From a virus: 64,000 nt of DNA. This document shows positions 1 through 64,000 of the stretch, piece after piece. The stretch spans positions 19,455 to 83,454 of IMG/VR virus record IMGVR_UViG_3300048672_000219; one strand, 5' to 3'. Position 1 is the stretch's first letter. Each line of letters starts with the position of its first letter. The position numbers and the translations under genes are program-made. A model generated the notes under the pieces. That model was given only the letters and a program-made list of their open reading frames with translations, did not search any database and was not told the DNA's origin.

Positions 1-622
1 GGTAAGCATCATTCCACTTCCAATCACCCCATTCATTGCACAGGTATTTCCAAATTTTAATCCCTACATGGCAATCTCGTTTGCAATACACAAGCATCTC
101 TGGATGATATTGCAAGAACTCTGCCCCTCGTGGGGCATTGCTTTCAATTAAGCCAAGCTCAATTGCTTTAGCTCGCCACTCAATCTTTTCAATACCTAGC
201 AGTCGTCCGAAATAATCGACACTATGCGCACTACGAGTTGGATTTAGCGTCTTAGACATCACTAAAGTATCAGTGATTGTCATAGGTTTGCCACAAACAG
301 AATCAGTACCTACATTGTAAAATTTACTTTCAGACCCTTGGCTTACACCAATTTCAAAGTCTACATCGTAAGCAGCCATCATAACCATGTGGTCATACGA
401 AATAGAATTGTGTGCAATAAGCTCCGTGCAATTTTCAGCAAGAAAATCTTTCACCTTTGTAAGCTCATCTCCTACAAACTCATATTCTTCCATAGTATCC
501 ACATTGATAAATACTGCACAATGCACTTTGAAATCATCTTTGAGTTTGTACGGGGACTGAGTGTAGTCCACTGAATCTGAATTCAGTAAGTTTGTTGCCT
601 CAATGTCCCAATACAATCGCAT
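1..622 (-). CDS. DNA polymerase, family A (T7-like), N-terminal exonuclease part; cut by window edge
   Basis: The first 207 codons of a replicative DNA polymerase; the rest lies beyond base 1. The N-terminus carries a 3'-5' proofreading exonuclease domain. Exo I is WDIEATNLL with Asp6 and Glu8, Exo II is AHNSISYDH, and Exo III is the YCKRDCHVG stretch near the end of the visible part. A segment reading HSVDYFGRLLGIEK matches the T7 gp5 type. Start ATG at 622 follows a strong AAGGAG. It lies 9 bp downstream of the HNH gene and is probably read from the same promoter (1258-1286). The polymerase domain itself is not visible, so assignment to family A rests on exonuclease similarity and on the neighbouring primase-helicase. 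Confidence 0.87.
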   Translation of the reverse strand, partial: MRLYWDIEATNLLNSDSVDYTQSPYKLKDDFKVHCAVFINVDTMEEYEFVGDELTKVKDFLAENCTELIAHNSISYDHMVMMAAYDVDFEIGVSQGSESKFYNVGTDSVCGKPMTITDTLVMSKTLNPTRSAHSVDYFGRLLGIEKIEWRAKAIELGLIESNAPRGAEFLQYHPEMLVYCKRDCHVGIKIWKYLCNEWGDWKWNDAY

Positions 623-631
623 TACTTCTCC

Positions 632-1228
632 TTATTGTCCATGTGTTTCAGAATAATCTTTACCCTGCTCAATTAGCTCCGCAATCATTTTAGCACGATA
701 TTCACAGGCTAGTCTATATGCTTCCTCTTTACCTAGCTTACTTATATTGAAGTGTTTGCCTCTCAGAACTCCATCTACATCGTACCATCTTGCTACATAA
801 TATTCGGTAACTTTATGGTCATTAGGAAATGGGTGTGATTTCTTATTCAGGCAAACACCTGTAGTGTCATCCAATCTGTTTTTAAACTTTGGGCGATTCC
901 GTTTATTAGTGTCTTGTGGTACTTTGCGCAGATTTTGCAAATCGTTATTTAGCTTATTCTGATCTGCATGGTCAATCTCAAACTCTGGTGTCAAATCTCC
1001 ATACTCCATTTGGTATAGTATCCTAGCTAGTGAATAACTCTGACGTTTTAAAACTACTCTATAATATCCACAGTCATCTATATAAGTATTCACACGTTTT
1101 CCTATACGCTCACTTTTTCTACCTTTACTCAGAGTGCCGGGGTCTTTCCAACAGACGAAATTATTAATAACGCAGTAGTGTTGATGCAACCATTCTTTAC
1201 TTGGTAACTCTTTAATATATGTAGGCAT
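632..1228 (-). CDS. HNH homing endonuclease with AP2-like C-terminus
   Basis: A 198-residue protein of the phage HNH/AP2 endonuclease type. The HNH core is seen in the stretch FEIDHADQNKLNN followed by LRKVPQDTNKRN. The C-terminal half (GVCLNKKS...YYVARWYDVDG..RGKHFNISKLGKEEAYRLACEYR) looks like the AP2 DNA-binding fold common in these enzymes. These genes are mobile and usually sit between essential genes, as here between primase-helicase and DNA polymerase. ATG at 1228 is chosen; an in-frame TTG at 1240 lacks a better ribosome site. It has its own consensus promoter, as several other endonuclease genes in this window do. Confidence 0.85.
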   Translation of the reverse strand: MPTYIKELPSKEWLHQHYCVINNFVCWKDPGTLSKGRKSERIGKRVNTYIDDCGYYRVVLKRQSYSLARILYQMEYGDLTPEFEIDHADQNKLNNDLQNLRKVPQDTNKRNRPKFKNRLDDTTGVCLNKKSHPFPNDHKVTEYYVARWYDVDGVLRGKHFNISKLGKEEAYRLACEYRAKMIAELIEQGKDYSETHGQ

Positions 1229-1257
1229 TTTGAAGTCCAATAGTTATTCAGACGATC

Positions 1258-1286
1258 ATTATACCAGAAAACATCACTGTTGTCAA
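1258..1286 (-). promoter_or_regulatory. sigma70-type promoter before HNH/polymerase
   Basis: On the minus strand: TTGACA (1281-1286), 17-bp spacer, TATAAT (1258-1263). It lies in the short gap after primase-helicase and would drive the HNH gene and the DNA polymerase. Confidence 0.8.
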
Positions 1287-1289
1287 GTT

Positions 1290-3005
1290 CTAGTAGAATC
1301 CCTTGTTCTCAGCAGGTTGAAACTCAGAAATACGTTCAGCCGCACTCTCCAAGAAGCCTTCCGGTGGTTCCAAATACTCACCTGTATCTTGGTCGTAATA
1401 CACTTTGAAATAACCGCTGCGCCCGTATTTACGATCTTCCAGCAGAACAATAGTCGAAGTGTTACGCTCTTTGTTAGAGATGTCTGGGTCTTTGTTGCGT
1501 TCAATACCCCACATATAATATGTAGAGCGCATCATAGCTCGACTACCTGTGAATTGGTGACTCTGTACCTTACCCCCTCGTTCATGTGGTGGGCCGCTTT
1601 CTGGAGCTTTTAAGTGGCAGAAACAGTAGTAAATAAAGCCTAAGTCTTTTGCCATCTTGGAAAGCTCATCTGCAAAACGTTCCAGCAGCGTATTAGCCTC
1701 TGCTGCACTGACACCTGCCACCATACGAGAGATTGGATCGAGGACAACATCTGTTACACCTTCCACTAGCACTGCATGTCGAATAGCCCCTTTTACAACA
1801 TCCCAAGAACAAGCACCATAGTTATTGTAGTAAATGACATTATCACCCACTTCATTTACTGCGTCTGTCAGAGTCTTTTGGTCAAAATACCCACGCGTAA
1901 TATCGTAGATTTCTTTTCCATAAATATCTGTCAGAACCCCATCCTCTTGGACAAAAATAACTTTCTCTGGATTAGTGAAGTCTTTGCCATAAATCTTACC
2001 AGCAACTTTCTTACACGTAACTTCAGGTTCTTCTTCGAACTTAAAGAGTGCAATACGCCCACCTTCAGTTTTAATGACAAACTCACTTAACTGATTGACA
2101 AATTCGCTCTTACCTATCTTCACCCCTGCGCCAATATAGTGTCCCTCACCCAAACGTCGTCCAAGACTTAGTTTGGTCATGGAAGGCCAAGGCCAAGGCT
2201 TGCCTAGTTTTGGAAGCTCACAAGCTTTCTCTTTAAATGTCTCATACTTGATAAACCCATCTGGTGTGTATTGCACTGGCTTCATACAAGCCCAATACAA
2301 CTGATCTGCCATACCCTCCCGAATCATGTCCACAGGATCGTATTCATCCGGCAGTGCAGCAACTTGAATCTCAGGCATTAGACTATACACTGCTGCAACA
2401 GCATCTTTGCCTTTCATAATCTTCTGCTTCTCACGTTCTTCTTGAGTTGCTTTATCTGCATCAAATACTAGAACACATTCTGCGAACTTTTTAATAAAAG
2501 CTTGATTTTGTTTTTGACCAAGATTTTGTACTGCATTGGCTGTACCACTTGAAATGCTCACTACATTAGGATTACCTTGGGGGTATTTCTCTTTTAAGAC
2601 ACTCCAAGTTGCTGCACAATCGTACTCCCCCTCCGTAATGAACAGCTTCTTGCCGCCCGTCTTATTGGCTGCTACCATGCCGAACACATCGCATTTAGCA
2701 CTTTGAAATGCAATGGTAGTGAAATGGAATGGTGCAACTTTGGGAATGCACAAATCCCTCTTTTTAAATCCTACAATTTCCCCGTCAATTGTGTATGGGA
2801 AATAATGGGCAATCGGCGTTTTACCATCCTTCGGACTTAGTGCTGTGCGAATCTGGAAATGCTCTGCTGCTGCTTTGGAGATAAACCTTTCTGGAATAGC
2901 TAGAATAGGATACTTTAGTACATCCTCGATAGTCTCTTGCTCATATTTGTTATTACTACTTTGTTTTGTCGCTGCCAAGTTTTTCTCTCCCTTAAAATAC
3001 CCCAT
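1290..3005 (-). CDS. DNA primase-helicase (T7 gp4-like, without the N-terminal zinc domain)
   Basis: A 571-residue ring helicase-primase. A TOPRIM domain occupies about residues 110-220 (LFITEGEYDCA with Glu125; FDADKA about 181-186). The RecA-like helicase domain follows: Walker A GVKIGKS (about 294-300), FKFEEEP (321-327) and Walker B VVLDPISRM (about 419-427), resembling the T7 LDHIS motif. The N-terminal Cys4 zinc-binding domain of full-length T7 gp4 is absent, so it resembles the short T7 gp4B form or relies on another protein for primer-site recognition. ATG at 3005 is preferred because GGGAGGGG sits just upstream and the codon overlaps the preceding stop (TGATG); an in-frame TTG at 3020 lies before the ribosome site. 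Confidence 0.93.
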   Translation of the reverse strand: MGYFKGEKNLAATKQSSNNKYEQETIEDVLKYPILAIPERFISKAAAEHFQIRTALSPKDGKTPIAHYFPYTIDGEIVGFKKRDLCIPKVAPFHFTTIAFQSAKCDVFGMVAANKTGGKKLFITEGEYDCAATWSVLKEKYPQGNPNVVSISSGTANAVQNLGQKQNQAFIKKFAECVLVFDADKATQEEREKQKIMKGKDAVAAVYSLMPEIQVAALPDEYDPVDMIREGMADQLYWACMKPVQYTPDGFIKYETFKEKACELPKLGKPWPWPSMTKLSLGRRLGEGHYIGAGVKIGKSEFVNQLSEFVIKTEGGRIALFKFEEEPEVTCKKVAGKIYGKDFTNPEKVIFVQEDGVLTDIYGKEIYDITRGYFDQKTLTDAVNEVGDNVIYYNNYGACSWDVVKGAIRHAVLVEGVTDVVLDPISRMVAGVSAAEANTLLERFADELSKMAKDLGFIYYCFCHLKAPESGPPHERGGKVQSHQFTGSRAMMRSTYYMWGIERNKDPDISNKERNTSTIVLLEDRKYGRSGYFKVYYDQDTGEYLEPPEGFLESAAERISEFQPAENKGFY

Positions 3006-3187
3006 CACCCCTCCCGCCAAATATCGCCAACCTTCTCCATCAGTCTATCATATTTATCCTTCAGCGTATCATACTCGCCACAGAGAATGTCATAGTCTTC
3101 AAATGTGACGTATTTACCCCACTTGTATTCCTTCATTTCCCAAATATCCAATTTGACACAATGTAAGTCATATCGTTTAACAGTCAT
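3005..3187 (-). CDS. hypothetical protein, 60 aa
   Basis: Short, charged, tyrosine- and aspartate-rich protein ending in a likely helix (DYDILCGEYDTLKDKYDRLMEK). It is not recognised. ATG at 3187 is supported by GGAGGGG upstream and by TGATG coupling at both ends. It is translationally linked to the primase-helicase downstream. Confidence 0.7.
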   Translation of the reverse strand: MTVKRYDLHCVKLDIWEMKEYKWGKYVTFEDYDILCGEYDTLKDKYDRLMEKVGDIWREG

Positions 3188-3282
3188 CACCCCTCCAAAC
3201 ACAATATCAAAAATCCAATCACAAATACCCACCAAGGAGCGCTGTAAGCTAGACAAACAATCAGGGCGAATATGGCAACCAT
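3187..3282 (-). CDS. small single-span membrane protein, 31 aa
   Basis: A 31-residue ORF in a TGATG-coupled chain. Almost the whole protein is hydrophobic (VAIFALIVCLAY then WWVFVIGFLILCL), so one or two membrane passes. No SD stronger than the upstream coding sequence is seen; translation is probably coupled. Function unknown. Confidence 0.55.
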   Translation of the reverse strand: MVAIFALIVCLAYSAPWWVFVIGFLILCLEG

Positions 3283-3488
3283 CACGTCCAGTCCTTCACA
3301 AATTCAAGTGCTGTATAAAGATCGTCCGTCTCAAATGTCTGCACGTCTTTGTCGCAAATTTTCTCAGTGACAATAAACATACCACCCTCTTGCACAATAA
3401 CAAATTGTCCATCATAAGCATCCATAATCTGTGCTGTACGATTTTCGTCATTGAAGACAATTAGTAAATTTCTGTAAGTAATAGCCAT
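3282..3488 (-). CDS. hypothetical protein, 68 aa
   Basis: Unrecognised 68-residue protein with alternating hydrophobic strands (LLIVFND, QFVIVQEGGMFIVTEK) suggesting a small beta-rich fold, then a short acidic helix. ATG at 3488 follows GGGAGAG and overlaps the upstream stop (TGATG). Confidence 0.7.
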   Translation of the reverse strand: MAITYRNLLIVFNDENRTAQIMDAYDGQFVIVQEGGMFIVTEKICDKDVQTFETDDLYTALEFVKDWT

Positions 3489-3739
3489 CACACTCTCCCA
3501 TTCAAAACAATAAACTCATCCAGCCATTCTTTAGGAATCTTCTGACCATCTGCCAAATATCTCCCAATGGCTTCGTGAATTTCCTGCAAGCGAAGCACTC
3601 GCACAACTTCCATAGGACGTAAGCCGATTGGTGGCTTATGTGCAGTTGTTGAAACACAATCACTAGGAATCCATTTTGAATGACAATTACATTCTTCCAA
3701 AGGACTTGCACCACAATGTCTGCAATCGTAATGTGCCAT
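3488..3739 (-). CDS. zinc-ribbon-like hypothetical protein, 83 aa
   Basis: Begins MAHYDCRHCGAS and continues LEECNCHSKW, giving a CxxC...CxCH cluster that could bind one zinc ion; the rest is a helical segment. ATG at 3739 overlaps the upstream stop as TAATG with GGAGCG before it. Possibly nucleic-acid or protein binding; no family recognised. Confidence 0.65.
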   Translation of the reverse strand: MAHYDCRHCGASPLEECNCHSKWIPSDCVSTTAHKPPIGLRPMEVVRVLRLQEIHEAIGRYLADGQKIPKEWLDEFIVLNGRV

Positions 3740-4074
3740 TACTCGCTCCAAAATTCAATATATTCTACAGGCTGCATTTCATGGACAGCCTTGAACCGAT
3801 TCTCAGCAGTTTCTTGTGAGTCTCGCCATTGGATAAACTCTTCATACTCAGGAGAGTCCCAGAACACTGTGTTGGGTTTCTCTTTTTCATAATCAACTCC
3901 AACTCGCTCACACGCTTTTTTCTTGTAGGCTTCATAGACATCATTCTCCATCTCGTCCAAAAATTGCTTGAACTTTTCCCAATCCTTCAAAGTGACAGGA
4001 TGATCTGTTTTGTACAAACCACTCACTTTGTACTCTTCGTATGTGCCTGAAGCAAATGTAAAGAAGTAATTCAT
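3739..4074 (-). CDS. hypothetical protein, 111 aa
   Basis: Acidic, aromatic-rich protein (KDWEKFKQFLDEMENDVYEAYKKKACE) predicted helical. Not recognised. Start at 4074 is coupled to the upstream stop (TGATG) with GGAGGGTGAG as ribosome site. Confidence 0.7.
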   Translation of the reverse strand: MNYFFTFASGTYEEYKVSGLYKTDHPVTLKDWEKFKQFLDEMENDVYEAYKKKACERVGVDYEKEKPNTVFWDSPEYEEFIQWRDSQETAENRFKAVHEMQPVEYIEFWSE

Positions 4075-4328
4075 CACTCACCCTCCAGCCGAGCAATAGC
4101 ATGTTCCATAGCCAGAGCCTTCTTCAGATATTTCTGATAGCTCACAAGCTTTGCGAGTTGTTTGCGATATTTTTGTAGATAGGCATGGCAATCATATTCC
4201 TCTTCCAAATCCCCTTCCTCATCGGCCTCTTTCTTCCAATTTTTAAAGTCTTGAATCAGACGTTCCGTGAAAGAAATCTCTTCACGAGTTTTAGAAATCA
4301 TCGACTGGATGGTGCTTGCATAATTCAT
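4074..4328 (-). CDS. coiled-coil hypothetical protein, 84 aa
   Basis: Highly charged and helical throughout, with heptad-like spacing in the central part (ERLIQDFKNWKKEADEEGD) and a basic second helix. No known family. ATG at 4328 follows AAGGAG. Confidence 0.7.
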   Translation of the reverse strand: MNYASTIQSMISKTREEISFTERLIQDFKNWKKEADEEGDLEEEYDCHAYLQKYRKQLAKLVSYQKYLKKALAMEHAIARLEGE

Positions 4329-4339
4329 TTGTGTTCTCC

Positions 4340-4651
4340 TTATCGTTTAGCATCAATGAAAGTGTTATCCAAAGCCTGAACTACAACAGGGTCAGTGATG
4401 AACACACAATGATTGATATTGATACCAGCCCATTCATTACTCACCAGCGGATAATAGTAATTCTCTTCATCACCTACTCGTGCTTGATAGATAACCTTAT
4501 AGACATCTCCCACTTTATACCAATTATAATCCTTTGCTTCCTTCACAACAACATAAACTTGCTCAGGCTGGTGCAAGTCTTCCATTTCCTTTTGAATCTC
4601 TTCCAGTTGCTTCTGTAGAGCTTTCAGCTTTTGTTCTTTAGTTGTGTTCAC
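4340..4651 (-). CDS. hypothetical protein with N-terminal coiled coil, 103 aa
   Basis: Residues 4-28 form a strong heptad-type helix (KEQKLKALQKQLEEIQKEME). Residues 32-103 are beta-like with aromatic residues (YVVVKEAKDYNWYKVGDVYKV). The layout, coiled coil plus small SH3-like barrel, resembles the protein at 16276-16635 in reverse order. Function unknown. Confidence 0.7.
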   Translation of the reverse strand: MNTTKEQKLKALQKQLEEIQKEMEDLHQPEQVYVVVKEAKDYNWYKVGDVYKVIYQARVGDEENYYYPLVSNEWAGININHCVFITDPVVVQALDNTFIDAKR

Positions 4652-4660
4652 TTGTTCTCC

Positions 4661-5233
4661 TTATTTATAAACTGCAATCAACAGTTCTCCCAGATTATCA
4701 TAATACTGAAAATCTTCAAATTTGTCCAACACTTTCTTGAGATAAGCATTACCTTGTGCGTACAAAGTATTTGTCTTAAATATCGAGTTGTGTTTCACAG
4801 TGATGTTAAAGTCTTTGTCAGTTTTAATTTGACCATTCTTGTACCAAGCCTTGCAAATACTCAGCGGAAATTGATTCTCAACTTTGAAAGGACTGTCCTT
4901 GACAAGAATAAGCTGCACGTCAACATCATCAATCTGAGCGTTAAACACAGCACGAATATTTGGATTATGGTTGTACCAGTTTGGCAAATCGTCAGCAGCC
5001 TTGGACGAATCTACTTCAAATCCAGCAATCTTCAACATCTTATTGATAATACCAATTTGCACATGATCTTTCACAGAGAAGAACAAGTCAATGTCTTTTG
5101 CTGGCTTGTTGAAATACCAGTCTCGCGGAGCGCCACCCGCAACAATTGCAAATGGGTCAATAAGATAACTCATTGCCAAAGCACGATCTGCAACTGCTTG
5201 TTGCTTCTTGATTAGATTTTCATTTTCCGTCAC
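4661..5233 (-). CDS. nucleotidyltransferase-fold protein
   Basis: A 190-residue protein with the polymerase-beta-type nucleotidyltransferase signature: GGAPRD (33-38) followed by KDIDLFF with Asp47 and Asp49, as in the head domain of CCA-adding enzymes and MNT-type transferases. A third acidic position may be in IDDVDVQL. It would transfer a nucleotide to an RNA, protein or small molecule; the substrate cannot be read from sequence. First gene after promoter 5276-5304. A role in tRNA end repair is possible but unproven, because both well-formed phage tRNAs here already encode CCA. Confidence 0.75.
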   Translation of the reverse strand: MTENENLIKKQQAVADRALAMSYLIDPFAIVAGGAPRDWYFNKPAKDIDLFFSVKDHVQIGIINKMLKIAGFEVDSSKAADDLPNWYNHNPNIRAVFNAQIDDVDVQLILVKDSPFKVENQFPLSICKAWYKNGQIKTDKDFNITVKHNSIFKTNTLYAQGNAYLKKVLDKFEDFQYYDNLGELLIAVYK

Positions 5234-5252
5234 TTTGTTCTCCTGTTATAAA

Positions 5253-5304
5253 CGTCATTTTGACGCGATGTGTGTATGATAGACTAAATTTTACGGGTTG
5301 TCAA
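5253..5304 (-). promoter_or_regulatory. promoter with adjacent palindrome (possible operator)
   Basis: Minus strand TTGACA (5299-5304), 17-bp spacer, TATCAT (5276-5281). The -35 box overlaps the thyX stop codon. Just downstream, in the expected leader, is the palindrome CGTCA-TTT-TGACG (5253-5265), well placed for a repressor or an RNA hairpin upstream of the nucleotidyltransferase gene. Confidence 0.65.
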
Positions 5305-5969
5305 GTGGCTTTCCACGTTTCTTCTACAACAGGAAATGCTTGATTAACAGCTTCAGCAATCAAACGTGCCAGCATGACATGTTCCTCTTGTGTAACACCT
5401 TTCTCTAGTCGCACTTGCAGATAATGCACCCAAGAACGAATCGTACCATTCACATAAGCACGAGACATTGTTAGCCCTTCCGGCAGCAAAGTTCTGGCAA
5501 CCTCTTTAGCAATGCCTTTCTCAATTGCTTGAGTGTAATAATGCTTAACACTGTCAAGAAGATACTTCTGAGACTGTAACCACCACTCAGCAAGCTCTTT
5601 GTCATTCGTTTCAATACTATTCTGACGATTCTTATTATCTTGCAGGCGAACATCCCGATAACAGAAGGCATCACCCAAAGAAGTTACATCAGCATAACGC
5701 TGAGAGAACTCTTGGAAACTGAAGCTGCGATGACGCAGAAGTTGACGCATAATATCGCGGGGCGCTTCCACTTCTACAACGGCATTAGCCATCTCAAGAG
5801 GACTCCAATGGTTATGCTTGACAAGGTACGCAAGCAGCTTGTCAGCAGTGTCCATATTCATTTGATTGTTTGGATTACTCACTCGTGCGCAGAACGCAAT
5901 CAGTTCTTTGGCATTGTCAATACCTTCTACAACAGGTTTAGTTACTGCGATTAGTTTTGCATTCAGCAT
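5301..5969 (-). CDS. thyX: FAD-dependent thymidylate synthase
   Basis: A 222-residue ThyX. It makes dTMP from dUMP using methylene-tetrahydrofolate, FAD and NADPH. The diagnostic RHRx7S motif is intact at residues 79-89 (RHRSFSFQEFS), continuing into QRY. N-terminal segment KHNHWSPLEMANAVVEVE and the later RSWVHYLQVRL (about residues 173-183) also match the family. It supplies thymidine nucleotides for phage DNA synthesis independently of host ThyA. ATG at 5969 overlaps the upstream stop (TAATG) after GGAGAG. Confidence 0.95.
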   Translation of the reverse strand: MLNAKLIAVTKPVVEGIDNAKELIAFCARVSNPNNQMNMDTADKLLAYLVKHNHWSPLEMANAVVEVEAPRDIMRQLLRHRSFSFQEFSQRYADVTSLGDAFCYRDVRLQDNKNRQNSIETNDKELAEWWLQSQKYLLDSVKHYYTQAIEKGIAKEVARTLLPEGLTMSRAYVNGTIRSWVHYLQVRLEKGVTQEEHVMLARLIAEAVNQAFPVVEETWKAT

Positions 5970-6157
5970 TAATTCTTCTCTCCTTGTTCAATTCCCTTAA
6001 ACCAACCATCTGCATATTCCACCATCCCAAACAGCCAAGCACAAGCCCATGCACCAATTGACTGCCAAGAAAACCCATCCTTGAGTATGTACATGCAAAC
6101 GGCAAACTGTAGTGCAGAACTTACCCACCACAAGGGTTGCTTATAGAATGGCTTCAT
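5969..6157 (-). CDS. small membrane protein, 62 aa
   Basis: Two hydrophobic segments (about residues 9-27 and 31-46, the second ending WAWLFGMVEYADGW-like in character) suggest a two-pass inner-membrane protein. It is coupled to both neighbours by ATGA/TAATG overlaps. Could be a holin-type or membrane-remodelling protein, but its place among replication genes does not support lysis. Confidence 0.65.
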   Translation of the reverse strand: MKPFYKQPLWWVSSALQFAVCMYILKDGFSWQSIGAWACAWLFGMVEYADGWFKGIEQGEKN

Positions 6158-6384
6158 TTCTCAAGTCCTTCCACACGATAATAAACATCCGTCAAATTAA
6201 CAAGCTCGTAAGTGTCTTGCTCATCAAATTTAATCGCCACATACCCTACATTATTAACCCACACTTTATTTCGCTGTGCAAAAGCATTCTTGGCATTGCC
6301 AGCCTTAGTCCAAGCACAACGAGAGTTGTATGCTTGAAACTCTCCCGTTTCCTTATTTCGGATTGCAAATATTTGTGTGCTCAT
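6154..6384 (-). CDS. hypothetical protein, 76 aa
   Basis: Starts MSTQIFAIRNKETGEFQAYN. It looks like a small beta-sheet protein with a basic middle (KAGNAKNAFAQRNKVW). ATG at 6384 is preferred over the in-frame codon 12 bases upstream because it forms an ATGA overlap with the preceding gene. Not recognised beyond being typical of phage accessory proteins. Confidence 0.65.
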   Translation of the reverse strand: MSTQIFAIRNKETGEFQAYNSRCAWTKAGNAKNAFAQRNKVWVNNVGYVAIKFDEQDTYELVNLTDVYYRVEGLEK

Positions 6385-6542
6385 TTGTCTAGCCAATCTT
6401 CGATAATTTCATCAACATTATCCCACAAAATCATTCCACCCTCAAACCATTGGTAGAAGAATTTGCACACAAACCCTGCCAGCGTGAGAGGCCAGAGGAT
6501 TGCAAATAGGCTCCATCTGATAATTAGTCGTTTCTTATTCAT
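6381..6542 (-). CDS. small membrane-anchored protein, 53 aa
   Basis: Begins MNKKRLIIRW with a positively charged N-terminus, then a hydrophobic span (about residues 11-30, SLFAILWPLTLAGFVCKFFY) and an acidic C-terminus (DNVDEIIEDWLDK). The pattern predicts one transmembrane helix. ATG at 6542 overlaps the upstream stop (TGATG). Function unknown. Confidence 0.6.
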   Translation of the reverse strand: MNKKRLIIRWSLFAILWPLTLAGFVCKFFYQWFEGGMILWDNVDEIIEDWLDK

Positions 6543-6976
6543 CATTTCCCCTTATAAAGATTTTGCACAGCTTCAATAATTAATTCTTGCATATTCTCTT
6601 TCAGTTCAGCAATTGTAGCTTCTTGCACATTAGCTTCCACAATCTCTGCAATCAATGGCTTCTGTTCGTCAAGACACTTCTGCAAATATCTCCACATTTC
6701 ATTGCTTCCATCATCCCACATGTCAGGAGCTTTGAACACAGTGTAGCTTGACAGTTCTTTCACAACACGAGTGGCATTCTGCTTGATAAGCTCTGCCATG
6801 TCAATGTTTAGCGTATCGTCACAAGCCTTACTAACAGCTTGATAGGCTGTATTGGAAAGGAACCGTTGCAAGTCTTGTTCTGTGTTGAGCTTACGCTGAA
6901 TAAACTTACGAAATTCTTGTTCAGCAATTTCCTGCATTGTGTCTTGTGAGAGATGATCTTCTAGGTTGATTTCCAT
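6542..6976 (-). CDS. hypothetical helical protein, 144 aa
   Basis: Almost wholly alpha-helical, acidic, without cysteine clusters or membrane segments. No family recognised. ATG at 6976 follows GGAAGAATAG. It is part of the long minus-strand unit of small proteins. Confidence 0.7.
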   Translation of the reverse strand: MEINLEDHLSQDTMQEIAEQEFRKFIQRKLNTEQDLQRFLSNTAYQAVSKACDDTLNIDMAELIKQNATRVVKELSSYTVFKAPDMWDDGSNEMWRYLQKCLDEQKPLIAEIVEANVQEATIAELKENMQELIIEAVQNLYKGK

Positions 6977-7171
6977 CTATTCTTCCTTATCAAAAGTTTT
7001 AGGTACTACTCGACATTCATATGTGTCTGCACAATTATTGCAAATTGCCGCCCAATCTCCAAGGCGAGATAAGCCTGTTGCTGGAAATTCCGCAAAGTCA
7101 TAATCCAAATTTGCGTCGTAGAATGTCTTACAACCACATACATCACATAGTCGATAATCAGAAGCTGCCAT
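6977..7171 (-). CDS. zinc-finger-like hypothetical protein, 64 aa
   Basis: Two CxxC pairs (CDVCGC near the N-terminus and CNNCAD later) are spaced as in a treble-clef or zinc-ribbon fold. Start ATG at 7171 shares one base with the upstream stop. Probably a small metal-binding adaptor; no specific function can be given. Confidence 0.7.
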   Translation of the reverse strand: MAASDYRLCDVCGCKTFYDANLDYDFAEFPATGLSRLGDWAAICNNCADTYECRVVPKTFDKEE

Positions 7172-7461
7172 TATGCACCCACATAAACAGTAATGGTTTT
7201 CTCAACAGGCTTCACCTTACGGAAAGTAGGATCATAACGCTCACCATATCCCCAATAACCGCAGTTATCTCGAACTGTGGCCACTTCAAAGTATTCATCC
7301 GTAGGAACATCATTCAAAATAAGCTGAAACACTTCCGTAACTGTGACAGTTTTGTGTTCTGCTTCTTCCTCAAAGAACACACGTTTAAACTCCACACCAT
7401 CTACCTCAGAATACACTTCACCATCTTCGTAATGGTTGTCGATAAATTCTTGCAGATTCAT
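7171..7461 (-). CDS. hypothetical protein, 96 aa
   Basis: Acidic N-terminal half and a beta-rich C-terminal half ending in KTITVYVGA. Two adjacent ATG codons (7464 and 7461) are possible; the second has better spacing from AAGGGGG and overlaps the upstream stop. Unrecognised. Confidence 0.65.
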   Translation of the reverse strand: MNLQEFIDNHYEDGEVYSEVDGVEFKRVFFEEEAEHKTVTVTEVFQLILNDVPTDEYFEVATVRDNCGYWGYGERYDPTFRKVKPVEKTITVYVGA

Positions 7462-7613
7462 CATTCTTCCCCCTTATATTGTTCAAGCACATCGTCAAGA
7501 TTAGGTACTAAGTCCATCAGAAAATCCAGTTTGTTTGCCAAGTCATTGTACAACTCTTCATAATACTCTGCTTTAGCTTTGTACAAATCTTCTTTCGTTG
7601 CATACATACTCAT
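7461..7613 (-). CDS. hypothetical helical protein, 50 aa (possible frameshift at its start)
   Basis: Reads MSMYATKEDLYKAKAEYYEE and is helical and acidic. The ATG at 7613 has a poor ribosome site. A much better one (AGGGGAAC) precedes the ATG at 7629, which opens an 18-codon frame that stops early. One base fewer in the run near 7620 would fuse both into a 55-residue protein, so either the start at 7613 is coupled to a leader peptide or the sequence carries a one-base shift. Confidence 0.5.
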   Translation of the reverse strand: MSMYATKEDLYKAKAEYYEELYNDLANKLDFLMDLVPNLDDVLEQYKGEE

Positions 7614-7637
7614 TGAGAATTCTTGCATTATGTTCCC

Positions 7638-7820
7638 CTATTTCTTCTGCACACAAACAAATTTATATTCTTTGCTAGTTTCCTTCACAAAGCCCTTAGC
7701 AGCCTCTCCAGCTTGTTGACATGCTACTTGGCTAGAGAAGCCTTCAATCGAATGCAGAGCTACAGAATCACCCTTAGCCCATACGCCAGCATAAATATAC
7801 ATCACGAGTACCCACGTCAT
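7638..7820 (-). CDS. small exported or membrane-anchored protein, 60 aa
   Basis: N-terminus MTWVLVMYIYAGVWA is hydrophobic and could be a signal anchor. The rest is hydrophilic with two cysteines (ACQQAG and FVCVQKK) that could form a disulfide in the periplasm. RBS AAGGAG precedes ATG 7820. Function unknown. Confidence 0.65.
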   Translation of the reverse strand: MTWVLVMYIYAGVWAKGDSVALHSIEGFSSQVACQQAGEAAKGFVKETSKEYKFVCVQKK

Positions 7821-7832
7821 TTGTTTTCTCCT

Positions 7833-8048
7833 TTAACGGCTGATAATTATTTCATGTCCAAGATGATTGATAATATCTTTCAGGACATTTTTTAGTTCAT
7901 GATTGGTTCCATCATAACAGTGAGCAATCGCCGGATAGTCTCCAAATGGCTCTCCATCAATTGTTACATTAAAGCCATTCGACCAACTGCTGCCGCAGTC
8001 TTCACAGTCGTACTCATCGAATGTGTGTTCAATTCTAATTAGTGACAT
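7833..8048 (-). CDS. hypothetical protein with CxxC motif, 71 aa
   Basis: Contains YDCEDCGSSWSNGF, a CxxCG knuckle, followed by a short beta segment and a C-terminal amphipathic helix. With only one clear cysteine pair plus a later Cys/His, zinc binding is likely but not certain. ATG at 8048 after AAGGAG. Confidence 0.65.
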   Translation of the reverse strand: MSLIRIEHTFDEYDCEDCGSSWSNGFNVTIDGEPFGDYPAIAHCYDGTNHELKNVLKDIINHLGHEIIISR

Positions 8049-8057
8049 GTTTTCTCC

Positions 8058-8468
8058 TTATTTACTGTAATAAAAATGACCATCCACTTTAAGAAGTAGC
8101 TTGCCATATCCTTTGGGAAAGCGTTTCGTATTAAAATACCAGCCAGCTTTCCCTACAACTGGTGGATATTGTAGCACATCAAAATACCTTTGCAACTCTT
8201 TTTCAGTGAAATGCCAATCTTTCTGTGCAGCTGCCCAAGGCCATTGTCCTTTAGCCATTACAACTTGGCAATAGCTCTTGTGCTCCACTCTGGAACGATT
8301 CTGAAGCGTCTCCAGCACAGCCTTAGCGCCTTTCAGAGAACAACCTGCGCATTCCTTCACAAGGGTACGGACAGCACACTGTAAGTTGCTAGGAGGCTTC
8401 CTCACGCCTTTCCCATGTGCCACAGAGCAAGCTAACACTAAGAGAACGGCTGTGAGGAACTTAGTCAT
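8058..8468 (-). CDS. exported SleB/CwlJ-like cell wall hydrolase
   Basis: A 136-residue protein with a signal peptide (MTKFLTAVLLVLACSVAHG; cleavage probably after residue 19). The mature part aligns with SleB/CwlJ-type hydrolases: ALxELxxEx pattern around VKECAG (candidate catalytic Glu39), VLETLQNRS (about 51-59), CQVVMAKGQWPW, and a C-terminal YFN/HFYY pattern. It would cleave peptidoglycan in the periplasm. It lies in the minus-strand unit far from the lysis genes at the right end, so a second lysin, or a role in infection or superinfection control, should be considered. Extra cysteines suggest disulfides. Confidence 0.68.
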   Translation of the reverse strand: MTKFLTAVLLVLACSVAHGKGVRKPPSNLQCAVRTLVKECAGCSLKGAKAVLETLQNRSRVEHKSYCQVVMAKGQWPWAAAQKDWHFTEKELQRYFDVLQYPPVVGKAGWYFNTKRFPKGYGKLLLKVDGHFYYSK

Positions 8469-8638
8469 TCGTCTCGATCCGTCCAGTAACGCATATAGCC
8501 TTCACCAATCAGAAAGTCTTGAAACACATCACAATCGTAATGATCGTTCAGCAGCCCAAACAAATCATCAGCAAGAGCTTGTCGTTGTGCGACAGGGATA
8601 TAGTGGTGGATCATTATGTTGTTCAATCGCTCATTCAT
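8465..8638 (-). CDS. hypothetical protein, 57 aa
   Basis: Reads MNERLNNIMIHHYIPVAQRQ with a helical, acidic remainder. ATG at 8638 lies inside the end of the upstream gene (8 bp overlap) and its stop overlaps the start of the hydrolase gene (ATGA). Not recognised. Confidence 0.6.
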   Translation of the reverse strand: MNERLNNIMIHHYIPVAQRQALADDLFGLLNDHYDCDVFQDFLIGEGYMRYWTDRDE

Positions 8639-8834
8639 TATCATTTCCTTTCAAATCAGCATACAATGCTTCGTCTAAATATGTCAAATATTCTTCTGGA
8701 AGGATTTGCACAAAATCCATGTCTCCGATTTTGAAGCTATCCACTTGGAACAGATCATAATCTCCGTCACTATTGGAAGCAGCTTCAAATGTGTATGTTA
8801 CATCGCATAGGATTTTTGTTTTATAGTTTTTCAT
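8631..8834 (-). CDS. hypothetical protein, 67 aa
   Basis: Starts MKNYKTKILCDVTYTFEA; acidic, with beta strands followed by a helix (EEYLTYLDEALYADLKG). The start lies inside the 3' end of the GIY-YIG gene (14 bp overlap), so that gene may have inserted directly upstream of it and now supplies its ribosome site. Confidence 0.65.
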   Translation of the reverse strand: MKNYKTKILCDVTYTFEAASNSDGDYDLFQVDSFKIGDMDFVQILPEEYLTYLDEALYADLKGNDNE

Positions 8835-9843
8835 TCATTTCCTCTAAAATAAGTTGTTTCTCAATAAATTCTATCACATCTAAGTAGTTATGGTAGTACG
8901 TCGCCTCTGTTTTAAATCCAGATATTTTCTGAGGGTGTAAAACAAAAGTTTTCTTGAGTTTCCTTTCTATTTCAAAAGCAGTATTACCACCCATTTCAAA
9001 AGTTATAAGTTCATCTACAATACAGCCAACGTCTTTTAAATTTTTTCTGTGTTCTGCTAGTCTCTGGATGAATTTGTTGGATATACCATACCCTGTAAAT
9101 TCAAAACTTCCGACTATTTTCAAAACATACACCACGGCAGATTTTTCTCTGTGAAATCCTGCTGGGCTAGGGCATCTGCAAGGTTTTCGACCTTTTCTTA
9201 GATTTGAAGTAGTGGATTTAAAAATTCCAGAGCATTTTCCAGATGTGACTAACTCATCACAACTACAGATCGGGCAAATTACATCCCAAAGACATCTTCC
9301 TGAAACATTATAAGTTTCCTCTCGGCGTTTGAATTTCCAACCGTCTGAGAACAAACCTTTAGATAGGAGTTTATTTGTAAAATCTTCATCACTCATTCTC
9401 CACGAATTAGCTTTTATTGCAATTTTACATTTAGGGCAACCATTTTTATTTTTGATAAAGCACGTGACACTAGTAGAGTCCCAGACATGACCATCTTTTA
9501 AGCATTTCAAAATTATTTTGTCTTTGGCTCTTACTTTAACATCATTGTTTTTGTATCCAATGAAGTCATAATTCTTTTCTTCACATAATCTTTTTATTAC
9601 AATACTGCATTGTTCTTTTGTTTTGCTATATGTATTTGAGCAGGCGCAAGGGATATGTCCAGATTTCAAAGACGATGCCGCTATTTCAAACTCACCATTT
9701 CCGTATAGCTCTTGATCTTTGCAGCAGATGTGACACTTCACTATGCAGTATTTTGTTGATTTGTTTTTTAAGAAGATATTTAAAACTTCTAAGTGATTCA
9801 TTTCACCAAATGAATCTCCAATTTCTACAGAACTTTTCTTCAC
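8821..9843 (-). CDS. GIY-YIG-type homing endonuclease with zinc-finger repeats
   Basis: A 340-residue protein. The N-terminal 230 residues hold several treble-clef-like units, each with paired cysteines (KCHICCK; CPKCK; CPICSC; CRCPS). The C-terminal domain (from about residue 237) resembles a GIY-YIG nuclease: VVYVLKIVG, then TGYGISNKFIQRLAEHRK and a later ERKLKK with the expected acidic residue. The start is a GTG directly after the stop of the upstream small gene, with GGAG upstream. It is read from promoter 10053-10081 together with that gene. Confidence 0.8.
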   Translation of the reverse strand: MKKSSVEIGDSFGEMNHLEVLNIFLKNKSTKYCIVKCHICCKDQELYGNGEFEIAASSLKSGHIPCACSNTYSKTKEQCSIVIKRLCEEKNYDFIGYKNNDVKVRAKDKIILKCLKDGHVWDSTSVTCFIKNKNGCPKCKIAIKANSWRMSDEDFTNKLLSKGLFSDGWKFKRREETYNVSGRCLWDVICPICSCDELVTSGKCSGIFKSTTSNLRKGRKPCRCPSPAGFHREKSAVVYVLKIVGSFEFTGYGISNKFIQRLAEHRKNLKDVGCIVDELITFEMGGNTAFEIERKLKKTFVLHPQKISGFKTEATYYHNYLDVIEFIEKQLILEEMNEKL

Positions 9844-10029
9844 TTACAAAGTCTCCAGCAATCTCACCAGTTTACGTTTACGCACAACAGCCCGTGCGTC
9901 CTTAATCTTCTGCACAATATCATCATGACCCTTTTTACGATGATATATAAGCTGTTGTGTGATACGTTGAGCACTAGAAATTTCAATGTAATCTGCCAGT
10001 TCTTCTACAGTTGCCAATTTATAATCCAT
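9844..10029 (-). CDS. small LATVEEL-family protein (paralogue 1), 61 aa
   Basis: Helical basic protein with the stretch YKLATVEELADYIEIS, then a basic middle (YHRKKGHDD) and a C-terminal leucine-rich helix ending LVRLLETL. It is clearly related to the proteins at 18525-18707 and 27929-28141. All three have consensus promoters and lie next to GIY-YIG genes. A DNA-binding role (HTH or Hha/H-NS-like oligomer) is an inference from size, charge and context only. Confidence 0.75.
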   Translation of the reverse strand: MDYKLATVEELADYIEISSAQRITQQLIYHRKKGHDDIVQKIKDARAVVRKRKLVRLLETL

Positions 10030-10052
10030 AATACCTCCAAGGTTAAAAAGGT

Positions 10053-10081
10053 ATTATAGCATAACATTTAGTAAATGTCAA
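10053..10081 (-). promoter_or_regulatory. consensus sigma70-type promoter
   Basis: Minus strand TTGACA (10076-10081), 17 bp, TATAAT (10053-10058): a perfect match to both hexamers. It drives the small family protein and the GIY-YIG gene. Confidence 0.88.
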
Positions 10082-10105
10082 GGGAGTGCCTTACAACTTG
10101 TGGGG

Positions 10106-11470
10106 TTATCCGGTAGTTATACCTTTTGCCGCAGACAGAATTGCAACACACTCATCGTAGCTGTTTGCTTCAGTTTTGTCAAGGCGTTCTTCTACAAACA
10201 CTGGAAGGAAACAACTGAATGTATCGCTTCCGCGCTTGCTGATAATGTCGTTGGCTTTGATAGTGACGATCTTACCAATCATGTCGTGCTTGTGCATCCA
10301 GAACACTTTACGCATATCGTCTGTCATGCCAGTTCCAACATCCGTTACAAGCTTCCCACAGGAACTGGTGAGTTGCAAAGCACCACACATTCCAGCAGCT
10401 TTACCAGAGCCTTCAACAACACCTGTGATTTTCAGGTCAATCTCAAACTCTACTTTCATCTTCACACAATCTTTGCTTGTGCCATCTTTCCAGAGGAAGT
10501 CTGTAGTTTTCAGTACAGCGCCTTCTTTACCTTGTGCAGTGAATTCAGAGTAGATTTTAAAAGCTTCTTCCATGGAGTGTACCTCAAAGGTTTCCACAGA
10601 TTGAATACTCTCTACGACACTGCTTTTACTCAAAACATCTAATGCAGCAAGACGTTGTGAATATTTACGAACACTTTTTCCTGATTTAAATTCTTCCATG
10701 CTCAGAATATCCCAAGCATACATCCTATAGATATAGTTACTATTTACTTCACCACCTTTAAGGATGCTGTTAAGAATACCATTACCTGTTTTGCGGTCAA
10801 GAAGCTGCATCTCCCCGTTGTAAATCGGGTTTGTGAACACGACAATCTCACCAGCTAGCACAATATCATTTGGCAAACCTTTTGCGATTTGCGCAGAGAA
10901 TTCCTTTGGATATATGCTTCCTGCGCGAGTAATTACTTGAGGTTCCGCATCTACTCCTTTTGCTACATAGGCGAATGCCCCATCAAATTTCTCTTGAATC
11001 AAGTAAGAATTCAGTTTGCTAAACTTCTCCTTAGCTTTCTTATCTAGCAAACTGCAACGCTGATAAGGCACTGAGAAGTACAAATTCGGCCACGTTTTTA
11101 ATACCATAGTGTCGCCCACGCCAGCACCAATGGAGCGATTCATCATTAACTGAATGAGTGTTCGTCCTTCATCGTTTAGTGCCGACACATGCCCGTTCAA
11201 GCTGGCTTCTGCTGCAAGTCCTGTCACTTTACGACCTGCAATTTCATTCAGCATAAAATGAATGTCAATGGAATCAAACTCTTGAGTCCCTGACCAAGTT
11301 TTCAGGTCTGAATGTTGCAGCTTCTTTTGCCAGAAATTAATGGCAGGGTCGTAAGTCACTCGCATGTATTCTTTCAGCAGAGCATTGTCCTTATGCTGCA
11401 TCAGAATAGCTTGCTTTGCATTGCTTCCTTGAGCTTCTTGCAAGCTCTTGATAATTTCGTACAGTGTCAT
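10106..11470 (-). CDS. ATP-dependent DNA ligase
   Basis: A 454-residue ligase that seals nicks in phage DNA. Motif I is EKFDGAFAY with adenylated Lys161; motif III-like VLAGEIVVF comes next; motif IV is KEGAVLK and motif V is VKMKVEFEIDLKI. The OB-fold-like C-terminus follows. Length and motif order fit phage ATP ligases rather than bacterial NAD ligases. ATG at 11470 overlaps the preceding stop. It shares a unit with two small genes and promoter 11918-11946. Confidence 0.93.
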   Translation of the reverse strand: MTLYEIIKSLQEAQGSNAKQAILMQHKDNALLKEYMRVTYDPAINFWQKKLQHSDLKTWSGTQEFDSIDIHFMLNEIAGRKVTGLAAEASLNGHVSALNDEGRTLIQLMMNRSIGAGVGDTMVLKTWPNLYFSVPYQRCSLLDKKAKEKFSKLNSYLIQEKFDGAFAYVAKGVDAEPQVITRAGSIYPKEFSAQIAKGLPNDIVLAGEIVVFTNPIYNGEMQLLDRKTGNGILNSILKGGEVNSNYIYRMYAWDILSMEEFKSGKSVRKYSQRLAALDVLSKSSVVESIQSVETFEVHSMEEAFKIYSEFTAQGKEGAVLKTTDFLWKDGTSKDCVKMKVEFEIDLKITGVVEGSGKAAGMCGALQLTSSCGKLVTDVGTGMTDDMRKVFWMHKHDMIGKIVTIKANDIISKRGSDTFSCFLPVFVEERLDKTEANSYDECVAILSAAKGITTG

Positions 11471-11676
11471 TCCATCTCCTTAAAGTATTCCTTCATCACA
11501 TCATAATTTATTACAACACCCATCAAATTACCCTGCGTATCTTCTACAACAGTGTGGGCATCCTCAATATAGTATTCACTATGACTAGTACCATAAGCCA
11601 CATAACCTTTAGCCATAGCACCCTTCAACTCTTCCAATTCTTTCTCCAACTCTGCAATACGTGCTGCAATGCTCAT
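11467..11676 (-). CDS. hypothetical protein with N-terminal coiled coil, 69 aa
   Basis: Starts MSIAARIAELEKELEELKGA, a leucine-heptad helix, followed by a beta-rich tail. ATG at 11676 is chosen because AAGGAG lies 7 bases upstream; longer in-frame starts have none. Its stop overlaps the ligase start. A small oligomeric partner protein is possible. Confidence 0.65.
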   Translation of the reverse strand: MSIAARIAELEKELEELKGAMAKGYVAYGTSHSEYYIEDAHTVVEDTQGNLMGVVINYDVMKEYFKEME

Positions 11677-11677
11677 C

Positions 11678-11887
11678 TCATTTCTCCTTAATTTCATCAT
11701 TAAAAATTGGCTCAAACACAACTGGTGAATACTCACACAGACGCTCCACTATAGCATGTTGTACAAGCTCTCGCAAGTCTTTTAGTTCACCTAGAGTGAA
11801 GTTTCCAATATAAGAAAACCTATCGTCAGAGTTGACTATCATTTTGCTTTGAAGCCACAACTCTAACTTCTCATTAGCATTGTCCAT
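11678..11887 (-). CDS. hypothetical protein, 69 aa
   Basis: Begins MDNANEKLELWLQSKM; helical and acidic with a C-terminal EIKEK. ATG at 11887 follows GGAGAG. First gene of the ligase unit. Not recognised. Confidence 0.65.
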   Translation of the reverse strand: MDNANEKLELWLQSKMIVNSDDRFSYIGNFTLGELKDLRELVQHAIVERLCEYSPVVFEPIFNDEIKEK

Positions 11888-11917
11888 CACAACTCTCCTT
11901 ATGAATTTGTATAAGCC

Positions 11918-11946
11918 ATTTTAGAGTATATTTTGGAGCATGTCAA
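11918..11946 (-). promoter_or_regulatory. sigma70-type promoter for the ligase unit
   Basis: Minus strand TTGACA (11941-11946), 17-bp spacer, TAAAAT (11918-11923). Confidence 0.72.
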
Positions 11947-11989
11947 GTGAATCCTTCACTAATTTCAAGTGTTATGAAATGTATAGGCG

Positions 11990-12026
11990 AAGAAAAGCCC
12001 ACCCGACCTGTTAGGGAGGGGTGGGC
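11990..12026 (-). terminator. rho-independent terminator after the tail-protein unit
   Basis: On the minus strand the arms GCCCACCC and GGGTGGGC pair around a loop (11997-12026) and are followed by TTTTCTT. It lies just after the stop at 12038 and isolates this unit from the ligase promoter. Confidence 0.85.
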
Positions 12027-12037
12027 CAACTCTTAGT

Positions 12038-12265
12038 TTACAGATTTTTTAGTATCTTATTCAAGTCTTCTTCAGATAGAATTACTACTACGTCATCAAG
12101 TAGCGGATGTTTTATGTTGCCGCCATACTCATTAAACGCCGCAACAGAATACACTCCTTCTTCAAAAACATCAATCTGAAGTGTTCCTTGATCTACTGCA
12201 ACATTTGCTTGTTTGTGCATCGCACAACAGTCTTTGTTGCTCCATACTAAGTCTTTTACGTTCAT
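12038..12265 (-). CDS. hypothetical protein downstream of receptor-type tail protein, 75 aa
   Basis: Acidic 75-residue protein ending in an amphipathic helix (LSEEDLNKILKNL). ATG overlaps the stop of the 936-residue tail protein (TAATG), and a terminator follows. The position suggests a chaperone or companion of that protein, but there is no sequence match to known tail fibre chaperones. Confidence 0.65.
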   Translation of the reverse strand: MNVKDLVWSNKDCCAMHKQANVAVDQGTLQIDVFEEGVYSVAAFNEYGGNIKHPLLDDVVVILSEEDLNKILKNL

Positions 12266-15075
12266 TACACATTTTCCTTTACTTCTTTAATGTAAACATT
12301 GCTCAGTTTAATAGTACCTTGTGCTGCAACTGCAACCGTAAGCTGATAAGGGAAATCAACCGCTGACGCACGTTTAATATTTGGAGAATAAGCTTTATTA
12401 TTATTTGATCCAAATATGGCAGTTTGTGCATCGGCTGTACCCGCTGTCACTTGCACTGCAAATACTGTGTCAACTGTACGCCGATAAGGGCTGGTAATTA
12501 CCACTTTACCAGCAACAGCCGATGCAGCGTTCCAAAACTCTGCTGGATAGGTCCCACTTGCCTTAATCGCTGCGTTGATGGCAGCAGCAACTTCAGCAGC
12601 AGTGACAGCAGTGTTAGAAACCGCCCCAGATGAACAGTCAATGTTTGAAATCACACCAACATTATCAATATTCAAGCTGATTTGTTTATTAGTAGACAAG
12701 TTAAATGGCTCGGCCACATTTCCAATAATCTGACCTAGTGGGTTCGCGTTGTCGTCATCAATAAAGAATCGCTGTACAACAGTTTGATTTCCATATACTG
12801 CATGAGATAGGAATCCTTCTGTGCCAGCAGTTTCTCTTGGCGAATTTAACGGTAGCAGTTTTCTAGATTTTACAATTTGCAGCCTCAAATACCCGCCAGA
12901 GGATACACCCACCATTTCAACATCCATACCCATTTCGTACTCTTTGCCACGTTCTAGGGTAATGTACTGTGTCACAGGATTGATAGATGCATTACTTGTT
13001 GTAGTGATTGTAAGAACACCATCTTGAGCAGTCATGGAGGCAATATTTGATGACGCCCCAGAAGTAACCCAGCCCGGAATCCTTGCACCTGCCCCACTAG
13101 GAACCCTAGTTTGATTACTTTCATCCACTAGCAAAGTTTCCCCTGAACTGACAAAGTGGGGGTTGAATACATAATTATCGGGGGCTGGAGCGCTTTGACG
13201 AGCCAAAGCAAATTCGTAAGGCGTCACTTGCTGAATTTTTCCTGCCTGTACTAATTTTTGTATGTAAGACAGAGCACCATTAAATGTGTATTCTGAACAG
13301 TCACCATACTCTGGGGCAATTGCTCCTGCTGTCAATCCCGTAAATTTACTGCTTCCGTCTGCATAAATACTGTGAATTAGTCGATTGATATAAAAACCTT
13401 TAGAATCTACCAAAGCGTCTAGTGCAGCACGTTCCCGCTGAAGTCCAACAACACTTGCTGAAATCGGTGCTCCATTGTAGCCTATTGTATTCTTTGCATT
13501 GTACGGCGATGCGCCTCGGAACAGCACGCTGCTAGAGTCGTGATTGGGTGAAGCTTGGGTGGACAGTCCAAATGCTGTGGCCGACCAACCAGAAACTGCT
13601 GAAACAGCATCAATAACCTGCTTGATAGTGGCATAAGCAGGCTGCTTCAAGTCAAACGAGAAGCTGTTAGGTGCTCCTGTCACAACACCATTCAAGAACC
13701 CTTTAGCATCTAATTCAATTGTCGCTGTACCAACACCAGAATAGTAGCACAAAATTCTAGGGCTATTAATGTTCTGATGAATGTGCGCATTTGGCTGCTT
13801 GGATGTGCGAGAAATCCCCATCACAGGGCCAACTGATATGAGATTTGGACTACAACGATGGCTAATAAATTTAGATGCCCCCGGAATTGTCCATGGGAAG
13901 TAGTTTGATCCAGATTGTATAAACCCTTTTAACTCAACACCGTTAGACGCTGCTGTGGCAGCACATGTCTCTTGTTGATTTTGAATCACTTTACTCCGAG
14001 ACATGTAGCAACTGTCCAAAGAAACAGTGCGTTGTCCTAACTCTAAATTTTCAAAGAATTTGAGGCATAGTGTGGACTCATTACCTGTCAGAGAGTTATA
14101 AGAACGAGAAGTCCAGTTAGACAAGTTTCCATTAGTGCAAAGATTGGCTGTCAAGCCACTTACACCCAAAGAGTTAATGGCAGATACCAGCGAAGATAAA
14201 GTTGTCTGAGTCAGCGCATTCCAGTTGGCCAGTTGCACCCCATCACCATACAAAGTGATGTTATTACTATTATAAGGGCGAGAAATAACCATGCGCTTGT
14301 AGGCTGTACCCTCGTATCGCAGAAGAATTGCACCACCACCCACTGAAAAACCGACAGCAGTAAATGGTAATTTTGTCAAAGTTATTGGAGAAACATGACC
14401 TAAAAGGTATGCCGATGGTGTTCCAGCAGGAAGCGATGTATCCACTTCACAACCCCACTTGCCAGTGGCATTAATAGCTGCTGCCAACAATTCTAACGTT
14501 GGATACGATGCCACTGGCAATGTTATGTTATCATTATTAGATGATGATACTAGCTGAACATTTGCTGGAACAGGTTGTGCTCCTACATTGGTATAAGTAA
14601 CTTGACCTGTTGCAGATGAATCATTTCCTGTATACCAAACAGCAATCCCCGTCGAAATTTGCTCCCAAATTGCCGGATGTTTTACGCCATGTGCGTGAAT
14701 CTCTGCGCCTGCATTTTTAATTTGTAGCAATTGCTGCCAACTTAGGCACCCATCGCCTGTTGGTGCTGCACCAGTTAATGGGTCTGTGCAAATTGCAATA
14801 TATGGCTTAATACCATAATTTTGATATGCTGCCATCATTCCGTCATCGCCTTTATTTCCGTACCATGCTCTGTACGCATGATCCCCACCAATCATGACCA
14901 TGGGCAGTGATCCGGTTGGTTTGTTTCTCATTACTGCTGCGACTTTACCACTTGTTGTGGTGGGGACAAAACCATCTGAAACAAATCCGGTTACGTAATT
15001 ACTACCTTGACCTTCATCAAATACAATCTCACCAAGCTCATTGACAGGCCATACTGTACTAGGCGTATTTGCCAT
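12265..15075 (-). CDS. tail/receptor-type protein with polysaccharide deacetylase-like (NodB) segment
   Basis: A 936-residue protein. Residues about 58-140 resemble the NodB deacetylase core: MVMIGGD at the usual first-Asp position, NYGIKPYIAICTDP as the second strand, LSWQQLLQIKNAGAEI, then HAHGVKHP, which fits the metal-binding H-x-x-x-H-P motif (His129, His133). Further deacetylase-like pieces occur near residue 600 (IQKLVQAGKIQQVTPYEFA). The middle (about 150-560) holds beta-rich inserts with serine and asparagine repeats; the C-terminus looks like a jelly-roll carbohydrate-binding module. It probably binds and deacetylates a surface polysaccharide. It stands outside the main structural cluster, on the opposite strand, with its own promoter and terminator. 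Confidence 0.65.
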   Translation of the reverse strand: MANTPSTVWPVNELGEIVFDEGQGSNYVTGFVSDGFVPTTTSGKVAAVMRNKPTGSLPMVMIGGDHAYRAWYGNKGDDGMMAAYQNYGIKPYIAICTDPLTGAAPTGDGCLSWQQLLQIKNAGAEIHAHGVKHPAIWEQISTGIAVWYTGNDSSATGQVTYTNVGAQPVPANVQLVSSSNNDNITLPVASYPTLELLAAAINATGKWGCEVDTSLPAGTPSAYLLGHVSPITLTKLPFTAVGFSVGGGAILLRYEGTAYKRMVISRPYNSNNITLYGDGVQLANWNALTQTTLSSLVSAINSLGVSGLTANLCTNGNLSNWTSRSYNSLTGNESTLCLKFFENLELGQRTVSLDSCYMSRSKVIQNQQETCAATAASNGVELKGFIQSGSNYFPWTIPGASKFISHRCSPNLISVGPVMGISRTSKQPNAHIHQNINSPRILCYYSGVGTATIELDAKGFLNGVVTGAPNSFSFDLKQPAYATIKQVIDAVSAVSGWSATAFGLSTQASPNHDSSSVLFRGASPYNAKNTIGYNGAPISASVVGLQRERAALDALVDSKGFYINRLIHSIYADGSSKFTGLTAGAIAPEYGDCSEYTFNGALSYIQKLVQAGKIQQVTPYEFALARQSAPAPDNYVFNPHFVSSGETLLVDESNQTRVPSGAGARIPGWVTSGASSNIASMTAQDGVLTITTTSNASINPVTQYITLERGKEYEMGMDVEMVGVSSGGYLRLQIVKSRKLLPLNSPRETAGTEGFLSHAVYGNQTVVQRFFIDDDNANPLGQIIGNVAEPFNLSTNKQISLNIDNVGVISNIDCSSGAVSNTAVTAAEVAAAINAAIKASGTYPAEFWNAASAVAGKVVITSPYRRTVDTVFAVQVTAGTADAQTAIFGSNNNKAYSPNIKRASAVDFPYQLTVAVAAQGTIKLSNVYIKEVKENV

Positions 15076-15098
15076 ACTAAATCCTCTCTATAAACGCC

Positions 15099-15147
15099 AA
15101 AAGCCCTCATACGAGAGCCATTAGCTTTTGTTTCCTTTGCGCAAAGG
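15099..15147 (-). promoter_or_regulatory. leader with palindrome and attenuator-like hairpin
   Basis: In the transcript before the tail protein, the perfect palindrome CCTTTGCGCAAAGG (15134-15147) is followed by the stem GCTCTC-GTAT-GAGGGC and TTTT (15099-15118). The second hairpin resembles an intrinsic terminator placed before the gene, so transcription could be attenuated. Confidence 0.5.
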
Positions 15148-15177
15148 GGCTTACACACAATATGCAAGCCAGAGAGG

Positions 15178-15206
15178 ATTATAACAGAGGAAGCTCTATT
15201 TGTCAA
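15178..15206 (-). promoter_or_regulatory. consensus promoter of the receptor-type tail gene
   Basis: Minus strand TTGACA (15201-15206), 17 bp, TATAAT (15178-15183). The transcript would start about 95 bases before the ATG at 15075. Confidence 0.85.
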
Positions 15207-15219
15207 TATGCAACAAATT

Positions 15220-15321
15220 CTAGCCTCGCAGCAAACAATACAACACAAATCCCCACAATGCAATATTAAACAGCATTGAAATAATGAATTCAATGTTTAG
15301 TGATTTTAGGAAAGCTTTCAT
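15220..15321 (-). CDS. small membrane protein, 33 aa
   Basis: Starts MKAFLKSLNIEF and continues as one hydrophobic helix (IISMLFNIALWGFVLYCLL). ATG at 15321 overlaps the upstream stop (ATGA). Function unknown. Confidence 0.55.
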   Translation of the reverse strand: MKAFLKSLNIEFIISMLFNIALWGFVLYCLLRG

Positions 15322-15563
15322 ACAAAGTCCTTTGCATCAAAATTAATCATCCCACCTTCAAAGACACTCTCGTAGCCTAGAATCATGGATTCTCCAAATA
15401 TACGAAATAAATGCCACAGTTGTTCTCGCAGAACAGTTCCTTCTTCCATCGTAGTGAGTTTGTAATACTCTGGAATTTTTCTATTCTGCTGGTACTCATT
15501 ATAAATCTGTGCTCCACGCTTTGTCAATACCACTTCTACGTAATTATTGAAGTTGAATTTCAT
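15318..15563 (-). CDS. hypothetical protein, 81 aa
   Basis: Reads MKFNFNNYVEVVLTKRGAQI, with a helical centre (LREQLWHLFRIFGESM). The pattern VVLTKRGAQIYN is of a kind seen in phage accessory proteins. Start overlaps the preceding stop. No function assigned. Confidence 0.7.
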   Translation of the reverse strand: MKFNFNNYVEVVLTKRGAQIYNEYQQNRKIPEYYKLTTMEEGTVLREQLWHLFRIFGESMILGYESVFEGGMINFDAKDFV

Positions 15564-15880
15564 AATCTCTCCCTAGTTCTCAAATGTTGTTTCAATTCAT
15601 AAGGAATACTGTCTTGTTCATCAAATATAACTTTGTGAACCTCTATACCCATGATTCTTTGTGGCGCTGATACAAAAATGCTGCTGCCGTTATTGAACAG
15701 TATTTCTCCAGTTTTGTCTTTTATGAGAACATCTTCCCATATAACTTCTGAGTTGTCAACATAAGAAAGAACATCCTTAACAGATTGTTGAGAGCTACAG
15801 AAGAATGCCACTTTTGTATTAGGATTTGTAAAGCAAACCCTTGCGGCTTGCAGGAGCTTAGATCGGTTTTCTGAGTTCAT
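15560..15880 (-). CDS. terminase/helicase-like ATPase fragment, 106 aa
   Basis: The C-terminal half reads GSSIFVSAPQRIMGIEVHKVIFDEQDS, closely resembling the Walker B region of terminase or helicase ATPases, and the first half has KVAFFCSSQQSVKDVL. No Walker A is present, so it is either an ATPase remnant or a small regulator with half of the fold. ATG at 15880 follows GAGGGATAAT. Confidence 0.6.
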   Translation of the reverse strand: MNSENRSKLLQAARVCFTNPNTKVAFFCSSQQSVKDVLSYVDNSEVIWEDVLIKDKTGEILFNNGSSIFVSAPQRIMGIEVHKVIFDEQDSIPYELKQHLRTRERL

Positions 15881-15881
15881 A

Positions 15882-16274
15882 TTATCCCTCAATCAAATGT
15901 CCAAATACATCACTGCCAATATCCCTAGCATCACGTTTCTTGCCAGTGTAAGGATTGTACAGCCAAGCCACTTTGCCATGCCATTGGCGATATTGTTCTG
16001 CTTCACTAGGAAAGACATCCTTCTTCTCGCCTGTCACTGGATCGTATTGCATTAGTCCTTTTACAATAGGAGTTGGGCAGTACGGATTGCATTCTTCCAT
16101 GTCAATATCAAACTCAACACCAATAGGAGCTCCGCGTGGCATCCAAGAAGTAATTGAAACATTTCTGATGTAGAATTTAGTACCAAGAAATTCTACAGGA
16201 GTTCTCGATTCTCCTGCATCGGAGAGTTTCTCGTGAAAGTTATTCACATCGTCTTTAGTTACGAGTACTTTCAT
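15882..16274 (-). CDS. hypothetical protein, 130 aa
   Basis: Mixed alpha/beta protein with two similar segments, GLMQYDPVTGEKKDVF and AWLYNPYTGKKRDA, that look like an internal repeat (Y-[DN]-P-x-T-G-[EK]-K-[KR]). Function unknown. ATG at 16274 follows AGGAGAAT. Confidence 0.7.
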   Translation of the reverse strand: MKVLVTKDDVNNFHEKLSDAGESRTPVEFLGTKFYIRNVSITSWMPRGAPIGVEFDIDMEECNPYCPTPIVKGLMQYDPVTGEKKDVFPSEAEQYRQWHGKVAWLYNPYTGKKRDARDIGSDVFGHLIEG

Positions 16275-16275
16275 T

Positions 16276-16635
16276 TTATTCTCCTAGAAATTCCTTAATA
16301 TTCTTCATGTGCTGAATACTGTCAGCGGTGTGATACGACACACGAAGTAGTTCTTTAGCTTGCTTCAGGGCTTGCTGGAGTGAAGCAATTTGATCTTTGG
16401 CTAAAGCTAGCTCAGTTTCGTTGTCGGCTCTTGTCTGATGACTTGCCCATTCTTCAAACAATTCAAAACGAGACTCCATCCAACTAAGCTTTCCACCGTC
16501 GATGTAGTATTCTGGTTCGGGATGACTATAGGGAACAATACCAGTAATCTCGTAAGTTTCTCCAATTTGCAATTCATACTCGGCAAAATCAACATTTTTG
16601 CAAACCACTTTGTCACCGATTTTGTATTTAGTCAT
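16276..16635 (-). CDS. hypothetical protein, SH3-like N-terminus and coiled coil, 119 aa
   Basis: Residues 1-55 have the feel of a small barrel (YKIGDKVVCKN, YELQIGETYEITGIVP), and residues about 68-100 form a heptad helix (LALAKDQIASLQQALKQAKE). ATG at 16635 is chosen because GGAGG lies 6 bases upstream. Not assigned to a family. Confidence 0.7.
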   Translation of the reverse strand: MTKYKIGDKVVCKNVDFAEYELQIGETYEITGIVPYSHPEPEYYIDGGKLSWMESRFELFEEWASHQTRADNETELALAKDQIASLQQALKQAKELLRVSYHTADSIQHMKNIKEFLGE

Positions 16636-16795
16636 CCCCATCCTCCATTTCAGCAATCTTCAATGCTATATGCCCCATTAACATGCCTCCGAGAAAGCCA
16701 ACCAAATTGTTAAATACTGTGCTTTCCATATTGTAGGTAATTATACCAAAAATGTAGAAAGAAGCAACAATTGCCATCCATTTAATACGTATCAT
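16628..16795 (-). CDS. two-pass small membrane protein, 55 aa
   Basis: Two hydrophobic stretches (residues about 6-22, and 32-48 with GFLGGMLMG) and an acidic tail. Size and topology match small holin-like proteins, but no lysis gene is adjacent. Its end overlaps the next start by 8 bases. Confidence 0.6.
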   Translation of the reverse strand: MIRIKWMAIVASFYIFGIITYNMESTVFNNLVGFLGGMLMGHIALKIAEMEDGDD

Positions 16796-16796
16796 T

Positions 16797-17093
16797 TCAA
16801 TGCCCTTTCACCAATTGTGCTGCATATTCAATCAAATACATCTTAGGAGCAATTAGAATTTTTAGCCATTCTTCGAGGAAATCTACTTCTGTCACTTGAC
16901 TGGCTGGCGCGGCCTGCGCGGTTTCTCCACTTCGTGTCGTTGTGGGCTGGGTGGCAAGAATTTGACCTAGTGCCCAATCTAAATTTTGAGCAATCGCACC
17001 AAAGTCTGCCGATTCAGGAATACGTGCAACAGCAAACGAATTCATTGCCAAATCACGAGCATCTTTCAAAGCACGAATTACGTCTTTGTCCAT
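16797..17093 (-). CDS. hypothetical protein, 98 aa
   Basis: Helical, with an alanine/threonine/glutamine-rich linker in the middle (QPTTTRSGETAQAAPAS). ATG at 17093 follows GGGGAGTGAG. Unrecognised. Confidence 0.65.
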   Translation of the reverse strand: MDKDVIRALKDARDLAMNSFAVARIPESADFGAIAQNLDWALGQILATQPTTTRSGETAQAAPASQVTEVDFLEEWLKILIAPKMYLIEYAAQLVKGH

Positions 17094-17094
17094 C

Positions 17095-17220
17095 TCACTC
17101 CCCTTTATTAAAATCACGTTTGTCTTTAGCAGGACGCTGCCATTCATGTTTCTCTCGTTTCATTTTCACATTCTCTTTAGGCTTCTTTACAAGTTTTACG
17201 AACGTCGAATTAGATTGCAT
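17095..17220 (-). CDS. small basic protein, 41 aa
   Basis: About one third of residues are Lys or Arg (KLVKKPKENVKMKREKHE), with no fold motif. Could bind nucleic acid. First gene behind promoter 17254-17282. Short, so coding status is moderately sure. Confidence 0.5.
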   Translation of the reverse strand: MQSNSTFVKLVKKPKENVKMKREKHEWQRPAKDKRDFNKGE

Positions 17221-17253
17221 TTTGTGTCTTTCTAAATTGTTTATCGTGAACAT

Positions 17254-17282
17254 ATTGTGACAGGGATTTTTGAGGCTGTCAA
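17254..17282 (-). promoter_or_regulatory. promoter (good -35, weak -10)
   Basis: Minus strand TTGACA (17277-17282), 17-bp spacer, CACAAT (17254-17259). Confidence 0.5.
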
Positions 17283-17289
17283 CAGAAAT

Positions 17290-17619
17290 TTATATATTGT
17301 GTTTAACAGCGTCTGGAAACATCCACAAAGGCTTTGTCAAGTCAGCTATCTTCTGGTTGAGCCACATTTCCTCTGCTAGAGGGTATTGCTTGATTGTGAA
17401 ACAATTACGTTCAAATCCTTTACGCTTTCCATCCTCAATAATGTTTGTAGGATAGACAACAAAACTCTTTCCGTCCTTATCCTTTGCCATGCAAGGCTCT
17501 GCTACAACACACATGTCGTGGTTGTTGTAGGATTTGTCAGCAGCATTATGAATTGTGCATATAGTGCCAACAGGGACGTATGTGAAGCTCCCGTATGTGT
17601 AATTATCGTAGAGGGACAT
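17290..17619 (-). CDS. hypothetical protein, 109 aa
   Basis: Beta-rich N-terminal half (YTYGSFTYVPVGTICTIHNA) and a helical C-terminus. Start ATG 17619 shares a base with the upstream stop. No family recognised. Confidence 0.7.
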   Translation of the reverse strand: MSLYDNYTYGSFTYVPVGTICTIHNAADKSYNNHDMCVVAEPCMAKDKDGKSFVVYPTNIIEDGKRKGFERNCFTIKQYPLAEEMWLNQKIADLTKPLWMFPDAVKHNI

Positions 17620-17807
17620 TATGTTCCTACCTTTTCTTTATCAATCAAATTCCAAACAGAACCGTGAATTGGTGGATAGAATTCACTCATGGCAAACTTA
17701 CTCCATCGTCTGTGGCGTCGTTTCTGCTTGTGTTCAAAATCATCACATGGTCGGTAATATCCTGCATAGTAACCCTCTCGTTTGTTACGCGATTGTATAA
17801 CTTTCAT
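17619..17807 (-). CDS. basic hypothetical protein, 62 aa
   Basis: Rich in Arg, Lys and Tyr in its first half (YYRPCDDFEHKQKRRHRRWSK), so nucleic-acid binding is possible. ATG at 17807 after GGAGAG. Confidence 0.65.
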   Translation of the reverse strand: MKVIQSRNKREGYYAGYYRPCDDFEHKQKRRHRRWSKFAMSEFYPPIHGSVWNLIDKEKVGT

Positions 17808-17818
17808 TTGGTTCTCTC

Positions 17819-18196
17819 CTAAGAAAAGAGGAATGCAACAAGTATAATAAGCATATCGATAGTTATGCCCACCAATCCCCCTATAAACAAACCGTCGAAA
17901 ATGGCCTCATCATATCCACGAATGGCTCCACGGATGCCGCCTACAGCAGTAGACAACAATAGCACAATAACTAAAGCCTTAACGGCCAAAATATCATTAC
18001 TGTGTTCTTTTGGATGCAGATATTGCACACATTCAGCATAGCTTTGCATAGCTTCCGTAGAAGCATTCTTGCTGTCATATTTATCAATCACTAGCTGGCA
18101 TTGTTCCGCATGTGATTGTGCTGCCATATTAGCGTTAATTGCTGCTATGTTTGCATTTGTTGCTGCTGTGGTTGCTACAATTAATGCTGTGCTCAT
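17819..18196 (-). CDS. membrane protein, 125 aa
   Basis: N-terminal third is alanine/asparagine-rich and helical (ATTAATNANIAAINANMAAQ). Two membrane segments follow (about residues 70-86 and 100-124). Membrane-linked coiled coil of unknown role; RBS AAGGAG before ATG 18196. Confidence 0.7.
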   Translation of the reverse strand: MSTALIVATTAATNANIAAINANMAAQSHAEQCQLVIDKYDSKNASTEAMQSYAECVQYLHPKEHSNDILAVKALVIVLLLSTAVGGIRGAIRGYDEAIFDGLFIGGLVGITIDMLIILVAFLFS

Positions 18197-18211
18197 TTGT
18201 TTTCTCCTTAA

Positions 18212-18400
18212 TTAAGTAGAGCTAATCAGTTCATCTTCAAGCCACAATTCAATGCTCTGAACATCTTCATACATTGGATCGCCGCCAGTATAGACGGAGT
18301 TTGTAACAGTTTTGATCTGTAAGTTTTCTCGTAGGTAGTCTTTCACATCCTCAAGGAATGCTTCTTTACGAGCTTTGCTGGTCATTTCTTCCATTGTCAT
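18212..18400 (-). CDS. hypothetical protein, 62 aa
   Basis: Helical acidic protein beginning MTMEEMTSKARKEAFLEDVK. ATG at 18400 is supported by AGGAGAG; a longer in-frame reading to 18427 has no ribosome site. First gene of this unit. Confidence 0.65.
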   Translation of the reverse strand: MTMEEMTSKARKEAFLEDVKDYLRENLQIKTVTNSVYTGGDPMYEDVQSIELWLEDELISST

Positions 18401-18449
18401 TTTGTTCTCTCCTATAAATTCCCACAAGCCCTATGCTCATGTGATGTGT

Positions 18450-18478
18450 ATTGTTGCATGGATTTGATTGTGTGTCAA
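18450..18478 (-). promoter_or_regulatory. promoter of the left minus-strand unit
   Basis: Minus strand TTGACA (18473-18478), 17 bp, AACAAT (18450-18455): good -35, poor -10. Confidence 0.45.
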
Positions 18479-18489
18479 GCTTGTCTCCA

Positions 18490-18520
18490 CAAATAATAAA
18501 GCCTCCCCAAAAGGGAGGCC
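18490..18520 (-). terminator. rho-independent terminator after the family paralogue
   Basis: Minus strand: GCCTCCC, TTTT loop, GGGGAGGC, then TTTATTATTT. It ends the one-gene unit 18525-18707. Confidence 0.88.
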
Positions 18521-18524
18521 ATTG

Positions 18525-18707
18525 TCATTGAAGCTGTGCTTCCAGTTTACGTTGCTGCATGAGAACAAAAGCGAGTTCAAGCTTTTCGCCCAGAGGTTTG
18601 CCGCGATGACGCTTACGAATAGAGTGTACAGCTTGAGCACTAGCACGTTGGAAGTGCGTTGCAATCTGTTCCACAGTGGCGAGTTCGTAGTTGAAATGAG
18701 TTGCCAT
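18525..18707 (-). CDS. small LATVEEL-family protein (paralogue 2), 60 aa
   Basis: Reads MATHFNYELATVEQIATHFQ, then SAQAVHSIRKRHRGK and a C-terminal helix rich in Leu and Gln. It aligns with the proteins at 9844-10029 (YKLATVEELADYI..SSAQ) and 27929-28141. It is a single-gene unit with its own promoter and terminator, divergent from the GIY-YIG gene at 18852, so it could be an autoregulator of this switch region. Confidence 0.75.
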   Translation of the reverse strand: MATHFNYELATVEQIATHFQRASAQAVHSIRKRHRGKPLGEKLELAFVLMQQRKLEAQLQ

Positions 18708-18736
18708 GAAATTTCCTTAGAGGTTAATGATACGAC

Positions 18737-18765
18737 ATTATAACAGACCAGTTTAGAAAAGTCAA
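18737..18765 (-). promoter_or_regulatory. promoter of paralogue 2
   Basis: Minus strand TTGACT (18760-18765), 17 bp, TATAAT (18737-18742). It is back to back with the plus-strand promoter at 18782. Confidence 0.82.
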
Positions 18766-18781
18766 TACAAAATGCTAAAAC

Positions 18782-18810
18782 TTGACAAAAGTTTACAATC
18801 ATGTTATAAT
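18782..18810 (+). promoter_or_regulatory. consensus promoter of the GIY-YIG gene
   Basis: TTGACA (18782-18787), 17 bp, TATAAT (18805-18810), then TCTGTTAGGTG, which recurs after other promoters in this genome. Confidence 0.88.
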
Positions 18811-18851
18811 TCTGTTAGGTGATATTGCCGTATTGACATAGAGGATTTAGG

Positions 18852-19907
18852 ATGAAAGAGGATAAGAAAATTGCCAGAGTTGGTGATAAGTATATGCTGA
18901 AATGTGGAGTAGAAGTTGAAATTGTTGAAATAATTTCAAACAAAGATGTATTAGTTACTGACGGAAAAGCTTTTAAGAATTGTCGGTTTTACAATTTAGT
19001 AAAAGGAGGTGTCGCATGGATCGTTGACGGTATTTTACGCACTGCGTACTACACTGGAAATGTAAAGAAATGTGAGCCGCCGGTTAAAGTTGGTGAGATT
19101 TTCAAATTAAATTGTGGAGTGTCTGTCTCAATTAAAGAGTATTTAGGGAGCGACAGAGTTTTAGTAGAGGATGAGCATCAAAATTTAAAAAACGTATCTC
19201 TTAGTTCACTGAGAAAAGGTCATGTTTCGTGGCTTGGAAAAACTAAAACAGAGGTGAATAGACCACCAGTTGAGATAAACATAGGAGATGTGTTTTCAAG
19301 TAAAAGATTCGGTGAGTTTGAGATAATAGGGTACTCTTTCCATAAGAAAAACTTATTTAATGTCAGATTTAAAAATTCTGGCGGTGCTATGTGGAATGTA
19401 TCTGCTGTATCCATCTTAAAAGGTACACTTTCCGACAGAAGTAAAGAGCATGTGTTCAGAAATAAACCCTATAGGCTAGGTGGTAGATTTTATTCAACGG
19501 TTTCTGGGTGGTGTACAGTAATTGACTTAGAGTCAAGTACGAACATTACTGTACAATGGGATCACACAGGAAACATTCAAAAGACATCATATAGAACTCT
19601 AAAGAAAACTACATTCTGTGAAAATGTTAAGGAAAGTCCTTTGTTTGAGCCAAAAGGACATTACGTTTACATCGCTAAAACTGGTGGGGAGATTGTTTAT
19701 ATCGGTTCTGGAAAAGAACAAAGGTACATGCATTGTATAGACGGAAGATCGAGTAACTACGACCTTAATAGATTGCATTTCAGTAAATACAAAGTTGAAG
19801 TCGAGATTTTCAAAGAGGGTCTTACTAAAAGAGAAGCCCTTGATCTTGAACTATCTTTAATTAGAAAACATAATCCAATTTGTAATATATCTGGTAAATC
19901 TGATTAA
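18852..19907 (+). CDS. GIY-YIG homing endonuclease with N-terminal repeat array
   Basis: A 351-residue protein. The first 250 residues contain about four related beta-rich units of roughly 60-65 residues (compare KVGEIFKLNCGVSVSIKEYL with KMARVGDKYMLKCGVEVEIV-like opening, and SLRKGHVSW with NLVKGGVAW and SILKGTLSD), probably for DNA binding. The C-terminal 85 residues are the nuclease: HYVYIAKTGGEIVYIGSGKEQRY with the GIY and YIG elements, and ALDLELSLIRKHNP with the catalytic-type Glu. The nuclease domain closely resembles that of the gene at 28957. Start ATG follows GAGGATTTAGG. Confidence 0.85.
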   Translation: MKEDKKIARVGDKYMLKCGVEVEIVEIISNKDVLVTDGKAFKNCRFYNLVKGGVAWIVDGILRTAYYTGNVKKCEPPVKVGEIFKLNCGVSVSIKEYLGSDRVLVEDEHQNLKNVSLSSLRKGHVSWLGKTKTEVNRPPVEINIGDVFSSKRFGEFEIIGYSFHKKNLFNVRFKNSGGAMWNVSAVSILKGTLSDRSKEHVFRNKPYRLGGRFYSTVSGWCTVIDLESSTNITVQWDHTGNIQKTSYRTLKKTTFCENVKESPLFEPKGHYVYIAKTGGEIVYIGSGKEQRYMHCIDGRSSNYDLNRLHFSKYKVEVEIFKEGLTKREALDLELSLIRKHNPICNISGKSD

Positions 19908-20601
19908 ATCGTTAAAACTTTTCTAAGTGGTGGATTTTCAAAAAGTACTCGACTCGTTCAAGTGTCGTGAAAAAATGATCCACCGCATTTTCCAGAAACT
20001 TTCATTTTGGAATTTGAATTTTCATTTTGGAATTAATTTCGTCAAAACTCCCTGAAAAATTTTAGCCCTTATTAGAGAAAATTTAGATAGTGCGCTACAT
20101 AAATTGATGACATAATTACAATATTGTCAGATTGTCTTGCCAGAGTGTCAATTTCTCAACAGCAATGTTGCTATTATGCAAGACGAGCGATGCCATTGTC
20201 GCTTTTATGCAACATTCTGAAATTAAAAAGCAAACGCGCAGGAGTGACGCTGCGTCGCCAACGCATAATTGAATTCTACTCTTCTCACAGGAAAACGCAA
20301 GCGGAATTTAAATTTATTTTGGGAATTTGCAACATGAAAATATGACGAGCAGGAGTGACTTAGACGATCGGTGCTTTCATGTCGCAGCAAAGCATCACCG
20401 TTAGACATATAGTATTACAAATTCCTGAATCGTGCAAAGCTTATTTGCATTTGTCGCATAAATGTTACGTTATGCCCTGTAATGTCTTTTCTATGCATCA
20501 TATGCACAAAAAGCTTGCCATGCTGGAGAATGCTGTATATTATGGCTACATGTCCTGTAGCACAGGGCTACATGTTCAACGCAATACACGAAAGGCAAGC
20601 C
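19908..20601 (+). other. 694-base gene-poor stretch at the start of the early region
   Basis: No convincing gene is seen. The stretch holds a 15-bp direct repeat TTTCATTTTGGAATT (20000-20014 and 20020-20034, 20 bp apart), a short inverted repeat GTGGAT/ATCCAC (19929-19983), several short palindromes (AGCAATGTTGCT near 20160), an 11-mer GCAGGAGTGAC repeated at 20238 and 20349, and a promoter at 20515. It lies beside the strand switch, so it may hold control sites or an origin; neither is shown by sequence alone. Confidence 0.5.
20515..20543 (+). promoter_or_regulatory. promoter of the first early unit
   Basis: TTGCCA (20515-20520), 17 bp, TATTAT (20538-20543). Confidence 0.6.
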
Positions 20602-20772
20602 ATGAATAACTACTCGCAAAAGACCATCGCCGAACTACTGTATATCCAACAGGATGCATACGAGGCCGCACAATGCGCTAAAAGCTTAGGCAACAAAGAA
20701 GCGGAAGCCAAATATCTGGATCAGGTGAACGACGCCTCCAGCGAACTGCATAAACGTCAGAAAGGGAATTAA
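20602..20772 (+). CDS. hypothetical protein, 56 aa
   Basis: Reads MNNYSQKTIAELLYIQQDAY, wholly helical and charged. The internal ATG at 20602 after AAAGG is chosen; upstream in-frame starts lie in the leader. First gene of the early plus-strand region. Confidence 0.65.
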   Translation: MNNYSQKTIAELLYIQQDAYEAAQCAKSLGNKEAEAKYLDQVNDASSELHKRQKGN

Positions 20773-20774
20773 TT

Positions 20775-21080
20775 ATGGTAACGATCAATAAACAGGTGGA
20801 AGCTGTCAAGCTTGTACAGTACATTAATAATGACGTGCGAATGGGGTTTAGTGCCACCTCGCATTACGATACCGTATTATTATCTTTTACAGGATACGGT
20901 GAAGAGTTTGAAATTTCCCTAGAATTTTCCCATGAATACAAAGTATGGATGCTAGATTTTTGCCAGTATTCTGTAAAAGGGCGATTACCTAACTTTGCTA
21001 GTCATAAGTCACAGCTAGGCTTTATCACACTGGCGATTGCTAAGTACAATGTCGCATTAGAAAAACGCCTATCAAAATAA
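20775..21080 (+). CDS. hypothetical protein, 101 aa
   Basis: Alpha/beta protein with a beta-strand centre (DTVLLSFTGYGEEFEISLEF). RBS AAAGGG upstream. No known family. Confidence 0.7.
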   Translation: MVTINKQVEAVKLVQYINNDVRMGFSATSHYDTVLLSFTGYGEEFEISLEFSHEYKVWMLDFCQYSVKGRLPNFASHKSQLGFITLAIAKYNVALEKRLSK

Positions 21081-21084
21081 ACTC

Positions 21085-21112
21085 TTGCAATAGCTCTAAA
21101 GCGTGATATACT
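21085..21112 (+). promoter_or_regulatory. promoter
   Basis: TTGCAA (21085-21090), 16 bp, TATACT (21107-21112); drives the genes from 21142. Confidence 0.6.
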
Positions 21113-21141
21113 AGAGCCAATTCAACGCACAAAGGAATATC

Positions 21142-21354
21142 ATGTCAGATAGTAAAGCTAAACATACAGCATGGCGTTATTTCAACGGCAAACAAATTGG
21201 TTATGTAGAATCATTTGATTGGTCGCCATTCCGCAAAGGCGATCCATACAGCTACACTAACGATCATGCCAAAGCCTTACAAATGACTGAATCGCAATGC
21301 CGTAAATTTTGCAAGTATATGTCGGATTGCGGTACTATTGGATTCTGGAGCTAA
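21142..21354 (+). CDS. hypothetical protein, 70 aa
   Basis: Contains aromatic and cysteine-bearing C-terminus (ESQCRKFCKYMSDCGTIGFW). RBS AAAGGAAT before ATG 21142. Not recognised. Confidence 0.7.
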   Translation: MSDSKAKHTAWRYFNGKQIGYVESFDWSPFRKGDPYSYTNDHAKALQMTESQCRKFCKYMSDCGTIGFWS

Positions 21355-21358
21355 TATC

Positions 21359-21562
21359 ATGTCAGACAATATCGCAATTCTTGACGGCTACACAGAGCCA
21401 TACATGGCATATAGCAGTAATGGTGAATACGAGATACCTATTCTCGTCAAGTCTGACACAGATTTTGATAGTTGTTTTAAAGCATGGGACAGTGACGAGC
21501 AAAAATATATCTCAATCTTAGGCTGGCTATGGGATTGCGAACCTGTTACAGAGGATAACTGA
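21359..21562 (+). CDS. hypothetical protein, 67 aa
   Basis: Starts MSDNIAILDGYTEPYMAYSS; acidic and rich in aromatics and Asp. ATG at 21359 follows CTGGAG at good spacing. Four bases after the previous stop. Confidence 0.65.
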   Translation: MSDNIAILDGYTEPYMAYSSNGEYEIPILVKSDTDFDSCFKAWDSDEQKYISILGWLWDCEPVTEDN

Positions 21563-21563
21563 C

Positions 21564-21779
21564 ATGACTAAGCTAATGAGCATACAGGCCGCGTTTAACG
21601 GCGGTCTAGCAGCCTTTTACCGGCACTGCCTTCGCTACGGAACAGTGACACAATACCGTGATTATCTGGATGAATCTGGCGCGGAATGCCGTGATGTTTC
21701 TGTTATCATCCAAGGGCATTTTGCTGTGATAACTAAGCGGCGTGGTGAAGTGGTAGCAGCGCAATATTATTCTAACTGA
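21564..21779 (+). CDS. hypothetical protein, 71 aa
   Basis: A short helix (IQAAFNGGLAAFYRHCLRYG) followed by beta strands (VSVIIQGHFAVITKRRGE). No family recognised; same unit as 21359. Confidence 0.65.
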   Translation: MTKLMSIQAAFNGGLAAFYRHCLRYGTVTQYRDYLDESGAECRDVSVIIQGHFAVITKRRGEVVAAQYYSN

Positions 21780-21788
21780 AGGCATATT

Positions 21789-22139
21789 ATGAAAATCGAA
21801 TCAAGCAATATGACACATGAAGAGTATTTCCGTTTAAACGGCATACTGTCCATAGAACGCACTGAGCAAGTATTACAGGCGCTACAAGAGGCGCAAGCAT
21901 TGGACGTGCGAGAATTTGCCGCCTATGCTCAAGAGGCGCGCTCAGGCTTTGCCAGTGAAGATTTTCTAGTGCCAGAAGTGATATTGTTGCGCCAGCTAGC
22001 AAAGCGCTTGAGAGGCGACAATAAGCAAGATTTGCTAGTCATCATCGAAGTGATCGAAAACGAATTGCAACAATTACAAAGTAGTGCGGAATATGCAAAC
22101 GATCAATTGTCTAACATTGTGCGCACTGTTACAAAATAA
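21789..22139 (+). CDS. helical hypothetical protein, 116 aa
   Basis: Alpha-helical, Gln/Glu/Ala-rich, with likely coiled-coil parts (QVLQALQEAQALDVREFAAY; IENELQQLQSSAEYANDQL). RBS GAAGGC before ATG 21789. Function unknown. Confidence 0.7.
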   Translation: MKIESSNMTHEEYFRLNGILSIERTEQVLQALQEAQALDVREFAAYAQEARSGFASEDFLVPEVILLRQLAKRLRGDNKQDLLVIIEVIENELQQLQSSAEYANDQLSNIVRTVTK

Positions 22140-22142
22140 CGA

Positions 22143-22171
22143 TTGACAGGCTGAAATATGCCTGTTATTCT
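22143..22171 (+). promoter_or_regulatory. promoter
   Basis: TTGACA (22143-22148), 17 bp, TATTCT (22166-22171), directly after the stop at 22139. The spacer contains the inverted repeat CAGGCTG...TGCCTG. Confidence 0.72.
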
Positions 22172-22206
22172 AAGCACATATAGACAAATTCCTGAAAGGC
22201 TGCAAA

Positions 22207-22416
22207 ATGAAAAACTACAATCTCCCTAAAGCCAAAGCGCAACAGGCTATTAAATCAGCCGATGACGCATTGTATAGCCAACACTACAAAGGTATTTTTG
22301 ATGAGTCTGACCCTAATCATCCAAAATATAATAACGGCTACAATTACGCTACAGGTCAATTTGTAAGCCTGTTCGGATATTCTGAAAATGAATTGCTTGC
22401 TAAACAACACAAATAA
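22207..22416 (+). CDS. hypothetical protein, 69 aa
   Basis: Basic N-terminal helix (KAKAQQAIKSADDALY) and an Asn/Tyr-rich centre (YNNGYNYATGQF). RBS GAAAGG. Not recognised. Confidence 0.65.
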   Translation: MKNYNLPKAKAQQAIKSADDALYSQHYKGIFDESDPNHPKYNNGYNYATGQFVSLFGYSENELLAKQHK

Positions 22417-22426
22417 GGGCTACAAA

Positions 22427-22663
22427 ATGAAAGCACGTTTCCCTATTGGCTTAGTGTTCCAGCGTAAGCGGTTTCATAAAGCCAAAGAATTAACAGAGTA
22501 CACAATCAAAGATATTTACAAGACATTCAACAATGCCGGTGAATGTGTCAAGCTGGAGTATCTTGTTACACATGAATTCTTTGGGCAAGAAATAGGCGAA
22601 ATGATGGTTGATACAACAATCGCCCGAAGCTTGACGAATGCGCAATTAGCAGAATTTTTGTAA
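22427..22663 (+). CDS. hypothetical protein, 78 aa
   Basis: Starts MKARFPIGLVFQRKRFHKAK; small beta-barrel-like layout with TIKDIYKTFN and KLEYLVTHEF. ATG at 22427 follows AAGGGC. Probably binds a nucleic acid or protein, from size and charge only. Confidence 0.65.
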   Translation: MKARFPIGLVFQRKRFHKAKELTEYTIKDIYKTFNNAGECVKLEYLVTHEFFGQEIGEMMVDTTIARSLTNAQLAEFL

Positions 22664-22670
22664 ATAATTC

Positions 22671-22699
22671 TTGCAAAGCCTGAAATTGTATGTAATAAT
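22671..22699 (+). promoter_or_regulatory. promoter
   Basis: TTGCAA (22671-22676), 16-17 bp, TAATAAT (about 22693-22699). Confidence 0.58.
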
Positions 22700-22733
22700 G
22701 GTTTCAGGCTAACAAAACAGAGGAAATACCATC

Positions 22734-22907
22734 ATGTACACTCACAAAATCAGCTACACTAAACAATTTCTTTCCGGTAATCTGGCAGGTTTTAAAGTGG
22801 AAGAGAATTTTCGCACTACCTCCGATGCACTACAATTGCATATTGCAAAATTTACCAAAGTAAATAAGAAATTTATTGTAAGTAATGTTACTGTGGAGAA
22901 AATTTAA
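22734..22907 (+). CDS. hypothetical protein, 57 aa
   Basis: Reads MYTHKISYTKQFLSGNLAGF. Basic, mostly beta-strand, and rich in Lys and Thr. RBS AGAGGAAAT. Its stop overlaps the next ATG (TAATG). Confidence 0.6.
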   Translation: MYTHKISYTKQFLSGNLAGFKVEENFRTTSDALQLHIAKFTKVNKKFIVSNVTVEKI

Positions 22908-23059
22908 TGAAACTACAAAGATGGTATGAAGTGATCGAAGGAATAGCTTATATCTACGATTCAGGACATAAGAGATATTCCCTCAGTGTTTCTATCGTAC
23001 CGGTTGCGGATTTGCAATATTACAAAAACAATTTTATACTTCGGAAAATTTGGAGCTAA
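22907..23059 (+). CDS. hypothetical protein, 50 aa
   Basis: Reads MKLQRWYEVIEGIAYIYDSG; Tyr-rich and coupled to the previous gene. A TTCG-loop terminator follows 6 bases after the stop, closing this unit. Confidence 0.6.
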   Translation: MKLQRWYEVIEGIAYIYDSGHKRYSLSVSIVPVADLQYYKNNFILRKIWS

Positions 23060-23064
23060 TTCTT

Positions 23065-23090
23065 GCCGCCTTCGGGCGGCTTTATTTTAT
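23065..23090 (+). terminator. rho-independent terminator
   Basis: GCCGCC-TTCG-GGCGGC (23065-23080) followed by TTTATTTTAT. Confidence 0.92.
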
Positions 23091-23254
23091 CTATTGCATT
23101 ATAAATACAACGCCCGCTCTCGCCTTAGAGCTGCTCCTAAGTGGACACGCTATGAATTAATTATAATCCCACTTCCTGAATCCAGCAAGCCCTATTTTGC
23201 TCATGCCACAAATAAACAACAAAATAAATTTTGTGGCGAATATGCACAAAACGC

Positions 23255-23282
23255 TTGCTTAATTTTCTGAAGGGGCTATAAT
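23255..23282 (+). promoter_or_regulatory. promoter
   Basis: TTGCTT (23255-23260), 16 bp, TATAAT (23277-23282). The 160 bases between the terminator and this promoter hold no gene. Confidence 0.6.
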
Positions 23283-23316
23283 TACTTACATCAACAACGC
23301 AACCGGAGAAAATCAA

Positions 23317-23487
23317 ATGTCCAATCTTACTAAAGCCGCTTACCTGAAAGCACGTCGTTGCGTGCTGCTGTCGAGCATCGCTGACCGTATCTGTGACGAT
23401 CTGCCATACGGCAACCAAATGCAAGAGTTAGACAAAGTGGAAATGGCTATCAAGGCGCTCGGCTTTGATCCTCTCAAACCTCTGTAA
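23317..23487 (+). CDS. hypothetical protein, 56 aa
   Basis: Reads MSNLTKAAYLKARRCVLLSS; helical, with codon use (many CTG, CGT, GGC) closer to highly expressed genes than its neighbours. RBS CGGAGAA. Confidence 0.65.
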   Translation: MSNLTKAAYLKARRCVLLSSIADRICDDLPYGNQMQELDKVEMAIKALGFDPLKPL

Positions 23488-23498
23488 TAGGCGACAAA

Positions 23499-23750
23499 AT
23501 GAAACTCAACAGTGAACAATATAAAACCATGTGCGCAGAATTCCGCAAGACATGCGGATATGCAAACAATCTGATACAGGCCACACAATACGCCTTCGGC
23601 AGTGTCGATAACGTGTTGGCCTACTACCCAAAAGGGCTGGTTATCTTTGCTAACGGAGAGCGCTGGATACACAATCTTAACTGGAATCATGGCCGATTCT
23701 ATCGTGTAGATATTCGCTCGGATGAATTCAAGAAATCAACGGAGAAATAA
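23499..23750 (+). CDS. hypothetical protein, 83 aa
   Basis: Helical N-terminus with two cysteines (MCAEFRKTCGYANN) and a beta-like C-terminus (GLVIFANGERWIHNLNW). Unrecognised; in the same unit as 23317. Confidence 0.65.
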   Translation: MKLNSEQYKTMCAEFRKTCGYANNLIQATQYAFGSVDNVLAYYPKGLVIFANGERWIHNLNWNHGRFYRVDIRSDEFKKSTEK

Positions 23751-23752
23751 TT

Positions 23753-24009
23753 ATGGACATCACACAAACCAAAGCATACAAGGCAGGCTGGCAAGACTTT
23801 ATGACAGGCCAACAATTGTCCCGCAAGGGGACTAGCAGCTCTACGCTGCAATTCGCCAATCGTTACATGTGGGCAGCGAATGCACATGATTTTAACAATT
23901 GTAGCCGTAAGGCTACTAATTCGCTTTAGCGAATAATTGGCTTGATGGCTGGACGGCAGCGGCTAATGTTGGCAAGCAAGAAGCCGATATTATTAATGTT
24001 AAACTGTGA
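23753..24009 (+). pseudogene. early gene broken by a 38-nt double-hairpin insertion
   Basis: As it stands the frame gives 58 residues and stops at 23929. If bases 23901-23938 are removed, the frame continues without a break (DFNN joined to WLDGWTAAANVGKQ) to the TGA at 24009, for a 72-residue protein; the ribosome site GAGGGA of the next gene follows that stop at normal spacing. The inserted 38 bases consist of two perfect hairpins and end in AATT, which also precedes the insertion. The inferred intact protein has no recognised family. Confidence 0.7.
23901..23938 (+). repeat. 38-nt double-hairpin insertion with AATT direct repeats
   Basis: Hairpin 1 is GTAGCC-GTAA-GGCTAC (23901-23916); hairpin 2 is ATTCGC-TTTA-GCGAAT (23919-23934). 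AATT occurs at 23897-23900 and 23935-23938. The 14-base core TAGCCGTAAGGCTA occurs in reverse complement at 38067-38080, again beside a second hairpin. This suggests a short palindromic element that can insert, with or without target duplication. Confidence 0.6.
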
Positions 24010-24018
24010 GGGAATGAT

Positions 24019-24156
24019 ATGAGCGTAAAGAAACACTCTAGCGGCCTATGGACTGTGCAACAATCTAACGGGCTTGTAATGTTTAAGAGCTTGTCGCGTA
24101 AGACGTGCAGCGAGTGGCTACGGCGCTATAATGGGGAAGATGAAGAAATTTATTAA
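24019..24156 (+). CDS. small basic protein, 45 aa
   Basis: Reads MSVKKHSSGLWTVQQSNGLV, then FKSLSRKTCSEWLRRY. It resembles tiny phage proteins with one strand-strand-helix unit. RBS GAGGGA. Confidence 0.55.
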   Translation: MSVKKHSSGLWTVQQSNGLVMFKSLSRKTCSEWLRRYNGEDEEIY

Positions 24157-24164
24157 ATAAACGC

Positions 24165-24193
24165 TTGACAAGCCACACAGAAACGATTATTCT
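24165..24193 (+). promoter_or_regulatory. promoter
   Basis: TTGACA (24165-24170), 17 bp, TATTCT (24188-24193). Confidence 0.75.
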
Positions 24194-24247
24194 ACATACA
24201 TGGGCTGACGCAACAGTGCAAAGCCAAAACAAAACGGAGCTTTCCAA

Positions 24248-24622
24248 ATGAACATGACCAAAACTCAAGCAAACAAAATCGTTCAAGACCTGTTTAACAA
24301 AATTCCTAACATCTATCACGGCTACCGCTACATTGCCGACAAAATGTATGACATGGAATTGAAAGCAGAAAAAGAGCATCGCAAGAGTCGTGATTCTGTA
24401 AAGGGTTTTAGTGTTGGACAAGCTGCAAAGTATTTCACTGTCAAACATTTGATTGAAGGCAAAACTTCGGCATACAATGTAGAAGCAATTCTAGACATTC
24501 GCCATGAATGCCTGATTGCTCAAGCATACGCCACCCGATATGCTGCCGAATTGGCTGATTGGTTTGCGCTGGTAGAATCCAGTGAGTTTAACAAGATTGA
24601 TTATTCCGATATGATGGAATAA
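24248..24622 (+). CDS. hypothetical helical protein, 124 aa
   Basis: Almost fully alpha-helical with charged surfaces, no cysteine cluster. Single-gene unit between promoter 24165 and the long hairpin 24622-24671. Possibly a host-takeover protein, from position alone. Confidence 0.7.
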   Translation: MNMTKTQANKIVQDLFNKIPNIYHGYRYIADKMYDMELKAEKEHRKSRDSVKGFSVGQAAKYFTVKHLIEGKTSAYNVEAILDIRHECLIAQAYATRYAAELADWFALVESSEFNKIDYSDMME

Positions 24623-24671
24623 TTATTTTCTGGAGCATCTTTACTTTCTGTAGGATGCTCTGTAAAATAAT
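24622..24671 (+). terminator. long hairpin, terminator-like, bidirectional
   Basis: Outer arms ATTATTTT (24622-24629) and AAAATAAT (24664-24671) pair, as do inner arms GAGCATC (24633-24639) and GATGCTC (24654-24660). A/T-rich outer arms can supply U-runs on either strand. Confidence 0.6.
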
Positions 24672-24700
24672 CAACGAAGCACATTAAAGGAAACTTTAAA

Positions 24701-25021
24701 ATGAAACGTCCTGTCACTCACTCGCGTTCGCCAGAGCGCATCACTGTTAATCGCTGGTTCCAGAAAACCTATGGCAATACGTATTTTAGCGCCTATGTAG
24801 AATTTGATGATGGCTCTAGCGAATGCCTGATTAAATTTGAATACGGATACGGCGATCATGGCTTATATCAAGCACTGAAGGCATTGGACAAACAAGGGTA
24901 TATTACTTTGCCAAATCGCCATTCTAACGGCATGGAAAGCTATAATGCAACAATTTACTTGCGTGAAGTGATGAAATGCGAGTACACTATCAATGACGTG
25001 CAACGTAAAAAGGATATGTAA
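24701..25021 (+). CDS. hypothetical protein, 106 aa
   Basis: Begins MKRPVTHSRSPERITVNRWF; beta-strand centre with aromatic residues, then a helix (YQALKALDKQGYI). RBS AAAGGAAAC. Not recognised. Confidence 0.7.
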   Translation: MKRPVTHSRSPERITVNRWFQKTYGNTYFSAYVEFDDGSSECLIKFEYGYGDHGLYQALKALDKQGYITLPNRHSNGMESYNATIYLREVMKCEYTINDVQRKKDM

Positions 25022-25180
25022 ATGAAATTCTTTAAGCGGTTGTTTTCCCGCCACAAACACGAATTCTCTAATTGGCAATTCGTCAAAGCGATGTATAATG
25101 ACATTGGGCAAGTGAAATATGTACAGATGAGAGCTTGCAAAACTTGCAAATTTGTCGAGATTCACATACAGGAGAAATAA
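25022..25180 (+). CDS. hypothetical protein with CxxC, 52 aa
   Basis: Reads MKFFKRLFSRHKHEFSNWQF with a basic amphipathic N-terminus, and RACKTCKFVEIHI near the end (CxxC plus His). It could bind zinc or sit on a membrane. Directly follows 24701. Confidence 0.6.
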   Translation: MKFFKRLFSRHKHEFSNWQFVKAMYNDIGQVKYVQMRACKTCKFVEIHIQEK

Positions 25181-25183
25181 GTC

Positions 25184-25384
25184 ATGAAACAGTCAATTAT
25201 CGGAATTCCTGCTACAATCACTATAGAGCCGACTGTCTACGGCGAGGAATTCGTTTATTGGAAGCTGGAAGATAGTGAGATGATTGCATGTCATGCTTTA
25301 ATAGGCTATTATGCCAGCAAAGAAGAAGCAACGAAGGCGGCAAGAGAGTATTACAATGTATTCGGTGCATTAAAAGGAATGTAA
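25184..25384 (+). CDS. hypothetical protein, 66 aa (pair member A)
   Basis: N-terminal beta strands, then ASKEEATKAAREYYNVFG. The last part matches NTKEEAERAAYEHYNNSL of the next gene, so the two look like an old tandem duplication. RBS AGGAGAAATAA. Confidence 0.65.
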   Translation: MKQSIIGIPATITIEPTVYGEEFVYWKLEDSEMIACHALIGYYASKEEATKAAREYYNVFGALKGM

Positions 25385-25385
25385 C

Positions 25386-25565
25386 ATGAGATATAATATT
25401 ACACGGGTCAGGCCAGAAGTCTATTCCATTGCTTACTATGACTGGTGCGGCGGGTGGGTTTTGTATATCGGGGATTTGCCAAATATAGACAAACCTATCT
25501 ACAACACGAAAGAGGAAGCAGAACGGGCAGCTTATGAGCATTACAACAATTCTCTGGAGAAATGA
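25386..25565 (+). CDS. hypothetical protein, 59 aa (pair member B)
   Basis: Reads MRYNITRVRPEVYSIAYYDW, glycine turn, then the helix NTKEEAERAAYEHYNN shared with 25184. RBS AAAGGAATG. Stop overlaps the region of the next start. Confidence 0.65.
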   Translation: MRYNITRVRPEVYSIAYYDWCGGWVLYIGDLPNIDKPIYNTKEEAERAAYEHYNNSLEK

Positions 25566-25567
25566 TT

Positions 25568-25921
25568 ATGTCTTGGAAAGTAATACATTGCGACGATCGC
25601 CCATTCAGAATTAAAATTGCAGATGAGAAAGATAACTCCATTCTCGTTTTAGATATGCCTGCCTATTCCTCAACTAGCAATAGTGTATTTGATGTGATGA
25701 ACGGGAAAGGATTTAAAGGAGAAGAAAAAGAGAAAGCAAAAGAGCTTAATAAGAAACAGATTGAATTGGCTTGTTTGCTAGCTGCTGCACCTGAACTGCT
25801 GGCAACTTTACAGGAAATAGCCGACGGTGTATTTTGTGACTTGCGAAGTGTGGAAGAATACGCAGCCCGATCACTTCAGAAAGTAACTGATTCTATTGCA
25901 AAAGCTAAAGGAGATTGCTAG
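25568..25921 (+). CDS. hypothetical protein, 117 aa
   Basis: The centre to C-terminus has LACLLAAAPELLATLQEIAD, a pattern found in many small phage proteins with an AAAPELL helix. ATG at 25568 is chosen as GGAG lies 8 bases upstream; an ATG at 25562 is too close. Confidence 0.7.
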   Translation: MSWKVIHCDDRPFRIKIADEKDNSILVLDMPAYSSTSNSVFDVMNGKGFKGEEKEKAKELNKKQIELACLLAAAPELLATLQEIADGVFCDLRSVEEYAARSLQKVTDSIAKAKGDC

Positions 25922-25922
25922 A

Positions 25923-26045
25923 ATGAGCCAACAAGAACATAAGGCATGGTATGAGCAACATATCGCATGGCTAAAGGCTTTTCGGGAATATAAGGAAAGC
26001 TTATTTAAGGCAAATTCACAGGATGGGCAAAAGGAGAGTAAATAA
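25923..26045 (+). CDS. small hypothetical protein, 40 aa
   Basis: Reads MSQQEHKAWYEQHIAWLKAF; helical. Stop and next ATG overlap (TAATG). RBS AAAGGAGAT. Confidence 0.55.
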   Translation: MSQQEHKAWYEQHIAWLKAFREYKESLFKANSQDGQKESK

Positions 26046-26299
26046 TGGAAATTTCAAAGTATTTTGACAAAAACGGCTCTTGCCCTAGTTTAGGTGATCC
26101 GTACCGAGAGCAAACAGAAACAGCTAAACTGATTTTTGATGAGGACGGAGACGTTAGATATAATGTCTATTTTGACTTAGTAACATTCTGTCAAAACAAC
26201 CCTGTAAAGCCATTTTCCGATGCTGTGCGCATTGTCATGGCGCAAGAGATGGGAGGAAATACAAAAGGAAGTTATCCTGCCATTTACATGTGGCGATGA
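26045..26299 (+). CDS. hypothetical protein, 84 aa
   Basis: Acidic alpha/beta protein (AKLIFDEDGDVRYNVYFDL). Hairpin-rich DNA begins 6 bases after its stop, so the original C-terminus may have been altered; no clear evidence either way. Confidence 0.65.
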   Translation: MEISKYFDKNGSCPSLGDPYREQTETAKLIFDEDGDVRYNVYFDLVTFCQNNPVKPFSDAVRIVMAQEMGGNTKGSYPAIYMWR

Positions 26300-26304
26300 C
26301 ATAG

Positions 26305-26401
26305 CGCCTAGAAAGCCTTTAAACGGGTTTCTCGCTAACGCTCGCCCTAACGGGTTTTCTAGGCGTTTGGCTACGGTGCCTCATAATTTCTACGTTATGA
26401 G
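26305..26401 (+). repeat. nested and tandem hairpins
   Basis: A perfect 10-bp stem CGCCTAGAAA/TTTCTAGGCG (26305-26314, 26356-26365) encloses a repeated AACGGGTTT unit. A second hairpin CTCATAA-(8)-TTATGAG (26380-26401) follows. No gene is seen from 26300 to 26568 apart from the promoter at 26503. Confidence 0.65.
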
Positions 26402-26502
26402 CTTGTAGGGTGCTTAAAATCGTTCCTAGCCACGTTTAAAGCGAAATAATCGGGTAGACATAGCAGGCCAGCAAAGAAACAACACAAATTTACACAAAAG
26501 CC

Positions 26503-26531
26503 TTGCAATTTCCCGAAGAGGCGGGTATATT
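26503..26531 (+). promoter_or_regulatory. promoter
   Basis: TTGCAA (26503-26508), 17 bp, TATATT (26526-26531). Confidence 0.62.
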
Positions 26532-26568
26532 GGACACATTGTCACTGTTTAGAACAAAGGAGAAAATT

Positions 26569-26781
26569 ATGTCAAAATATAAGGTAGAAAAACTCGATAC
26601 CCAAGCAACGGAAAGCGGGTATTGGTGGGTGATTTGGTTCCACAATCATGATGTTGTATTTTGGTCAGAAGATGCGGCAAATGAAGCTTGCGAGGCTTTG
26701 AATGCTTATGCTAACATCAAGAAATTGAAGCGTAAAGCAAAAGACTTGGCAGCATCTCTAGAAGTATTTAACGAAGAGTAA
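26569..26781 (+). CDS. hypothetical protein, 70 aa
   Basis: Reads MSKYKVEKLDTQATESGYWW, then VVFWSEDAANEACEALNAY and a basic helix. The small strand-helix arrangement resembles the short early proteins nearby. RBS AAAGGAGAAA. Confidence 0.68.
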   Translation: MSKYKVEKLDTQATESGYWWVIWFHNHDVVFWSEDAANEACEALNAYANIKKLKRKAKDLAASLEVFNEE

Positions 26782-26801
26782 TTTCTAAGGAGAAACACAA
26801 A

Positions 26802-27033
26802 ATGAAAGCCACTGTAAAACGTAATGACGAGCAAAGCAACATTTTCAAACAGGCTGAAATTGGTGATTCATAAATCCGGCTATCTAGTTTTAGTGACTAA
26901 GGATGCACAGGAGCATGAATCTATCTTTGAGGGTGTGCAAATTGATGGTGCTTATGACAATGGGACATTTATGCCAGATTGGTACAAAGCAAATTTCTCC
27001 CTGTTTAGTGATAGTGTTTTGCTGGAGCAATAG
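26802..27033 (+). pseudogene. early gene with a one-base frameshift
   Basis: A start with a strong RBS (AAGGAG) gives MKATVKRNDEQSNIFKQAEI and GDS, then stops at 26873. The +1 frame takes over at that point with HKSGYLVLVTKDAQEHESIF and runs to 27033. Together they read like a known type of small phage protein (…IGD..…GYLVLVT…). It is either a decayed gene, a sequencing error or a +1 frameshift. Confidence 0.6.
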
Positions 27034-27036
27034 GGT

Positions 27037-27258
27037 ATGAATCATAGATTTGCCAATCTCCCACAACAAGACGTAATAGCACATCTCAAGAAAACTATTG
27101 CTGGTCTTGAGAGTGGGTTGTTTACAATGTATTATTGTGGAATAGAAATTGATGAGGAAAAGCCCCGTATGCTCGGGCCTGATGCAAGATATGGATATGC
27201 TAAGGCTGACAGTAGGGCAGTTAAATGGGAATTGTGTATTGTTGAGAGGATGGAATAA
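27037..27258 (+). CDS. hypothetical protein, 73 aa
   Basis: Helix (QQDVIAHLKKTIAGLESG) followed by strands and a KADSRAVKWELCIVERM end. Four bases after the preceding frame. Not recognised. Confidence 0.65.
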   Translation: MNHRFANLPQQDVIAHLKKTIAGLESGLFTMYYCGIEIDEEKPRMLGPDARYGYAKADSRAVKWELCIVERME

Positions 27259-27405
27259 TGACAACGATTAGGATTCGCTTACGCTTATCCTACGCTCTGG
27301 GGCCGCGTAGGCCCTTCTTTCGTAGCCTTCGGCTTCGTTGCACACAAATAACTATGTAAGGCGCTAAAGGCTTTGCACACAAACAAGAAGATACAGTTAT
27401 ACTAT
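27259..27405 (+). other. hairpin-rich stretch without a gene
   Basis: Contains CCTACGC-(9)-GCGTAGG, AGCC-TTC-GGCT and GC-rich runs unlike the surroundings. The 9-mer GCACACAAA occurs at 27340 and 27375, and CACACAAA again at 27628. It resembles a scatter of short palindromic elements. Confidence 0.5.
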
Positions 27406-27609
27406 ATGGGATCGTGTGGCGCTTGCGTAGCAAGATCTCACACAGGGTTATATGTTTCATTCAGTGCGGGACATTGCCGCGTAAGCCACTCGAAGCACGC
27501 TAGTGCTGAGAGTGAGGCAATAGATTATTGGTTGCACCAACAAGCTGCAAGGTTGTATATTCGACCGATAGGGAGAATAAAATCATTACATTGTATAGGT
27601 CTTGTTTAG
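27406..27609 (+). CDS. possible small protein, 67 aa
   Basis: Reads MGSCGACVARSHTGLYVSFS and later KHASAESEAIDYWLHQQAAR, which is protein-like, but there is no clear ribosome site and the sequence includes the hairpin CTTGC-GTA-GCAAG. It may be a gene remnant carrying inserted hairpin DNA. Confidence 0.35.
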   Translation: MGSCGACVARSHTGLYVSFSAGHCRVSHSKHASAESEAIDYWLHQQAARLYIRPIGRIKSLHCIGLV

Positions 27610-27782
27610 TGGCTAGCGTTAGCAAGACACACAAACAGTTTCTATACAATCGCTAGCTGTTTACTTTAGTTGCTTAAAGTCAAAACCTTGCTACGTTTGT
27701 TGGTTAATAAGTAATTAAATAAAGGCTAGTCATAAGGCTGGTGGTTTTCTTAGTTCTACTGCATTCGCACTAACGTGCTCAC

Positions 27783-27818
27783 AAAAGCTGTAAGGCATTT
27801 AGTTGTCTTATAGCTTTT
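27783..27818 (+). terminator. bidirectional terminator-like hairpin
   Basis: A 15-bp stem with two G-U pairs, from AAAAGCTGTAAGGCA to TGTCTTATAGCTTTT, loop of 6. The 319 bases from 27610 to 27928 hold this hairpin, two smaller ones (GCTA-GCGT-TAGC near 27613; GCAC-TAAC-GTGC near 27766) and a promoter, but no gene. Confidence 0.65.
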
Positions 27819-27866
27819 ATCTATTAGTTCTATTGTTTTAATAGTTATAATTATTGCCTTAAACTA

Positions 27867-27895
27867 TTGACAATACTACACTATCGTGCTATAAT
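27867..27895 (+). promoter_or_regulatory. consensus promoter
   Basis: TTGACA (27867-27872), 17 bp, TATAAT (27890-27895), followed by TCTGTTACGTG, nearly the same as after the promoter at 18782. Confidence 0.88.
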
Positions 27896-27928
27896 TCTGT
27901 TACGTGAAACCACTATAAGAGGTAATTA

Positions 27929-28141
27929 ATGACTAAATTTAACTGGCAAATGTCTACTGTACAATCTCTAGCAGAACACATTTTCAATAGTCCGAAGGAA
28001 TCTATACGGCAACAGGAAAACTACTATAAAGCATCCGGTAATGATGTTATGCTTGATAGGATCACTAAGGCTAAAAAGCTTGTTTTGCTGTGGAACTTGG
28101 AGAAGCAGCTAGAAACACTTAGAAAGGAAATGTATGAGTGA
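27929..28141 (+). CDS. small LATVEEL-family protein (paralogue 3), 70 aa
   Basis: Reads MTKFNWQMSTVQSLAEHIFN, a basic middle, and a C-terminal helix ending EKQLETLRKEM. It aligns with 9844-10029 and 18525-18707 over its whole length. The stop overlaps the next start by 8 bases. RBS AGAGGTAA. It is again next to a GIY-YIG gene and behind a consensus promoter. Confidence 0.75.
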   Translation: MTKFNWQMSTVQSLAEHIFNSPKESIRQQENYYKASGNDVMLDRITKAKKLVLLWNLEKQLETLRKEMYE

Positions 28142-28829
28142 AGATGACGTAACGGCTTCAGATACAATTTGTTTTATGCTGCTTGATGGAGAAGTAACTA
28201 AGTGTAAATTAGATTTAGATACAGGTGAATGGGTAAAAGTAAGACCATATCACAAAAAGAAATACAAGATTAAAGCTAAACAAGATGATGGTACAGAGAC
28301 TATCTATAGCTGGAGTGTTGACCCTATAGACATAGAGCAAGCATCAAGAGATGAAGAGATTAGAGACTTAAATATATCTACTGAAACTAGAGGGAGAAAA
28401 CCAAAGGTGTACGATAATTCTTATGTGAAAAGTATGTTATCCCCTTGTCAAACTTATGATAGTGCAAATAAGACATTTCCTTTCTTTGATGAAATTTTAG
28501 TTTCTGTTGCTAACTTGCATGATGGTAACAAGCCTTTAAGTGTTGGTCTATTGTTTAAGCTTTTAGTGTTACTTGATAATGTTAGCACTGATACTGTGCA
28601 ACGTGTATCTAATAAGTCCGAGAGATACAGCCGTACTCTTTCTACTGCTGTACAGATTGCCTCTAGGCAGCTTTCAAAGAAGCTTGAGGGCTTTGTATTT
28701 GAGTACGCCGATGGAGAGTTGCCCACTATTGACAAAGAGCAATTGTTGATAGATAGAAAAGAATATATTGGTTGGTTCAAAGGTCAACAGGCAAAGGGTA
28801 TGTACGAGGGCTTTTCTGTACCTAAGTAA
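28134..28829 (+). CDS. hypothetical protein with AT-hook-like motif, 231 aa
   Basis: N-terminal 75 residues are beta-rich and basic (RPYHKKKYKIKAKQDDG). A linker carries TRGRKPKVY, similar to an AT-hook core. The C-terminal 130 residues are helical (SVGLLFKLLVLLDNVSTDTV). It lies between a small family protein and a GIY-YIG endonuclease and overlaps the former. A DNA-binding regulator is likely but unproven. Confidence 0.7.
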   Translation: MSEDDVTASDTICFMLLDGEVTKCKLDLDTGEWVKVRPYHKKKYKIKAKQDDGTETIYSWSVDPIDIEQASRDEEIRDLNISTETRGRKPKVYDNSYVKSMLSPCQTYDSANKTFPFFDEILVSVANLHDGNKPLSVGLLFKLLVLLDNVSTDTVQRVSNKSERYSRTLSTAVQIASRQLSKKLEGFVFEYADGELPTIDKEQLLIDRKEYIGWFKGQQAKGMYEGFSVPK

Positions 28830-28841
28830 TATTCTCTACTA

Positions 28842-28930
28842 ATAGAAGCCGAAATAAATTGTTGTTTATGTGCAACGTTTAAATTGTCTTTATATAGAAG
28901 CCGAAATAAACAACCGTCCTAGAGGCGGTT
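28842..28930 (+). repeat. 17-bp direct repeat and hairpin before the GIY-YIG gene
   Basis: ATAGAAGCCGAAATAAA occurs at 28842-28858 and 28894-28910. A hairpin AACCGTCC...GGCGGTT (28912-28930) with a U-containing tail follows and may attenuate transcription. The repeats could be insertion-site scars or protein-binding sites. Confidence 0.6.
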
Positions 28931-28956
28931 TGTGCATTGTGAAAGGATTGTGTTGT

Positions 28957-29658
28957 ATGAATGAGCATTATGTGTATATGGTAAAACTCGGTGATGAGGT
29001 TGTGTACGTCGGAAGTGGAAAAGGTGATAGGTACAAGCATGTAACCAGCGGTAGAAGTCACAACGAATCTTTGAACTTATTACATAGGCAAGGTATTGCT
29101 GTTGTGCAAGAGTTTGAATATGAGGGCTTAACTGAGATGACAGCTAGAGTGCTAGAGCAAGAGTTAATCGACAAGTACAAACCTCTGTACAATAAAGGTA
29201 AGGCAGCGAACGAGGAAAAGAAAGCTTTACACAAAGAACTTAGTGACGAACTTAAAAGAATCCGTGAGAGTGCCCAGCCTACGGAGTATGCCAGATACAT
29301 GGCTAAAGCTTTGTTTGCATTGTGGAAAGCTACCGGAAACTATCATATCTTGCAAGCATCTTTCGCAGTATCAAGAGCTAACCCAGATTCTAAGATAGTG
29401 ATTACCCAGAATGAGCTATCAGAGTTTGTCAGCAAGTATCAAAATCAATTCAAAGACAAGATGTTCTTTATGCAATGTAAATCCTCTGTCGGTCAAGAAG
29501 TTTCTTATATAACAAGTGTGGATGAAATCTTAGATGAGATCAATAGAGAAGAATCAGCGCAAATAAACTTTATGCACAGACAAGCAAAGAATTTTAACGA
29601 TTTTGTGCGGTTACAAAATAAAGCTTTGTCTTTGCGCGGGCAGGGTGTACTATTCTAA
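28957..29658 (+). CDS. GIY-YIG endonuclease
   Basis: A 233-residue protein. The nuclease domain is at the N-terminus: HYVYMVKLGDEVVYVGSGKGDRY, then TSGRSHNESLNLLH and LEQELIDKYKPLYN carrying the catalytic-type Glu. It is close to the C-terminal domain of the gene at 18852, but here the domain order is reversed and the C-terminal 140 residues are helical. ATG at 28957 follows AAAGGATTG; earlier in-frame codons cover the hairpin. Confidence 0.85.
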   Translation: MNEHYVYMVKLGDEVVYVGSGKGDRYKHVTSGRSHNESLNLLHRQGIAVVQEFEYEGLTEMTARVLEQELIDKYKPLYNKGKAANEEKKALHKELSDELKRIRESAQPTEYARYMAKALFALWKATGNYHILQASFAVSRANPDSKIVITQNELSEFVSKYQNQFKDKMFFMQCKSSVGQEVSYITSVDEILDEINREESAQINFMHRQAKNFNDFVRLQNKALSLRGQGVLF

Positions 29659-29687
29659 GTATGCTTAACTTTTAAAGGAGAAACACA

Positions 29688-29867
29688 ATGCAAATAATGC
29701 TAAATGACGAGCAAGCCGACCAGTTCATGGCTCAAATGCTAATGAATGATTACCAGTCAATCAAGAATGGCGAGTGGTCGGAAGATTGCAAGCGCTTCCT
29801 ACCAGCATACGAACTGTTGTTCGAGTCCTATCTAACTCAAAAGCAGATATGGGAAATTAAACAATGA
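29688..29867 (+). CDS. hypothetical protein, 59 aa
   Basis: Reads MQIMLNDEQADQFMAQMLMN; helical. RBS AAAGGAGAAA. Stop overlaps the next start (ATGA). Confidence 0.65.
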   Translation: MQIMLNDEQADQFMAQMLMNDYQSIKNGEWSEDCKRFLPAYELLFESYLTQKQIWEIKQ

Positions 29868-30037
29868 TTATCGGCAAAACAGATCAACAGATACACGAAG
29901 CCCGTCAGAAACGATTAGAGCGCTTATACAAGCAAGATAAGCGGGTGTTCCTATGGTGGCCTAGAAAGCTAATAGACGGGCGTATAGCGTGGCTAGAATG
30001 GGCTGAGAAAGACTACATGGTGATTGAAAATGCCTAG
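29864..30037 (+). CDS. hypothetical protein, 57 aa
   Basis: Helical, basic, Trp-rich (RLYKQDKRVFLWWPRKLIDG). It is coupled to the gene before it. Function unknown. Confidence 0.6.
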   Translation: MIIGKTDQQIHEARQKRLERLYKQDKRVFLWWPRKLIDGRIAWLEWAEKDYMVIENA

Positions 30038-30131
30038 ATTAGCTGTGCAGCTAATAAGCCCATAATAGCTAATGCACGCTGTTGCTAAAATGAGACAGAC
30101 AACTAATTTGTATGTTTTGTGCAAATAGGGC

Positions 30132-30159
30132 TTGCATTCTGCTCTGATCGGTGTAGAAT
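30132..30159 (+). promoter_or_regulatory. promoter
   Basis: TTGCAT (30132-30137), 16 bp, TAGAAT (30154-30159). Confidence 0.55.
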
Positions 30160-30193
30160 AGAACTTATTCGATAACGCAACGGAGCAAATATT

Positions 30194-30346
30194 ATGAGTG
30201 CATGGAATTTGGGTTACAAGGAAGCAATGAATGATTGTGGATCAATCTACAACAATCCTTTCAAGTACGGTGAAAGTGGCTATGCTGATTGGATAGCAGG
30301 CTATGAAGCACGAATTATTGAAGAAACCGAACGGATGGGTGCATAA
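30194..30346 (+). CDS. hypothetical protein, 50 aa
   Basis: Reads MSAWNLGYKEAMNDCGSIYN with GYADWIAGYEARI; the W..GY.A pattern is reminiscent of the broken gene at 23753. RBS CGGAGCAAA. Confidence 0.6.
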   Translation: MSAWNLGYKEAMNDCGSIYNNPFKYGESGYADWIAGYEARIIEETERMGA

Positions 30347-30348
30347 TT

Positions 30349-30495
30349 ATGAAAACCTTCTCTTTCGATACCTTCGCAGCTAACGGCAAATTCCTGAAAG
30401 TGGTTCGCGTAGAAGCCGCTCTCCGTTCGGAAGCTAAAGCAATTGCAGGGGCAATGGACGGTGTTGCTAAGGCTGTATGCACTAGCGTTGCTTAA
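30349..30495 (+). CDS. hypothetical protein, 48 aa
   Basis: Reads MKTFSFDTFAANGKFLKVVR and ends in an alanine-rich helix. Followed by a TTCG-loop terminator. Codon use (CTG, CGT, GGC) is like that of well-expressed genes. Confidence 0.6.
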   Translation: MKTFSFDTFAANGKFLKVVRVEAALRSEAKAIAGAMDGVAKAVCTSVA

Positions 30496-30526
30496 TGAGT
30501 TACAGGCCACAAGCGGGACATGTGAC

Positions 30527-30552
30527 GCCACCTTCGGGTGGCTTTGTTGTTT
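30527..30552 (+). terminator. rho-independent terminator
   Basis: GCCACC-TTCG-GGTGGC (30527-30542) then TTTGTTGTTT. Confidence 0.92.
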
Positions 30553-30568
30553 GTGCGGTATGTATCTA

Positions 30569-30656
30569 AATAAGAACTATTCTCATCTACTATCAGTATT
30601 CTATATGAGAATCATTCTCAATACGCTGCTGTAATCCTTAATAAGAACTATTCTCA
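30569..30656. repeat. three Fur-box-like palindromic repeats
   Basis: AATAAGAACTATTCTCA occurs identically at 30569-30585 and 30640-30656. Between them TGAGAATCATTCTCA (30606-30620) is a perfect 15-bp inverted repeat. All three resemble the GATAATGATAATCATTATC Fur consensus, as shown by the shared GAGAATCATTCTC core. They are 34-37 bp apart in a stretch with no gene (30553-30857). Confidence 0.6.
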
Positions 30657-30783
30657 ATTGGCAGTCTGTTACACATCCACTCGCCTCCCTTCTTACCTTC
30701 CCCGATCTGTCCTCCAAAAGTCATCTCGACAATGCCTCTTCGCCAGTGCCAGAATCCTTATTTAGAATGAACGTTCAGTCTTA

Positions 30784-30800
30784 GTAGACCAGTCGTCTAC
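30784..30800. repeat. GTAGAC inverted repeat near the serine recombinase
   Basis: GTAGAC-CAGTC-GTCTAC. A further GTAGAC lies near 30844. Small imperfect palindromes are typical crossover sites of serine recombinases, so this is a candidate site, unproven. Confidence 0.35.
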
Positions 30801-30857
30801 AACAAGCCAGCAATTATCCGCAGCGAACATACGAGCATAGCGAGTAGACCCTTGCCA

Positions 30858-31040
30858 ATGACAGATTTCCAGCAGCATGGGAACGTGGATAGGAAGCGAA
30901 TACAAGCCGCTGGTGAGGATTTTGCAGAGGTGGCAATGGGGGTGGTAGCGTGGAGGGTGGATAGGGGCTGTAACGGCTCATTTTCAGGAAGCCGAGATAT
31001 CATGCTGGTGAATGGGGAATTGAGTGTAAAAAGGCGCTAA
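30858..31040 (+). CDS. possible small protein, 60 aa
   Basis: Reads MTDFQQHGNVDRKRIQAAGE and is basic and glycine-rich. No strong ribosome site; GC content is above the surroundings. It overlaps nothing else, and its stop lies one base before the next GTG. Coding status is doubtful. Confidence 0.35.
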   Translation: MTDFQQHGNVDRKRIQAAGEDFAEVAMGVVAWRVDRGCNGSFSGSRDIMLVNGELSVKRR

Positions 31041-31041
31041 A

Positions 31042-31245
31042 GTGAAAATCCTTATCAACGATTGGCCTTTAGATGTAGCGGGTTTGCGACAGAAATACCC
31101 TATCAAAAGTGATTTTGAGGGCAATATCAAATATTTTGTTGACAGAGTGATCGGGATGTGGTATGATAGGGGCGTGGTTACACAACACTCGCGTTACTGG
31201 CTCATTAGATATTCTTATCAAACATACAATAAATATTTGCCATAA
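31042..31245 (+). CDS. hypothetical protein, 67 aa (GTG start)
   Basis: Reads MKILINDWPLDVAGLRQKYP, then aromatic-rich strands (SRYWLIRYSYQTYNKYLP). GTG is the only sensible start. Unrecognised, but with protein-like composition. Confidence 0.5.
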   Translation: MKILINDWPLDVAGLRQKYPIKSDFEGNIKYFVDRVIGMWYDRGVVTQHSRYWLIRYSYQTYNKYLP

Positions 31246-31301
31246 AGTGACTTCCAGAAAAAATTATTTTTAAAAATTTGAGAAAATATTTTAGAAAACT
31301 C

Positions 31302-31330
31302 TTGCGCATAAAATAGCAGTGATATATAAT
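31302..31330 (+). promoter_or_regulatory. promoter of the serine recombinase
   Basis: TTGCGC (31302-31307), 17 bp, TATAAT (31325-31330), preceded by an A/T-rich stretch that could act as an UP element. Confidence 0.65.
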
Positions 31331-31370
31331 GTCTATATTAGTTGGAAATTATTCTGCAAAGGAGGATGAA

Positions 31371-32030
31371 ATGAAGAAACTTATAGGCTACTGTAGGGTC
31401 TCCACGGAACGTCAATCGAACGTCCGAAACGGTCTTTTAGCGCAGCGAGAAGAGATTTTAAGGTTCGCAAAGACGCACGGATACGAGGTCATAAGTATCG
31501 TTGAAGAGTCAATTTCGGGTAAATATGGTCTGGAATACCGCCCTATTTTGTCCGAAGCAATTGAACAAGCAAACAAGATTGGAGCAACAATTGTTGTCTC
31601 AAAACTTGATCGTTTTAGCCGTGATGCTTTGTTCGTAATGCAGCTTATGAAAACGAAATTGAAGTTTGTTGTGGCAGAGTTGGGAGAGGAAATCACGCCG
31701 TTCATGTTGCATATTTATTGTGTCTGTGCAGAACAAGAACGGGTGGTTATTGGCAAACGTACAAAAGCCGGACTTGAGCAAGTAAAAGCCAAGGGTGTGG
31801 TTCTGGGCAATAAAAAGAATCTCGATGTTGCTGGAAAGAAAGGCGCAGTGGCTACAGCGGTGATGGCAGACAAGTTTGCAGACATTATGAAACCAATTGC
31901 AAAGCCTATGTTGGAGTCTGGTATGTCCCTTCGTGCTGTAGCAAAAGCACTAAATGATAAGGAAGTTAAAACTGCACGTGGTGGGGTGTGGACTGCTCAG
32001 ACTGTAGCCAACATCCGGTCTCGGTGGTAA
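31371..32030 (+). CDS. serine recombinase (resolvase/invertase family)
   Basis: A 219-residue small serine recombinase. The N-terminal catalytic domain has YCRVSTERQ with nucleophile Ser11 and SKLDRFSRD with Arg81 and Arg84. A long E-helix-like segment follows and the C-terminal HTH reads SLRAVAKALNDKEVKTARGG. It could resolve phage multimers, invert a segment or act at an attachment site; no large recombinase domain is present, so an integrase role is less likely. ATG at 31371 follows AAAGGAGG. It shares its C-terminal HTH type with the HNH protein at 32086. Confidence 0.88.
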   Translation: MKKLIGYCRVSTERQSNVRNGLLAQREEILRFAKTHGYEVISIVEESISGKYGLEYRPILSEAIEQANKIGATIVVSKLDRFSRDALFVMQLMKTKLKFVVAELGEEITPFMLHIYCVCAEQERVVIGKRTKAGLEQVKAKGVVLGNKKNLDVAGKKGAVATAVMADKFADIMKPIAKPMLESGMSLRAVAKALNDKEVKTARGGVWTAQTVANIRSRW

Positions 32031-32035
32031 TCAAG

Positions 32036-32076
32036 AAGCTACTCAAATCTATTCGGTTTGGGTGGCTTTAATTTTA
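32036..32076 (+). terminator. terminator after the serine recombinase
   Basis: A 12-bp stem with two G-U pairs (AAGCTACTCAAA with TTTGGGTGGCTT, 32036-32068) and a TAATTTT tail, between converging genes. Confidence 0.7.
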
Positions 32077-32085
32077 ACCAGACTA

Positions 32086-32547
32086 TTAACTATTTAACAG
32101 TATGTCATCAATAGTCTTCAATGTATTTGAAACAGACTTAGCATACCATTTCTTACCTCTGGCTGTTTTCACTTCCATCTCATTTAGGTAATCAGCTATT
32201 TCTCTATAGACCAAACCCATTTCACGCATTGGTATAAGATATAGTGATACACTTTTTGCAAAATCTACTTTCTCTTTCTGTATCTGAGCATTTGCCAATT
32301 CTCTAGCTTTTTCTCCATGCAGAGAAATTTTAGGATTCGCCATACCGTGAAGTTTTCCTTGAGACTTAGCTCTTGCAAACCCTTCTTTAGTCAATTGCGC
32401 ATGGTTGTCTCTTCGTTTCCATCCACCATCATGTACTTTGTTATGGCACTCACCACACAGAGGTATCGTCCTAGTCCCTCCCATACTTTTAGGAATTACA
32501 TGGTGGTCTTCTGTAGCAGGTTTATCACATTCAAAACAATAGTTCAT
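32086..32547 (-). CDS. HNH endonuclease fused to a resolvase-type HTH
   Basis: A 153-residue protein. Residues 1-45 are an HNH core with zinc knuckles: YCFECDKPATEDHHVIP and then IPLCGECHNKVHDGG. The C-terminus (YREIADYLNEMEVKTARGKK) matches the C-terminal HTH of the serine recombinase encoded next door, including VKTARG. A probable homing endonuclease that has gained a DNA-binding module from a recombinase. ATG at 32547 follows GGGAAGGGAAAT. Confidence 0.82.
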   Translation of the reverse strand: MNYCFECDKPATEDHHVIPKSMGGTRTIPLCGECHNKVHDGGWKRRDNHAQLTKEGFARAKSQGKLHGMANPKISLHGEKARELANAQIQKEKVDFAKSVSLYLIPMREMGLVYREIADYLNEMEVKTARGKKWYAKSVSNTLKTIDDILLNS

Positions 32548-32560
32548 ATTTCCCTTCCCA

Positions 32561-32587
32561 TAAAAGAAAGGGAGCACAAAGGCTCCC
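32561..32587 (-). terminator. terminator after the HTH gene
   Basis: Minus strand GGGAGC-(6)-GCTCCC followed by TTTCTTTTA. It lies just upstream of the HNH start, so HNH expression depends on read-through. Confidence 0.78.
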
Positions 32588-32593
32588 TGTTGA

Positions 32594-32821
32594 TTACATT
32601 TTTCTTACTTTAGAAATCAAGTCTTGCAACTGAGCAATTACTTCTTTCTTGAATTCCACTTTAAACTCATCTCGTTTAATACTTCCTTTCTCTACATTCC
32701 GAAGCTCCTTAGAACACCATGCAACACTACAACCTAGTTGTTGGGATATTTCTGCAAAGGACATGCCCTCTTGTCGCATTCGTTTTGCTTCCTCAATATC
32801 AAATTTTCGTACATTAGTCAT
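32594..32821 (-). CDS. helix-turn-helix DNA-binding protein, 75 aa
   Basis: Residues 10-42 form a clear HTH: EAKRMRQEGMSFAEISQQLG then CSVAWCSKELRNVEKG, as in resolvase or Hin C-termini and sigma-like HTHs. The C-terminal 30 residues are a charged helix. It has a consensus promoter and terminator of its own, and could repress nearby genes. Its promoter -35 overlaps the end of the HAD gene. Confidence 0.8.
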   Translation of the reverse strand: MTNVRKFDIEEAKRMRQEGMSFAEISQQLGCSVAWCSKELRNVEKGSIKRDEFKVEFKKEVIAQLQDLISKVRKM

Positions 32822-32848
32822 ATTACTCCTTTCGTGTAATTAACAGAT

Positions 32849-32877
32849 ATTATAGCACAAGAGTTCAGTTTTGTCAA
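32849..32877 (-). promoter_or_regulatory. consensus promoter of the HTH gene
   Basis: Minus strand TTGACA (32872-32877), 17 bp, TATAAT (32849-32854). Confidence 0.87.
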
Positions 32878-33173
32878 ATCTCCTCTACATATGTATCATC
32901 ATTCTTTAGGATTCCTTTTGGATTATTATCAATCCAGATAATACCATTCTTCCTATACCCATGCATCTTCAAGAATTTCTTCTTAGCCATACCAGAAGTG
33001 TAATAAACAAGGTTGTTAGGAAACTGGCGAACAACCACTTCAGCTTCATCCCCATGACGTGCTGTAACAACAATCAATGGTTGATCGTTCTCATTAGCAA
33101 TCCTCACCACTTGCTCCCAGAATATAGGATTGTCCGTGTAAGTACCATCATAGTCTAGTGCGATTGTTTTCAT
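32874..33173 (-). CDS. HAD-superfamily hydrolase, 99 aa
   Basis: Short HAD phosphatase. Motif I is LDYDGTYT (Asp7, Asp9), motif II is LIVVTARHG (Thr in VTA), and the last motif is IIWIDNNPKG. It has no cap domain. Could dephosphorylate a nucleotide or a nucleic-acid end; phage HAD proteins of this size often lack known substrates. Start overlaps the preceding stop (ATGA). Confidence 0.85.
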   Translation of the reverse strand: MKTIALDYDGTYTDNPIFWEQVVRIANENDQPLIVVTARHGDEAEVVVRQFPNNLVYYTSGMAKKKFLKMHGYRKNGIIWIDNNPKGILKNDDTYVEEI

Positions 33174-33325
33174 CGTTGTTTCTCCTTTAATTGAAAATCG
33201 GCCACTTCTTTTAGTTGTCCCAACATCCTACTCATTTCAGCAGGAGTAGTGTTATGAATCCCCTCCAGCATAAGCTGCAATTTCTTCTTAAAGTAGTCGG
33301 CATCTAGCCCATACTCATTGTTCAT
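33170..33325 (-). CDS. hypothetical protein, 51 aa
   Basis: Reads MNNEYGLDADYFKKKLQLML, then IHNTTPAEMSRMLGQLKEVA. The TPxEMxRxLxxL pattern is seen in small proteins of other phages. It overlaps both neighbours. Function unknown. Confidence 0.68.
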   Translation of the reverse strand: MNNEYGLDADYFKKKLQLMLEGIHNTTPAEMSRMLGQLKEVADFQLKEKQR

Positions 33326-33867
33326 TTCTTCTCCTTTGTCAATTCATAATAACGCTTCAAGAATTTCTTATATGCCATCTTACTACTCCAAGGTTTAATC
33401 ACCTCATCCAGAGGCTTTACGTTGCGGTACATGCGATCAAGTTTGGTCGTAGGAGACAAATCCCTACGCTCTGTAACAAATGCAATAGTGTCTGCCAGCT
33501 TGATTTCCTTATCAAATGGAAACTGAATACCAAAACGCTTTGCCATGTCTGCTTCTAGCTTGTGTTCGATTTCACTATAAGCTGGAATCATAACTTTCAA
33601 GGGTTTATTAATGTCCTTCATAAAACCCTCTACGGCATCATGCAGCAAACCATCCAATGCTAGGTGCTCTGGTACAATATAACTTACGAGAACGCAATGC
33701 TGTGCAACACTCATAAATTCAGACGTATGCCCATTACTTCGGCTTTCACGAGACAAGCCTAGAGCAATGTCTTCAATATCATACACAGAGTTCTCAGGAT
33801 TGGCAAAGTCAATGAAATGCCCATTCATAAGCTGCATAACAGGTTTTAGTTTGTTTGTGTCAACCAA
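33322..33867 (-). CDS. HD-domain phosphohydrolase (YfbR-like), TTG start
   Basis: A 181-residue HD protein, probably a 5'-deoxynucleotidase or nucleotide phosphohydrolase. Metal ligands are seen in SVAQHCVLVS, LLHDAVEGF (HD pair) and KLADTIAFVTERRD. The first 20 residues lack an ATG; TTG at 33867 lies 7 bases after AAGGAG and is chosen as start. A promoter overlaps the terminator of the upstream ClpP-like gene. Confidence 0.82.
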   Translation of the reverse strand: MVDTNKLKPVMQLMNGHFIDFANPENSVYDIEDIALGLSRESRSNGHTSEFMSVAQHCVLVSYIVPEHLALDGLLHDAVEGFMKDINKPLKVMIPAYSEIEHKLEADMAKRFGIQFPFDKEIKLADTIAFVTERRDLSPTTKLDRMYRNVKPLDEVIKPWSSKMAYKKFLKRYYELTKEKK

Positions 33868-33898
33868 CAGTGTTCTCCTTAAAATTAACAATACAAAC

Positions 33899-33927
33899 AT
33901 TATCACACATAAAAGAAAAACCTGCAA
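33899..33927 (-). promoter_or_regulatory. promoter of the HD gene
   Basis: Minus strand TTGCAG (33922-33927), 17 bp, GATAAT (33899-33904). The -35 box is part of the terminator stem 33921-33949. Confidence 0.5.
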
Positions 33928-33949
33928 GTCCCCTTTTGAGACTCACAGG
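33911..33949 (-). terminator. terminator after the ClpP-like gene
   Basis: Minus strand stem CCTGTGAGTC/GACTTGCAGG with mismatch-tolerant centre, then TTTTTCTTTT. Confidence 0.78.
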
Positions 33950-33958
33950 CTAAATTAT

Positions 33959-34639
33959 CTACGCTTCTTTAGATTTTGGAGTGCGCTTAGGCTTTGCTAC
34001 AGGTTGTGGTGTTTCTGCAACAGGCTGTTCCTTGAACACATTCTCTGGCAGTTCAGCGGCAGCACGTTTGTCTTCTCGTGCGTCAAAGCGACGATGACAT
34101 TCATCACTATCAAAGTAAAGTTCTTTGCCATCCAGCAAACGGAGCATCTCTGCTTCAGTAACAAAATCAGTGTAAATGTCTCGTACAAATTTCTCAATAG
34201 CTTTTGTGCTATGGGTCACATGAGCATCCATGTTGCCAGAATGTCCATAGAAGCCGTAGCTTGCTGTGTGGAGCATTACTGTGCTGTACGGATTTACATA
34301 GCAAGAATCTGCCAACATCATAATCACAGTACCTGCACTAGCCGTATCACTCTCTACATGAACATGCACATAAGCATCTGTGTTCTGCATAGCATTAATA
34401 AGAGGAATAATTGCATGTAGAGCACCACCATCAGTAGACAGGCGAATCTGTACGCAATCACCTTCATTTGCACTGTCAAGAATATCCACCAGTTGTGCAA
34501 ATTGTTGTACATCAACAAAATCATCATTGATAGTTACTCGGTGAATCATGTTCAGTGGTTGAGAAATCACTTCAAACTTGTCTAGTTCTGGTTGAATCAG
34601 TTTGAGCAAGTCAACGTTTTGTCGGATTGGTTGTTTCAT
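33959..34639 (-). CDS. ClpP-like serine protease
   Basis: A 226-residue ClpP/crotonase-fold protease. LSTDGGALH provides the oxyanion glycine region, DTASAGTVIMMLAD carries the nucleophile Ser101, and TVMLHTASYG carries His124. The third residue is not certain. The last 35 residues are Pro/Lys-rich and disordered (KPKRTPKSKEA). It lies outside the head cluster, where a separate S49 protease serves as prohead protease, so it may cut host or early phage proteins. Confidence 0.85.
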   Translation of the reverse strand: MKQPIRQNVDLLKLIQPELDKFEVISQPLNMIHRVTINDDFVDVQQFAQLVDILDSANEGDCVQIRLSTDGGALHAIIPLINAMQNTDAYVHVHVESDTASAGTVIMMLADSCYVNPYSTVMLHTASYGFYGHSGNMDAHVTHSTKAIEKFVRDIYTDFVTEAEMLRLLDGKELYFDSDECHRRFDAREDKRAAAELPENVFKEQPVAETPQPVAKPKRTPKSKEA

Positions 34640-34653
34640 TTGTTCTCCTTAAA

Positions 34654-35400
34654 TTAATATCCTGCTTTATCAAAAGCCATAATTGCGTCTTTGCAAAGCT
34701 TGCTTCGTACAATGTGTTCATGCTTGTCGAATTCAATCAGGGCAGCACTCTCTTGCAGTCGTGGGGAGCCATCAAGAATATTGGCAAAGATAGCCAGTCC
34801 AGACTTGTCTTTCAGTGCTGACTGAAGAATATCTCCACACAGAATCATCTTGCAACCAGCACTACGAGTAACAATGCTTTTGATTTCTTCGATTGTGCAA
34901 TCCTCCACTTCGTCTGCAATCACCCAAACATTTTTGCCAAAGGACATACCTTTGATTGTCTCCAATGGTTGCAGAAGAATGTTTCCTTCTTCAATAGCGA
35001 GGTCTACAACAGGTCGTCCTAGACGTTCATACAAGACAGAAAGCATTGGCATGAGCCAGTTAAAAAGCTTTTGATTTACATCTCCGCTAAAAAACCCCAA
35101 GCTACGCGAATTACTCACCGCTGGTCGTGCAAGAACAATCTGTTTGGCTTCTCCTTTGTAGAATGCATCAGCAGCAAGGCATGTGGCTACATAAGTTTTG
35201 GACGTACCGGCATAGCCAAGAGCTACTACTAAATCTTTATTGTGAATTGCTTCAAAATACTCCGCTTGCCTCTCATTCATTGGATAGATAGGCTTACTGG
35301 CAAGCTTTTCTGCGCGTTGATCCTTAAATTTATCTTTAATGACTCGTTCTTCCTTAACAACAGCTTGTTGTGCAGAACGACCTCGGTGTGTTTTGCGCAT
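34654..35400 (-). CDS. PhoH-like ATPase
   Basis: A 248-residue PhoH-family protein with a basic N-terminal tail. Walker A is GYAGTSKTY (62-70), in which a Ser replaces the usual Gly before Lys; Walker B is VIADEVED. The segment LARPAVSN..SLGFFSGDVNQK is typical for the family. PhoH proteins are common in phages and may act on RNA. ATG at 35400 follows AAGGGTG; the in-frame extension upstream overlaps the promoter. Confidence 0.9.
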   Translation of the reverse strand: MRKTHRGRSAQQAVVKEERVIKDKFKDQRAEKLASKPIYPMNERQAEYFEAIHNKDLVVALGYAGTSKTYVATCLAADAFYKGEAKQIVLARPAVSNSRSLGFFSGDVNQKLFNWLMPMLSVLYERLGRPVVDLAIEEGNILLQPLETIKGMSFGKNVWVIADEVEDCTIEEIKSIVTRSAGCKMILCGDILQSALKDKSGLAIFANILDGSPRLQESAALIEFDKHEHIVRSKLCKDAIMAFDKAGY

Positions 35401-35450
35401 AATCACCCTTTCATGCAATGTTATATACAGAGATATTGCTGTACTGTTAA

Positions 35451-35479
35451 ATAATACCACAATATCCCTGTTACGTCAA
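35451..35479 (-). promoter_or_regulatory. promoter of the PhoH/ClpP unit
   Basis: Minus strand TTGACG (35474-35479), 17 bp, TATTAT (35451-35456). Confidence 0.72.
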
Positions 35480-35498
35480 AATTTGCTACAAAGCAACA

Positions 35499-35696
35499 TT
35501 AGTGAGGTTCTATCCAGAAAAGTTCGTCTGCATCAACTCTCATAGAAGTCTGCAATGATATGTCATCATTTATATTTAGAACGTCATTTGATGAAAAGCC
35601 ACAAACATGATAATACTGGCCTTCCCAAATTACAACAGTACCAGCCTTCACTTTCCAAACATCCACTTCTGTATTTGCAAATTTGATTTTATTCAC
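35499..35696 (-). CDS. hypothetical protein, 65 aa
   Basis: Small beta-rich protein (TVVIWEGQYYHVCGFSSNDV) with an acidic end. Start overlaps the stop of the next gene upstream (ATGA-like). Unrecognised. Confidence 0.68.
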   Translation of the reverse strand: MNKIKFANTEVDVWKVKAGTVVIWEGQYYHVCGFSSNDVLNINDDISLQTSMRVDADELFWIEPH

Positions 35697-35920
35697 AGAA
35701 CATATCCTTTCTCGCTATCAGACTGATTGCGCTCAATAATCTTGTGCAGACCATTCTTTAGTTGATGATAAGTGATTGCCAACATTTGCTGACGCACATC
35801 TGCGTTCTCTGGCAGCATTCCTGTTGAAGCAGCACGAATACATTGTTCAAGATAGACAATGTGCTGTTCAGCTTTGCACAATTGTTGGTACAACTCTTCA
35901 TATGTCATTGGTTCGTCCAT
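35693..35920 (-). CDS. hypothetical helical protein, 75 aa
   Basis: Helical, Gln/Glu-rich (YEELYQQLCKAEQHIVYLEQ), likely coiled coil. ATG at 35920 after GGAGAAGTAAT. Confidence 0.68.
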   Translation of the reverse strand: MDEPMTYEELYQQLCKAEQHIVYLEQCIRAASTGMLPENADVRQQMLAITYHQLKNGLHKIIERNQSDSEKGYVL

Positions 35921-35921
35921 A

Positions 35922-36653
35922 TTACTTCTCCTTTAAATTTTGTGCGTCTTCAATTCGTTTCTTAGCAATATTAAAATAATTTTCATCCATTTCAATACCG
36001 ATGAAGTTTCTGCTCAAATTGGCACAGGCTACACCTGTTGTTCCACTACCCATTGTGAAGTCTAATACAGTTTCACTTTCATTGGTGTAAGTTTTGATTA
36101 AATATTTCATCAAAGCTACAGGTTTCTGTGTAGGGTGTAGCCTTCCTCGTTGATCCGCATTACTAACTTCTAAAATAGACTTAGGATGCTTGTGCGTATA
36201 ACTACGAATCTTTCCATCATCTTTTTGCAAGTGAGTGGAGTCACCCTTTGAGAAAGTTGTACGTACTTTAACAGTGTCTCGTTCGGTCATTACCGGATAG
36301 TAGTTATGTGTATCAAAAGAAAATACACAAACATCTTCATGGACTTTCATAGGTTGATATTTAGCTAACTGAAAGTTTGCAGATTTCTTTTTATCCCATA
36401 CCCAGTTATATTTAAAAGCTTTTATGTTAGAGTTGATTAGAATTGTGGTAAACGGCTGTGATGCTGTCATCACAATAGCTCCGTTAGGTTTGATAATACG
36501 TTTCAATTGTTCCCACATCTTCTCAAGATCAATAACACTATCCCACTTACAAGCTGTCGTTCCATAGGGAGGGTCAGCTAAAATCATATCCACACTACTG
36601 TCAGGAATTTCCTTCATCTTTTCTAAACAATCACCGAGCATCAAATTCACCAT
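35922..36653 (-). CDS. DNA methyltransferase (N6-adenine or N4-cytosine, beta-type order)
   Basis: A 243-residue amino-methyltransferase. The catalytic motif ADPPYG (26-31) comes first and the SAM-binding FTMGSGTTGVA follows near residue 200, the beta-class order. The middle (NWVWDKKKSANF, HEDVCVFSF) and HPTQKPVALMKYLI match the same family. No restriction enzyme gene is adjacent, so it is an orphan that probably shields phage DNA from host restriction. ATG at 36653 overlaps the preceding stop (TGATG). Confidence 0.93.
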   Translation of the reverse strand: MVNLMLGDCLEKMKEIPDSSVDMILADPPYGTTACKWDSVIDLEKMWEQLKRIIKPNGAIVMTASQPFTTILINSNIKAFKYNWVWDKKKSANFQLAKYQPMKVHEDVCVFSFDTHNYYPVMTERDTVKVRTTFSKGDSTHLQKDDGKIRSYTHKHPKSILEVSNADQRGRLHPTQKPVALMKYLIKTYTNESETVLDFTMGSGTTGVACANLSRNFIGIEMDENYFNIAKKRIEDAQNLKEK

Positions 36654-36886
36654 CACTTCTCCTTTGCAAGACGAGGCTTACGTGCTACAGGCTCTACTTT
36701 CGTATGTTCTGCTTTTGATACTTCAGGTTCATCAGGAATCTCACGCTCTAGGAAAGCCTCGTAATTAAACAAGTTATTGACTGGAAAGTCAGTAGTGGAC
36801 AGGCTGTAGCCTTGCTTAATCTTTTCTTCCAGTTCATAAACGAATGCTGTAAACGAATTCACTACTACGATTTTTTCAATTGCCAT
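36653..36886 (-). CDS. hypothetical protein, 77 aa
   Basis: Helix-strand N-terminus and a disordered Pro/Lys/Glu-rich tail (EVSKAEHTKVEPVARKPRLA), similar in type to the tail of the ClpP-like protein. RBS AAAGGAG. Coupled to the methyltransferase. Confidence 0.68.
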   Translation of the reverse strand: MAIEKIVVVNSFTAFVYELEEKIKQGYSLSTTDFPVNNLFNYEAFLEREIPDEPEVSKAEHTKVEPVARKPRLAKEK

Positions 36887-36897
36887 TTGGTTCTCCT

Positions 36898-36990
36898 TTA
36901 AAAATTGTCATCATCTAAGTCTTGCATATTTTCTTCATGCTGCTCGTACTCTTCAATCATTTTATCTAAATCAAAATATTCTTCAGACAT
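36898..36990 (-). CDS. very small acidic protein, 30 aa
   Basis: Reads MSEEYFDLDKMIEEYEQHEE; strongly acidic (Asp/Glu near half). A good RBS (GGAGG) supports translation. It could be a DNA-mimic or inhibitor peptide; this is speculation. Confidence 0.5.
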   Translation of the reverse strand: MSEEYFDLDKMIEEYEQHEENMQDLDDDNF

Positions 36991-36999
36991 CAATCCTCC

Positions 37000-37176
37000 T
37001 TATTTAATAGATATGAGTACAGCTTCTTTGTAAGGAAGCGAGTTCTTCATCAGTGAATCTTTAACGGCTTTGATAGCACCGTTTATGCTTCTATAGAACG
37101 TGGCATCTGTTCTATGGAGTTTTCCGTTTTCTTTATAGTAGCAACGATATACTTTTGGATGCGGTGTGAATGCCAT
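37000..37176 (-). CDS. hypothetical basic protein, 58 aa
   Basis: Reads MAFTPHPKVYRCYYKENGKL, small beta-alpha protein. ATG at 37176 follows AAGGAGAG. First gene of the minus-strand unit, right behind promoter 37207. Confidence 0.68.
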   Translation of the reverse strand: MAFTPHPKVYRCYYKENGKLHRTDATFYRSINGAIKAVKDSLMKNSLPYKEAVLISIK

Positions 37177-37206
37177 GTTCTCTCCTTGTTGTTTGTGATG
37201 TTGTGA

Positions 37207-37234
37207 ATTATACGTCATATATTTTCTTTGTCAA
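37207..37234 (-). promoter_or_regulatory. promoter (minus) of the methyltransferase unit
   Basis: TTGACA (37229-37234), 16 bp, TATAAT (37207-37212) on the minus strand; divergent from the plus-strand promoter 15 bp away. Confidence 0.82.
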
Positions 37235-37248
37235 GACTAATTTGCATA

Positions 37249-37277
37249 TTGACAAAAACAGATTGCCATGATACAAT
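37249..37277 (+). promoter_or_regulatory. promoter (plus) of the packaging genes
   Basis: TTGACA (37249-37254), 17 bp, TACAAT (37272-37277), followed by TCTG as after other promoters here. Confidence 0.82.
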
Positions 37278-37305
37278 TCTGGGATTAAGAATTCAGGAGA
37301 ATGTT

Positions 37306-37674
37306 ATGGCAAGGGTAAAGGCAAGGCAACGAGAAGTTGCCATTAAGGAGCACGGTAGTGAAAAAGCTCTAAGGGAGATGAAGCAAAAGAAGCTCTCTAG
37401 CAAGGCTTTGGCTGTATTAGAAGCAGGACTGACAAGTGAGGATAAAGACTATGCTTTCAAATGTGCTAAGATGATTTTGGAGCATGAGCGTAATCTTGAG
37501 AAAGATATTGACAGCAGCGAGATTTCACGTATAATTCTATCCATGAAGGCTGGAACGGATTTGACTACAGTACCTCAACAGAGTAATGTAGTGTTGAATT
37601 TTAATGAAATTAATCCAGATTTTCGTGATATTGAAGCAACAGATTTTAGTGAAGTGAAAGCTGTTGGCGAATAA
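37306..37674 (+). CDS. putative terminase small subunit
   Basis: A 122-residue helical protein: a basic N-terminal helix (ARVKARQREVAIKEHG), a central helix pair (LSSKALAVLEAGLTSEDKDY) and a C-terminal acidic tail. Position before the large terminase and first in the late region suggests the DNA-recognition subunit of the packaging motor. No clear HTH signature is seen, so the call rests mainly on context. ATG at 37306 follows AGGAGAATG. Confidence 0.5.
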   Translation: MARVKARQREVAIKEHGSEKALREMKQKKLSSKALAVLEAGLTSEDKDYAFKCAKMILEHERNLEKDIDSSEISRIILSMKAGTDLTTVPQQSNVVLNFNEINPDFRDIEATDFSEVKAVGE

Positions 37675-37675
37675 T

Positions 37676-37704
37676 TTGACAAAAACTTCATGTTGTTGTA
37701 TAAT
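37676..37704 (+). promoter_or_regulatory. consensus promoter of an RNA unit
   Basis: TTGACA (37676-37681), 17 bp, TATAAT (37699-37704), beginning right at the previous stop codon. Confidence 0.87.
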
Positions 37705-37710
37705 TTCGTT

Positions 37711-37850
37711 CGTTAAGGAATGACACGCCTTTTCAGAAAGTGTCTAGTGGCTTCTTACGAGGCCACAAAAGAGAGTGTTCCTCTGCCTGCTACGCAATTC
37801 TCCGGCTATAGGGTGGGAATGTGAGTTGAACACTCCCTTTTGTTATTTCA
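37711..37850 (+). ncRNA. candidate small structured RNA
   Basis: No ORF of note follows the promoter at 37676. Instead there is a hairpin GTGGC...GCCAC (37747-37766, inner pairs TC/GA) and an 8-bp stem GAGTGTTC/GAACACTC (37773-37780, 37828-37835) followed by CCCTTTTGTTATTT, a terminator-like end. A transcript of about 140 nt is predicted. Function unknown; no match to a known RNA family is recognised. Confidence 0.5.
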
Positions 37851-37887
37851 AGCTAAGGTACAAGTGGCTTAAAAATAAATTAACAAC

Positions 37888-37962
37888 TCCCCGTTAGTTT
37901 AACATGGTAAAATCTCGCCTTGTACGCGAGCATAGCGGTTTCGAGCACTGCACGGGGAACCA
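37888..37962 (+). tRNA. tRNA-Thr (anticodon TGT)
   Basis: Acceptor arms TCCCCGT and ACGGGGA with encoded ACCA end; anticodon stem CTCGC/GCGAG around CTTGTAC (TGT, reads ACA); T-arm GCGGT-TTCGAGC-ACTGC. The D-arm is A/T-rich and weak. Confidence 0.85.
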
Positions 37963-37968
37963 AACAAT

Positions 37969-38042
37969 GCAGCCAATCTAAAGGTTAGACGCCAGTGCTC
38001 CACACTGCACAGGGAAGATTTCGATTATCTCTGGCTGCTCCA
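37969..38042 (+). tRNA. atypical tRNA-like gene, anticodon uncertain
   Basis: Acceptor arms GCAGCCA and TGGCTGC with encoded TCCA; T-loop TTCGATT in a stem AAGAT/ATCTC with one mismatch. The D-arm is very short and the anticodon arm can be folded in two ways: CAGT/ACTG with loop GCTCCAC (TCC), or GTGC/GCAC with an 8-nt loop. No standard U33 fold is found, so this may be a decayed tRNA or an unusual one. Confidence 0.55.
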
Positions 38043-38045
38043 TTT

Positions 38046-38080
38046 TCTTCTACCTTAGAAGACTGTTAGCCTTACGGCTA
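38046..38080 (+). repeat. tandem hairpins including the TAGCC element
   Basis: TCTTCTA-CCT-TAGAAGA (38046-38062) is followed by TAGCC-TTAC-GGCTA (38067-38080). The second is the exact reverse complement of the core of the insertion at 23901. Confidence 0.6.
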
Positions 38081-38150
38081 TCGAGGCTTGGAGAACAAGC
38101 TAATGAGTGAGGTGGAATTCCTTGCCGAATATTAACACAAAGGAGAGAAT

Positions 38151-38381
38151 ATGACATACCATGAGAACGCAGGTAAGGGTTCGTTTCGCCGTGAGCGAGA
38201 TAAAAGTGTAACCACTAAAGAACAATTTGAAAGTAATTGGGATCGTATCTTTGGCAAAAAGACAGTCAAGGTCGATCCAGAGCAAGCCGAAGCTAAAGGG
38301 TTTGTTTGCAAGGCTTGTCAAGGCAAAGGTGGTTGCATGGATGCTGGCTGGTATTACGAATGTCCTGAATGTGGTAAATAA
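38151..38381 (+). CDS. zinc-knuckle hypothetical protein, 76 aa
   Basis: C-terminal CKACQGKGGCMDAGWYYEC and PECGK provide two cysteine pairs of a DnaJ-type or zinc-ribbon fold. N-terminal half is charged and helical. RBS AAGGAGAG. It is set between tRNA genes, where such small proteins are often read with the tRNAs. Confidence 0.75.
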   Translation: MTYHENAGKGSFRRERDKSVTTKEQFESNWDRIFGKKTVKVDPEQAEAKGFVCKACQGKGGCMDAGWYYECPECGK

Positions 38382-38384
38382 CAA

Positions 38385-38474
38385 GGAAGATTGGCTGAGA
38401 GGTTTAAGGCAGCACTCTTGAAAAGTGTCGAACTTTAAAAGGTTCCGTCCGTTCAAATCGGACATCTTCCGCCA
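38385..38474 (+). tRNA. tRNA-Ser (anticodon TGA)
   Basis: Acceptor arms GGAAGAT/ATCTTCC with GCCA; anticodon stem GCACT/AGTGT around CTTGAAA (TGA, reads UCA); long variable arm as expected for Ser; T-loop TTCAAAT. Confidence 0.93.
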
Positions 38475-38555
38475 GAATTTGGTTGCAGTACCTTCGTCGT
38501 AAAATGGAATGCCAACGAGAGCATAGCACATTCTTGCTTCTTCTCGTAATAAATT

Positions 38556-38726
38556 TTCGCTCAATAGGGACTTCCAGATGGTATCCTGCTAGAGTGAAAG
38601 CACAGCCGAGAGGCTGTTAGGTGCAGGGCAGAAATATGTTCTGCTAGGGTATATGGCATGGTTGTGTGGCGCTATACCATTGTTGTAAGGAGCCGCTATT
38701 CCGCAAGGTTTAGCGGCTTTTGTTTT
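38556..38726 (+). ncRNA. candidate multi-stem structured RNA ending in a terminator
   Basis: Between tRNA-Ser and the endonuclease gene no ORF is convincing, but stems follow each other: TTCGCTC/GAGTGAA (38556, 38592); GCAC/GTGC enclosing CAGCC-GAGA-GGCTG with a GNRA loop (38600-38624); GCAGAA-ATATG-TTCTGC (38628-38644); GGTATA/TATACC (38648-38678); and AGCCGCTA/TAGCGGCT plus TTTTGTTTT (38691-38726). Part of the tRNA transcript or a separate RNA. No family recognised. Confidence 0.5.
38691..38726 (+). terminator. rho-independent terminator after the tRNA block
   Basis: AGCCGCTA-(12)-TAGCGGCT and a TTTTGTTTT tail. A further long hairpin (GTGGC...GTTCAGG-CTCTACT-CCTGAAC...GCCAC, 38728-38778) lies between it and the next gene. 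Confidence 0.85.
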
Positions 38727-38806
38727 CGTGGCGAACGGATTGATCCTCCTGTTCAGGCTCTACTCCTGAACTAGCCACACTGATTAACCTAGTAGAGAGG
38801 AAACAA

Positions 38807-39763
38807 ATGGGTAAAGACAATATAAAGCGTACAAATGAGTACATTATTGACAAGTCAAAAGAGTTACATGGAGAGCATACTTACGGGTATGATAAACTTG
38901 AGTACATCAACACTAAGAGTAATATAATATTGCTGTGCAATAAATGCAATGATTATTTCAGCGTCACGGCAGGAGCACACGTTGGAAGCAGAAGAGTAGG
39001 CTGTCAAAGATGTAGTGCAGAACGTAGAACCAAAGCTCAGACAGGAAGTAAAGAGCAAATGATTGCAAAAGCATTGTTAAATCACCCTCACGGAGCTTTC
39101 AATTATGATCGAGTAGAGTACAAAACGGCGAGGATTAAAGTTGAAATAGGCTGCAATACATGCGGGGTGTGGTTTTGGCAAGAGCCACATCAACATACAA
39201 TAGGTGTTGGTTGCAAGAATTGCAGAAACATTAAATTGGCAAAAGACAGAAGTCATTCCAAAGAACAATTTATAGAGGAAGCTATCAAGATCACCGGAGA
39301 TAAGTATGATTATAGCTTAGTAGAGTACAAGAATGCAAGAACATATGCAGAGATAATCTGCAACGACTGTGGATCACATTTCAAGAAGAAGCCTACTGAG
39401 ATATTGAATGGTCAGGGCTGCAAATGCCACAACAAAGGTGGATATGGATATGATCCAAAACAAGCTGGAATTCTTTATGTGCTAGAATGCGGAGACATAA
39501 CTAAAATCGGTATTACAAATAAAAGATTGTCAAGTAGAATAAAAGCGGTAAGTTCTTCGTTTGGTGCAAAATTTAAAGAAATTAAAACTTATAATCTTGA
39601 AGGTCAATTCTGCACCGACTTAGAGACACAGTTGCTAATTGAATTACGAAGTAAATATAGAAATCCTATTCAAAAGTTTGATGGGTACACAGAATGTTTT
39701 TACTATGTAGATAGAGCAAAATTACTGAATAGAATTGAAGAATTGATTAAGGAGAATAAATGA
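38807..39763 (+). CDS. free-standing homing endonuclease (T5orf172/GIY-YIG type)
   Basis: A 318-residue protein. Three treble-clef-like zinc units of about 65 residues each fill the first 220 residues (LLCNKCNDYF..CQRCS; IGCNTCGVWF..CKNCR; IICNDCGSHF..CKCH). The C-terminal nuclease domain begins GILYVLECGDITKIGITNKR and ends with DGYTECFYYVD. It is related to the protein at 50034. The stop codon overlaps the large terminase ATG (ATGA), and it supplies that gene's AAGGAG. The intron in that terminase gene lies only 90 bases downstream. Confidence 0.83.
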   Translation: MGKDNIKRTNEYIIDKSKELHGEHTYGYDKLEYINTKSNIILLCNKCNDYFSVTAGAHVGSRRVGCQRCSAERRTKAQTGSKEQMIAKALLNHPHGAFNYDRVEYKTARIKVEIGCNTCGVWFWQEPHQHTIGVGCKNCRNIKLAKDRSHSKEQFIEEAIKITGDKYDYSLVEYKNARTYAEIICNDCGSHFKKKPTEILNGQGCKCHNKGGYGYDPKQAGILYVLECGDITKIGITNKRLSSRIKAVSSSFGAKFKEIKTYNLEGQFCTDLETQLLIELRSKYRNPIQKFDGYTECFYYVDRAKLLNRIEELIKENK

Positions 39764-41468
39764 CTGAAAAAATTGTGTATGGCCCCGACAGTTTTGTACA
39801 GAAAACTTTCTTAGATTGTAAGTCGGGGTTGATTATCTACGGTGGTGGGGCTGAAGTTCATCCGGCCCATGTGTAAGTAATTATACATGCAAACTCTTTT
39901 AATTCGGTAGAATCCTAACGTAAAGGCGAGGGCTATACCGAGCTAGGCTAAGGCCGAGTGTAACGACTATCGAAACCACGCTATGCGGAAGGGAGTAGAG
40001 TAGTTCCAAGTGGAACGAAACTGAGAGCATCCTTCTAGGATGATGAGCTAGTCTGCTCTTTATGGAAACATAAAGCGATGCACGTAATGGTGCGGGGAGA
40101 ACGTAACGAATTCTCTTGAACAACTGAGGATGTGGTAAATCGCACCAAGCATTACTGCTCGTGCTTAAATATTGTCAAGACCCTAATTTCAGGGCAGTTT
40201 TCATTCGTGAAACTAACGGGCAGCTTTCTCAAAGTGGTGGACTTTTTGAGGAAGCAAGGGTAATGTGGGAGAAACACTTTGGGGCTAAATTCAAAACTCA
40301 CCCAAGTATGATGGCAACCTTCCCATCTGGCGCAACCGTCCAGTTCAAGGTATGCGGTTCAGACAGGGACGTTTCAAACTATGACGGTGGTCAATACTCA
40401 CTTGTTGTGTTTGACGAAGCTCAAAATCATACAGAAGTTCAAATCCGTTATTTGGAGTCGCGTATTCGCTCTAGGGCAAAAGGCCCACACCAACTTATAC
40501 TTACATGTAACCCAAAATACGATCACGATTATTTGCTTAAATTTGTCACCCCGTATCTTGACCCTGAAACCGGCATACCGCGTAAAGAGATGTTTGCTAG
40601 GGAAATGTATTATGGGGCATATAATGGGCAAGTTGTTGTAGGCACTTCACAAGCTGAGTTGGAAGAGAAGTACCCCGGAATTTCGTGCCAAACATATACA
40701 TTTATAGCCGCTACCGTGTACGACAACCCTCGCATGAGGAAAATCAATCCTACATACGTTACTCGTCTTGAGAATCTAAAACGAGTTGAACGTGAGCGTC
40801 TTCTGTTAGGAAGTTGGACAGCTAAACCACAGAACCAAGGGTTGTTTAAGCGGGAGTGGTGCAATATGATTGATGAAGTTCCTAATGATGTGGTTGACCG
40901 TGTTAGGGGTTATGACCTTGCTGCAACTTTGCCATCAGAAACTTACCCTGATCCAGATTGGACTGCCTGTGTGCGTATGTCAAAAACTAAATCAGGTCGT
41001 TATGTAGTAGAACATGCTTGTAGAACTAGGCAACTTGCTCACGGGGTTCTTGATTACATTGAAAAGAATTATTTCGATGATCTCAATGATGGTGTTGCGG
41101 CTACTGTATGGCTTGAGGTTGACCCCGGAAGCTCTGGTAAACATGCTGCCGGATTTATGGTTCAGTATCTTGTGGAGCATGGCGTAGATGTTCGTAAACA
41201 GGATGTTAATCCTTCCAATGGTAAATTAGCAAGATGCAGACCGTTCCTTTCTCTGTGCGAGGCTGGCAGCGTTGATGTTGTAAAAGGCGATTGGAATGAA
41301 ATGTGGTTCAATGAAATGGAAGATTTTATTGAGGGTAATAGGCGTCAAAAGGACGATTTATTCGACTCGACGGCTAGTTCTTGCAAAGCTTTGATGAAAA
41401 ATAGAACAATCCCCACCTTCTCAATCCCCATTTCAACTCAACCTTCAGTAATACCAACATTGTCTTGA
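39760..41468 (+). CDS. terminase large subunit, interrupted by a group I intron
   Basis: Exon 1 is 39760-39852 (31 codons, ending IIYGGGA), exon 2 is about 40128-41468; the spliced product is about 477 residues. Joining the exons rebuilds the Walker A motif GGAGCGKS (residues 29-36). Walker B is SLVVFDEAQ (about 122-130), followed by CNPKYDHDYLLKF (coupling region). The C-terminal nuclease domain has YDLAATLP and later acidic residues (DDLFDST). It powers DNA packaging and cuts concatemers. Without splicing, exon 1 stops after 38 codons. Intron ends are known to within one base. Confidence 0.9.
39853..40127 (+). mobile_element. group I intron (ORF-less, about 275 nt) in the terminase gene
   Basis: P1 pairs the exon end GGGCU with an internal guide GGCCC just inside the intron, giving the U-G pair at the splice site; the neighbouring CAUCC can pair with the first exon-2 bases GGAUG (P10). 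The core shows an R-like AACGACTATCGAAA (about 39961-39974) and an S-like GAGCTAGTCTGC (about 40048-40059) that form P7 (GACTA/TAGTC). The last base is A or G depending on where the shared G is assigned; the spliced message is the same. Confidence 0.85.
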
Positions 41469-41478
41469 CGTAACAAAT

Positions 41479-41507
41479 TTGACAAAAACGCATTCCTATG
41501 TTATACT
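41479..41507 (+). promoter_or_regulatory. promoter of the portal unit
   Basis: TTGACA (41479-41484), 17 bp, TATACT (41502-41507). Confidence 0.78.
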
Positions 41508-41519
41508 TTTGCCTAATTG

Positions 41520-41569
41520 TGAAATTAAGGCTTCCCACTATATTGTATAACATAGGGTTTCTAATTTCA
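41520..41569 (+). promoter_or_regulatory. leader hairpin before portal
   Basis: TGAAATTA (41520-41527) pairs with TAATTTCA (41562-41569), enclosing a second possible stem near CCCACTATA and TATAACATAGGG. It lies 20 bases before the portal ATG and may stabilise the late message. Confidence 0.5.
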
Positions 41570-41591
41570 AGTGTTATTTTAAGGAGAATTT

Positions 41592-43094
41592 ATGGCCGCT
41601 AAAAAGAAGCCTCCGCAGGATAAAACGGCTGCATTAGCGGCTGATGAGGGTGCGGTGATTCCACGGATTAGCTTAGGCGAGAGTGGTTTTACAGGTTTAC
41701 GCACCATTTGGGGAAAAGTAATTGATGATCCCCAACGAGCTTTCCGGCATCCTTATTTCTTGCGTACATGCCAAGAAATGCGTAATGATGCTGTAATTGC
41801 TTCAGTATTTAATACATATCGAATGTTCTTGTCACGAGTTGACTGGAATGTTGTGGCTCCAATTGGTGCTACAGAAGAACAAAAAGAACGAGCTAAGTTT
41901 GTAGAGTCCTTGATGGATGATATGGAAATTAGTTGGGCAGCGTTTATCTCTGACGTTCTTGAGTATCTTCCTTATGGTTTTTCCGTACAAGAAAAAGTGT
42001 TCCGTCGTCGTCTGCACAAGAATGGTAGTCGATATAATGATGGTAAGATTGGACTGCGTAAGCTTTCCCCACGATCCCAAGACAGCATTCTTCGCTGGAC
42101 ATTCTCAGAAGATGGGCGAGAACTTCTAGGTTGCGAACAATCAATTTATCAAATGGAGCATGGTGCTCTGTTTATGGATCAAGCGAATGAACGTGGATTG
42201 ATTCCAATTAAGCGTGAAAAATTCCTGCTGTTTACAGCAGACGCTACAAAAGGTAATCCCACAGGTAACTCAATTCTAAAGGGCGTATATTTAGCCTATA
42301 AAGAAATGACGTTGCTGAAAGAACAAGAAATGGTAGGAATTGCGAAGGAAGCTGCTGGCCTTCCCCTTCTGCGCCTCCCTCCAGAGTTTATGGCAGATGA
42401 CGCTTCGGATGATAAGAAAGCTGTCTACAATGCTTGCAAAACTCTGCTTGACACAATGCAAGCTGGCACTAATAAGGGTATCATCTTCCCTACTAAAACT
42501 GACCCTGACTCTAAGAAGGATATGTTTGACATTAGCCTTCTGGAAAAGAAAGGTGTGCAGGGTGCAAATATTGACGCTGTTATTAAACGATATACAGACA
42601 ATATCCTAAGTGCTCTGAGTGTTGACGTTTTAAAAAGCGGTAACAATCAGCAAAGTTTCTCGTTGAATGATGGTGACACCTCTGTGTTGGCTATTGCGCT
42701 AAGTCATCGTACAAATGAGATTGCTGACGTACTGAATAAAGATTTGATTCCTCAGATTTTTGCCTTGAATGGTTGGACTGATGAAGTTCTTCCTAAATTC
42801 GTTCCGGGCGATATTTCTGCGCAGAGTCTTGAAGAATTGTCGAAATTCTTGCAGCGTACTGCTTCTGTAGGATTGCTGACCAAAGACTTACCTGTTCTGA
42901 ATAAGATTCGTACTGCTATGGGTGTTCAAGAGTTTCCTGATGACACTAAAGTAGAGGATTTGAATTTCACTATGGACAGCAGTAAATCAAGTGCAGGAAT
43001 GCAAGTTGGTAAATCTGGAAATGGAACAGCCAACATTGGTGGTGATAGTTCAAATCAAGATACTTCGGTTAACAACTCAGATAACAAAGCTTAA
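41592..43094 (+). CDS. portal protein (DUF935-like)
   Basis: A 500-residue portal. Segments RAFRHPYFLRTCQEMRND, YLPYGFSVQEKVFRRR, REKFLLFTADATKGNP and GLPLLRLPPEF are typical for Mu/DUF935-type portals. It forms the dodecameric ring for DNA entry and exit. The C-terminus is Ser/Asn-rich and disordered. RBS AAGGAGAATTT. Confidence 0.9.
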   Translation: MAAKKKPPQDKTAALAADEGAVIPRISLGESGFTGLRTIWGKVIDDPQRAFRHPYFLRTCQEMRNDAVIASVFNTYRMFLSRVDWNVVAPIGATEEQKERAKFVESLMDDMEISWAAFISDVLEYLPYGFSVQEKVFRRRLHKNGSRYNDGKIGLRKLSPRSQDSILRWTFSEDGRELLGCEQSIYQMEHGALFMDQANERGLIPIKREKFLLFTADATKGNPTGNSILKGVYLAYKEMTLLKEQEMVGIAKEAAGLPLLRLPPEFMADDASDDKKAVYNACKTLLDTMQAGTNKGIIFPTKTDPDSKKDMFDISLLEKKGVQGANIDAVIKRYTDNILSALSVDVLKSGNNQQSFSLNDGDTSVLAIALSHRTNEIADVLNKDLIPQIFALNGWTDEVLPKFVPGDISAQSLEELSKFLQRTASVGLLTKDLPVLNKIRTAMGVQEFPDDTKVEDLNFTMDSSKSSAGMQVGKSGNGTANIGGDSSNQDTSVNNSDNKA

Positions 43095-43102
43095 GGAGGA
43101 AA

Positions 43103-44185
43103 ATGGCATTTGTATATCACATCCATCTCCCAGAACAGTCGGGGGAATATGATAAGGGTTATATTGGGTTTACTGCAACAACTGTATCTGAAAGATTTAA
43201 AGAGCACGTTGCTCTGGCAGCCATTGCGGAAAATACCTACACATTACATAATGCGATTCGTAAACACGGTGATGCTCTTGTCGTGACCACTTTGGTAGAA
43301 GGCAGCAGCGAATATTGTCTAGATATAGAGTATAGGTTGCGACCATATCCAAATATCGGATGGAACATTGCCTGTGGTGGTTCTGCACCCATGTTAGGTA
43401 GAAAACATAGTGATGCAACACGTACCAAGATAAAAGCTATATTTACTCCAGAGCATATTAAGAAGATTTCTGATAGGCAAAAAGCTATACCTACTTGGTG
43501 CCGAGGTTCATCCGATAAAGCAGTATGGGCAACCGCTTCTGAAATTTTCAAATGCTACAACGCTAATAAGGATGTAGGTGCTGTTGTGATTGGAAGGGCG
43601 TTTGGTCTTTCAGAAAAGAAATTGGAAGCAATGCTAAAGAAATTTAAATCTGGGTGGGTTCCAGATAATGATGAGGATTGGAAGATTTGGTCTGAGGATA
43701 AACCGAAACTAGAAAAAATTTGGGATGATTCTCAAGGAAAACTTCAAGCTAAAGCTGCTGAAATTACACCAGAATTAAGGGCAGCGCGGTCAAAGGGAGC
43801 GTCAGGGCGAGTCTGGACTGAAGAGATGAAGGATGCTCTTATTTTACGAAATAAAGGTAAACGGCACACCGAAGAATCCAAGTTAAAAATTTCCAAATCA
43901 AAAATAGGTAAAAAACATACTGAAGAACAGATTCAAGCTAGGAAAGATCGACTAGCCAAGCAACCTTGGACTAATGCGGCTAAACCCTACTTTTGGACAA
44001 AAGCTGAAGACATACGACAATTCTTGTTAGCTGGAAAAACGCAAGCAGATATATTGAGGTTCTTTGGTCTAGACAGAAAGAGTGGTTCACTTGCTGTGAT
44101 AATTAAGAAAATAAAGTTTGGTTGGAATCCATCCGAGGATGAAGATTGGATTTCCTTCAAAGAAAATTATGCAAAGGAATCATAA
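43103..44185 (+). CDS. GIY-YIG homing endonuclease with NUMOD-type repeats
   Basis: A 360-residue protein. The GIY-YIG domain is N-terminal (FVYHIHLPEQSG and KGYIGFTATTVSERFKEH; LDIEYRLRPYPNIGWNIACG with Glu). DNA-binding repeats follow (MLGRKHSDATRTKI; GKRHTEESKLKISKSKIG; KKHTEEQIQARK), NUMOD3-like, and a C-terminal helix-turn segment. It sits between portal and protease genes and its stop overlaps the protease ATG (TAATG). Confidence 0.9.
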   Translation: MAFVYHIHLPEQSGEYDKGYIGFTATTVSERFKEHVALAAIAENTYTLHNAIRKHGDALVVTTLVEGSSEYCLDIEYRLRPYPNIGWNIACGGSAPMLGRKHSDATRTKIKAIFTPEHIKKISDRQKAIPTWCRGSSDKAVWATASEIFKCYNANKDVGAVVIGRAFGLSEKKLEAMLKKFKSGWVPDNDEDWKIWSEDKPKLEKIWDDSQGKLQAKAAEITPELRAARSKGASGRVWTEEMKDALILRNKGKRHTEESKLKISKSKIGKKHTEEQIQARKDRLAKQPWTNAAKPYFWTKAEDIRQFLLAGKTQADILRFFGLDRKSGSLAVIIKKIKFGWNPSEDEDWISFKENYAKES

Positions 44186-45033
44186 TGGCAAATCACAGTC
44201 TTTTACGACTTACCTCTAAAATATACAACACTCCACATCTAATTACAACCGATTCTTTCAATGTAATTTTGGATTACTTGGATAAACGTAATTCTGCAAC
44301 CTTTGAGATGCCAGATGAACCTGTAGAACTCCCTGAACAAGAAACTCCTTATAAAGACGGATTGGGTGTTTTGCAAGTATCTGGTAGTCTTACTTATCGC
44401 CCTGTTTACGGACTTTGCGGTGAAGTTGGCACGAGCTACACTTCTCTTGTTGAGCAAGTTGAATGTATGGTTGAAGCTGGTGTGAAAACTATCGTAATGT
44501 CCGTTGACTCTGGGGGTGGTGAGGCAGCACACGTTTTCGAGACAGCTAACGAAATTCGTCAGATGTGCTCTGACAACGGAATTCAACTAATTGGCTATGC
44601 TGATGTTTATGCCTGTTCGGCTGCCTATGCCCTGATTAGCATTTGTGACGAAGTGATTATAAATCCTTCTGCAACCGTTGGTTCGATAGGCTGCGTAATT
44701 GCGCTCACTGATTGCTCAAAAGCAATGGAACAAGCTGGTTTGAAACGAATCTTCATTACAAGTGGTGCAAATAAAGTTCCATTTGCAAATGACGGATCGT
44801 TCAAACAAGATTTCCTTGATGATCTTCAAACTCAAGTTAATCTACTCAATGACGAATTTGCTCAGTTTGTTTCTACTAATATCGGCGTGCCTGCTAAAGA
44901 TATTAAAGCACTTCAGGCTAAAACATTTAATGCAAAAGACGCTGTAGAAAAAGGGTTGGCAAACAAGATTATGACCAATAAACAATTTGAGTATTATGTA
45001 GCAAGTATCCACAAAGGAGTAATGAATGTCTGA
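44185..45033 (+). CDS. prohead protease, peptidase S49 family
   Basis: A 282-residue SppA/lambda gpC-like protease. VMSVDSGGGEAAHVFETANE is the oxyanion region, YADVYACSAAYALISICD carries the probable nucleophile Ser, and INPSATVGSIGCVIA and a later Lys complete the S49 pattern. It would process scaffold and head proteins. ATG at 44185 follows AAAGGAATC. It overlaps the scaffold gene by 8 bases. Confidence 0.92.
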   Translation: MANHSLLRLTSKIYNTPHLITTDSFNVILDYLDKRNSATFEMPDEPVELPEQETPYKDGLGVLQVSGSLTYRPVYGLCGEVGTSYTSLVEQVECMVEAGVKTIVMSVDSGGGEAAHVFETANEIRQMCSDNGIQLIGYADVYACSAAYALISICDEVIINPSATVGSIGCVIALTDCSKAMEQAGLKRIFITSGANKVPFANDGSFKQDFLDDLQTQVNLLNDEFAQFVSTNIGVPAKDIKALQAKTFNAKDAVEKGLANKIMTNKQFEYYVASIHKGVMNV

Positions 45034-45529
45034 AAATAATTCGATGCTGTCTCGCATCACAAAGAAGTTGGGGCTGTCTCCTGACGTTAACAAGGAAGAA
45101 AATATGACCACAGAAAACATTGTTGAGGCGGCAAGCGAGGTACAAGCCCTGCAAGCAGCTTTTAATCTGAAATCTGAAGAACTGGCAACGGCTCTGGCTA
45201 ATATTGCAACACTGCAAGCTACGATTGATGCTTATGCACAGAAAGAAGTTCAAGCTCAAGCTGACGCTCTAAAAGCAAAAATGGATGCTCGTATGTCCGC
45301 TATCAAAGCCAATCTCGGTGACGACAAAGCGGAAGCATTTATGGAAGCAACTAAAGGTCTGGATGATGCTGCTTTTGCTGCCATCACTTCAGCAATGGCA
45401 GGATCGCTTGCAGCCGAGGCGAAATCTGACATGTTTGTAGAAGTCGGCGTAGAAACTAAAGCAGAAGCTCCTGTTGAGGAAGAAAAAGCTCCCCTGCATT
45501 TCAAAAACTTTATTAAAAAGGGTAAATAA
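45026..45529 (+). CDS. scaffold-like protein
   Basis: A 167-residue protein: coiled-coil centre (ALQAAFNLKSEELATALANI), alanine-rich helices and an acidic tail. It occupies the usual place of the capsid scaffold after the S49 protease. A second in-frame ATG at 45104 with AAGGAAGAA upstream could give a shorter form, as with lambda Nu3. Confidence 0.72.
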   Translation: MSENNSMLSRITKKLGLSPDVNKEENMTTENIVEAASEVQALQAAFNLKSEELATALANIATLQATIDAYAQKEVQAQADALKAKMDARMSAIKANLGDDKAEAFMEATKGLDDAAFAAITSAMAGSLAAEAKSDMFVEVGVETKAEAPVEEEKAPLHFKNFIKKGK

Positions 45530-45531
45530 AC

Positions 45532-46203
45532 ATGACTAAGCTCGCAAGTCGTTCATATAAACTGTCTGGTGTACTGGCCTTTGAAGAACTGCCAGAATAC
45601 GGCGTATGCCGTGAAAACGTTACTGTAGTTGTTCAATCAGGTATGGATGTTGGTGCTGTTGTTCAGCGTACTCTGGTTGGTGGCACTGGTACTGCTACGG
45701 CAGGCACTAACACTGGTAATCCTACCTTCAGCGCAATCACTGCCGCTTCGTATGCTCAAGTAGGTACTTACAAAGTTGTATTCACAGCAGCTACTGCTTT
45801 CAATATCTATAATCCTGCTGGTGCTCTGGTTGGTACTGGTGCCACTGGTACTGCCACTAATCCTGCCAATGCTGGTGGTCTGACCTTCACTATTACTGCT
45901 GGTGGTACTGCTGCTGTAGCTGGCGATTCCTTCACCATCGCTGTAACTGGTACTGTGAAATATGTTTGGGTTCAAGCTTCGATGGTATCCTCGCTGGATT
46001 CGGTGGTTGGTGTTGTTATCGAATCGGTTAAAGACGTTCCTTCGCTGGGCGCTGGCGACCAAACTCTGACTGTACTACTGCACGGCTGGTCTGGTGTGGT
46101 TGGTGCTTCGCTGCTGTACAAAGACGCTCTTTCGGCTTCGCAACAAGCTGTTGTGCAGGCCGCTCTGAAGGCTCGTCGTATTGTTACCCGCACCAAAGTT
46201 TAA
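45532..46203 (+). CDS. capsid decoration protein (lambda D-like core with inserted domain)
   Basis: A 223-residue protein. Ends (YKLSGVLAFEELPEYGVCRE and GWSGVVGASLLYKDALSASQ) match lambda gpD-type decoration proteins; the centre has a Gly/Thr/Ala-rich beta domain (GTGATGTATNPANAGGLTF) that may be displayed outside. Upstream of the capsid gene, as expected. Confidence 0.75.
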   Translation: MTKLASRSYKLSGVLAFEELPEYGVCRENVTVVVQSGMDVGAVVQRTLVGGTGTATAGTNTGNPTFSAITAASYAQVGTYKVVFTAATAFNIYNPAGALVGTGATGTATNPANAGGLTFTITAGGTAAVAGDSFTIAVTGTVKYVWVQASMVSSLDSVVGVVIESVKDVPSLGAGDQTLTVLLHGWSGVVGASLLYKDALSASQQAVVQAALKARRIVTRTKV

Positions 46204-46218
46204 TATTTAAGAACAATA

Positions 46219-46234
46219 GGGAGCTTCGGCTCCC
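46219..46234 (+). other. stable TTCG hairpin between decoration and capsid genes
   Basis: GGGAGC-TTCG-GCTCCC without a U-run; more likely an mRNA processing or stabilising element than a terminator. Confidence 0.6.
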
Positions 46235-46260
46235 AACATCAATCACATAAAGGAATGAAA

Positions 46261-47307
46261 ATGGGTATGAATATTCGTGACTATTTTAATAGTTTTAAAA
46301 ATGCAGACTTCGTAGATGGTATTTCGCAGACCCCTCTGCAATACGGCTATGTAAATAGTCTGGACTTGTTTAACACTAAATCGACCAGCCAAACGGCAAT
46401 CATCTTCGATAAAGATTATACCACCACCACGCTGCTGCCGCAAGTTGTTCGTGGAACCAATGCTTCGACTCAAGGTAAAGAGCGCCAAGCTGATACCTTC
46501 GCACTGAAGCTGGCATACTTCAAACACGCTGACCGTCTGACCAACGAAGACATTCAAGGCTGGCGCGTTCCCGGCTCGACCGATGACGAAACTCTGGGTC
46601 GTGCAACTGCTGAGAAAATGACCGACATGCGTATGGCTGTCGATCAAACTAACGAATACATGAAGCTGCAAGCTCTGAAGGGTATCTTCAAAACCCCTGA
46701 CGGTCAAACTGTTGCAAACATGTTCTCGGAATTCGGTATTTCGCAAAACACCATCGACTTCGCTCTGGGTACTTCGACCACCAACGTTGACCAAAAGCTG
46801 CGCCAACTGAAATCGGGTATTGCTAAAAACGTTCAAAATGGTGGTGCTATCAGTGGTGTGAATACTCTGGTTGATCCAGTGTTCTTCGACAAACTGATTT
46901 CGCACAACAACATCAAAGACGCTTATCGTTACTACCTGAACAGCGGCGCTCAACTGCTGCGTGATGACCTGTCGGAATACATGAAATGGGGTATCATGGA
47001 TACGTTCTCGTTCCGTGGTGTGAACTTCATCTCGTATGACGCTACCTTCACTCTGCCAGATGGTACTTCGGAAGTGGCATTTGCGGATTCGACTGGTACT
47101 GCATTCCCTACCGGCGTTAAAGACCTGTTCCGTGGTTACAATGGCCCGTCGGCTAAGATCAGCGAAGCTAACCAGCCGGGGCAAGAACTGTTCGTCCGCA
47201 CCTATGTAGACCCGCGTGACGAATTCGTAGACTTTGAACTGGAAATGGCTCCACTGTACTTCTCCACCCGTCCTGCTGCTCTGTGGGCAGTGACTTCAAG
47301 CAACTAA
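46261..47307 (+). CDS. major capsid protein (lambda gpE-like)
   Basis: A 348-residue HK97-fold capsid protein. KDYTTTTLLPQVVRGT, FALKLAYFKHADRLTNEDIQ and the end FELEMAPLYFSTRPAALWAV are typical of the gpE family. Codons are strongly biased (CTG for Leu, TCG for Ser), unlike the early genes. ATG at 46261 is preferred over 46255, which is too near the AAAGGA. Confidence 0.93.
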   Translation: MGMNIRDYFNSFKNADFVDGISQTPLQYGYVNSLDLFNTKSTSQTAIIFDKDYTTTTLLPQVVRGTNASTQGKERQADTFALKLAYFKHADRLTNEDIQGWRVPGSTDDETLGRATAEKMTDMRMAVDQTNEYMKLQALKGIFKTPDGQTVANMFSEFGISQNTIDFALGTSTTNVDQKLRQLKSGIAKNVQNGGAISGVNTLVDPVFFDKLISHNNIKDAYRYYLNSGAQLLRDDLSEYMKWGIMDTFSFRGVNFISYDATFTLPDGTSEVAFADSTGTAFPTGVKDLFRGYNGPSAKISEANQPGQELFVRTYVDPRDEFVDFELEMAPLYFSTRPAALWAVTSSN

Positions 47308-47324
47308 TATTTAGTTTCTTTACT

Positions 47325-47348
47325 GTACAGCTTAGAAATAGGCTGTAC
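47325..47348 (+). other. hairpin after the capsid gene
   Basis: GTACAGC/GCTGTAC with a 10-nt loop, no U-run; perhaps a message-end stabiliser between the capsid and connector genes. Confidence 0.5.
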
Positions 47349-47378
47349 TAATAAGGAAATTATTCAAGGGGAAAATAA

Positions 47379-47840
47379 ATGACAACAATTGATCCATCAA
47401 CTAATCTAGGTAAATTACGTCTTCGGTTGGGTGATTTCCTAGACATCCAGCAACTTCCTGATGCTGTGTACAATCAAGTAATCCTAGACCACACAGACGC
47501 AAATGGTAATGTCAATCTGAGAGAGTGTGCAATGTTGTGTGGAAGCTACATACTGGCCTCTTTAGCATTTTCTGTAAGAAGCAAGATGTCCATGCTAGAA
47601 GTATACGGTTCAGAAGCATTCAACAGCTATAAATCATACTTGATGATGGTGACTAAAGACCCATCATTCAATCAAGTAAGTCCTATTCCATACGTTGCCG
47701 GTGCTGATGACATTCATCCAATCCTGCAATTCAAAGATGATTGGGTCAATGCTTACAACAAGCCCACTTCAGATCAACGACTGCATAATCTTGCTTCTGG
47801 ACAGTTTGATCCATTTAGCGGGAGTTGGGTAAATGGCTAA
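47379..47840 (+). CDS. head-tail connector/adaptor protein
   Basis: A 153-residue helical protein starting MTTIDPSTNLGKLRLRLGDF, of the type found directly after capsid genes (gp6/gpW-like adaptor). It probably binds the portal ring. RBS AAGGGGAAAAT. Role mainly from position. Confidence 0.62.
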   Translation: MTTIDPSTNLGKLRLRLGDFLDIQQLPDAVYNQVILDHTDANGNVNLRECAMLCGSYILASLAFSVRSKMSMLEVYGSEAFNSYKSYLMMVTKDPSFNQVSPIPYVAGADDIHPILQFKDDWVNAYNKPTSDQRLHNLASGQFDPFSGSWVNG

Positions 47841-48213
47841 CTACAACACTCAATTCCAAAATGTTGTGGCATTCTTTATGAAGCGTTTTGGTGCAGATGC
47901 GACAATCATTATTGACGATGGCACAGGAACATATACAAATTCTGAGTATGTTCCCAATATTCAAAACATTTCTGTGAGAGTAATTCCTTTTGACTATATT
48001 AAAAAGTCAGAAGGGCTTACAACAGAGCATAACTCTCTTGTGCAAACAGGAGATAAGCAAGTGTTTATTCAGCCCACAGTGGCTGTACAAAATATTGATC
48101 CAGCTTACACTAAGCTTCAAATGGATGGCAAGCTGTGGAAGTTTGTAGCTATTAAGAACCTCAACCCAACAATGAATGACAGTGTACTGCTTGAGTGTTA
48201 TGTGAGGGTGTGA
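47833..48213 (+). CDS. head closure/neck protein
   Basis: A 126-residue beta-rich protein (VRVIPFDYIKKSEGLTTEH; TGDKQVFIQPTVAVQNIDPA), the layout of head-closure (FII/gp16-like) proteins. Overlaps the previous gene by 8 bases. Call from gene order. Confidence 0.6.
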   Translation: MANYNTQFQNVVAFFMKRFGADATIIIDDGTGTYTNSEYVPNIQNISVRVIPFDYIKKSEGLTTEHNSLVQTGDKQVFIQPTVAVQNIDPAYTKLQMDGKLWKFVAIKNLNPTMNDSVLLECYVRV

Positions 48214-48635
48214 TGGGTAAGTTTGCAGATCAACTCAGAAAAGAGATGGATGCAGAGTTGGAGAGAGTTAATAAAGAAATCCTGAACATAGTGGTAGACA
48301 CTTTTAATTTTGCTGTGAAAGCATCCCCTGTATATCCTATGGCTAAATACTCAAAGGGGGAGTTCATTAATTCTTGGTATCCTGCTGTAAATGGATTTGA
48401 CCACACTGTATCCGGTAATTATGACTCGTCTGGTTCGGGTAGTTTATCTCGTATTGCTGGCCTATTAAGCTCCAATGCTTTCTTAGGTAAAGACGCAATG
48501 GTTTCACTTTCAAACAGTGTTCCTTATGCACATAGGGTGGAATTCTTAGGTTGGCCTGAATGGCCTCGTGATATTAAAGCTTACGCTCCAATCCGACAGA
48601 CAATAAACTATTTCTACGCAAAACAAAATAAATAA
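48213..48635 (+). CDS. neck/tail-completion protein (HK97 gp10-like)
   Basis: A 140-residue protein with N-terminal helix (LRKEMDAELERVNKEILNIV) and VKASPVYPMAKYSKGEFINS. The VxxSPVxxGxLxxSW pattern is typical of HK97 gp10-like tail proteins. ATG 48213 overlaps the stop before it. Confidence 0.7.
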   Translation: MGKFADQLRKEMDAELERVNKEILNIVVDTFNFAVKASPVYPMAKYSKGEFINSWYPAVNGFDHTVSGNYDSSGSGSLSRIAGLLSSNAFLGKDAMVSLSNSVPYAHRVEFLGWPEWPRDIKAYAPIRQTINYFYAKQNK

Positions 48636-48643
48636 GGAGAAGC

Positions 48644-49033
48644 ATGACAATCCGTGAAGAATTGGAGTCTGTGCTTATTGCTTATTGCACAGCGAAAAGT
48701 ATTCCTCTATCTCTTGAAGGGGTTCCTTTCAAGAAGCCAGATGGAACTTATATTGAAGCTTTCATGCTTCCTTCAGTGACAATTAACCCTACAGTAGATA
48801 TGCGAAGAAAACGTATTCGTGGATTCTTCCAGATTAATTGTTATACGAAGGATGGTATTGGAAGTAAAGCTGTTGAAGCCCTAGCTGATGAAGTTGCAGC
48901 GTTATATCCAAGCTACGACAAATTAGCATTTCCAACAGTAAGTATAGAACAGCACCCTCAAACTGGTCAAGCTATTATTGATGGTGTTCACAGGTTTATC
49001 CCTGTTTCTGTCAAGTATCGTCAAGAGAGTTGA
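48644..49033 (+). CDS. tail terminator protein
   Basis: A 129-residue protein with the DUF4128/gpU-type layout: N-terminal helix (LESVLIAYCTAKSIPLSLEG), RIRGFFQINCYTKDGIGSKA and a C-terminal strand. It would cap the growing tail tube. RBS AAGGAGAAGC. Confidence 0.72.
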   Translation: MTIREELESVLIAYCTAKSIPLSLEGVPFKKPDGTYIEAFMLPSVTINPTVDMRRKRIRGFFQINCYTKDGIGSKAVEALADEVAALYPSYDKLAFPTVSIEQHPQTGQAIIDGVHRFIPVSVKYRQES

Positions 49034-49047
49034 CAGGCAGGATAAGG

Positions 49048-49084
49048 CATAGCTAAGGCTATGAAATTAGTCTCTTTGCAAAGA
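49048..49084 (+). other. hairpin and palindrome before the 49107 gene
   Basis: CATAGC-TAAG-GCTATG (49048-49063) and the perfect 12-mer TCTTTGCAAAGA (49073-49084), in a 73-base gap. Confidence 0.5.
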
Positions 49085-49106
49085 CATTTAACATAAAGGA
49101 AATAAT

Positions 49107-49454
49107 ATGGCGACTATCGCTCAGACAACTGTATCTGGTGTGAAAGCACCTGTTGTAGTTACTAAAACAACTCTCACCTCGTCGGACACTTTCTCGTATT
49201 CGGCAGGCACTGGTCAAGTTCTGGAACTGACTAACGGCACGGCTGGTAGCCTGACTGTGAACATTGACGGTTCGGGTTCGACCACTATCCAGCCTGACGG
49301 TCTGGGTCAAACTGTAGACGTTTCGGCTGGCTTCAATATCGTTCTGGCAGCAGGTGTTACCAAAGCTGTTCCTCTGGATGCTATTAAAGTTTGGCTGAAT
49401 GGCACTATTGCTGTAACTGGTGGCACTGGTATTACTGCTAGCATCACTGTTTAA
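49107..49454 (+). CDS. Ser/Thr/Gly-rich structural protein, 115 aa
   Basis: All-beta protein (LELTNGTAGSLTVNIDGSGS; VWLNGTIAVTGGTGI) with the same CTG/TCG-rich codons as the capsid, so likely highly expressed. Could be a decoration protein or a tail-tube-associated protein. No family recognised with confidence. Confidence 0.6.
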   Translation: MATIAQTTVSGVKAPVVVTKTTLTSSDTFSYSAGTGQVLELTNGTAGSLTVNIDGSGSTTIQPDGLGQTVDVSAGFNIVLAAGVTKAVPLDAIKVWLNGTIAVTGGTGITASITV

Positions 49455-49474
49455 TTTAATAAAGGAAAATAAAT

Positions 49475-49921
49475 ATGGCTTCACTTGCTCAAACATCGGC
49501 TACGACAATTCTCTCAGTTTCAACTACCTTGCCAGCTACCTATGACGCTACCGGCTTTCAAAATCTGACTTGGACTCCAATTGGGGAGATCGGGAGCCTC
49601 GGTACTTATGGCCTCAAGACCAATGTGGTTTCTTGGTTGCCGCTTGACACGGCCTTAAAATCTAAGCGAGGCGGCAGCCAAGACGCAGGTTCTATGCAAC
49701 TGCAAATTGCTCGCCACAACGGCACAGACATGACTAAATTGTCAGCAGCAAATAGCTCCCGTGCTTCAATTGCCTTTAAAGTTACGATGCCTGCGCTGAT
49801 CGGCGGTGCTGATTACTTTACTGGTATTGTAACCAGTTTTGAACAGAACGTGGGTAATGCTGACCAGATCATGCAAACGAACGTTGGCGTAGAACTGGAT
49901 AACTTCATCATCTACACGTAA
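49475..49921 (+). CDS. major tail tube protein
   Basis: A 148-residue beta protein in the place of the tube subunit. TWTPIGEIGSLGTYGLKTNV and KGGS-type turn (SKRGGSQDAGSMQLQIARHN) are typical of siphophage tail tubes. A promoter and an endonuclease gene follow, then the tail chaperones. Confidence 0.83.
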   Translation: MASLAQTSATTILSVSTTLPATYDATGFQNLTWTPIGEIGSLGTYGLKTNVVSWLPLDTALKSKRGGSQDAGSMQLQIARHNGTDMTKLSAANSSRASIAFKVTMPALIGGADYFTGIVTSFEQNVGNADQIMQTNVGVELDNFIIYT

Positions 49922-49927
49922 TCAAAT

Positions 49928-49956
49928 TTGACAGAATTGTATCGTCATGATATAAT
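49928..49956 (+). promoter_or_regulatory. consensus promoter before the inserted endonuclease
   Basis: TTGACA (49928-49933), 17 bp, TATAAT (49951-49956), then TCTGTT. A hairpin AGAGAG/CTCTCT follows (about 49976-50004). Confidence 0.87.
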
Positions 49957-50033
49957 TCTGTTTACTAGAGAGACACGTTGCGAAACGCTCTCTCTTAAAC
50001 TATTTAAAAATTAGATATTTTAAGAGAAGCGTT

Positions 50034-51167
50034 ATGGGAAGAAAGTTAACTCAAAAAGAATTTGTAGAACGTTGCAATAATAATCTTGATAAAAATCAAG
50101 ATGTATCTAAGTCCATATATGTGTCAGCACTATCTAAGGTTAAAGTTATTTGCAAAATTCACGGAGAGTATGAGTCTGTACCTGCAAAATTGATGGCAGG
50201 ACAGGGTTGCTTCCAGTGTGGCAGAGTTTCTACAGGATTGAAGAGACGAATTTCTGTTGAAGACTATTTTAACCGATGCAGAGAAGTCCATGGAAACAAT
50301 TATGATTACTCCGAAGTGAACTTCACATTGATAAGAGATAAAATACCAATAATTTGCAAAGCTTGTAATAACAAGTTTGTCATGCAAGCAGATGCCCACG
50401 CCAGAGGTCAAGGCTGTCCCCTATGTAATAAGGGTGCAGGATCAAGAGCTAGAAGGATACCCTGCGAAGATGTATTAAACAGGATAGAGGGTACATATGG
50501 CAATTTGTTAACTGTAACTGGTATTGAATATAAAAATGGTTTGGCGCACATAACAGGAAAATGTGAAAAACATGGATGTTGTTTCACAAAATCTTTAAAA
50601 CTGTTAATGAAGGCAAATCCTTGCACATCTTGTCAAGATGAGGTTAATGAGACAACCAGAAAGAAATACGAAAAGTTCTTTATAGAAAAGTCTACATTGG
50701 CGCACGAAGGCAGGTATTCGTATGAAAATTTAGGCTATATTAATAGGGTCACTCCTGTCGAAATATTCTGCAAATTGCATAATAAGACGTTTATTGAAAA
50801 ACCATCAAACCATATGGCAGGTGGTGGACATTGCCCAGATTGTGATCCCAGAGGAAGAAAGTGCCACATTTACATACTGGCTGCCGAAGGTATTACTAAG
50901 ATTGGAATAACAAGAAAAACCCCAAGTGCAAGATGTAAAACAATAAATAAAGAGTCTCCTTTCAAATTTAACGTTTGGAAATCTTATGTATTTGATACAG
51001 AAGAGATACCTGAAAATGTAGAGAGTCGAAGTTTACTATATTTCAGAAATTTGTACTCCAATCCAAAACTCCCGTTTGACGGATATACAGAATGCTTCTT
51101 TGATCTGCTACCTGAGATTGCAGACATGAAGATACAAGAGCTAATTGCTCAATATAATCACAACTAA
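50034..51167 (+). CDS. homing endonuclease (T5orf172/GIY-YIG type) with zinc repeats
   Basis: A 377-residue protein, relative of the one at 38807. Four treble-clef units (VICKIHGEYES..CFQCG; IICKACNNKF..CPLCN; GKCEKHGCCF..CTSCQ; IFCKLHNKTF..CPDCD) are followed by the nuclease domain HIYILAAEGITKIGITRKTP and the shared end FDGYTECFFDL. Inserted between tail tube and tail chaperone genes, with its own promoter. Confidence 0.84.
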   Translation: MGRKLTQKEFVERCNNNLDKNQDVSKSIYVSALSKVKVICKIHGEYESVPAKLMAGQGCFQCGRVSTGLKRRISVEDYFNRCREVHGNNYDYSEVNFTLIRDKIPIICKACNNKFVMQADAHARGQGCPLCNKGAGSRARRIPCEDVLNRIEGTYGNLLTVTGIEYKNGLAHITGKCEKHGCCFTKSLKLLMKANPCTSCQDEVNETTRKKYEKFFIEKSTLAHEGRYSYENLGYINRVTPVEIFCKLHNKTFIEKPSNHMAGGGHCPDCDPRGRKCHIYILAAEGITKIGITRKTPSARCKTINKESPFKFNVWKSYVFDTEEIPENVESRSLLYFRNLYSNPKLPFDGYTECFFDLLPEIADMKIQELIAQYNHN

Positions 51168-51187
51168 CCAACATAAAGGAAATTAAA

Positions 51188-51583
51188 ATGGCCGATATTA
51201 AGAGCTTTGCACTGACCGACACCGCTGACTTCACTCTGAAACACCCAGACACCGGAGAGGAAATTCTGGGACATGACGATGAGAACGGAATTACCGTAAC
51301 GATTTTCGGTAAAACTTCTAAACCTTGGAAGAAAGTGATGGAAGCGTATCGTAAGAAGTCGCTGAATCCCCCTAAGCGTCCACCTACGGCAGAAGAAACC
51401 CGTCAAGAAAACATCAACTATTTCTGCGACATGACTAAGAGCATTTCTAACATGTCGTACAATGGCGAGCTGGTTGATACGCCAGAAAAGATTCGTGAAG
51501 TATATTCGGATGAGTCGCTGGACTGGATTGGTGTGCAACTGCAAGAAGCTATTGGGAGCGTTTCGCTTTTTTTGAAGCAATAA
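51188..51583 (+). CDS. tail assembly chaperone (short form, gpG-like)
   Basis: A 131-residue protein of the usual chaperone type: N-terminal beta part (FTLKHPDTGEEILGHDDENG) and helical C-terminus. It ends at TAA 51581, shortly after a slippery T_TTT_TTG at 51568-51574 that allows the long form. RBS AAAGGAAAT. Confidence 0.85.
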   Translation: MADIKSFALTDTADFTLKHPDTGEEILGHDDENGITVTIFGKTSKPWKKVMEAYRKKSLNPPKRPPTAEETRQENINYFCDMTKSISNMSYNGELVDTPEKIREVYSDESLDWIGVQLQEAIGSVSLFLKQ

Positions 51584-52104
51584 CAGACGCCTTCACTCTA
51601 TGGGCGAGGCAACTCGCCTATTATGGTGCAACACCTTCTAACATGAAGGTGAGTCGTCTGGAAGCTATACGTGACCCAACAAAGCGAGTATTCACTAAAC
51701 AGGAGAACGTTGATAGCAACTTGCCTGACGACAATAAAACAAAAGCTACAACAATGGCTCCCCTAGAAGTTATTATGCCGGAAATTCCTCCTGCTTATAG
51801 CTATCTACGGGAGCTTTTTTATTCGTCTGGACAAGTGAGGGAAACTGGTCAAGGTATAGCAGCATTAACGTATGCTGAGATTGGAGAATGGCGCAAAGAG
51901 CTTGAGCTAGACTTATTTGTGTGGGAACGAGAAGTAATATATCACATGTCTCGTAACTATATCAATGAATATTATGCTGCCTCTGACCCTGCCCGTCCTG
52001 CTCCGTATATGGAAGAAATAGAACCCGAACAAGAAGATAAGATTGCAAAAGCTCTGGCAATCCGAGAGCAACTGAGAGCCTTTGGTAGAAAACAACAAGG
52101 ATAA
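51188..52104 (+). CDS. tail assembly chaperone (long form by -1 frameshift, gpGT-like)
   Basis: Reading 51188-51574 and then, after slipping back one base, 51574-52104 gives about 305 residues. The -1 frame is open across the junction (EAITDAFTLWARQLAYYG) and lacks a good start of its own before 51643, so the downstream frame is made as a fusion. As in lambda gpG/gpGT, both forms would coat the tape measure protein during tail assembly. Its last base is 2 before the tape measure ATG. Confidence 0.87.
51568..51574 (+). promoter_or_regulatory. -1 ribosomal frameshift site
   Basis: Heptamer T_TTT_TTG within a run of seven T, seven bases before the zero-frame TAA (51581). No strong downstream pseudoknot is obvious by eye. 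Confidence 0.85.
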
Positions 52105-52106
52105 AC

Positions 52107-55100
52107 ATGGCAGATATTAATATTACAGTAGCCAGTAATGGTGTAGATGAGGCAACAAAGCGCATGAATGATGCGGCTAGTGCTGCCGATAAGTTAGATA
52201 ACAAAGTTGAAAAACTTGGCAAAACTTCCGAGGCTGCTTCTAAGAAAATATCAAGTGTGTTTAAAGCTCTTGATGAGGCAGCTAAATCTGCTGCCCCTTC
52301 ATTAGAAGATTTGTTTCAAGCATATCAAAAACTTGAAAATCAAATTCAACAAAATGTTGTACAGAATAGCGCGTTGGCTAATGCAATGCGTACAAATACT
52401 TCGGCTGTCAATAACCTCACCTCTGCACAAGTTGGACTCAATAGCAATCTGAGCAGTACACAATCAAATTTAGCTGCTGTAGATAGATCGCAACGTTCGT
52501 CCAATGAGTCTATGAGAGAGGCTCACGCCCTTGCTCGTGGACTTTCTGGTTCTTTTGGTGCTTTGTGGGTTACTTACGGAAACATCGCAGGGATGTCAGT
52601 TGGCCTAGCAATTGGTCAAGCGCTTAAAGGTATTGTATCTGTCGGCAGAGATGTGGAAAGCACTTTAGAGGGTATTCGTGTAAGAGGCAATGAGACTGTA
52701 GACTCTGTTAATGAAATTCGCAAGTCTGTTGAAGACTTGGGCAAAGGTGTCTACGGGCCACAAGAAGTAGCTAAAGCATTTGAGACTTTGATTCTTGCAG
52801 GTTTGAATGCTAATCAAGCTCTTTCTGCAATCAACTCCACCATGAATCTTGCTGTGGCGGGTGGCACTTCTTTGGAAAAGTCTGCATCTACGCTGGTTTC
52901 TGTTGGCACTTCTATTGGGTATGTTGCGGAAGGTTATAACCGTGTTGGTGACGTTATTTCCAAAACGGCTGCTCTATCTATGTCTAGCGTAGAAACTCTA
53001 TCCGAGGCATTTAAATCAGCGTCAAGCGTAGCTTCTCTGTATGGTGTCACTCTAGAAGATATCGGTACTTCTTTGGGTGTGCTGTCCAATCTTGGCATTC
53101 AAGGTAGTGCTGCTGGTACTGCCCTGAAGAATATGTATAAAGAGCTTAACTCTGAAGCTGACAAGGTACAAAAGACCTTTAAAGAGTTGGGATTAACTCA
53201 GCTTTCATTCAAAGATTCTGCTGGTAATTTCAAACCGCTGCTTGAAGTTGTCAAAGAGCTTGATGCGTCTCTCAAACAATTGAGCGGGAGTGATGAGAAA
53301 CTGGCAATTGCCCGTTTGTCTAATGAACGTGGTTTGCGTCTGATTACAGCAGCACTCGACCAATACCGTGTCAAGACAAGTGAATCAACTAATGCTCTTG
53401 AGGATTTCCAAGGCAACGTGACAGATAGTTACGGCTTTATGGCAAAAGCTGCTGTGCAAATGTCATTGACAGCAGACAATCAAATGAAAATGGTTACGAA
53501 TAGCATGAAGACAGGATTTGCTTCTGCTTTTGAAACTATTCAACCTGAAATCATTAGCGTTTCGTCTAGGCTCAAAGAGGCATTCCAATCAGAAGGTTTT
53601 AAAGAAGCACTGCGCTCTCTTGCGTTGTTGTTTGCAAATATGGCGGAAGCAATTGCAAGCAATCTGCCTGTTGTGATAAAGTTGGCGGAAGCCTTTGTGG
53701 CATTAAAGGCAGGTTTCATAGTGGCAGCAGTGTGGCAATCTGCTGCCACGGGAATCTTGGCAGTTCGTGAGGCTATGCTGGGACTTGCAACTGCATCTGC
53801 TGCGGTTAATGCCACAATGGGTGCTGTAGCGGTTGTTGTTGGTGTTGCAGCGGCTGCGTGGTATGCTTACTCTTCTGCCCAAGAGGATGCTAACAAGGCA
53901 CAAAAAGACGCAATTGACTACAGCAAAGGCTATATCGAAGGTATTCGTGCAGAAGCAGACAATCTTGAAAAAGTTAATGAAAAGCTGCGTGAAGGTATTG
54001 CTTTAAAAGACGTACAGAAGAAAGTGGAATCAGATAACTCTCGTCTGCTTCAAATTCAAAAAGAGAATGACGCTGTAGAAGAAGCCCGTAAGAATCTTGA
54101 AAAAGCAAACGAAGCAGCAACTAAGTATTCATCTCAAAACAACATTGATAAAATGATTGCAGCACGAGAGGCATTAGCTGCTGCGGAGGAGCATCAGAGA
54201 CAATCCGCCATCAATGCTTTTGATGAAGAACTGCGCTTGAACCGTCTTGCAAAAGAAAATGCTGAGTTGGTTTTGCAAGCTCAGAAGAATGCTCAGAGTG
54301 GTCGTGATGAGCCTACAAAAACATTATCTCATGAAGATAAAACTAAAGCAATGGGCTTGTCTGCAATTGAAGCAGAAATTTCAGCTATTCGTGCTTCTTC
54401 TGAAGAAAAGCGCCGCATTCTGATTTCCGAAGAAAAACTCTATGAAGAAACTTATCGTGGAAAAATGATGAGTGTTTTAGAGTATGCTGATAAGGAATCT
54501 AAAGTTCTGAAGGCACGACAGGATTTGGTTACTGAGACTTATGCAAAAGAAGTTAGTGCGATTCTTGTATCAGAAAATCTCAAAGGTCGTACTGAAACAG
54601 AACGAAACGAATTAGCTAAGAAACGATCCGATCTTTACACTAAATGGGTTGATGATATTGCAAAATTGAACGATGCAATGTCTGCAAACGAGGTTTTGGT
54701 ATCCTCTGTATTTAAAAAGGAGAGGGACGAAGCCCAAGCCACTTCGGATAAAGTGATTGAGGCGATAAAGAAACGTACAGCTTCTGTACAAGCCCAAGTT
54801 GACGCTTACAATTCTTTACCAGACTCGGTGCGAAAAGCAGGTGTTACAGAAAAGCAGTTGGCTGATGAAGTGGCACAAGCACAAATTGACGCATTAAAGC
54901 GCAAACGTGCCACGCTTGAAGAATTGTCTGGCTCGACAATGTATGACGCAGATGCAATTGCAAGATATACACGCAATATACAAGAAATGGAAGATGAGCG
55001 GGATGTTCTTGCCGCACGAGAACTCCAGAGAGCCACAAACAAAAATATCCAAGATTATAATACGGCTTGGAAGCAATCTAACAAGCAAATTGGTGATGAT

Positions 55101-58100
55101 ATTGCCAACGCAATCATAGATGGTGGTGGTAAAGGGTGGAAAAAACTAGTCAACGATATGAAACTAGCTTTTGCAAAGCTCATACTGAATCCAATTATTG
55201 CCCCAATTAGTGCAGAACTCGCAAGCTTGACAGCAATTGCTAACCCTTCATCGGCGTCTGCTGCTGAAGGAACATCTTCTGTAGGTATGTTATCATCAGC
55301 AATGAACATCTACAAAGCAGTATCTGGTGGATTCTCGTCTTTGAGTAGTTCTGCCGCCAGTGGTATGCAGTCTGTGCAGAATATGCTTGGTGAAAGATTT
55401 GGTGGAACTGGTGCAGGTGCTGGCAACTCAACAGGAGCGTTTGCTAATTCCTTTGGCGAGATTGCTGGAAAAGCAGCAGGCTTTGCAATCGGGCAAACCT
55501 TGAATAAATCTTTGTCTGGTGAATTCCAAGTAGGTAGTGGATTTGGTAAAGTTGAAACTATTGCCACAGCAGTAGCATCTTATTTTGGCCCTCAATTTGG
55601 TGCAATTGCTGGTGCGGTGAGTGGCCTTGTAAATAAACTGTTTGGCATGGGTTCCAAGAATATCTCATCTCAAGGTATCTCTGGAAATATTACAGAGGAC
55701 GGTGTAACTGGTCAAGCTTATGCCAATTGGTCGCAAAAAGGTGGCTGGTTCCGCAGTGATAAATCAGGTACAGACACTTCTGCATTATCGGCTGATGTAA
55801 TCAATTCATTCCAGAGTGGTTTAACTTCTCTGAAAGCTGCGTCAACTGACTTTGCTAAGAATGTGAATGTTTCTGCTGACGCACTGAACAACTATTCTAA
55901 ATCATTTGATATTCAGTTTGTAGGCTTAAAAGAAGTTAAAGGTACTGCTGCTGAACAAGCTGCCATTATCGAGTCAAATAGTAAGATTCAACAAGAAGCT
56001 GTAACGAAGTTCTTCACCACAATGGGTGACGATATGGCTACTAAGTTGATTCCAAACATTGCTGATTTTGCCAAGAACGGTGAAACTGCTTCTGTGACAT
56101 TGCAACGACTATCTAGCACATTCACAGCAACTAATCAAATTGCAGCAATACTTGGCAAGAGTGTTGAGAGTGTATTTGGCGGTATTGGACTGGAATCAGA
56201 TAAAACCCGTGAGCGCCTTATAGATTTAGCTGGTGGATTGAGTAACCTGCAATCAAAAACTACAGCGTATGCTACAGCTTTCCTATCGGATTCTGAAAAA
56301 TTAGCTCCTGTGCAAAAAGCTCTCTCTGCTGCTATGGAAAATCTTGGTCAATCTTCTGTTACTACCAAAGACCAATTCAAAGCAGTAGTAAACAGTCTTG
56401 ACTTAACCACAGATGCCGGTGCAACGCTATTTAATAATTTGATGGATATTGCTCCTGCGTTTGCTCAAGTTGCTGATGCCGCAGAGGCAGCACAAGCTGC
56501 CACACGTAAGCTGCAAATTGCTCTGTTGGAAGCTCAAGGCGAAAACCTGAAAGCTCAGTCGATGAAGCGGGAAGATGAATTGAAGCCGTTATCAGATTCA
56601 GATAAGGTGATTCAACAACAAATCTACGCTGCTCAAGATAAAGCAATTACTGACAAACTGCTATTGTCTCTAATGCAGGCTCAAGGTGACGCTCAGGGTG
56701 CGCTGGCTGTAACTCGTGCAAATGAATTGAAGCAACTATCTGAAACAGACCAATTGATTCAGAAACAAATTTATGATGCAGAGGATAAAGCTAAAACAGA
56801 GGCTTTAACATTGACTCTTCTTCAAGCTCAAGGGAAAGTTTCTGAAGCATTGAACATTACCCGCGCTAAAGAGCTTGCGTCATTGTCTGAATCGGACCAA
56901 GTTATTCAACGACAAATATATGCGTTGGAAGATAAGGCGAAGATAGATAAGTTGAATCTCTCTTTGACGCAAGCACAAGGAAATGCTCAAGATGCTTTGG
57001 CAATCACTCGTGCAAATGAGCTTGCACAGATGACCGATGCTGAGAAAGTTATTCAACAACAAATTTATCTCACTGAAGACAAAGCTAAAACTGATTCTCT
57101 TAGCTTGGCCTTGCTGCAAGCTCAGGGCAAAGCTCAAGAAGCTTTGAACATTACTAGAGATAAAGAATTAGCTGCATTAAGTGATTCTGATAAAGTTATT
57201 CAAAAGCAAATCTATGCTGCTCAAGATGCCGCTAAAATTGCCTCGTTGCAAATTCAATTAGTGACTGCATTAAGTGGTGCTCAAGCTGCATTAAGTCTGA
57301 CTCGTGCTAAGGAAGTAGAGGGATTGTCTGCTCAAGAGGCAGCGATGAAAGCCACTATTTATGCTGCTCAGGATGCTGCTGTTTCTGACAGGTTGGGTTT
57401 GGAGTTGATCACTGCACAAGGCAGAGCGCAGGAAGCTTTAACAATTACTCGCAACAACGAGTTGGCTGCGTTGTCCGAGTCCGATAAACTAATCAAGCAA
57501 CAAACTTATGCTGCTCAGGATAAGGCTAAAACTGACTCGCTGAACATTGCTCTCCTACAAGCTCAAGGAAAAGTGCAGGATGCTTTGTTTGCCAATAGGG
57601 TAAAAGAGTTGAGCGTATTGAGTGATTCGGACAAGGCAATTCAGCAGCAGATTTATGCTGCTGAAGACAAAGCTAATTCGGACAAACTTGATATTGAACT
57701 GATGCAAGCCCAAGGTAAATCTCAAGAAGCTCTTAACATTACTCGTCAAAATGAGTTGAACGCTCTCTCAAAAAGTGAGCAAGTTATCCAGCAACAAATA
57801 TACGATGCCCAAGATAAAGCCAAAACAGATGCACTAAATCTGGCACTGTTGCAGGAGCAAGGCAAAGCTCAAGAGGCTCTTGCTGTAACTCGTGCAAACG
57901 AACTGGCTTCGCTCTCAGACACTGATAAAGCAATTAAACAGCAGATTTATGCTGCTCAAGATAAGGCTAAAACTGACGCTTTGGCATTGGAATTGATTAA
58001 TGCTCAGGGTTATGCTCAATCATATTTGGCAGCAACTCGTGCCAAAGAGCTTGAGTCGTTAAATGAGACAGACAAGGCAATCAAACAACAGATATACACT

Positions 58101-59738
58101 GCCCAAGACAAAGCTAAGACGGATGCTCTGTTGGTAACTCTGCTGCAAGCCCAAGGTAAAGCTCAAGAGGCTTTGACAACACAGCGAGAGAAAGAGTTGA
58201 GTACGATGAGTGATTCTGATCAAGTCATTCAAAAGCAGATTTATGCTGCGCAAGACAAGGCAAAAATCGATACATTGAATGTTGATCTTCTCCAAGCTCA
58301 AGGAAAGGCTCAGGAATACTTAGCAGCAACAAGGGCTAAAGAGTTGTTTGGTTTATCTGAAGAAGAGAAGGCTATTAAGCAGAAGATATATGCTTCGCAG
58401 GATGCTGCAAAAACCGCAGCTTTAGAGCTTGAACTTGTAAAGCAACAAGGGTTAGATTACAAGGCACTGTTGATAACTCGTGAGCAAGAGCTTTCACAAC
58501 TGTCCGAGTCAGATCAAGTTATTCAGAAGCAGATTTATCGCCAACAAGACTTGAATACTCTGTATGGTTTGAATGTAAAGCTGTTGGACGCACAGTACCG
58601 CTCACAAGAGAGCGTCAACATGCAGCGCGAAAAGACCCTTGCCGGTTTGTCTGCGGAAGCTGCTGTATTGCAAAAGGCTATTTATGCTGCACAAGATGCT
58701 CAAAAAGCTGTTGACACAGGCATGACCAAGCTCACTGCTTCAGTGAATGCTCAAAAGGCTGTAATTGAAGCTCAGTACAAGCAAGCTAGTGATATGCTGG
58801 CTGCACAGAAGAAAGCTGCCACAGACGCTGCCCAATCTTCGATTGACGCAAGCAAAACTAGTTTGTCATCTATTCAATCTATCCAATCTTCGCTGAGTGG
58901 TGCTTTGAAAGATGTTCTTGATAGTTCTACGGTACTCACGCTAAAGGTTCGGAATAACGCTCTAGCTGCACTTCAAGGCATTTCCGGCTCTCGGGACTTA
59001 AACAGCCCTGCAATGATGGATGCTATTAAGACATTGGCAAAACCGTCAGAGCAATTGTACAGCAATCTTGAGGACTATACAAGATCGCAGATGCAAGTCG
59101 CTAATACGATTGACAACCTCAATTCACAGGCAGTTGACCAAGTTTCTTTGGCACAACAATCCGTCGATTTGCAAGAGGCTAATCTGAAAGTCTTGACTCA
59201 ATGGTTTGATAGTCAGCAAGCATCTTTAGATCAGCAGCATACTAACGCAGTGGCAGAACAAGACGCCATCCTTAAAAATGCCCAAGATCAGATTGATGCC
59301 TTGCGAAACATTGACAATAGTGTACTAAGTGTAGAGCAAGCTGTCTCGGACTTGGCTATTGCCATTGCCAATGCTAAGGCAACAACCATAAGTTATGCCC
59401 CAGCAAGTAATTTGTTAGATGTAGCACAAAAAGCTGTCTCTAGCACTTATCCTAGCTTAGATGTTGGAACCAATGCTTTGCCAAGTGACATGACAATTAA
59501 TGCACATGCTGGTGAACGTATTATTCCTGCGGCAGATAATCGAGAAATCATGCGTCGTCTTGAGCAACCCGAGAACGGTTCTAGTGCAGAGATGGTGCAA
59601 TCTATCGAATCACTGAAAGAAACTGTGCGAGCGGGTCAAATCGCTACTCTGCAACTCAATCAACAGATGTACCGCTTGTGGAAGAAATTCGATCAAGACG
59701 GTATGCCTGAAGTACGTGATGTAGAGGCTATTGGCTAA
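52107..59738 (+). CDS. tail tape measure protein, 2543 aa
   Basis: Very long tape measure. Residues about 150-430 are the TP901-type core (SVGRDVESTLEGIRVRG; YGPQEVAKAFETLILAG; GVLSNLGIQGSAAGTALKNM). Two hydrophobic stretches follow (about 530-590, AFVALKAGFIVAAVW and VNATMGAVAVVVGVAAAAWY), likely for membrane insertion on DNA entry. Residues about 1470-2205 are fifteen 49-residue helical repeats. The C-terminus is typical of tape measures (NALPSDMTINAHAGERIIPA). At about 1.5 angstrom per residue the tail would be near 380 nm; this is an estimate. Confidence 0.95.
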   Translation: MADINITVASNGVDEATKRMNDAASAADKLDNKVEKLGKTSEAASKKISSVFKALDEAAKSAAPSLEDLFQAYQKLENQIQQNVVQNSALANAMRTNTSAVNNLTSAQVGLNSNLSSTQSNLAAVDRSQRSSNESMREAHALARGLSGSFGALWVTYGNIAGMSVGLAIGQALKGIVSVGRDVESTLEGIRVRGNETVDSVNEIRKSVEDLGKGVYGPQEVAKAFETLILAGLNANQALSAINSTMNLAVAGGTSLEKSASTLVSVGTSIGYVAEGYNRVGDVISKTAALSMSSVETLSEAFKSASSVASLYGVTLEDIGTSLGVLSNLGIQGSAAGTALKNMYKELNSEADKVQKTFKELGLTQLSFKDSAGNFKPLLEVVKELDASLKQLSGSDEKLAIARLSNERGLRLITAALDQYRVKTSESTNALEDFQGNVTDSYGFMAKAAVQMSLTADNQMKMVTNSMKTGFASAFETIQPEIISVSSRLKEAFQSEGFKEALRSLALLFANMAEAIASNLPVVIKLAEAFVALKAGFIVAAVWQSAATGILAVREAMLGLATASAAVNATMGAVAVVVGVAAAAWYAYSSAQEDANKAQKDAIDYSKGYIEGIRAEADNLEKVNEKLREGIALKDVQKKVESDNSRLLQIQKENDAVEEARKNLEKANEAATKYSSQNNIDKMIAAREALAAAEEHQRQSAINAFDEELRLNRLAKENAELVLQAQKNAQSGRDEPTKTLSHEDKTKAMGLSAIEAEISAIRASSEEKRRILISEEKLYEETYRGKMMSVLEYADKESKVLKARQDLVTETYAKEVSAILVSENLKGRTETERNELAKKRSDLYTKWVDDIAKLNDAMSANEVLVSSVFKKERDEAQATSDKVIEAIKKRTASVQAQVDAYNSLPDSVRKAGVTEKQLADEVAQAQIDALKRKRATLEELSGSTMYDADAIARYTRNIQEMEDERDVLAARELQRATNKNIQDYNTAWKQSNKQIGDDIANAIIDGGGKGWKKLVNDMKLAFAKLILNPIIAPISAELASLTAIANPSSASAAEGTSSVGMLSSAMNIYKAVSGGFSSLSSSAASGMQSVQNMLGERFGGTGAGAGNSTGAFANSFGEIAGKAAGFAIGQTLNKSLSGEFQVGSGFGKVETIATAVASYFGPQFGAIAGAVSGLVNKLFGMGSKNISSQGISGNITEDGVTGQAYANWSQKGGWFRSDKSGTDTSALSADVINSFQSGLTSLKAASTDFAKNVNVSADALNNYSKSFDIQFVGLKEVKGTAAEQAAIIESNSKIQQEAVTKFFTTMGDDMATKLIPNIADFAKNGETASVTLQRLSSTFTATNQIAAILGKSVESVFGGIGLESDKTRERLIDLAGGLSNLQSKTTAYATAFLSDSEKLAPVQKALSAAMENLGQSSVTTKDQFKAVVNSLDLTTDAGATLFNNLMDIAPAFAQVADAAEAAQAATRKLQIALLEAQGENLKAQSMKREDELKPLSDSDKVIQQQIYAAQDKAITDKLLLSLMQAQGDAQGALAVTRANELKQLSETDQLIQKQIYDAEDKAKTEALTLTLLQAQGKVSEALNITRAKELASLSESDQVIQRQIYALEDKAKIDKLNLSLTQAQGNAQDALAITRANELAQMTDAEKVIQQQIYLTEDKAKTDSLSLALLQAQGKAQEALNITRDKELAALSDSDKVIQKQIYAAQDAAKIASLQIQLVTALSGAQAALSLTRAKEVEGLSAQEAAMKATIYAAQDAAVSDRLGLELITAQGRAQEALTITRNNELAALSESDKLIKQQTYAAQDKAKTDSLNIALLQAQGKVQDALFANRVKELSVLSDSDKAIQQQIYAAEDKANSDKLDIELMQAQGKSQEALNITRQNELNALSKSEQVIQQQIYDAQDKAKTDALNLALLQEQGKAQEALAVTRANELASLSDTDKAIKQQIYAAQDKAKTDALALELINAQGYAQSYLAATRAKELESLNETDKAIKQQIYTAQDKAKTDALLVTLLQAQGKAQEALTTQREKELSTMSDSDQVIQKQIYAAQDKAKIDTLNVDLLQAQGKAQEYLAATRAKELFGLSEEEKAIKQKIYASQDAAKTAALELELVKQQGLDYKALLITREQELSQLSESDQVIQKQIYRQQDLNTLYGLNVKLLDAQYRSQESVNMQREKTLAGLSAEAAVLQKAIYAAQDAQKAVDTGMTKLTASVNAQKAVIEAQYKQASDMLAAQKKAATDAAQSSIDASKTSLSSIQSIQSSLSGALKDVLDSSTVLTLKVRNNALAALQGISGSRDLNSPAMMDAIKTLAKPSEQLYSNLEDYTRSQMQVANTIDNLNSQAVDQVSLAQQSVDLQEANLKVLTQWFDSQQASLDQQHTNAVAEQDAILKNAQDQIDALRNIDNSVLSVEQAVSDLAIAIANAKATTISYAPASNLLDVAQKAVSSTYPSLDVGTNALPSDMTINAHAGERIIPAADNREIMRRLEQPENGSSAEMVQSIESLKETVRAGQIATLQLNQQMYRLWKKFDQDGMPEVRDVEAIG
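56515..58720 (+). repeat. fifteen 147-bp repeats coding 49-residue units in the tape measure gene
   Basis: Each unit follows the pattern IYAAQDKAKTD..L.L.LLQAQGK.QEAL..TRA.EL..LS.SD..I.QQ (shown in parts). Units differ by many synonymous and some conservative changes, with QAQGKAQEAL and SDKVIQQQIY best kept. 49 residues equal seven heptads, fitting a continuous coiled coil. Confidence 0.88.
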
Positions 59739-59750
59739 TTGTTGTATAAA

Positions 59751-59780
59751 GGGAGGCTTTCGGGCTTCCCTTTCTTTTAT
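59751..59780 (+). terminator. terminator after tape measure
   Basis: GGGAGGC-TTTC-GGGCTTCCC stem with one G-U pair, then TTTCTTTTAT. The next gene starts within 20 bases, so read-through must occur. Confidence 0.68.
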
Positions 59781-59796
59781 AAGAAAGAGGGATATT

Positions 59797-60945
59797 TTGA
59801 AAATCATTGCCCCAATCACAATAACAGATTCTAATTTAACATATTCAAATGTATCTGGAACGGATAATCCTGCATACAATCCAATAAAGCTTTACATCTC
59901 AGGAGAGACTGTACAGTTGGCTAATAGAAATTATGAGAGCTTGACAGGATCACAATCAAATGTTACAATAAGCACTTCGTCTCCCGCCACGATTACGTGG
60001 AATAATCATGGATTGGTATTAAATACTCCAATTCAATTTTCGACAACAGGGTCATTGCCTACTGGATTATCTGTCGGAACTACATATTATGTAATTTCCC
60101 CATCCACAACATCTTTCAATGTCGCATTAACTCCAAATGGATCACCTATTGCAACGTCTGGAACTCAAAGTGGTGTACACACAGCAAGGGCTTCCAACAA
60201 TATTGGAAAAGACCCTACCACGGCAACAACATTCTGGCTCGATCTGGGAACAGTTAATAAGTACAAAATGTTTGACACGTCTGTACAATCTCAGACAGTA
60301 AATTCTGGATCAATTGTAACGGTAATTCAAGTGTCAGGCTATTCATCACATGTGGCATTGCTTAATATCGTCGGCACTGATGCCAATGTTGTAATGACGC
60401 ACCCAACAGATGGAGTTGTCTACAATCAAACAAAATCCCTAAGGAGTTCTTCAGGAATTACGGATTGGTTCAAATATTTCTTTACACCATCAAATCCGAT
60501 AACAGACCTTGTGTTTGATGGTATCCCGAATTATGCCAACACCACAATTACAGTGACTATCAACAATGCTGGAGGTTCAGCAGCATGTGGGGCTTGCTTG
60601 ATTGGATTTGCAAAAGATATATCATCTCAGAAGGCTGGTGTTGAACAAGGGGCAAAGCTCACATTAGATGACTATAGTTTAAAAACTCCTGATGCATTTG
60701 GTAATTACACAATCAAGGAACGTGCGTTTGCTCGTAGAGCCGCATGGACTGTGTATATTGACGGAAAAGATGTAGACGGTGCTTACAACTTGTTATCGTC
60801 ACGTAGAGCCATTCCAACGTTGTACATTGGCGGCAAGGACTATGGAAGCAATCTGGTGTACGGCTTCTTCCGTTCATTTGACATCACAATTAATTATATA
60901 GATTTTCCTGCTGTATGCTCAATTGAACTTGCGGGACTCACTTAA
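59797..60945 (+). CDS. distal tail-type protein, 382 aa (TTG start)
   Basis: Beta-rich protein beginning MKIIAPITITDSNLTYSNVS. It has a carbohydrate-module-like middle (TTYYVISPSTTSFNVALTPN; DLGTVNKYKMFDTSVQSQTV) and a C-terminal part RAAWTVYIDGKDVDGAYNLL. It stands where a distal tail or tail-tip protein is expected. TTG at 59797 is chosen as AGAGGG lies just upstream; there is no ATG near the start. Confidence 0.65.
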   Translation: MKIIAPITITDSNLTYSNVSGTDNPAYNPIKLYISGETVQLANRNYESLTGSQSNVTISTSSPATITWNNHGLVLNTPIQFSTTGSLPTGLSVGTTYYVISPSTTSFNVALTPNGSPIATSGTQSGVHTARASNNIGKDPTTATTFWLDLGTVNKYKMFDTSVQSQTVNSGSIVTVIQVSGYSSHVALLNIVGTDANVVMTHPTDGVVYNQTKSLRSSSGITDWFKYFFTPSNPITDLVFDGIPNYANTTITVTINNAGGSAACGACLIGFAKDISSQKAGVEQGAKLTLDDYSLKTPDAFGNYTIKERAFARRAAWTVYIDGKDVDGAYNLLSSRRAIPTLYIGGKDYGSNLVYGFFRSFDITINYIDFPAVCSIELAGLT

Positions 60946-60967
60946 TAATAACACATAAGGAACCAAC

Positions 60968-62365
60968 ATGACAACACAAATCACACCGCTACCATCAGCA
61001 CCACAACGTACTGACGATGAAGCGACGTTTGCCGCAAAAGGGGACGCACTAATGGGGGCATTATCTCAATTTGTGACAGAGGCTAATGCTTTGATTATTC
61101 AGGCAGACGCTGATGCCTCCGCTGCTACATCCAGTGCATCTAGTGCTGCTCTGTCTGCTACAGGTGCTGCGGTAAGCGCTGCCACTGCTGCAAATGCGGC
61201 TGGTGCAACACTTTGGGTATCAGGGACCACTTACGCCCAATATGCAGTAGTATATAGCCCAACAAGCTTACTGAGCTATCGCAAACGTACTACTAGCAGT
61301 GTTTCCACCATCGACCCGGCTTCTGACTCCACCAATTGGCAACCACTTGCGCCAATCAGTATGGTGCGTAGTGCTAGATCGTCAAATACGCAACTAACAC
61401 CTTCGGACAACTCAAGATTAATTGATATCACTGGTGGCACATTCACTCAAACACTACCCTCTGCTTCTTCACTTGGGTCCGGTTGGTATTGTTTCTTGAA
61501 GAACTCCGGTTCAGGTACGGTTACTATTGGTGGTACTTCGCTCACATTGCAAACAGGTGAAGCTTATATTCTTCAGTGTGATGGGACAAATATCAATACA
61601 TTGAAGATTAGCTCATCAACTCGTGTTGAAACATTCTTGACAAATGGTACTTACACTACCGAAACTGGTCGAAAGTATTTTGTAGAAGTTGTTGGTGGGG
61701 GAGGTGGTGGTGGTAGCGGAAGTACAGGTGGCGGTGCTGGCGTAGGTGTAGGTGGTAACGGGGGGAGCGGTGCGGCAAGAAAATCCACAATGATTTGCAC
61801 AACATCTTCAACATCCATACCATATTATGTAGGGGCTGGTGGAAGTGGTGGGTCTGCTGTAACAAATGCCGGTGCATCAAATGGTGTTGCAGGGGGGAGT
61901 GGGAGTTCAAGCTCTTTTGGAGCAGTTATTGCCCTTGGAGGGGCCGGTGGAACTTACGGAGTAGCAGGCACAGATACGATAGGGGCTAGTGGGACAGCGG
62001 CAAATGACGCTGCTGGCGCTAACGGAGGGAATGGCGGAAGCGGAGTTTCTTCTGGAAATATCGGAAGAAATGGCGGACTGGGTGGGTCTGCTGGCACTAA
62101 CTCGGGTGGGTCTGCTGGAAGCGGTTCTAACGGAGGCGATGGCAGCTTGGTTGCCGACTACTTTGGAATGGGTAGCGCAGGTGGTGGAGGCGCTGGCGCA
62201 GGCATCTCATCAACTACACCAATATCGGCATTTGCTGGCGGCGCAGGTGCGCTTGGTGCTGCTGGTGGGGGAGGTGGTGGTGTTTCTACGCCTCTTGGAA
62301 CAGCCGGAACGTCTGGCAAGGGCGGCGATGGTGGACAAGGATTCATTCGCGTCTGGACACTATAA
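60968..62365 (+). CDS. tail fibre protein with glycine-rich C-terminus
   Basis: A 465-residue protein. N-terminal 30 residues (PLPSAPQRTDDEATFAAKGD) are a common fibre attachment sequence; an alanine/serine coiled-coil-like region follows (SSASSAALSATGAAVSAATA). The C-terminal 200 residues are very glycine-rich (VVGGGGGGGSGSTGGGAG), like polyglycine-II adhesins of T4 gp38 type that contact the receptor. RBS AAGGAACC. Confidence 0.78.
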   Translation: MTTQITPLPSAPQRTDDEATFAAKGDALMGALSQFVTEANALIIQADADASAATSSASSAALSATGAAVSAATAANAAGATLWVSGTTYAQYAVVYSPTSLLSYRKRTTSSVSTIDPASDSTNWQPLAPISMVRSARSSNTQLTPSDNSRLIDITGGTFTQTLPSASSLGSGWYCFLKNSGSGTVTIGGTSLTLQTGEAYILQCDGTNINTLKISSSTRVETFLTNGTYTTETGRKYFVEVVGGGGGGGSGSTGGGAGVGVGGNGGSGAARKSTMICTTSSTSIPYYVGAGGSGGSAVTNAGASNGVAGGSGSSSSFGAVIALGGAGGTYGVAGTDTIGASGTAANDAAGANGGNGGSGVSSGNIGRNGGLGGSAGTNSGGSAGSGSNGGDGSLVADYFGMGSAGGGGAGAGISSTTPISAFAGGAGALGAAGGGGGGVSTPLGTAGTSGKGGDGGQGFIRVWTL

Positions 62366-62374
62366 GGAGAAATA

Positions 62375-62794
62375 ATGAAAGCAGCACACATTGTAAATGG
62401 CAAGGTTGTAAATTACTGCATGGTCGCCTCATATGATTCGGCCTTTGTTGACCCTAAAGATTCAGTTTTAGGCGACTTGTGGGACGGTAGTAAATTCACC
62501 AAGCCAATAAAATCTCTTAAAGAGGTTCAACAAGAATTCTCTGACATTGTACAGAACATTTTGGACAGTAAGGCTAAGGAGAAGCATTATGATAATATCA
62601 TTTCAGCTTGTTCCTACGCAGGTGCTCCGAATCCTTTCCAAGCTGAAAGTCAAGCTTTCTTATCTTGGAGGGGCGATGTATGGCAGAAATGCTATGAGCT
62701 TTTGGCAGCAGTGGAGCAAGGCATTTCAACAGTCCCAACTGTAGAACAACTTATTGCTGAACTTCCTACACTAGTATTGCCAGTGAGTGAATAA
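62375..62794 (+). CDS. fibre-associated protein / putative tail fibre chaperone, 139 aa
   Basis: Starts MKAAHIVNGKVVNYCMVASY and has a helical C-terminus with FLSWRGDVWQKCYELLAAVE, like DUF4376/fibre assembly proteins that are found directly after fibre genes. RBS AAGGAGAAAT. Confidence 0.65.
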   Translation: MKAAHIVNGKVVNYCMVASYDSAFVDPKDSVLGDLWDGSKFTKPIKSLKEVQQEFSDIVQNILDSKAKEKHYDNIISACSYAGAPNPFQAESQAFLSWRGDVWQKCYELLAAVEQGISTVPTVEQLIAELPTLVLPVSE

Positions 62795-63078
62795 TGAAAA
62801 CAATACGACTACTCTCAATATGGGCAGTTTGTATTGTAGCATCCTTTCTAGCTTTAGGGAGGATGTTCTTTGCAATCTTCCTAAGCCCTGATAAGGCATG
62901 GCGAATATCAGTGGCAACAGACAGGCAAGCTAATGTTGCATTCAATGGCAACGAAAAGGAAACCATCAGTTCTCGTGCCTACAGAGGTACGAAAGAGGGA
63001 CGAACAGGGTGGTGTATATTATGTAAATTCCTCAATCTACTTGATAGAGGTCATTGCGAGAAATCAGAGGGTGTATAA
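62794..63078 (+). CDS. small membrane-anchored protein, 94 aa
   Basis: N-terminal membrane segment (LLSIWAVCIVASFLALGRMF), then ETISSRAYRGTKEGRTGWCI and HCEKS. This type is widespread in phages near fibre and lysis genes; its role is unknown. Start overlaps the previous stop. Confidence 0.72.
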   Translation: MKTIRLLSIWAVCIVASFLALGRMFFAIFLSPDKAWRISVATDRQANVAFNGNEKETISSRAYRGTKEGRTGWCILCKFLNLLDRGHCEKSEGV

Positions 63079-63080
63079 TT

Positions 63081-63620
63081 ATGAAAATTGAAATGCAACA
63101 ATTGAATGCCGACAAATATAAAATGGCTGTAGAGAATATGGATGAGTCTCCCGAAGAAGAGGCTATGGAAACTCCTGCTGAAGAAATGAGTGAGTTTGAA
63201 GAGACAATCAAAGCAGCTTTTGCAACAACATTCTCTTTCTATTTAAAAGCACACAACTTCCATTGGAATGTGGAAGATAAAGACTTCTTTGAATATCATG
63301 GACTATTCGGCTCCATCTACGAAGAAGTCTACTCGTCTATCGACTCGTTTGCAGAAAAGATTCGTGCATGTCAAATCAAAGTTCCTGCAAGCTTGTCATC
63401 ATTCAATCTTCTGTCTGTTGTGGCTGATGAGAATTCTTTCCCAAGTAAAGATGTAATGGTGGATACTCTTCTGAACGACAATGAAACTGTTCTAAAAATC
63501 CTTGGCCTTGCCTACGACGAAGCAGAAGAACTTGGCTATCATGGCTTTAGTAACTTCCTTGCAGAGCGCTTAGACGCACATAAGAAACATAGCTGGATGC
63601 TGCGCTCAAGTAAAGGATAA
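63081..63620 (+). CDS. Dps-like ferritin (DNA protection during starvation family)
   Basis: A 179-residue protein. After an acidic 40-residue extension comes a four-helix Dps core: FSFYLKAHNFHWNVEDKDFF, EYHGLFGSIYEEVYSSIDSF, AEKIRACQ. His61, His73, Asp88 and Glu92 have the same spacing (12, 15, 4) as the ferroxidase residues of E. coli Dps (His51, His63, Asp78, Glu82). The end FLAERLDAHKKHSWMLRSS is also typical. It would oxidise and store iron using peroxide, and may protect phage DNA. It lies between tail and lysis genes, so is expressed late. ATG at 63081 is chosen. Confidence 0.88.
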   Translation: MKIEMQQLNADKYKMAVENMDESPEEEAMETPAEEMSEFEETIKAAFATTFSFYLKAHNFHWNVEDKDFFEYHGLFGSIYEEVYSSIDSFAEKIRACQIKVPASLSSFNLLSVVADENSFPSKDVMVDTLLNDNETVLKILGLAYDEAEELGYHGFSNFLAERLDAHKKHSWMLRSSKG

Positions 63621-63624
63621 TTCA

Positions 63625-63903
63625 ATGGATTTGAACAATATAGTATTAGGTGCTCTTAACCTGTTGATGTTAGCTTTCGGGGTGGTCATCTGGGCGTCTT
63701 TCAAGGAAACTAAACAAATGGCTAAAGAAGCTCAAGATAAACTAGCAGAATATAAGATACATTGTGCAGAGAAGTTCATTACATCGGACGAACTTAGCAG
63801 AGTGGTTTACGAAATCAATGCCTCATTAGAAAAATATGCAACCCGAAGCGAAGCCGCCATTGACAAGATTCTTGCAAAGCTCGACTCCAAGCAAGACAAA
63901 TAA
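63625..63903 (+). CDS. membrane protein with coiled coil (holin or spanin candidate), 92 aa
   Basis: One membrane helix at residues about 5-25 (NIVLGALNLLMLAFGVVIWA), then a charged coiled coil (KQMAKEAQDKLAEYKIHCAE). This is the layout of inner-membrane spanins or class III holins. It directly precedes the probable endolysin. Confidence 0.7.
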   Translation: MDLNNIVLGALNLLMLAFGVVIWASFKETKQMAKEAQDKLAEYKIHCAEKFITSDELSRVVYEINASLEKYATRSEAAIDKILAKLDSKQDK

Positions 63904-63962
63904 TATGGAACAAGGACGACACAGAAGCGTCCCTTCATAATGATACAACGAAAGGAATAACA

Positions 63963-64000
63963 ATGCAAATTACAAAAGAACAACTCGTAAAGATTATGCC
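63963..64000 (+). CDS. probable endolysin, cut by window edge
   Basis: Only 12 codons are visible (MQITKEQLVKIM and P). This opening resembles phage GH19 (chitinase-like) endolysins. RBS AAAGGAATAAC. The call rests on a short match and the position after the membrane protein. Confidence 0.4.
   Translation, partial: MQITKEQLVKIM

Follow-up and report, generated by a model that had tools for sequence, protein, structure and literature searches.

A Dps-type mini-ferritin gene inserted beside the lysis genes of a phage distantly related to Pseudomonas phage vB_PsaM_M1

The gene described here, dps, encodes a 179-aa mini-ferritin of the Dps type and lies on the plus strand at 63081..63620 of the window, by which we mean the whole stretch of 64,000 nucleotides that was analysed. 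Bacteria rely on Dps proteins, which are small and store iron, to withstand hydrogen peroxide. The window is the final 64 kb of an 83,454-base viral contig, so that the gene sits near the contig end. The reading frame opens with the ATG at 63081 and closes with the stop codon at 63618-63620. Its product matches the Pfam Ferritin family PF00210 (E=1.2e-15; 58.1 bits against a gathering cut-off of 24.5) and PHROG 3636 (2.4e-29), and its top PDB sequence match is the Pseudomonas aeruginosa Dps PA0962 (8ff9, 1.4e-20). These three matches bear out the initial annotation, made from the sequence alone, in which the product was read as a Dps-like ferritin. The product scores below every cut-off of the NCBIfam Dps equivalog models, and we therefore regard it as a Dps that belongs to none of those named subtypes.

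The same annotation held that the gene is carried by a phage, and this is confirmed by the genes for terminase, portal, head protease, major capsid protein and tape measure on the same contig. The major capsid protein shares 66.6% identity with its counterpart in Pseudomonas phage vB_PsaM_M1 (89 kb, listed under Ounavirinae) and 66-79% with those of 31 metaviral contigs. It was the bait used to find related viral contigs; the tail protein encoded at 59731-60942 was unsuccessful as bait. The homologous head genes place the contig among the Ounavirinae-related phages and, judged by these genes, it is a genuine phage and a distant relative of vB_PsaM_M1. The host may be Pseudomonas or a related bacterium. 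Several homing or HNH endonuclease genes (38807-39763, 43103-44185 and 50034-51167) interrupt the head and tail modules, one of them between the portal and head protease genes. The tape measure open reading frame encodes 2543 aa and contains a long run of near-repeats at about 56300-58800 of the window, the unit of about 49 residues reading in translation LLQAQGKAQEAL..TRANELAxLSDxDKVIQQQIYAAQDKAKTDxL.

Upstream of dps, in the same direction, are the genes of the late module for a tail/baseplate protein, the tail fibre and fibre-linked proteins (59731..62794, plus strand), as assigned by PHROG matches and gene-order comparison. The immediate upstream neighbour encodes a 94-aa membrane protein (62794..63078, plus strand; PHROG 34710), and the immediate downstream neighbour encodes a 92-aa protein with a single transmembrane segment (63625..63903, plus strand), which precedes the endolysin gene and has counterparts in 12 of 17 related records. 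The order shared by the relatives runs from the tape measure through a tail protein of about 400 aa, the tail fibre and a small fibre-linked gene to a variable slot, the 92-aa protein and the endolysin, and this common order supports a late-gene position for dps, which the initial annotation had called late-expressed. In one relative, G008, an orthologue of the 94-aa protein fills the slot and is followed at once by the 92-aa gene, with no dps between them. In the window dps lies exactly between these two genes and is closely spaced with both. The ribosome-binding context AATCAGAGGG...ATG (63062..63083, plus strand), which lies at the 3′ end of the 94-aa gene, is common to both phages together with the start codon; it serves the 92-aa gene in G008 and dps in the window, where a new AAGGATAATTCAATG context, at the end of dps, serves the 92-aa gene. 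By this comparison dps is a one-gene insertion between the 94-aa membrane-protein gene and the 92-aa pre-endolysin gene. Misassembly at the contig end was considered and discounted, as the genes on both sides of dps match the order seen in relatives.

One copy of dps is known at this site. None of the 23 related-phage records searched, five of them longer than 80 kb, encodes a Dps, although most are fragments and the absence is firm only for the longest, and a search of the phage collection gave no Dps match for vB_PsaM_M1. The initial annotation had offered the supply of iron for virion assembly as one possible purpose of the protein; this found no support here, and no Dps is present in related phages whose head genes are homologous, so that it is not needed for assembly. 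The position beside the 92-aa gene is occupied in other relatives by a protein of about 168 aa (MKYxE...SGDLIALSH...ESEYSHV) that replaces both Dps and the 94-aa protein, at L123 (reverse complement) 4270-4773, L124:7446-7955 and L126:3256-3762. Compared across these records, the slot before the lysis genes is a variable cargo site.

The four ferroxidase ligands H61 (63261), H73 (63297), D88 (63342) and E92 (63354-63356), which span 63261..63356 on the plus strand, are spaced by +12, +15 and +4 residues in the His-His-Asp-Glu pattern of the Dps inter-subunit site. The ligands of P. aeruginosa Dps (PA0962) are H37, H49, D64 and E68 (PMC10002758), and the spacing is identical, so that the statement that four metal ligands are present at exact Dps spacing stands, with four of four P. 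aeruginosa-type ligands found. All four are unchanged in 24 aligned viral sequences and present in each of the 161 Dps compared (82 viral, including that of the window, and 79 cellular), and the pattern recurs in 80 further viral loci. Their retention in the 81 other viral Dps and these further loci argues for selection on ferroxidase function. Trp62 is conserved as well. The position of Listeria innocua D47, which is absent from the ligands listed for P. aeruginosa Dps (PMC10002758), is Gly77 here and mostly Q, E or G among relatives. Loss of this fifth ligand was considered as a sign of inactivity and rejected because related Dps are variable at this position. The tyrosine radical trap of P. 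aeruginosa Dps is partly retained in the PDB search alignment: Y30 corresponds to Y54, but Y27 corresponds to F51.

An AlphaFold2 model of the monomer, built on 24 sequences, has a mean pLDDT of 87 and the Dps helix pattern, with helices at residues 33-63, 69-96 (broken at 85-86), 105-108, 123-151 and 154-176. Alignment, model and structure comparison together assign the Dps core to 63195..63617 (plus strand), and in the model this core is a four-helix bundle whose B-C loop contains a short helix and which lacks a fifth helix at the C-terminus. The best 50 PDB fold matches of the model are all Dps-family proteins, headed by PA0962 with a target-normalised TM of 0.83 and 28% identity in the fold alignment. 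In a comparison with Dps dodecamers, of the kind that the initial annotation had called for, the predicted monomer matches the subunits of dodecameric Dps structures. PA0962 is thus the top match by sequence and by fold, equal in its four ligands and their spacing and likewise without basic tails. In contrast to PA0962, which is a bacterial chromosomal gene product, the protein of the window has a 35-aa acidic extension and only part of the tyrosine network.

The closest relatives of this protein are viral, at up to 58% identity, as compared with about 30-43% at best for the cellular Dps recovered when genomes were scanned with a helix A/B pattern. A C-terminal signature that emerged from comparison of viral and cellular Dps, DAHKKHSWM (63573..63599, plus strand), is present in 79 of the 82 viral Dps, the window included, and in none of 79 cellular relatives, and no relative turned up when 84,980 prokaryote species genomes were scanned with conserved C-terminal patterns. 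The tree groups 51 viral sequences, that of the window among them, in one clade with support of 95/100. Membership of the window protein in a virus-only Dps clade is therefore well supported at the sequence level, where virus-only means not found in the searched genomes with the patterns used. Its exact position in the tree is unsure because the window lineage has a long branch (0.85), the Dps of three isolate phages (L085-L087) lie outside the clade on very long branches, and few columns were available. These results bear on whether dps could be a recently captured passenger of no benefit to the phage. Its absence from all sampled relatives and its single insertion would fit such an origin, yet the nearest relatives are viral rather than cellular, the ligands and the C-terminal signature are intact, and the gene is served by a ribosome-binding context of its own and lies close to both neighbours; we consider a useless passenger very unlikely.

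The acidic N-terminal extension comprises 35 residues before the usual Dps start (63081..63185, plus strand), as delimited by alignment, surveys of open reading frames and pLDDT. Residues 1-38 contain 12 D/E and 3 K/R, in agreement with the earlier remark that this N-terminus is unlike the basic tail of E. coli Dps. In the model the extension forms a low-confidence helix at residues 3-21 followed by disorder, with pLDDT of 57-68 over residues 1-30. Alignment and surveys of open reading frames found this extension in the Dps of no other sampled member of the viral clade, and a scan for long viral Dps reading frames returned none. Phage Dps of similar length (183, 201, 182 and 187 aa) are known from the structure library, so extensions as such are not unique. 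Seeming extra N-terminal matches in L002, L016 and L045 were discarded because they read through stop codons. The start at 63081 is supported by the Shine-Dalgarno context that the Dps-less relative uses for its next gene. Initiation instead at the internal M36 (63186) would yield a 144-aa protein of typical length; this is less likely because the conserved ribosome-binding context belongs to the 63081 start.

The charge of the protein also weighs against an action on DNA. The whole product has a pI of 4.59 and a net charge of -18, and neither end has the Lys/Arg-rich tail of the E. coli-type DNA-binding Dps, the C-terminus stopping at SSKG. Because of this charge, the acidic tail and the lack of basic ones, DNA binding is unlikely on sequence grounds, and the initial suggestion of a DNA-protecting protein is disfavoured as far as protection by binding is concerned. 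The PHROG 3636 label, DNA binding, would accord with a Dps that condenses DNA or remodels the nucleoid, so as to shield or compact DNA, or that nicks host DNA as P. aeruginosa Dps does in vitro, but with these charges we judge such a role unlikely.

Dps genes in other viral groups have quite different surroundings. Dps proteins of uncultured freshwater phages (IMG/VR L002-L081) share 50-58% identity, intact ligands, DAHKKHSWM and one clade with the protein of the window; they differ in being mostly 142-150 aa without an extension, and in their neighbourhoods, which are either of a ClpA-like/PDF/DnaJ/PolB type or of a terminase-portal type. At seven loci of the latter type (L033:8585-12055, L051, L065, L068, L070, L078 and L081), Dps lies between the large terminase subunit and the portal, with an HNH-type protein after Dps and before the portal. 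In the ClpA-like group (54 loci, including L052:6503-15709 and L056:5814-13277), many of the proteins encoded around Dps start with short motifs, for example MRLRELLGE, MKLRELFEA or MRAKEFLSE. A hydrophobic-xE motif occurs in 14.5% of N-termini near Dps in this group as compared with 0.4-4% in other stretches. We take these N-termini to resemble the capsid-targeting peptides of T4, which suggests, on sequence, an array of packaged internal proteins; the Dps of this group does not itself have the motif. Uncultured Caudovirales phages also encode five proteins with BFVD models (A0A6J7XDU5, A0A6J7WIS1, A0A6J7WPK9, A0A6J5RFH1 and A0A6J7WVS4), annotated either as prohead protease or as Dps, that contain a Dps-like domain within 333-763 aa and, going by their models, are possibly mini-ferritins fused to head-maturation proteins.

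Such arrangements make it conceivable that the Dps of the window is a virion component, the acidic extension targeting the cage to the capsid or tail so that an iron or peroxide defence travels with the particle. The location in the late module, the viral models annotated as prohead protease that hold a Dps-like domain, and the terminase-portal placement in one viral group are all in its favour. However, relatives with homologous head genes lack Dps, no recognised targeting signal was found in the extension, and where sampled viral Dps are encoded among proteins whose N-termini resemble capsid-targeting peptides, the Dps themselves have none. We consider packaging of this Dps in the virion, which the initial annotation had also proposed, quite unlikely.

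Phage-encoded Dps is already known, and the gene of the window is no first. It has been published in Gratiaviridae and a further 36 gut phage genomes (PMC8008677) and in Lactobacillus phages (PMC6669764), with the same proposed role in tolerance of oxidative stress, although these are other phage families with other hosts, and Dps of the Lactobacillus phages adjoins replication genes whereas that of the window is found at the lysis genes. Annotated or detectable Dps are also present in the isolates Synechococcus phage S-SRM01, Aeromonas Lahexavirus and Bacteroides phage BS162P1, at 27-34% identity over half to three quarters of the length. The present gene adds a clean insertion site, placement in a virus-only clade and an acidic extension.

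The explanation that we favour, and think probable, is that the phage carries a Dps of the PA0962 type as a single-gene insert for late detoxification of iron and peroxide by a 12-subunit cage. It is the best explanation of the gene, fold, ligands, location and insertion described above, and would have the protein form a dodecamer, depend on peroxide, be expressed late and benefit the phage. The phage lineage would have gained dps as one inserted gene within its tail-to-lysis operon, and Dps would be made late in infection, as the gene order implies. The subunits would assemble into a 12-subunit cage with inter-subunit di-iron sites that oxidise free Fe2+ using H2O2 and store it as ferric mineral, averting Fenton damage to replicating and packaged phage DNA, and to the virion-producing cell, before lysis. 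PA0962 uses H2O2, rather than O2, for Fe2+ oxidation and shields cells from peroxide (PMC10002758). Because the ligands and fold are the same, the Dps of the window most likely acts as PA0962 does, inside the infected cell and at a late stage of infection; drift or a changed function is possible because the lineage is on a long branch, and the partial loss of the tyrosine radical trap also counts against this reading. The packaging-module Dps of another viral group, at seven loci, is a parallel in favour of the explanation. PADLOC returned no match, and so no support for a role in defence.

With the detection of this gene, an Ounavirinae-related phage group joins the viruses known to carry Dps, and it does so through a clean insertion in the lysis region of a gene from a well-supported virus-only Dps clade. 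As a long shot, phages could maintain a Dps lineage of their own, distinct from bacterial Dps in the searched genomes, which moves between unrelated phages as a late-gene cassette, while the extension found here would redirect the cage, for instance to the virion or the membrane lysis machinery. If phages do retain genes against iron or peroxide for the end of infection, free iron and H2O2 would limit burst size in nature.
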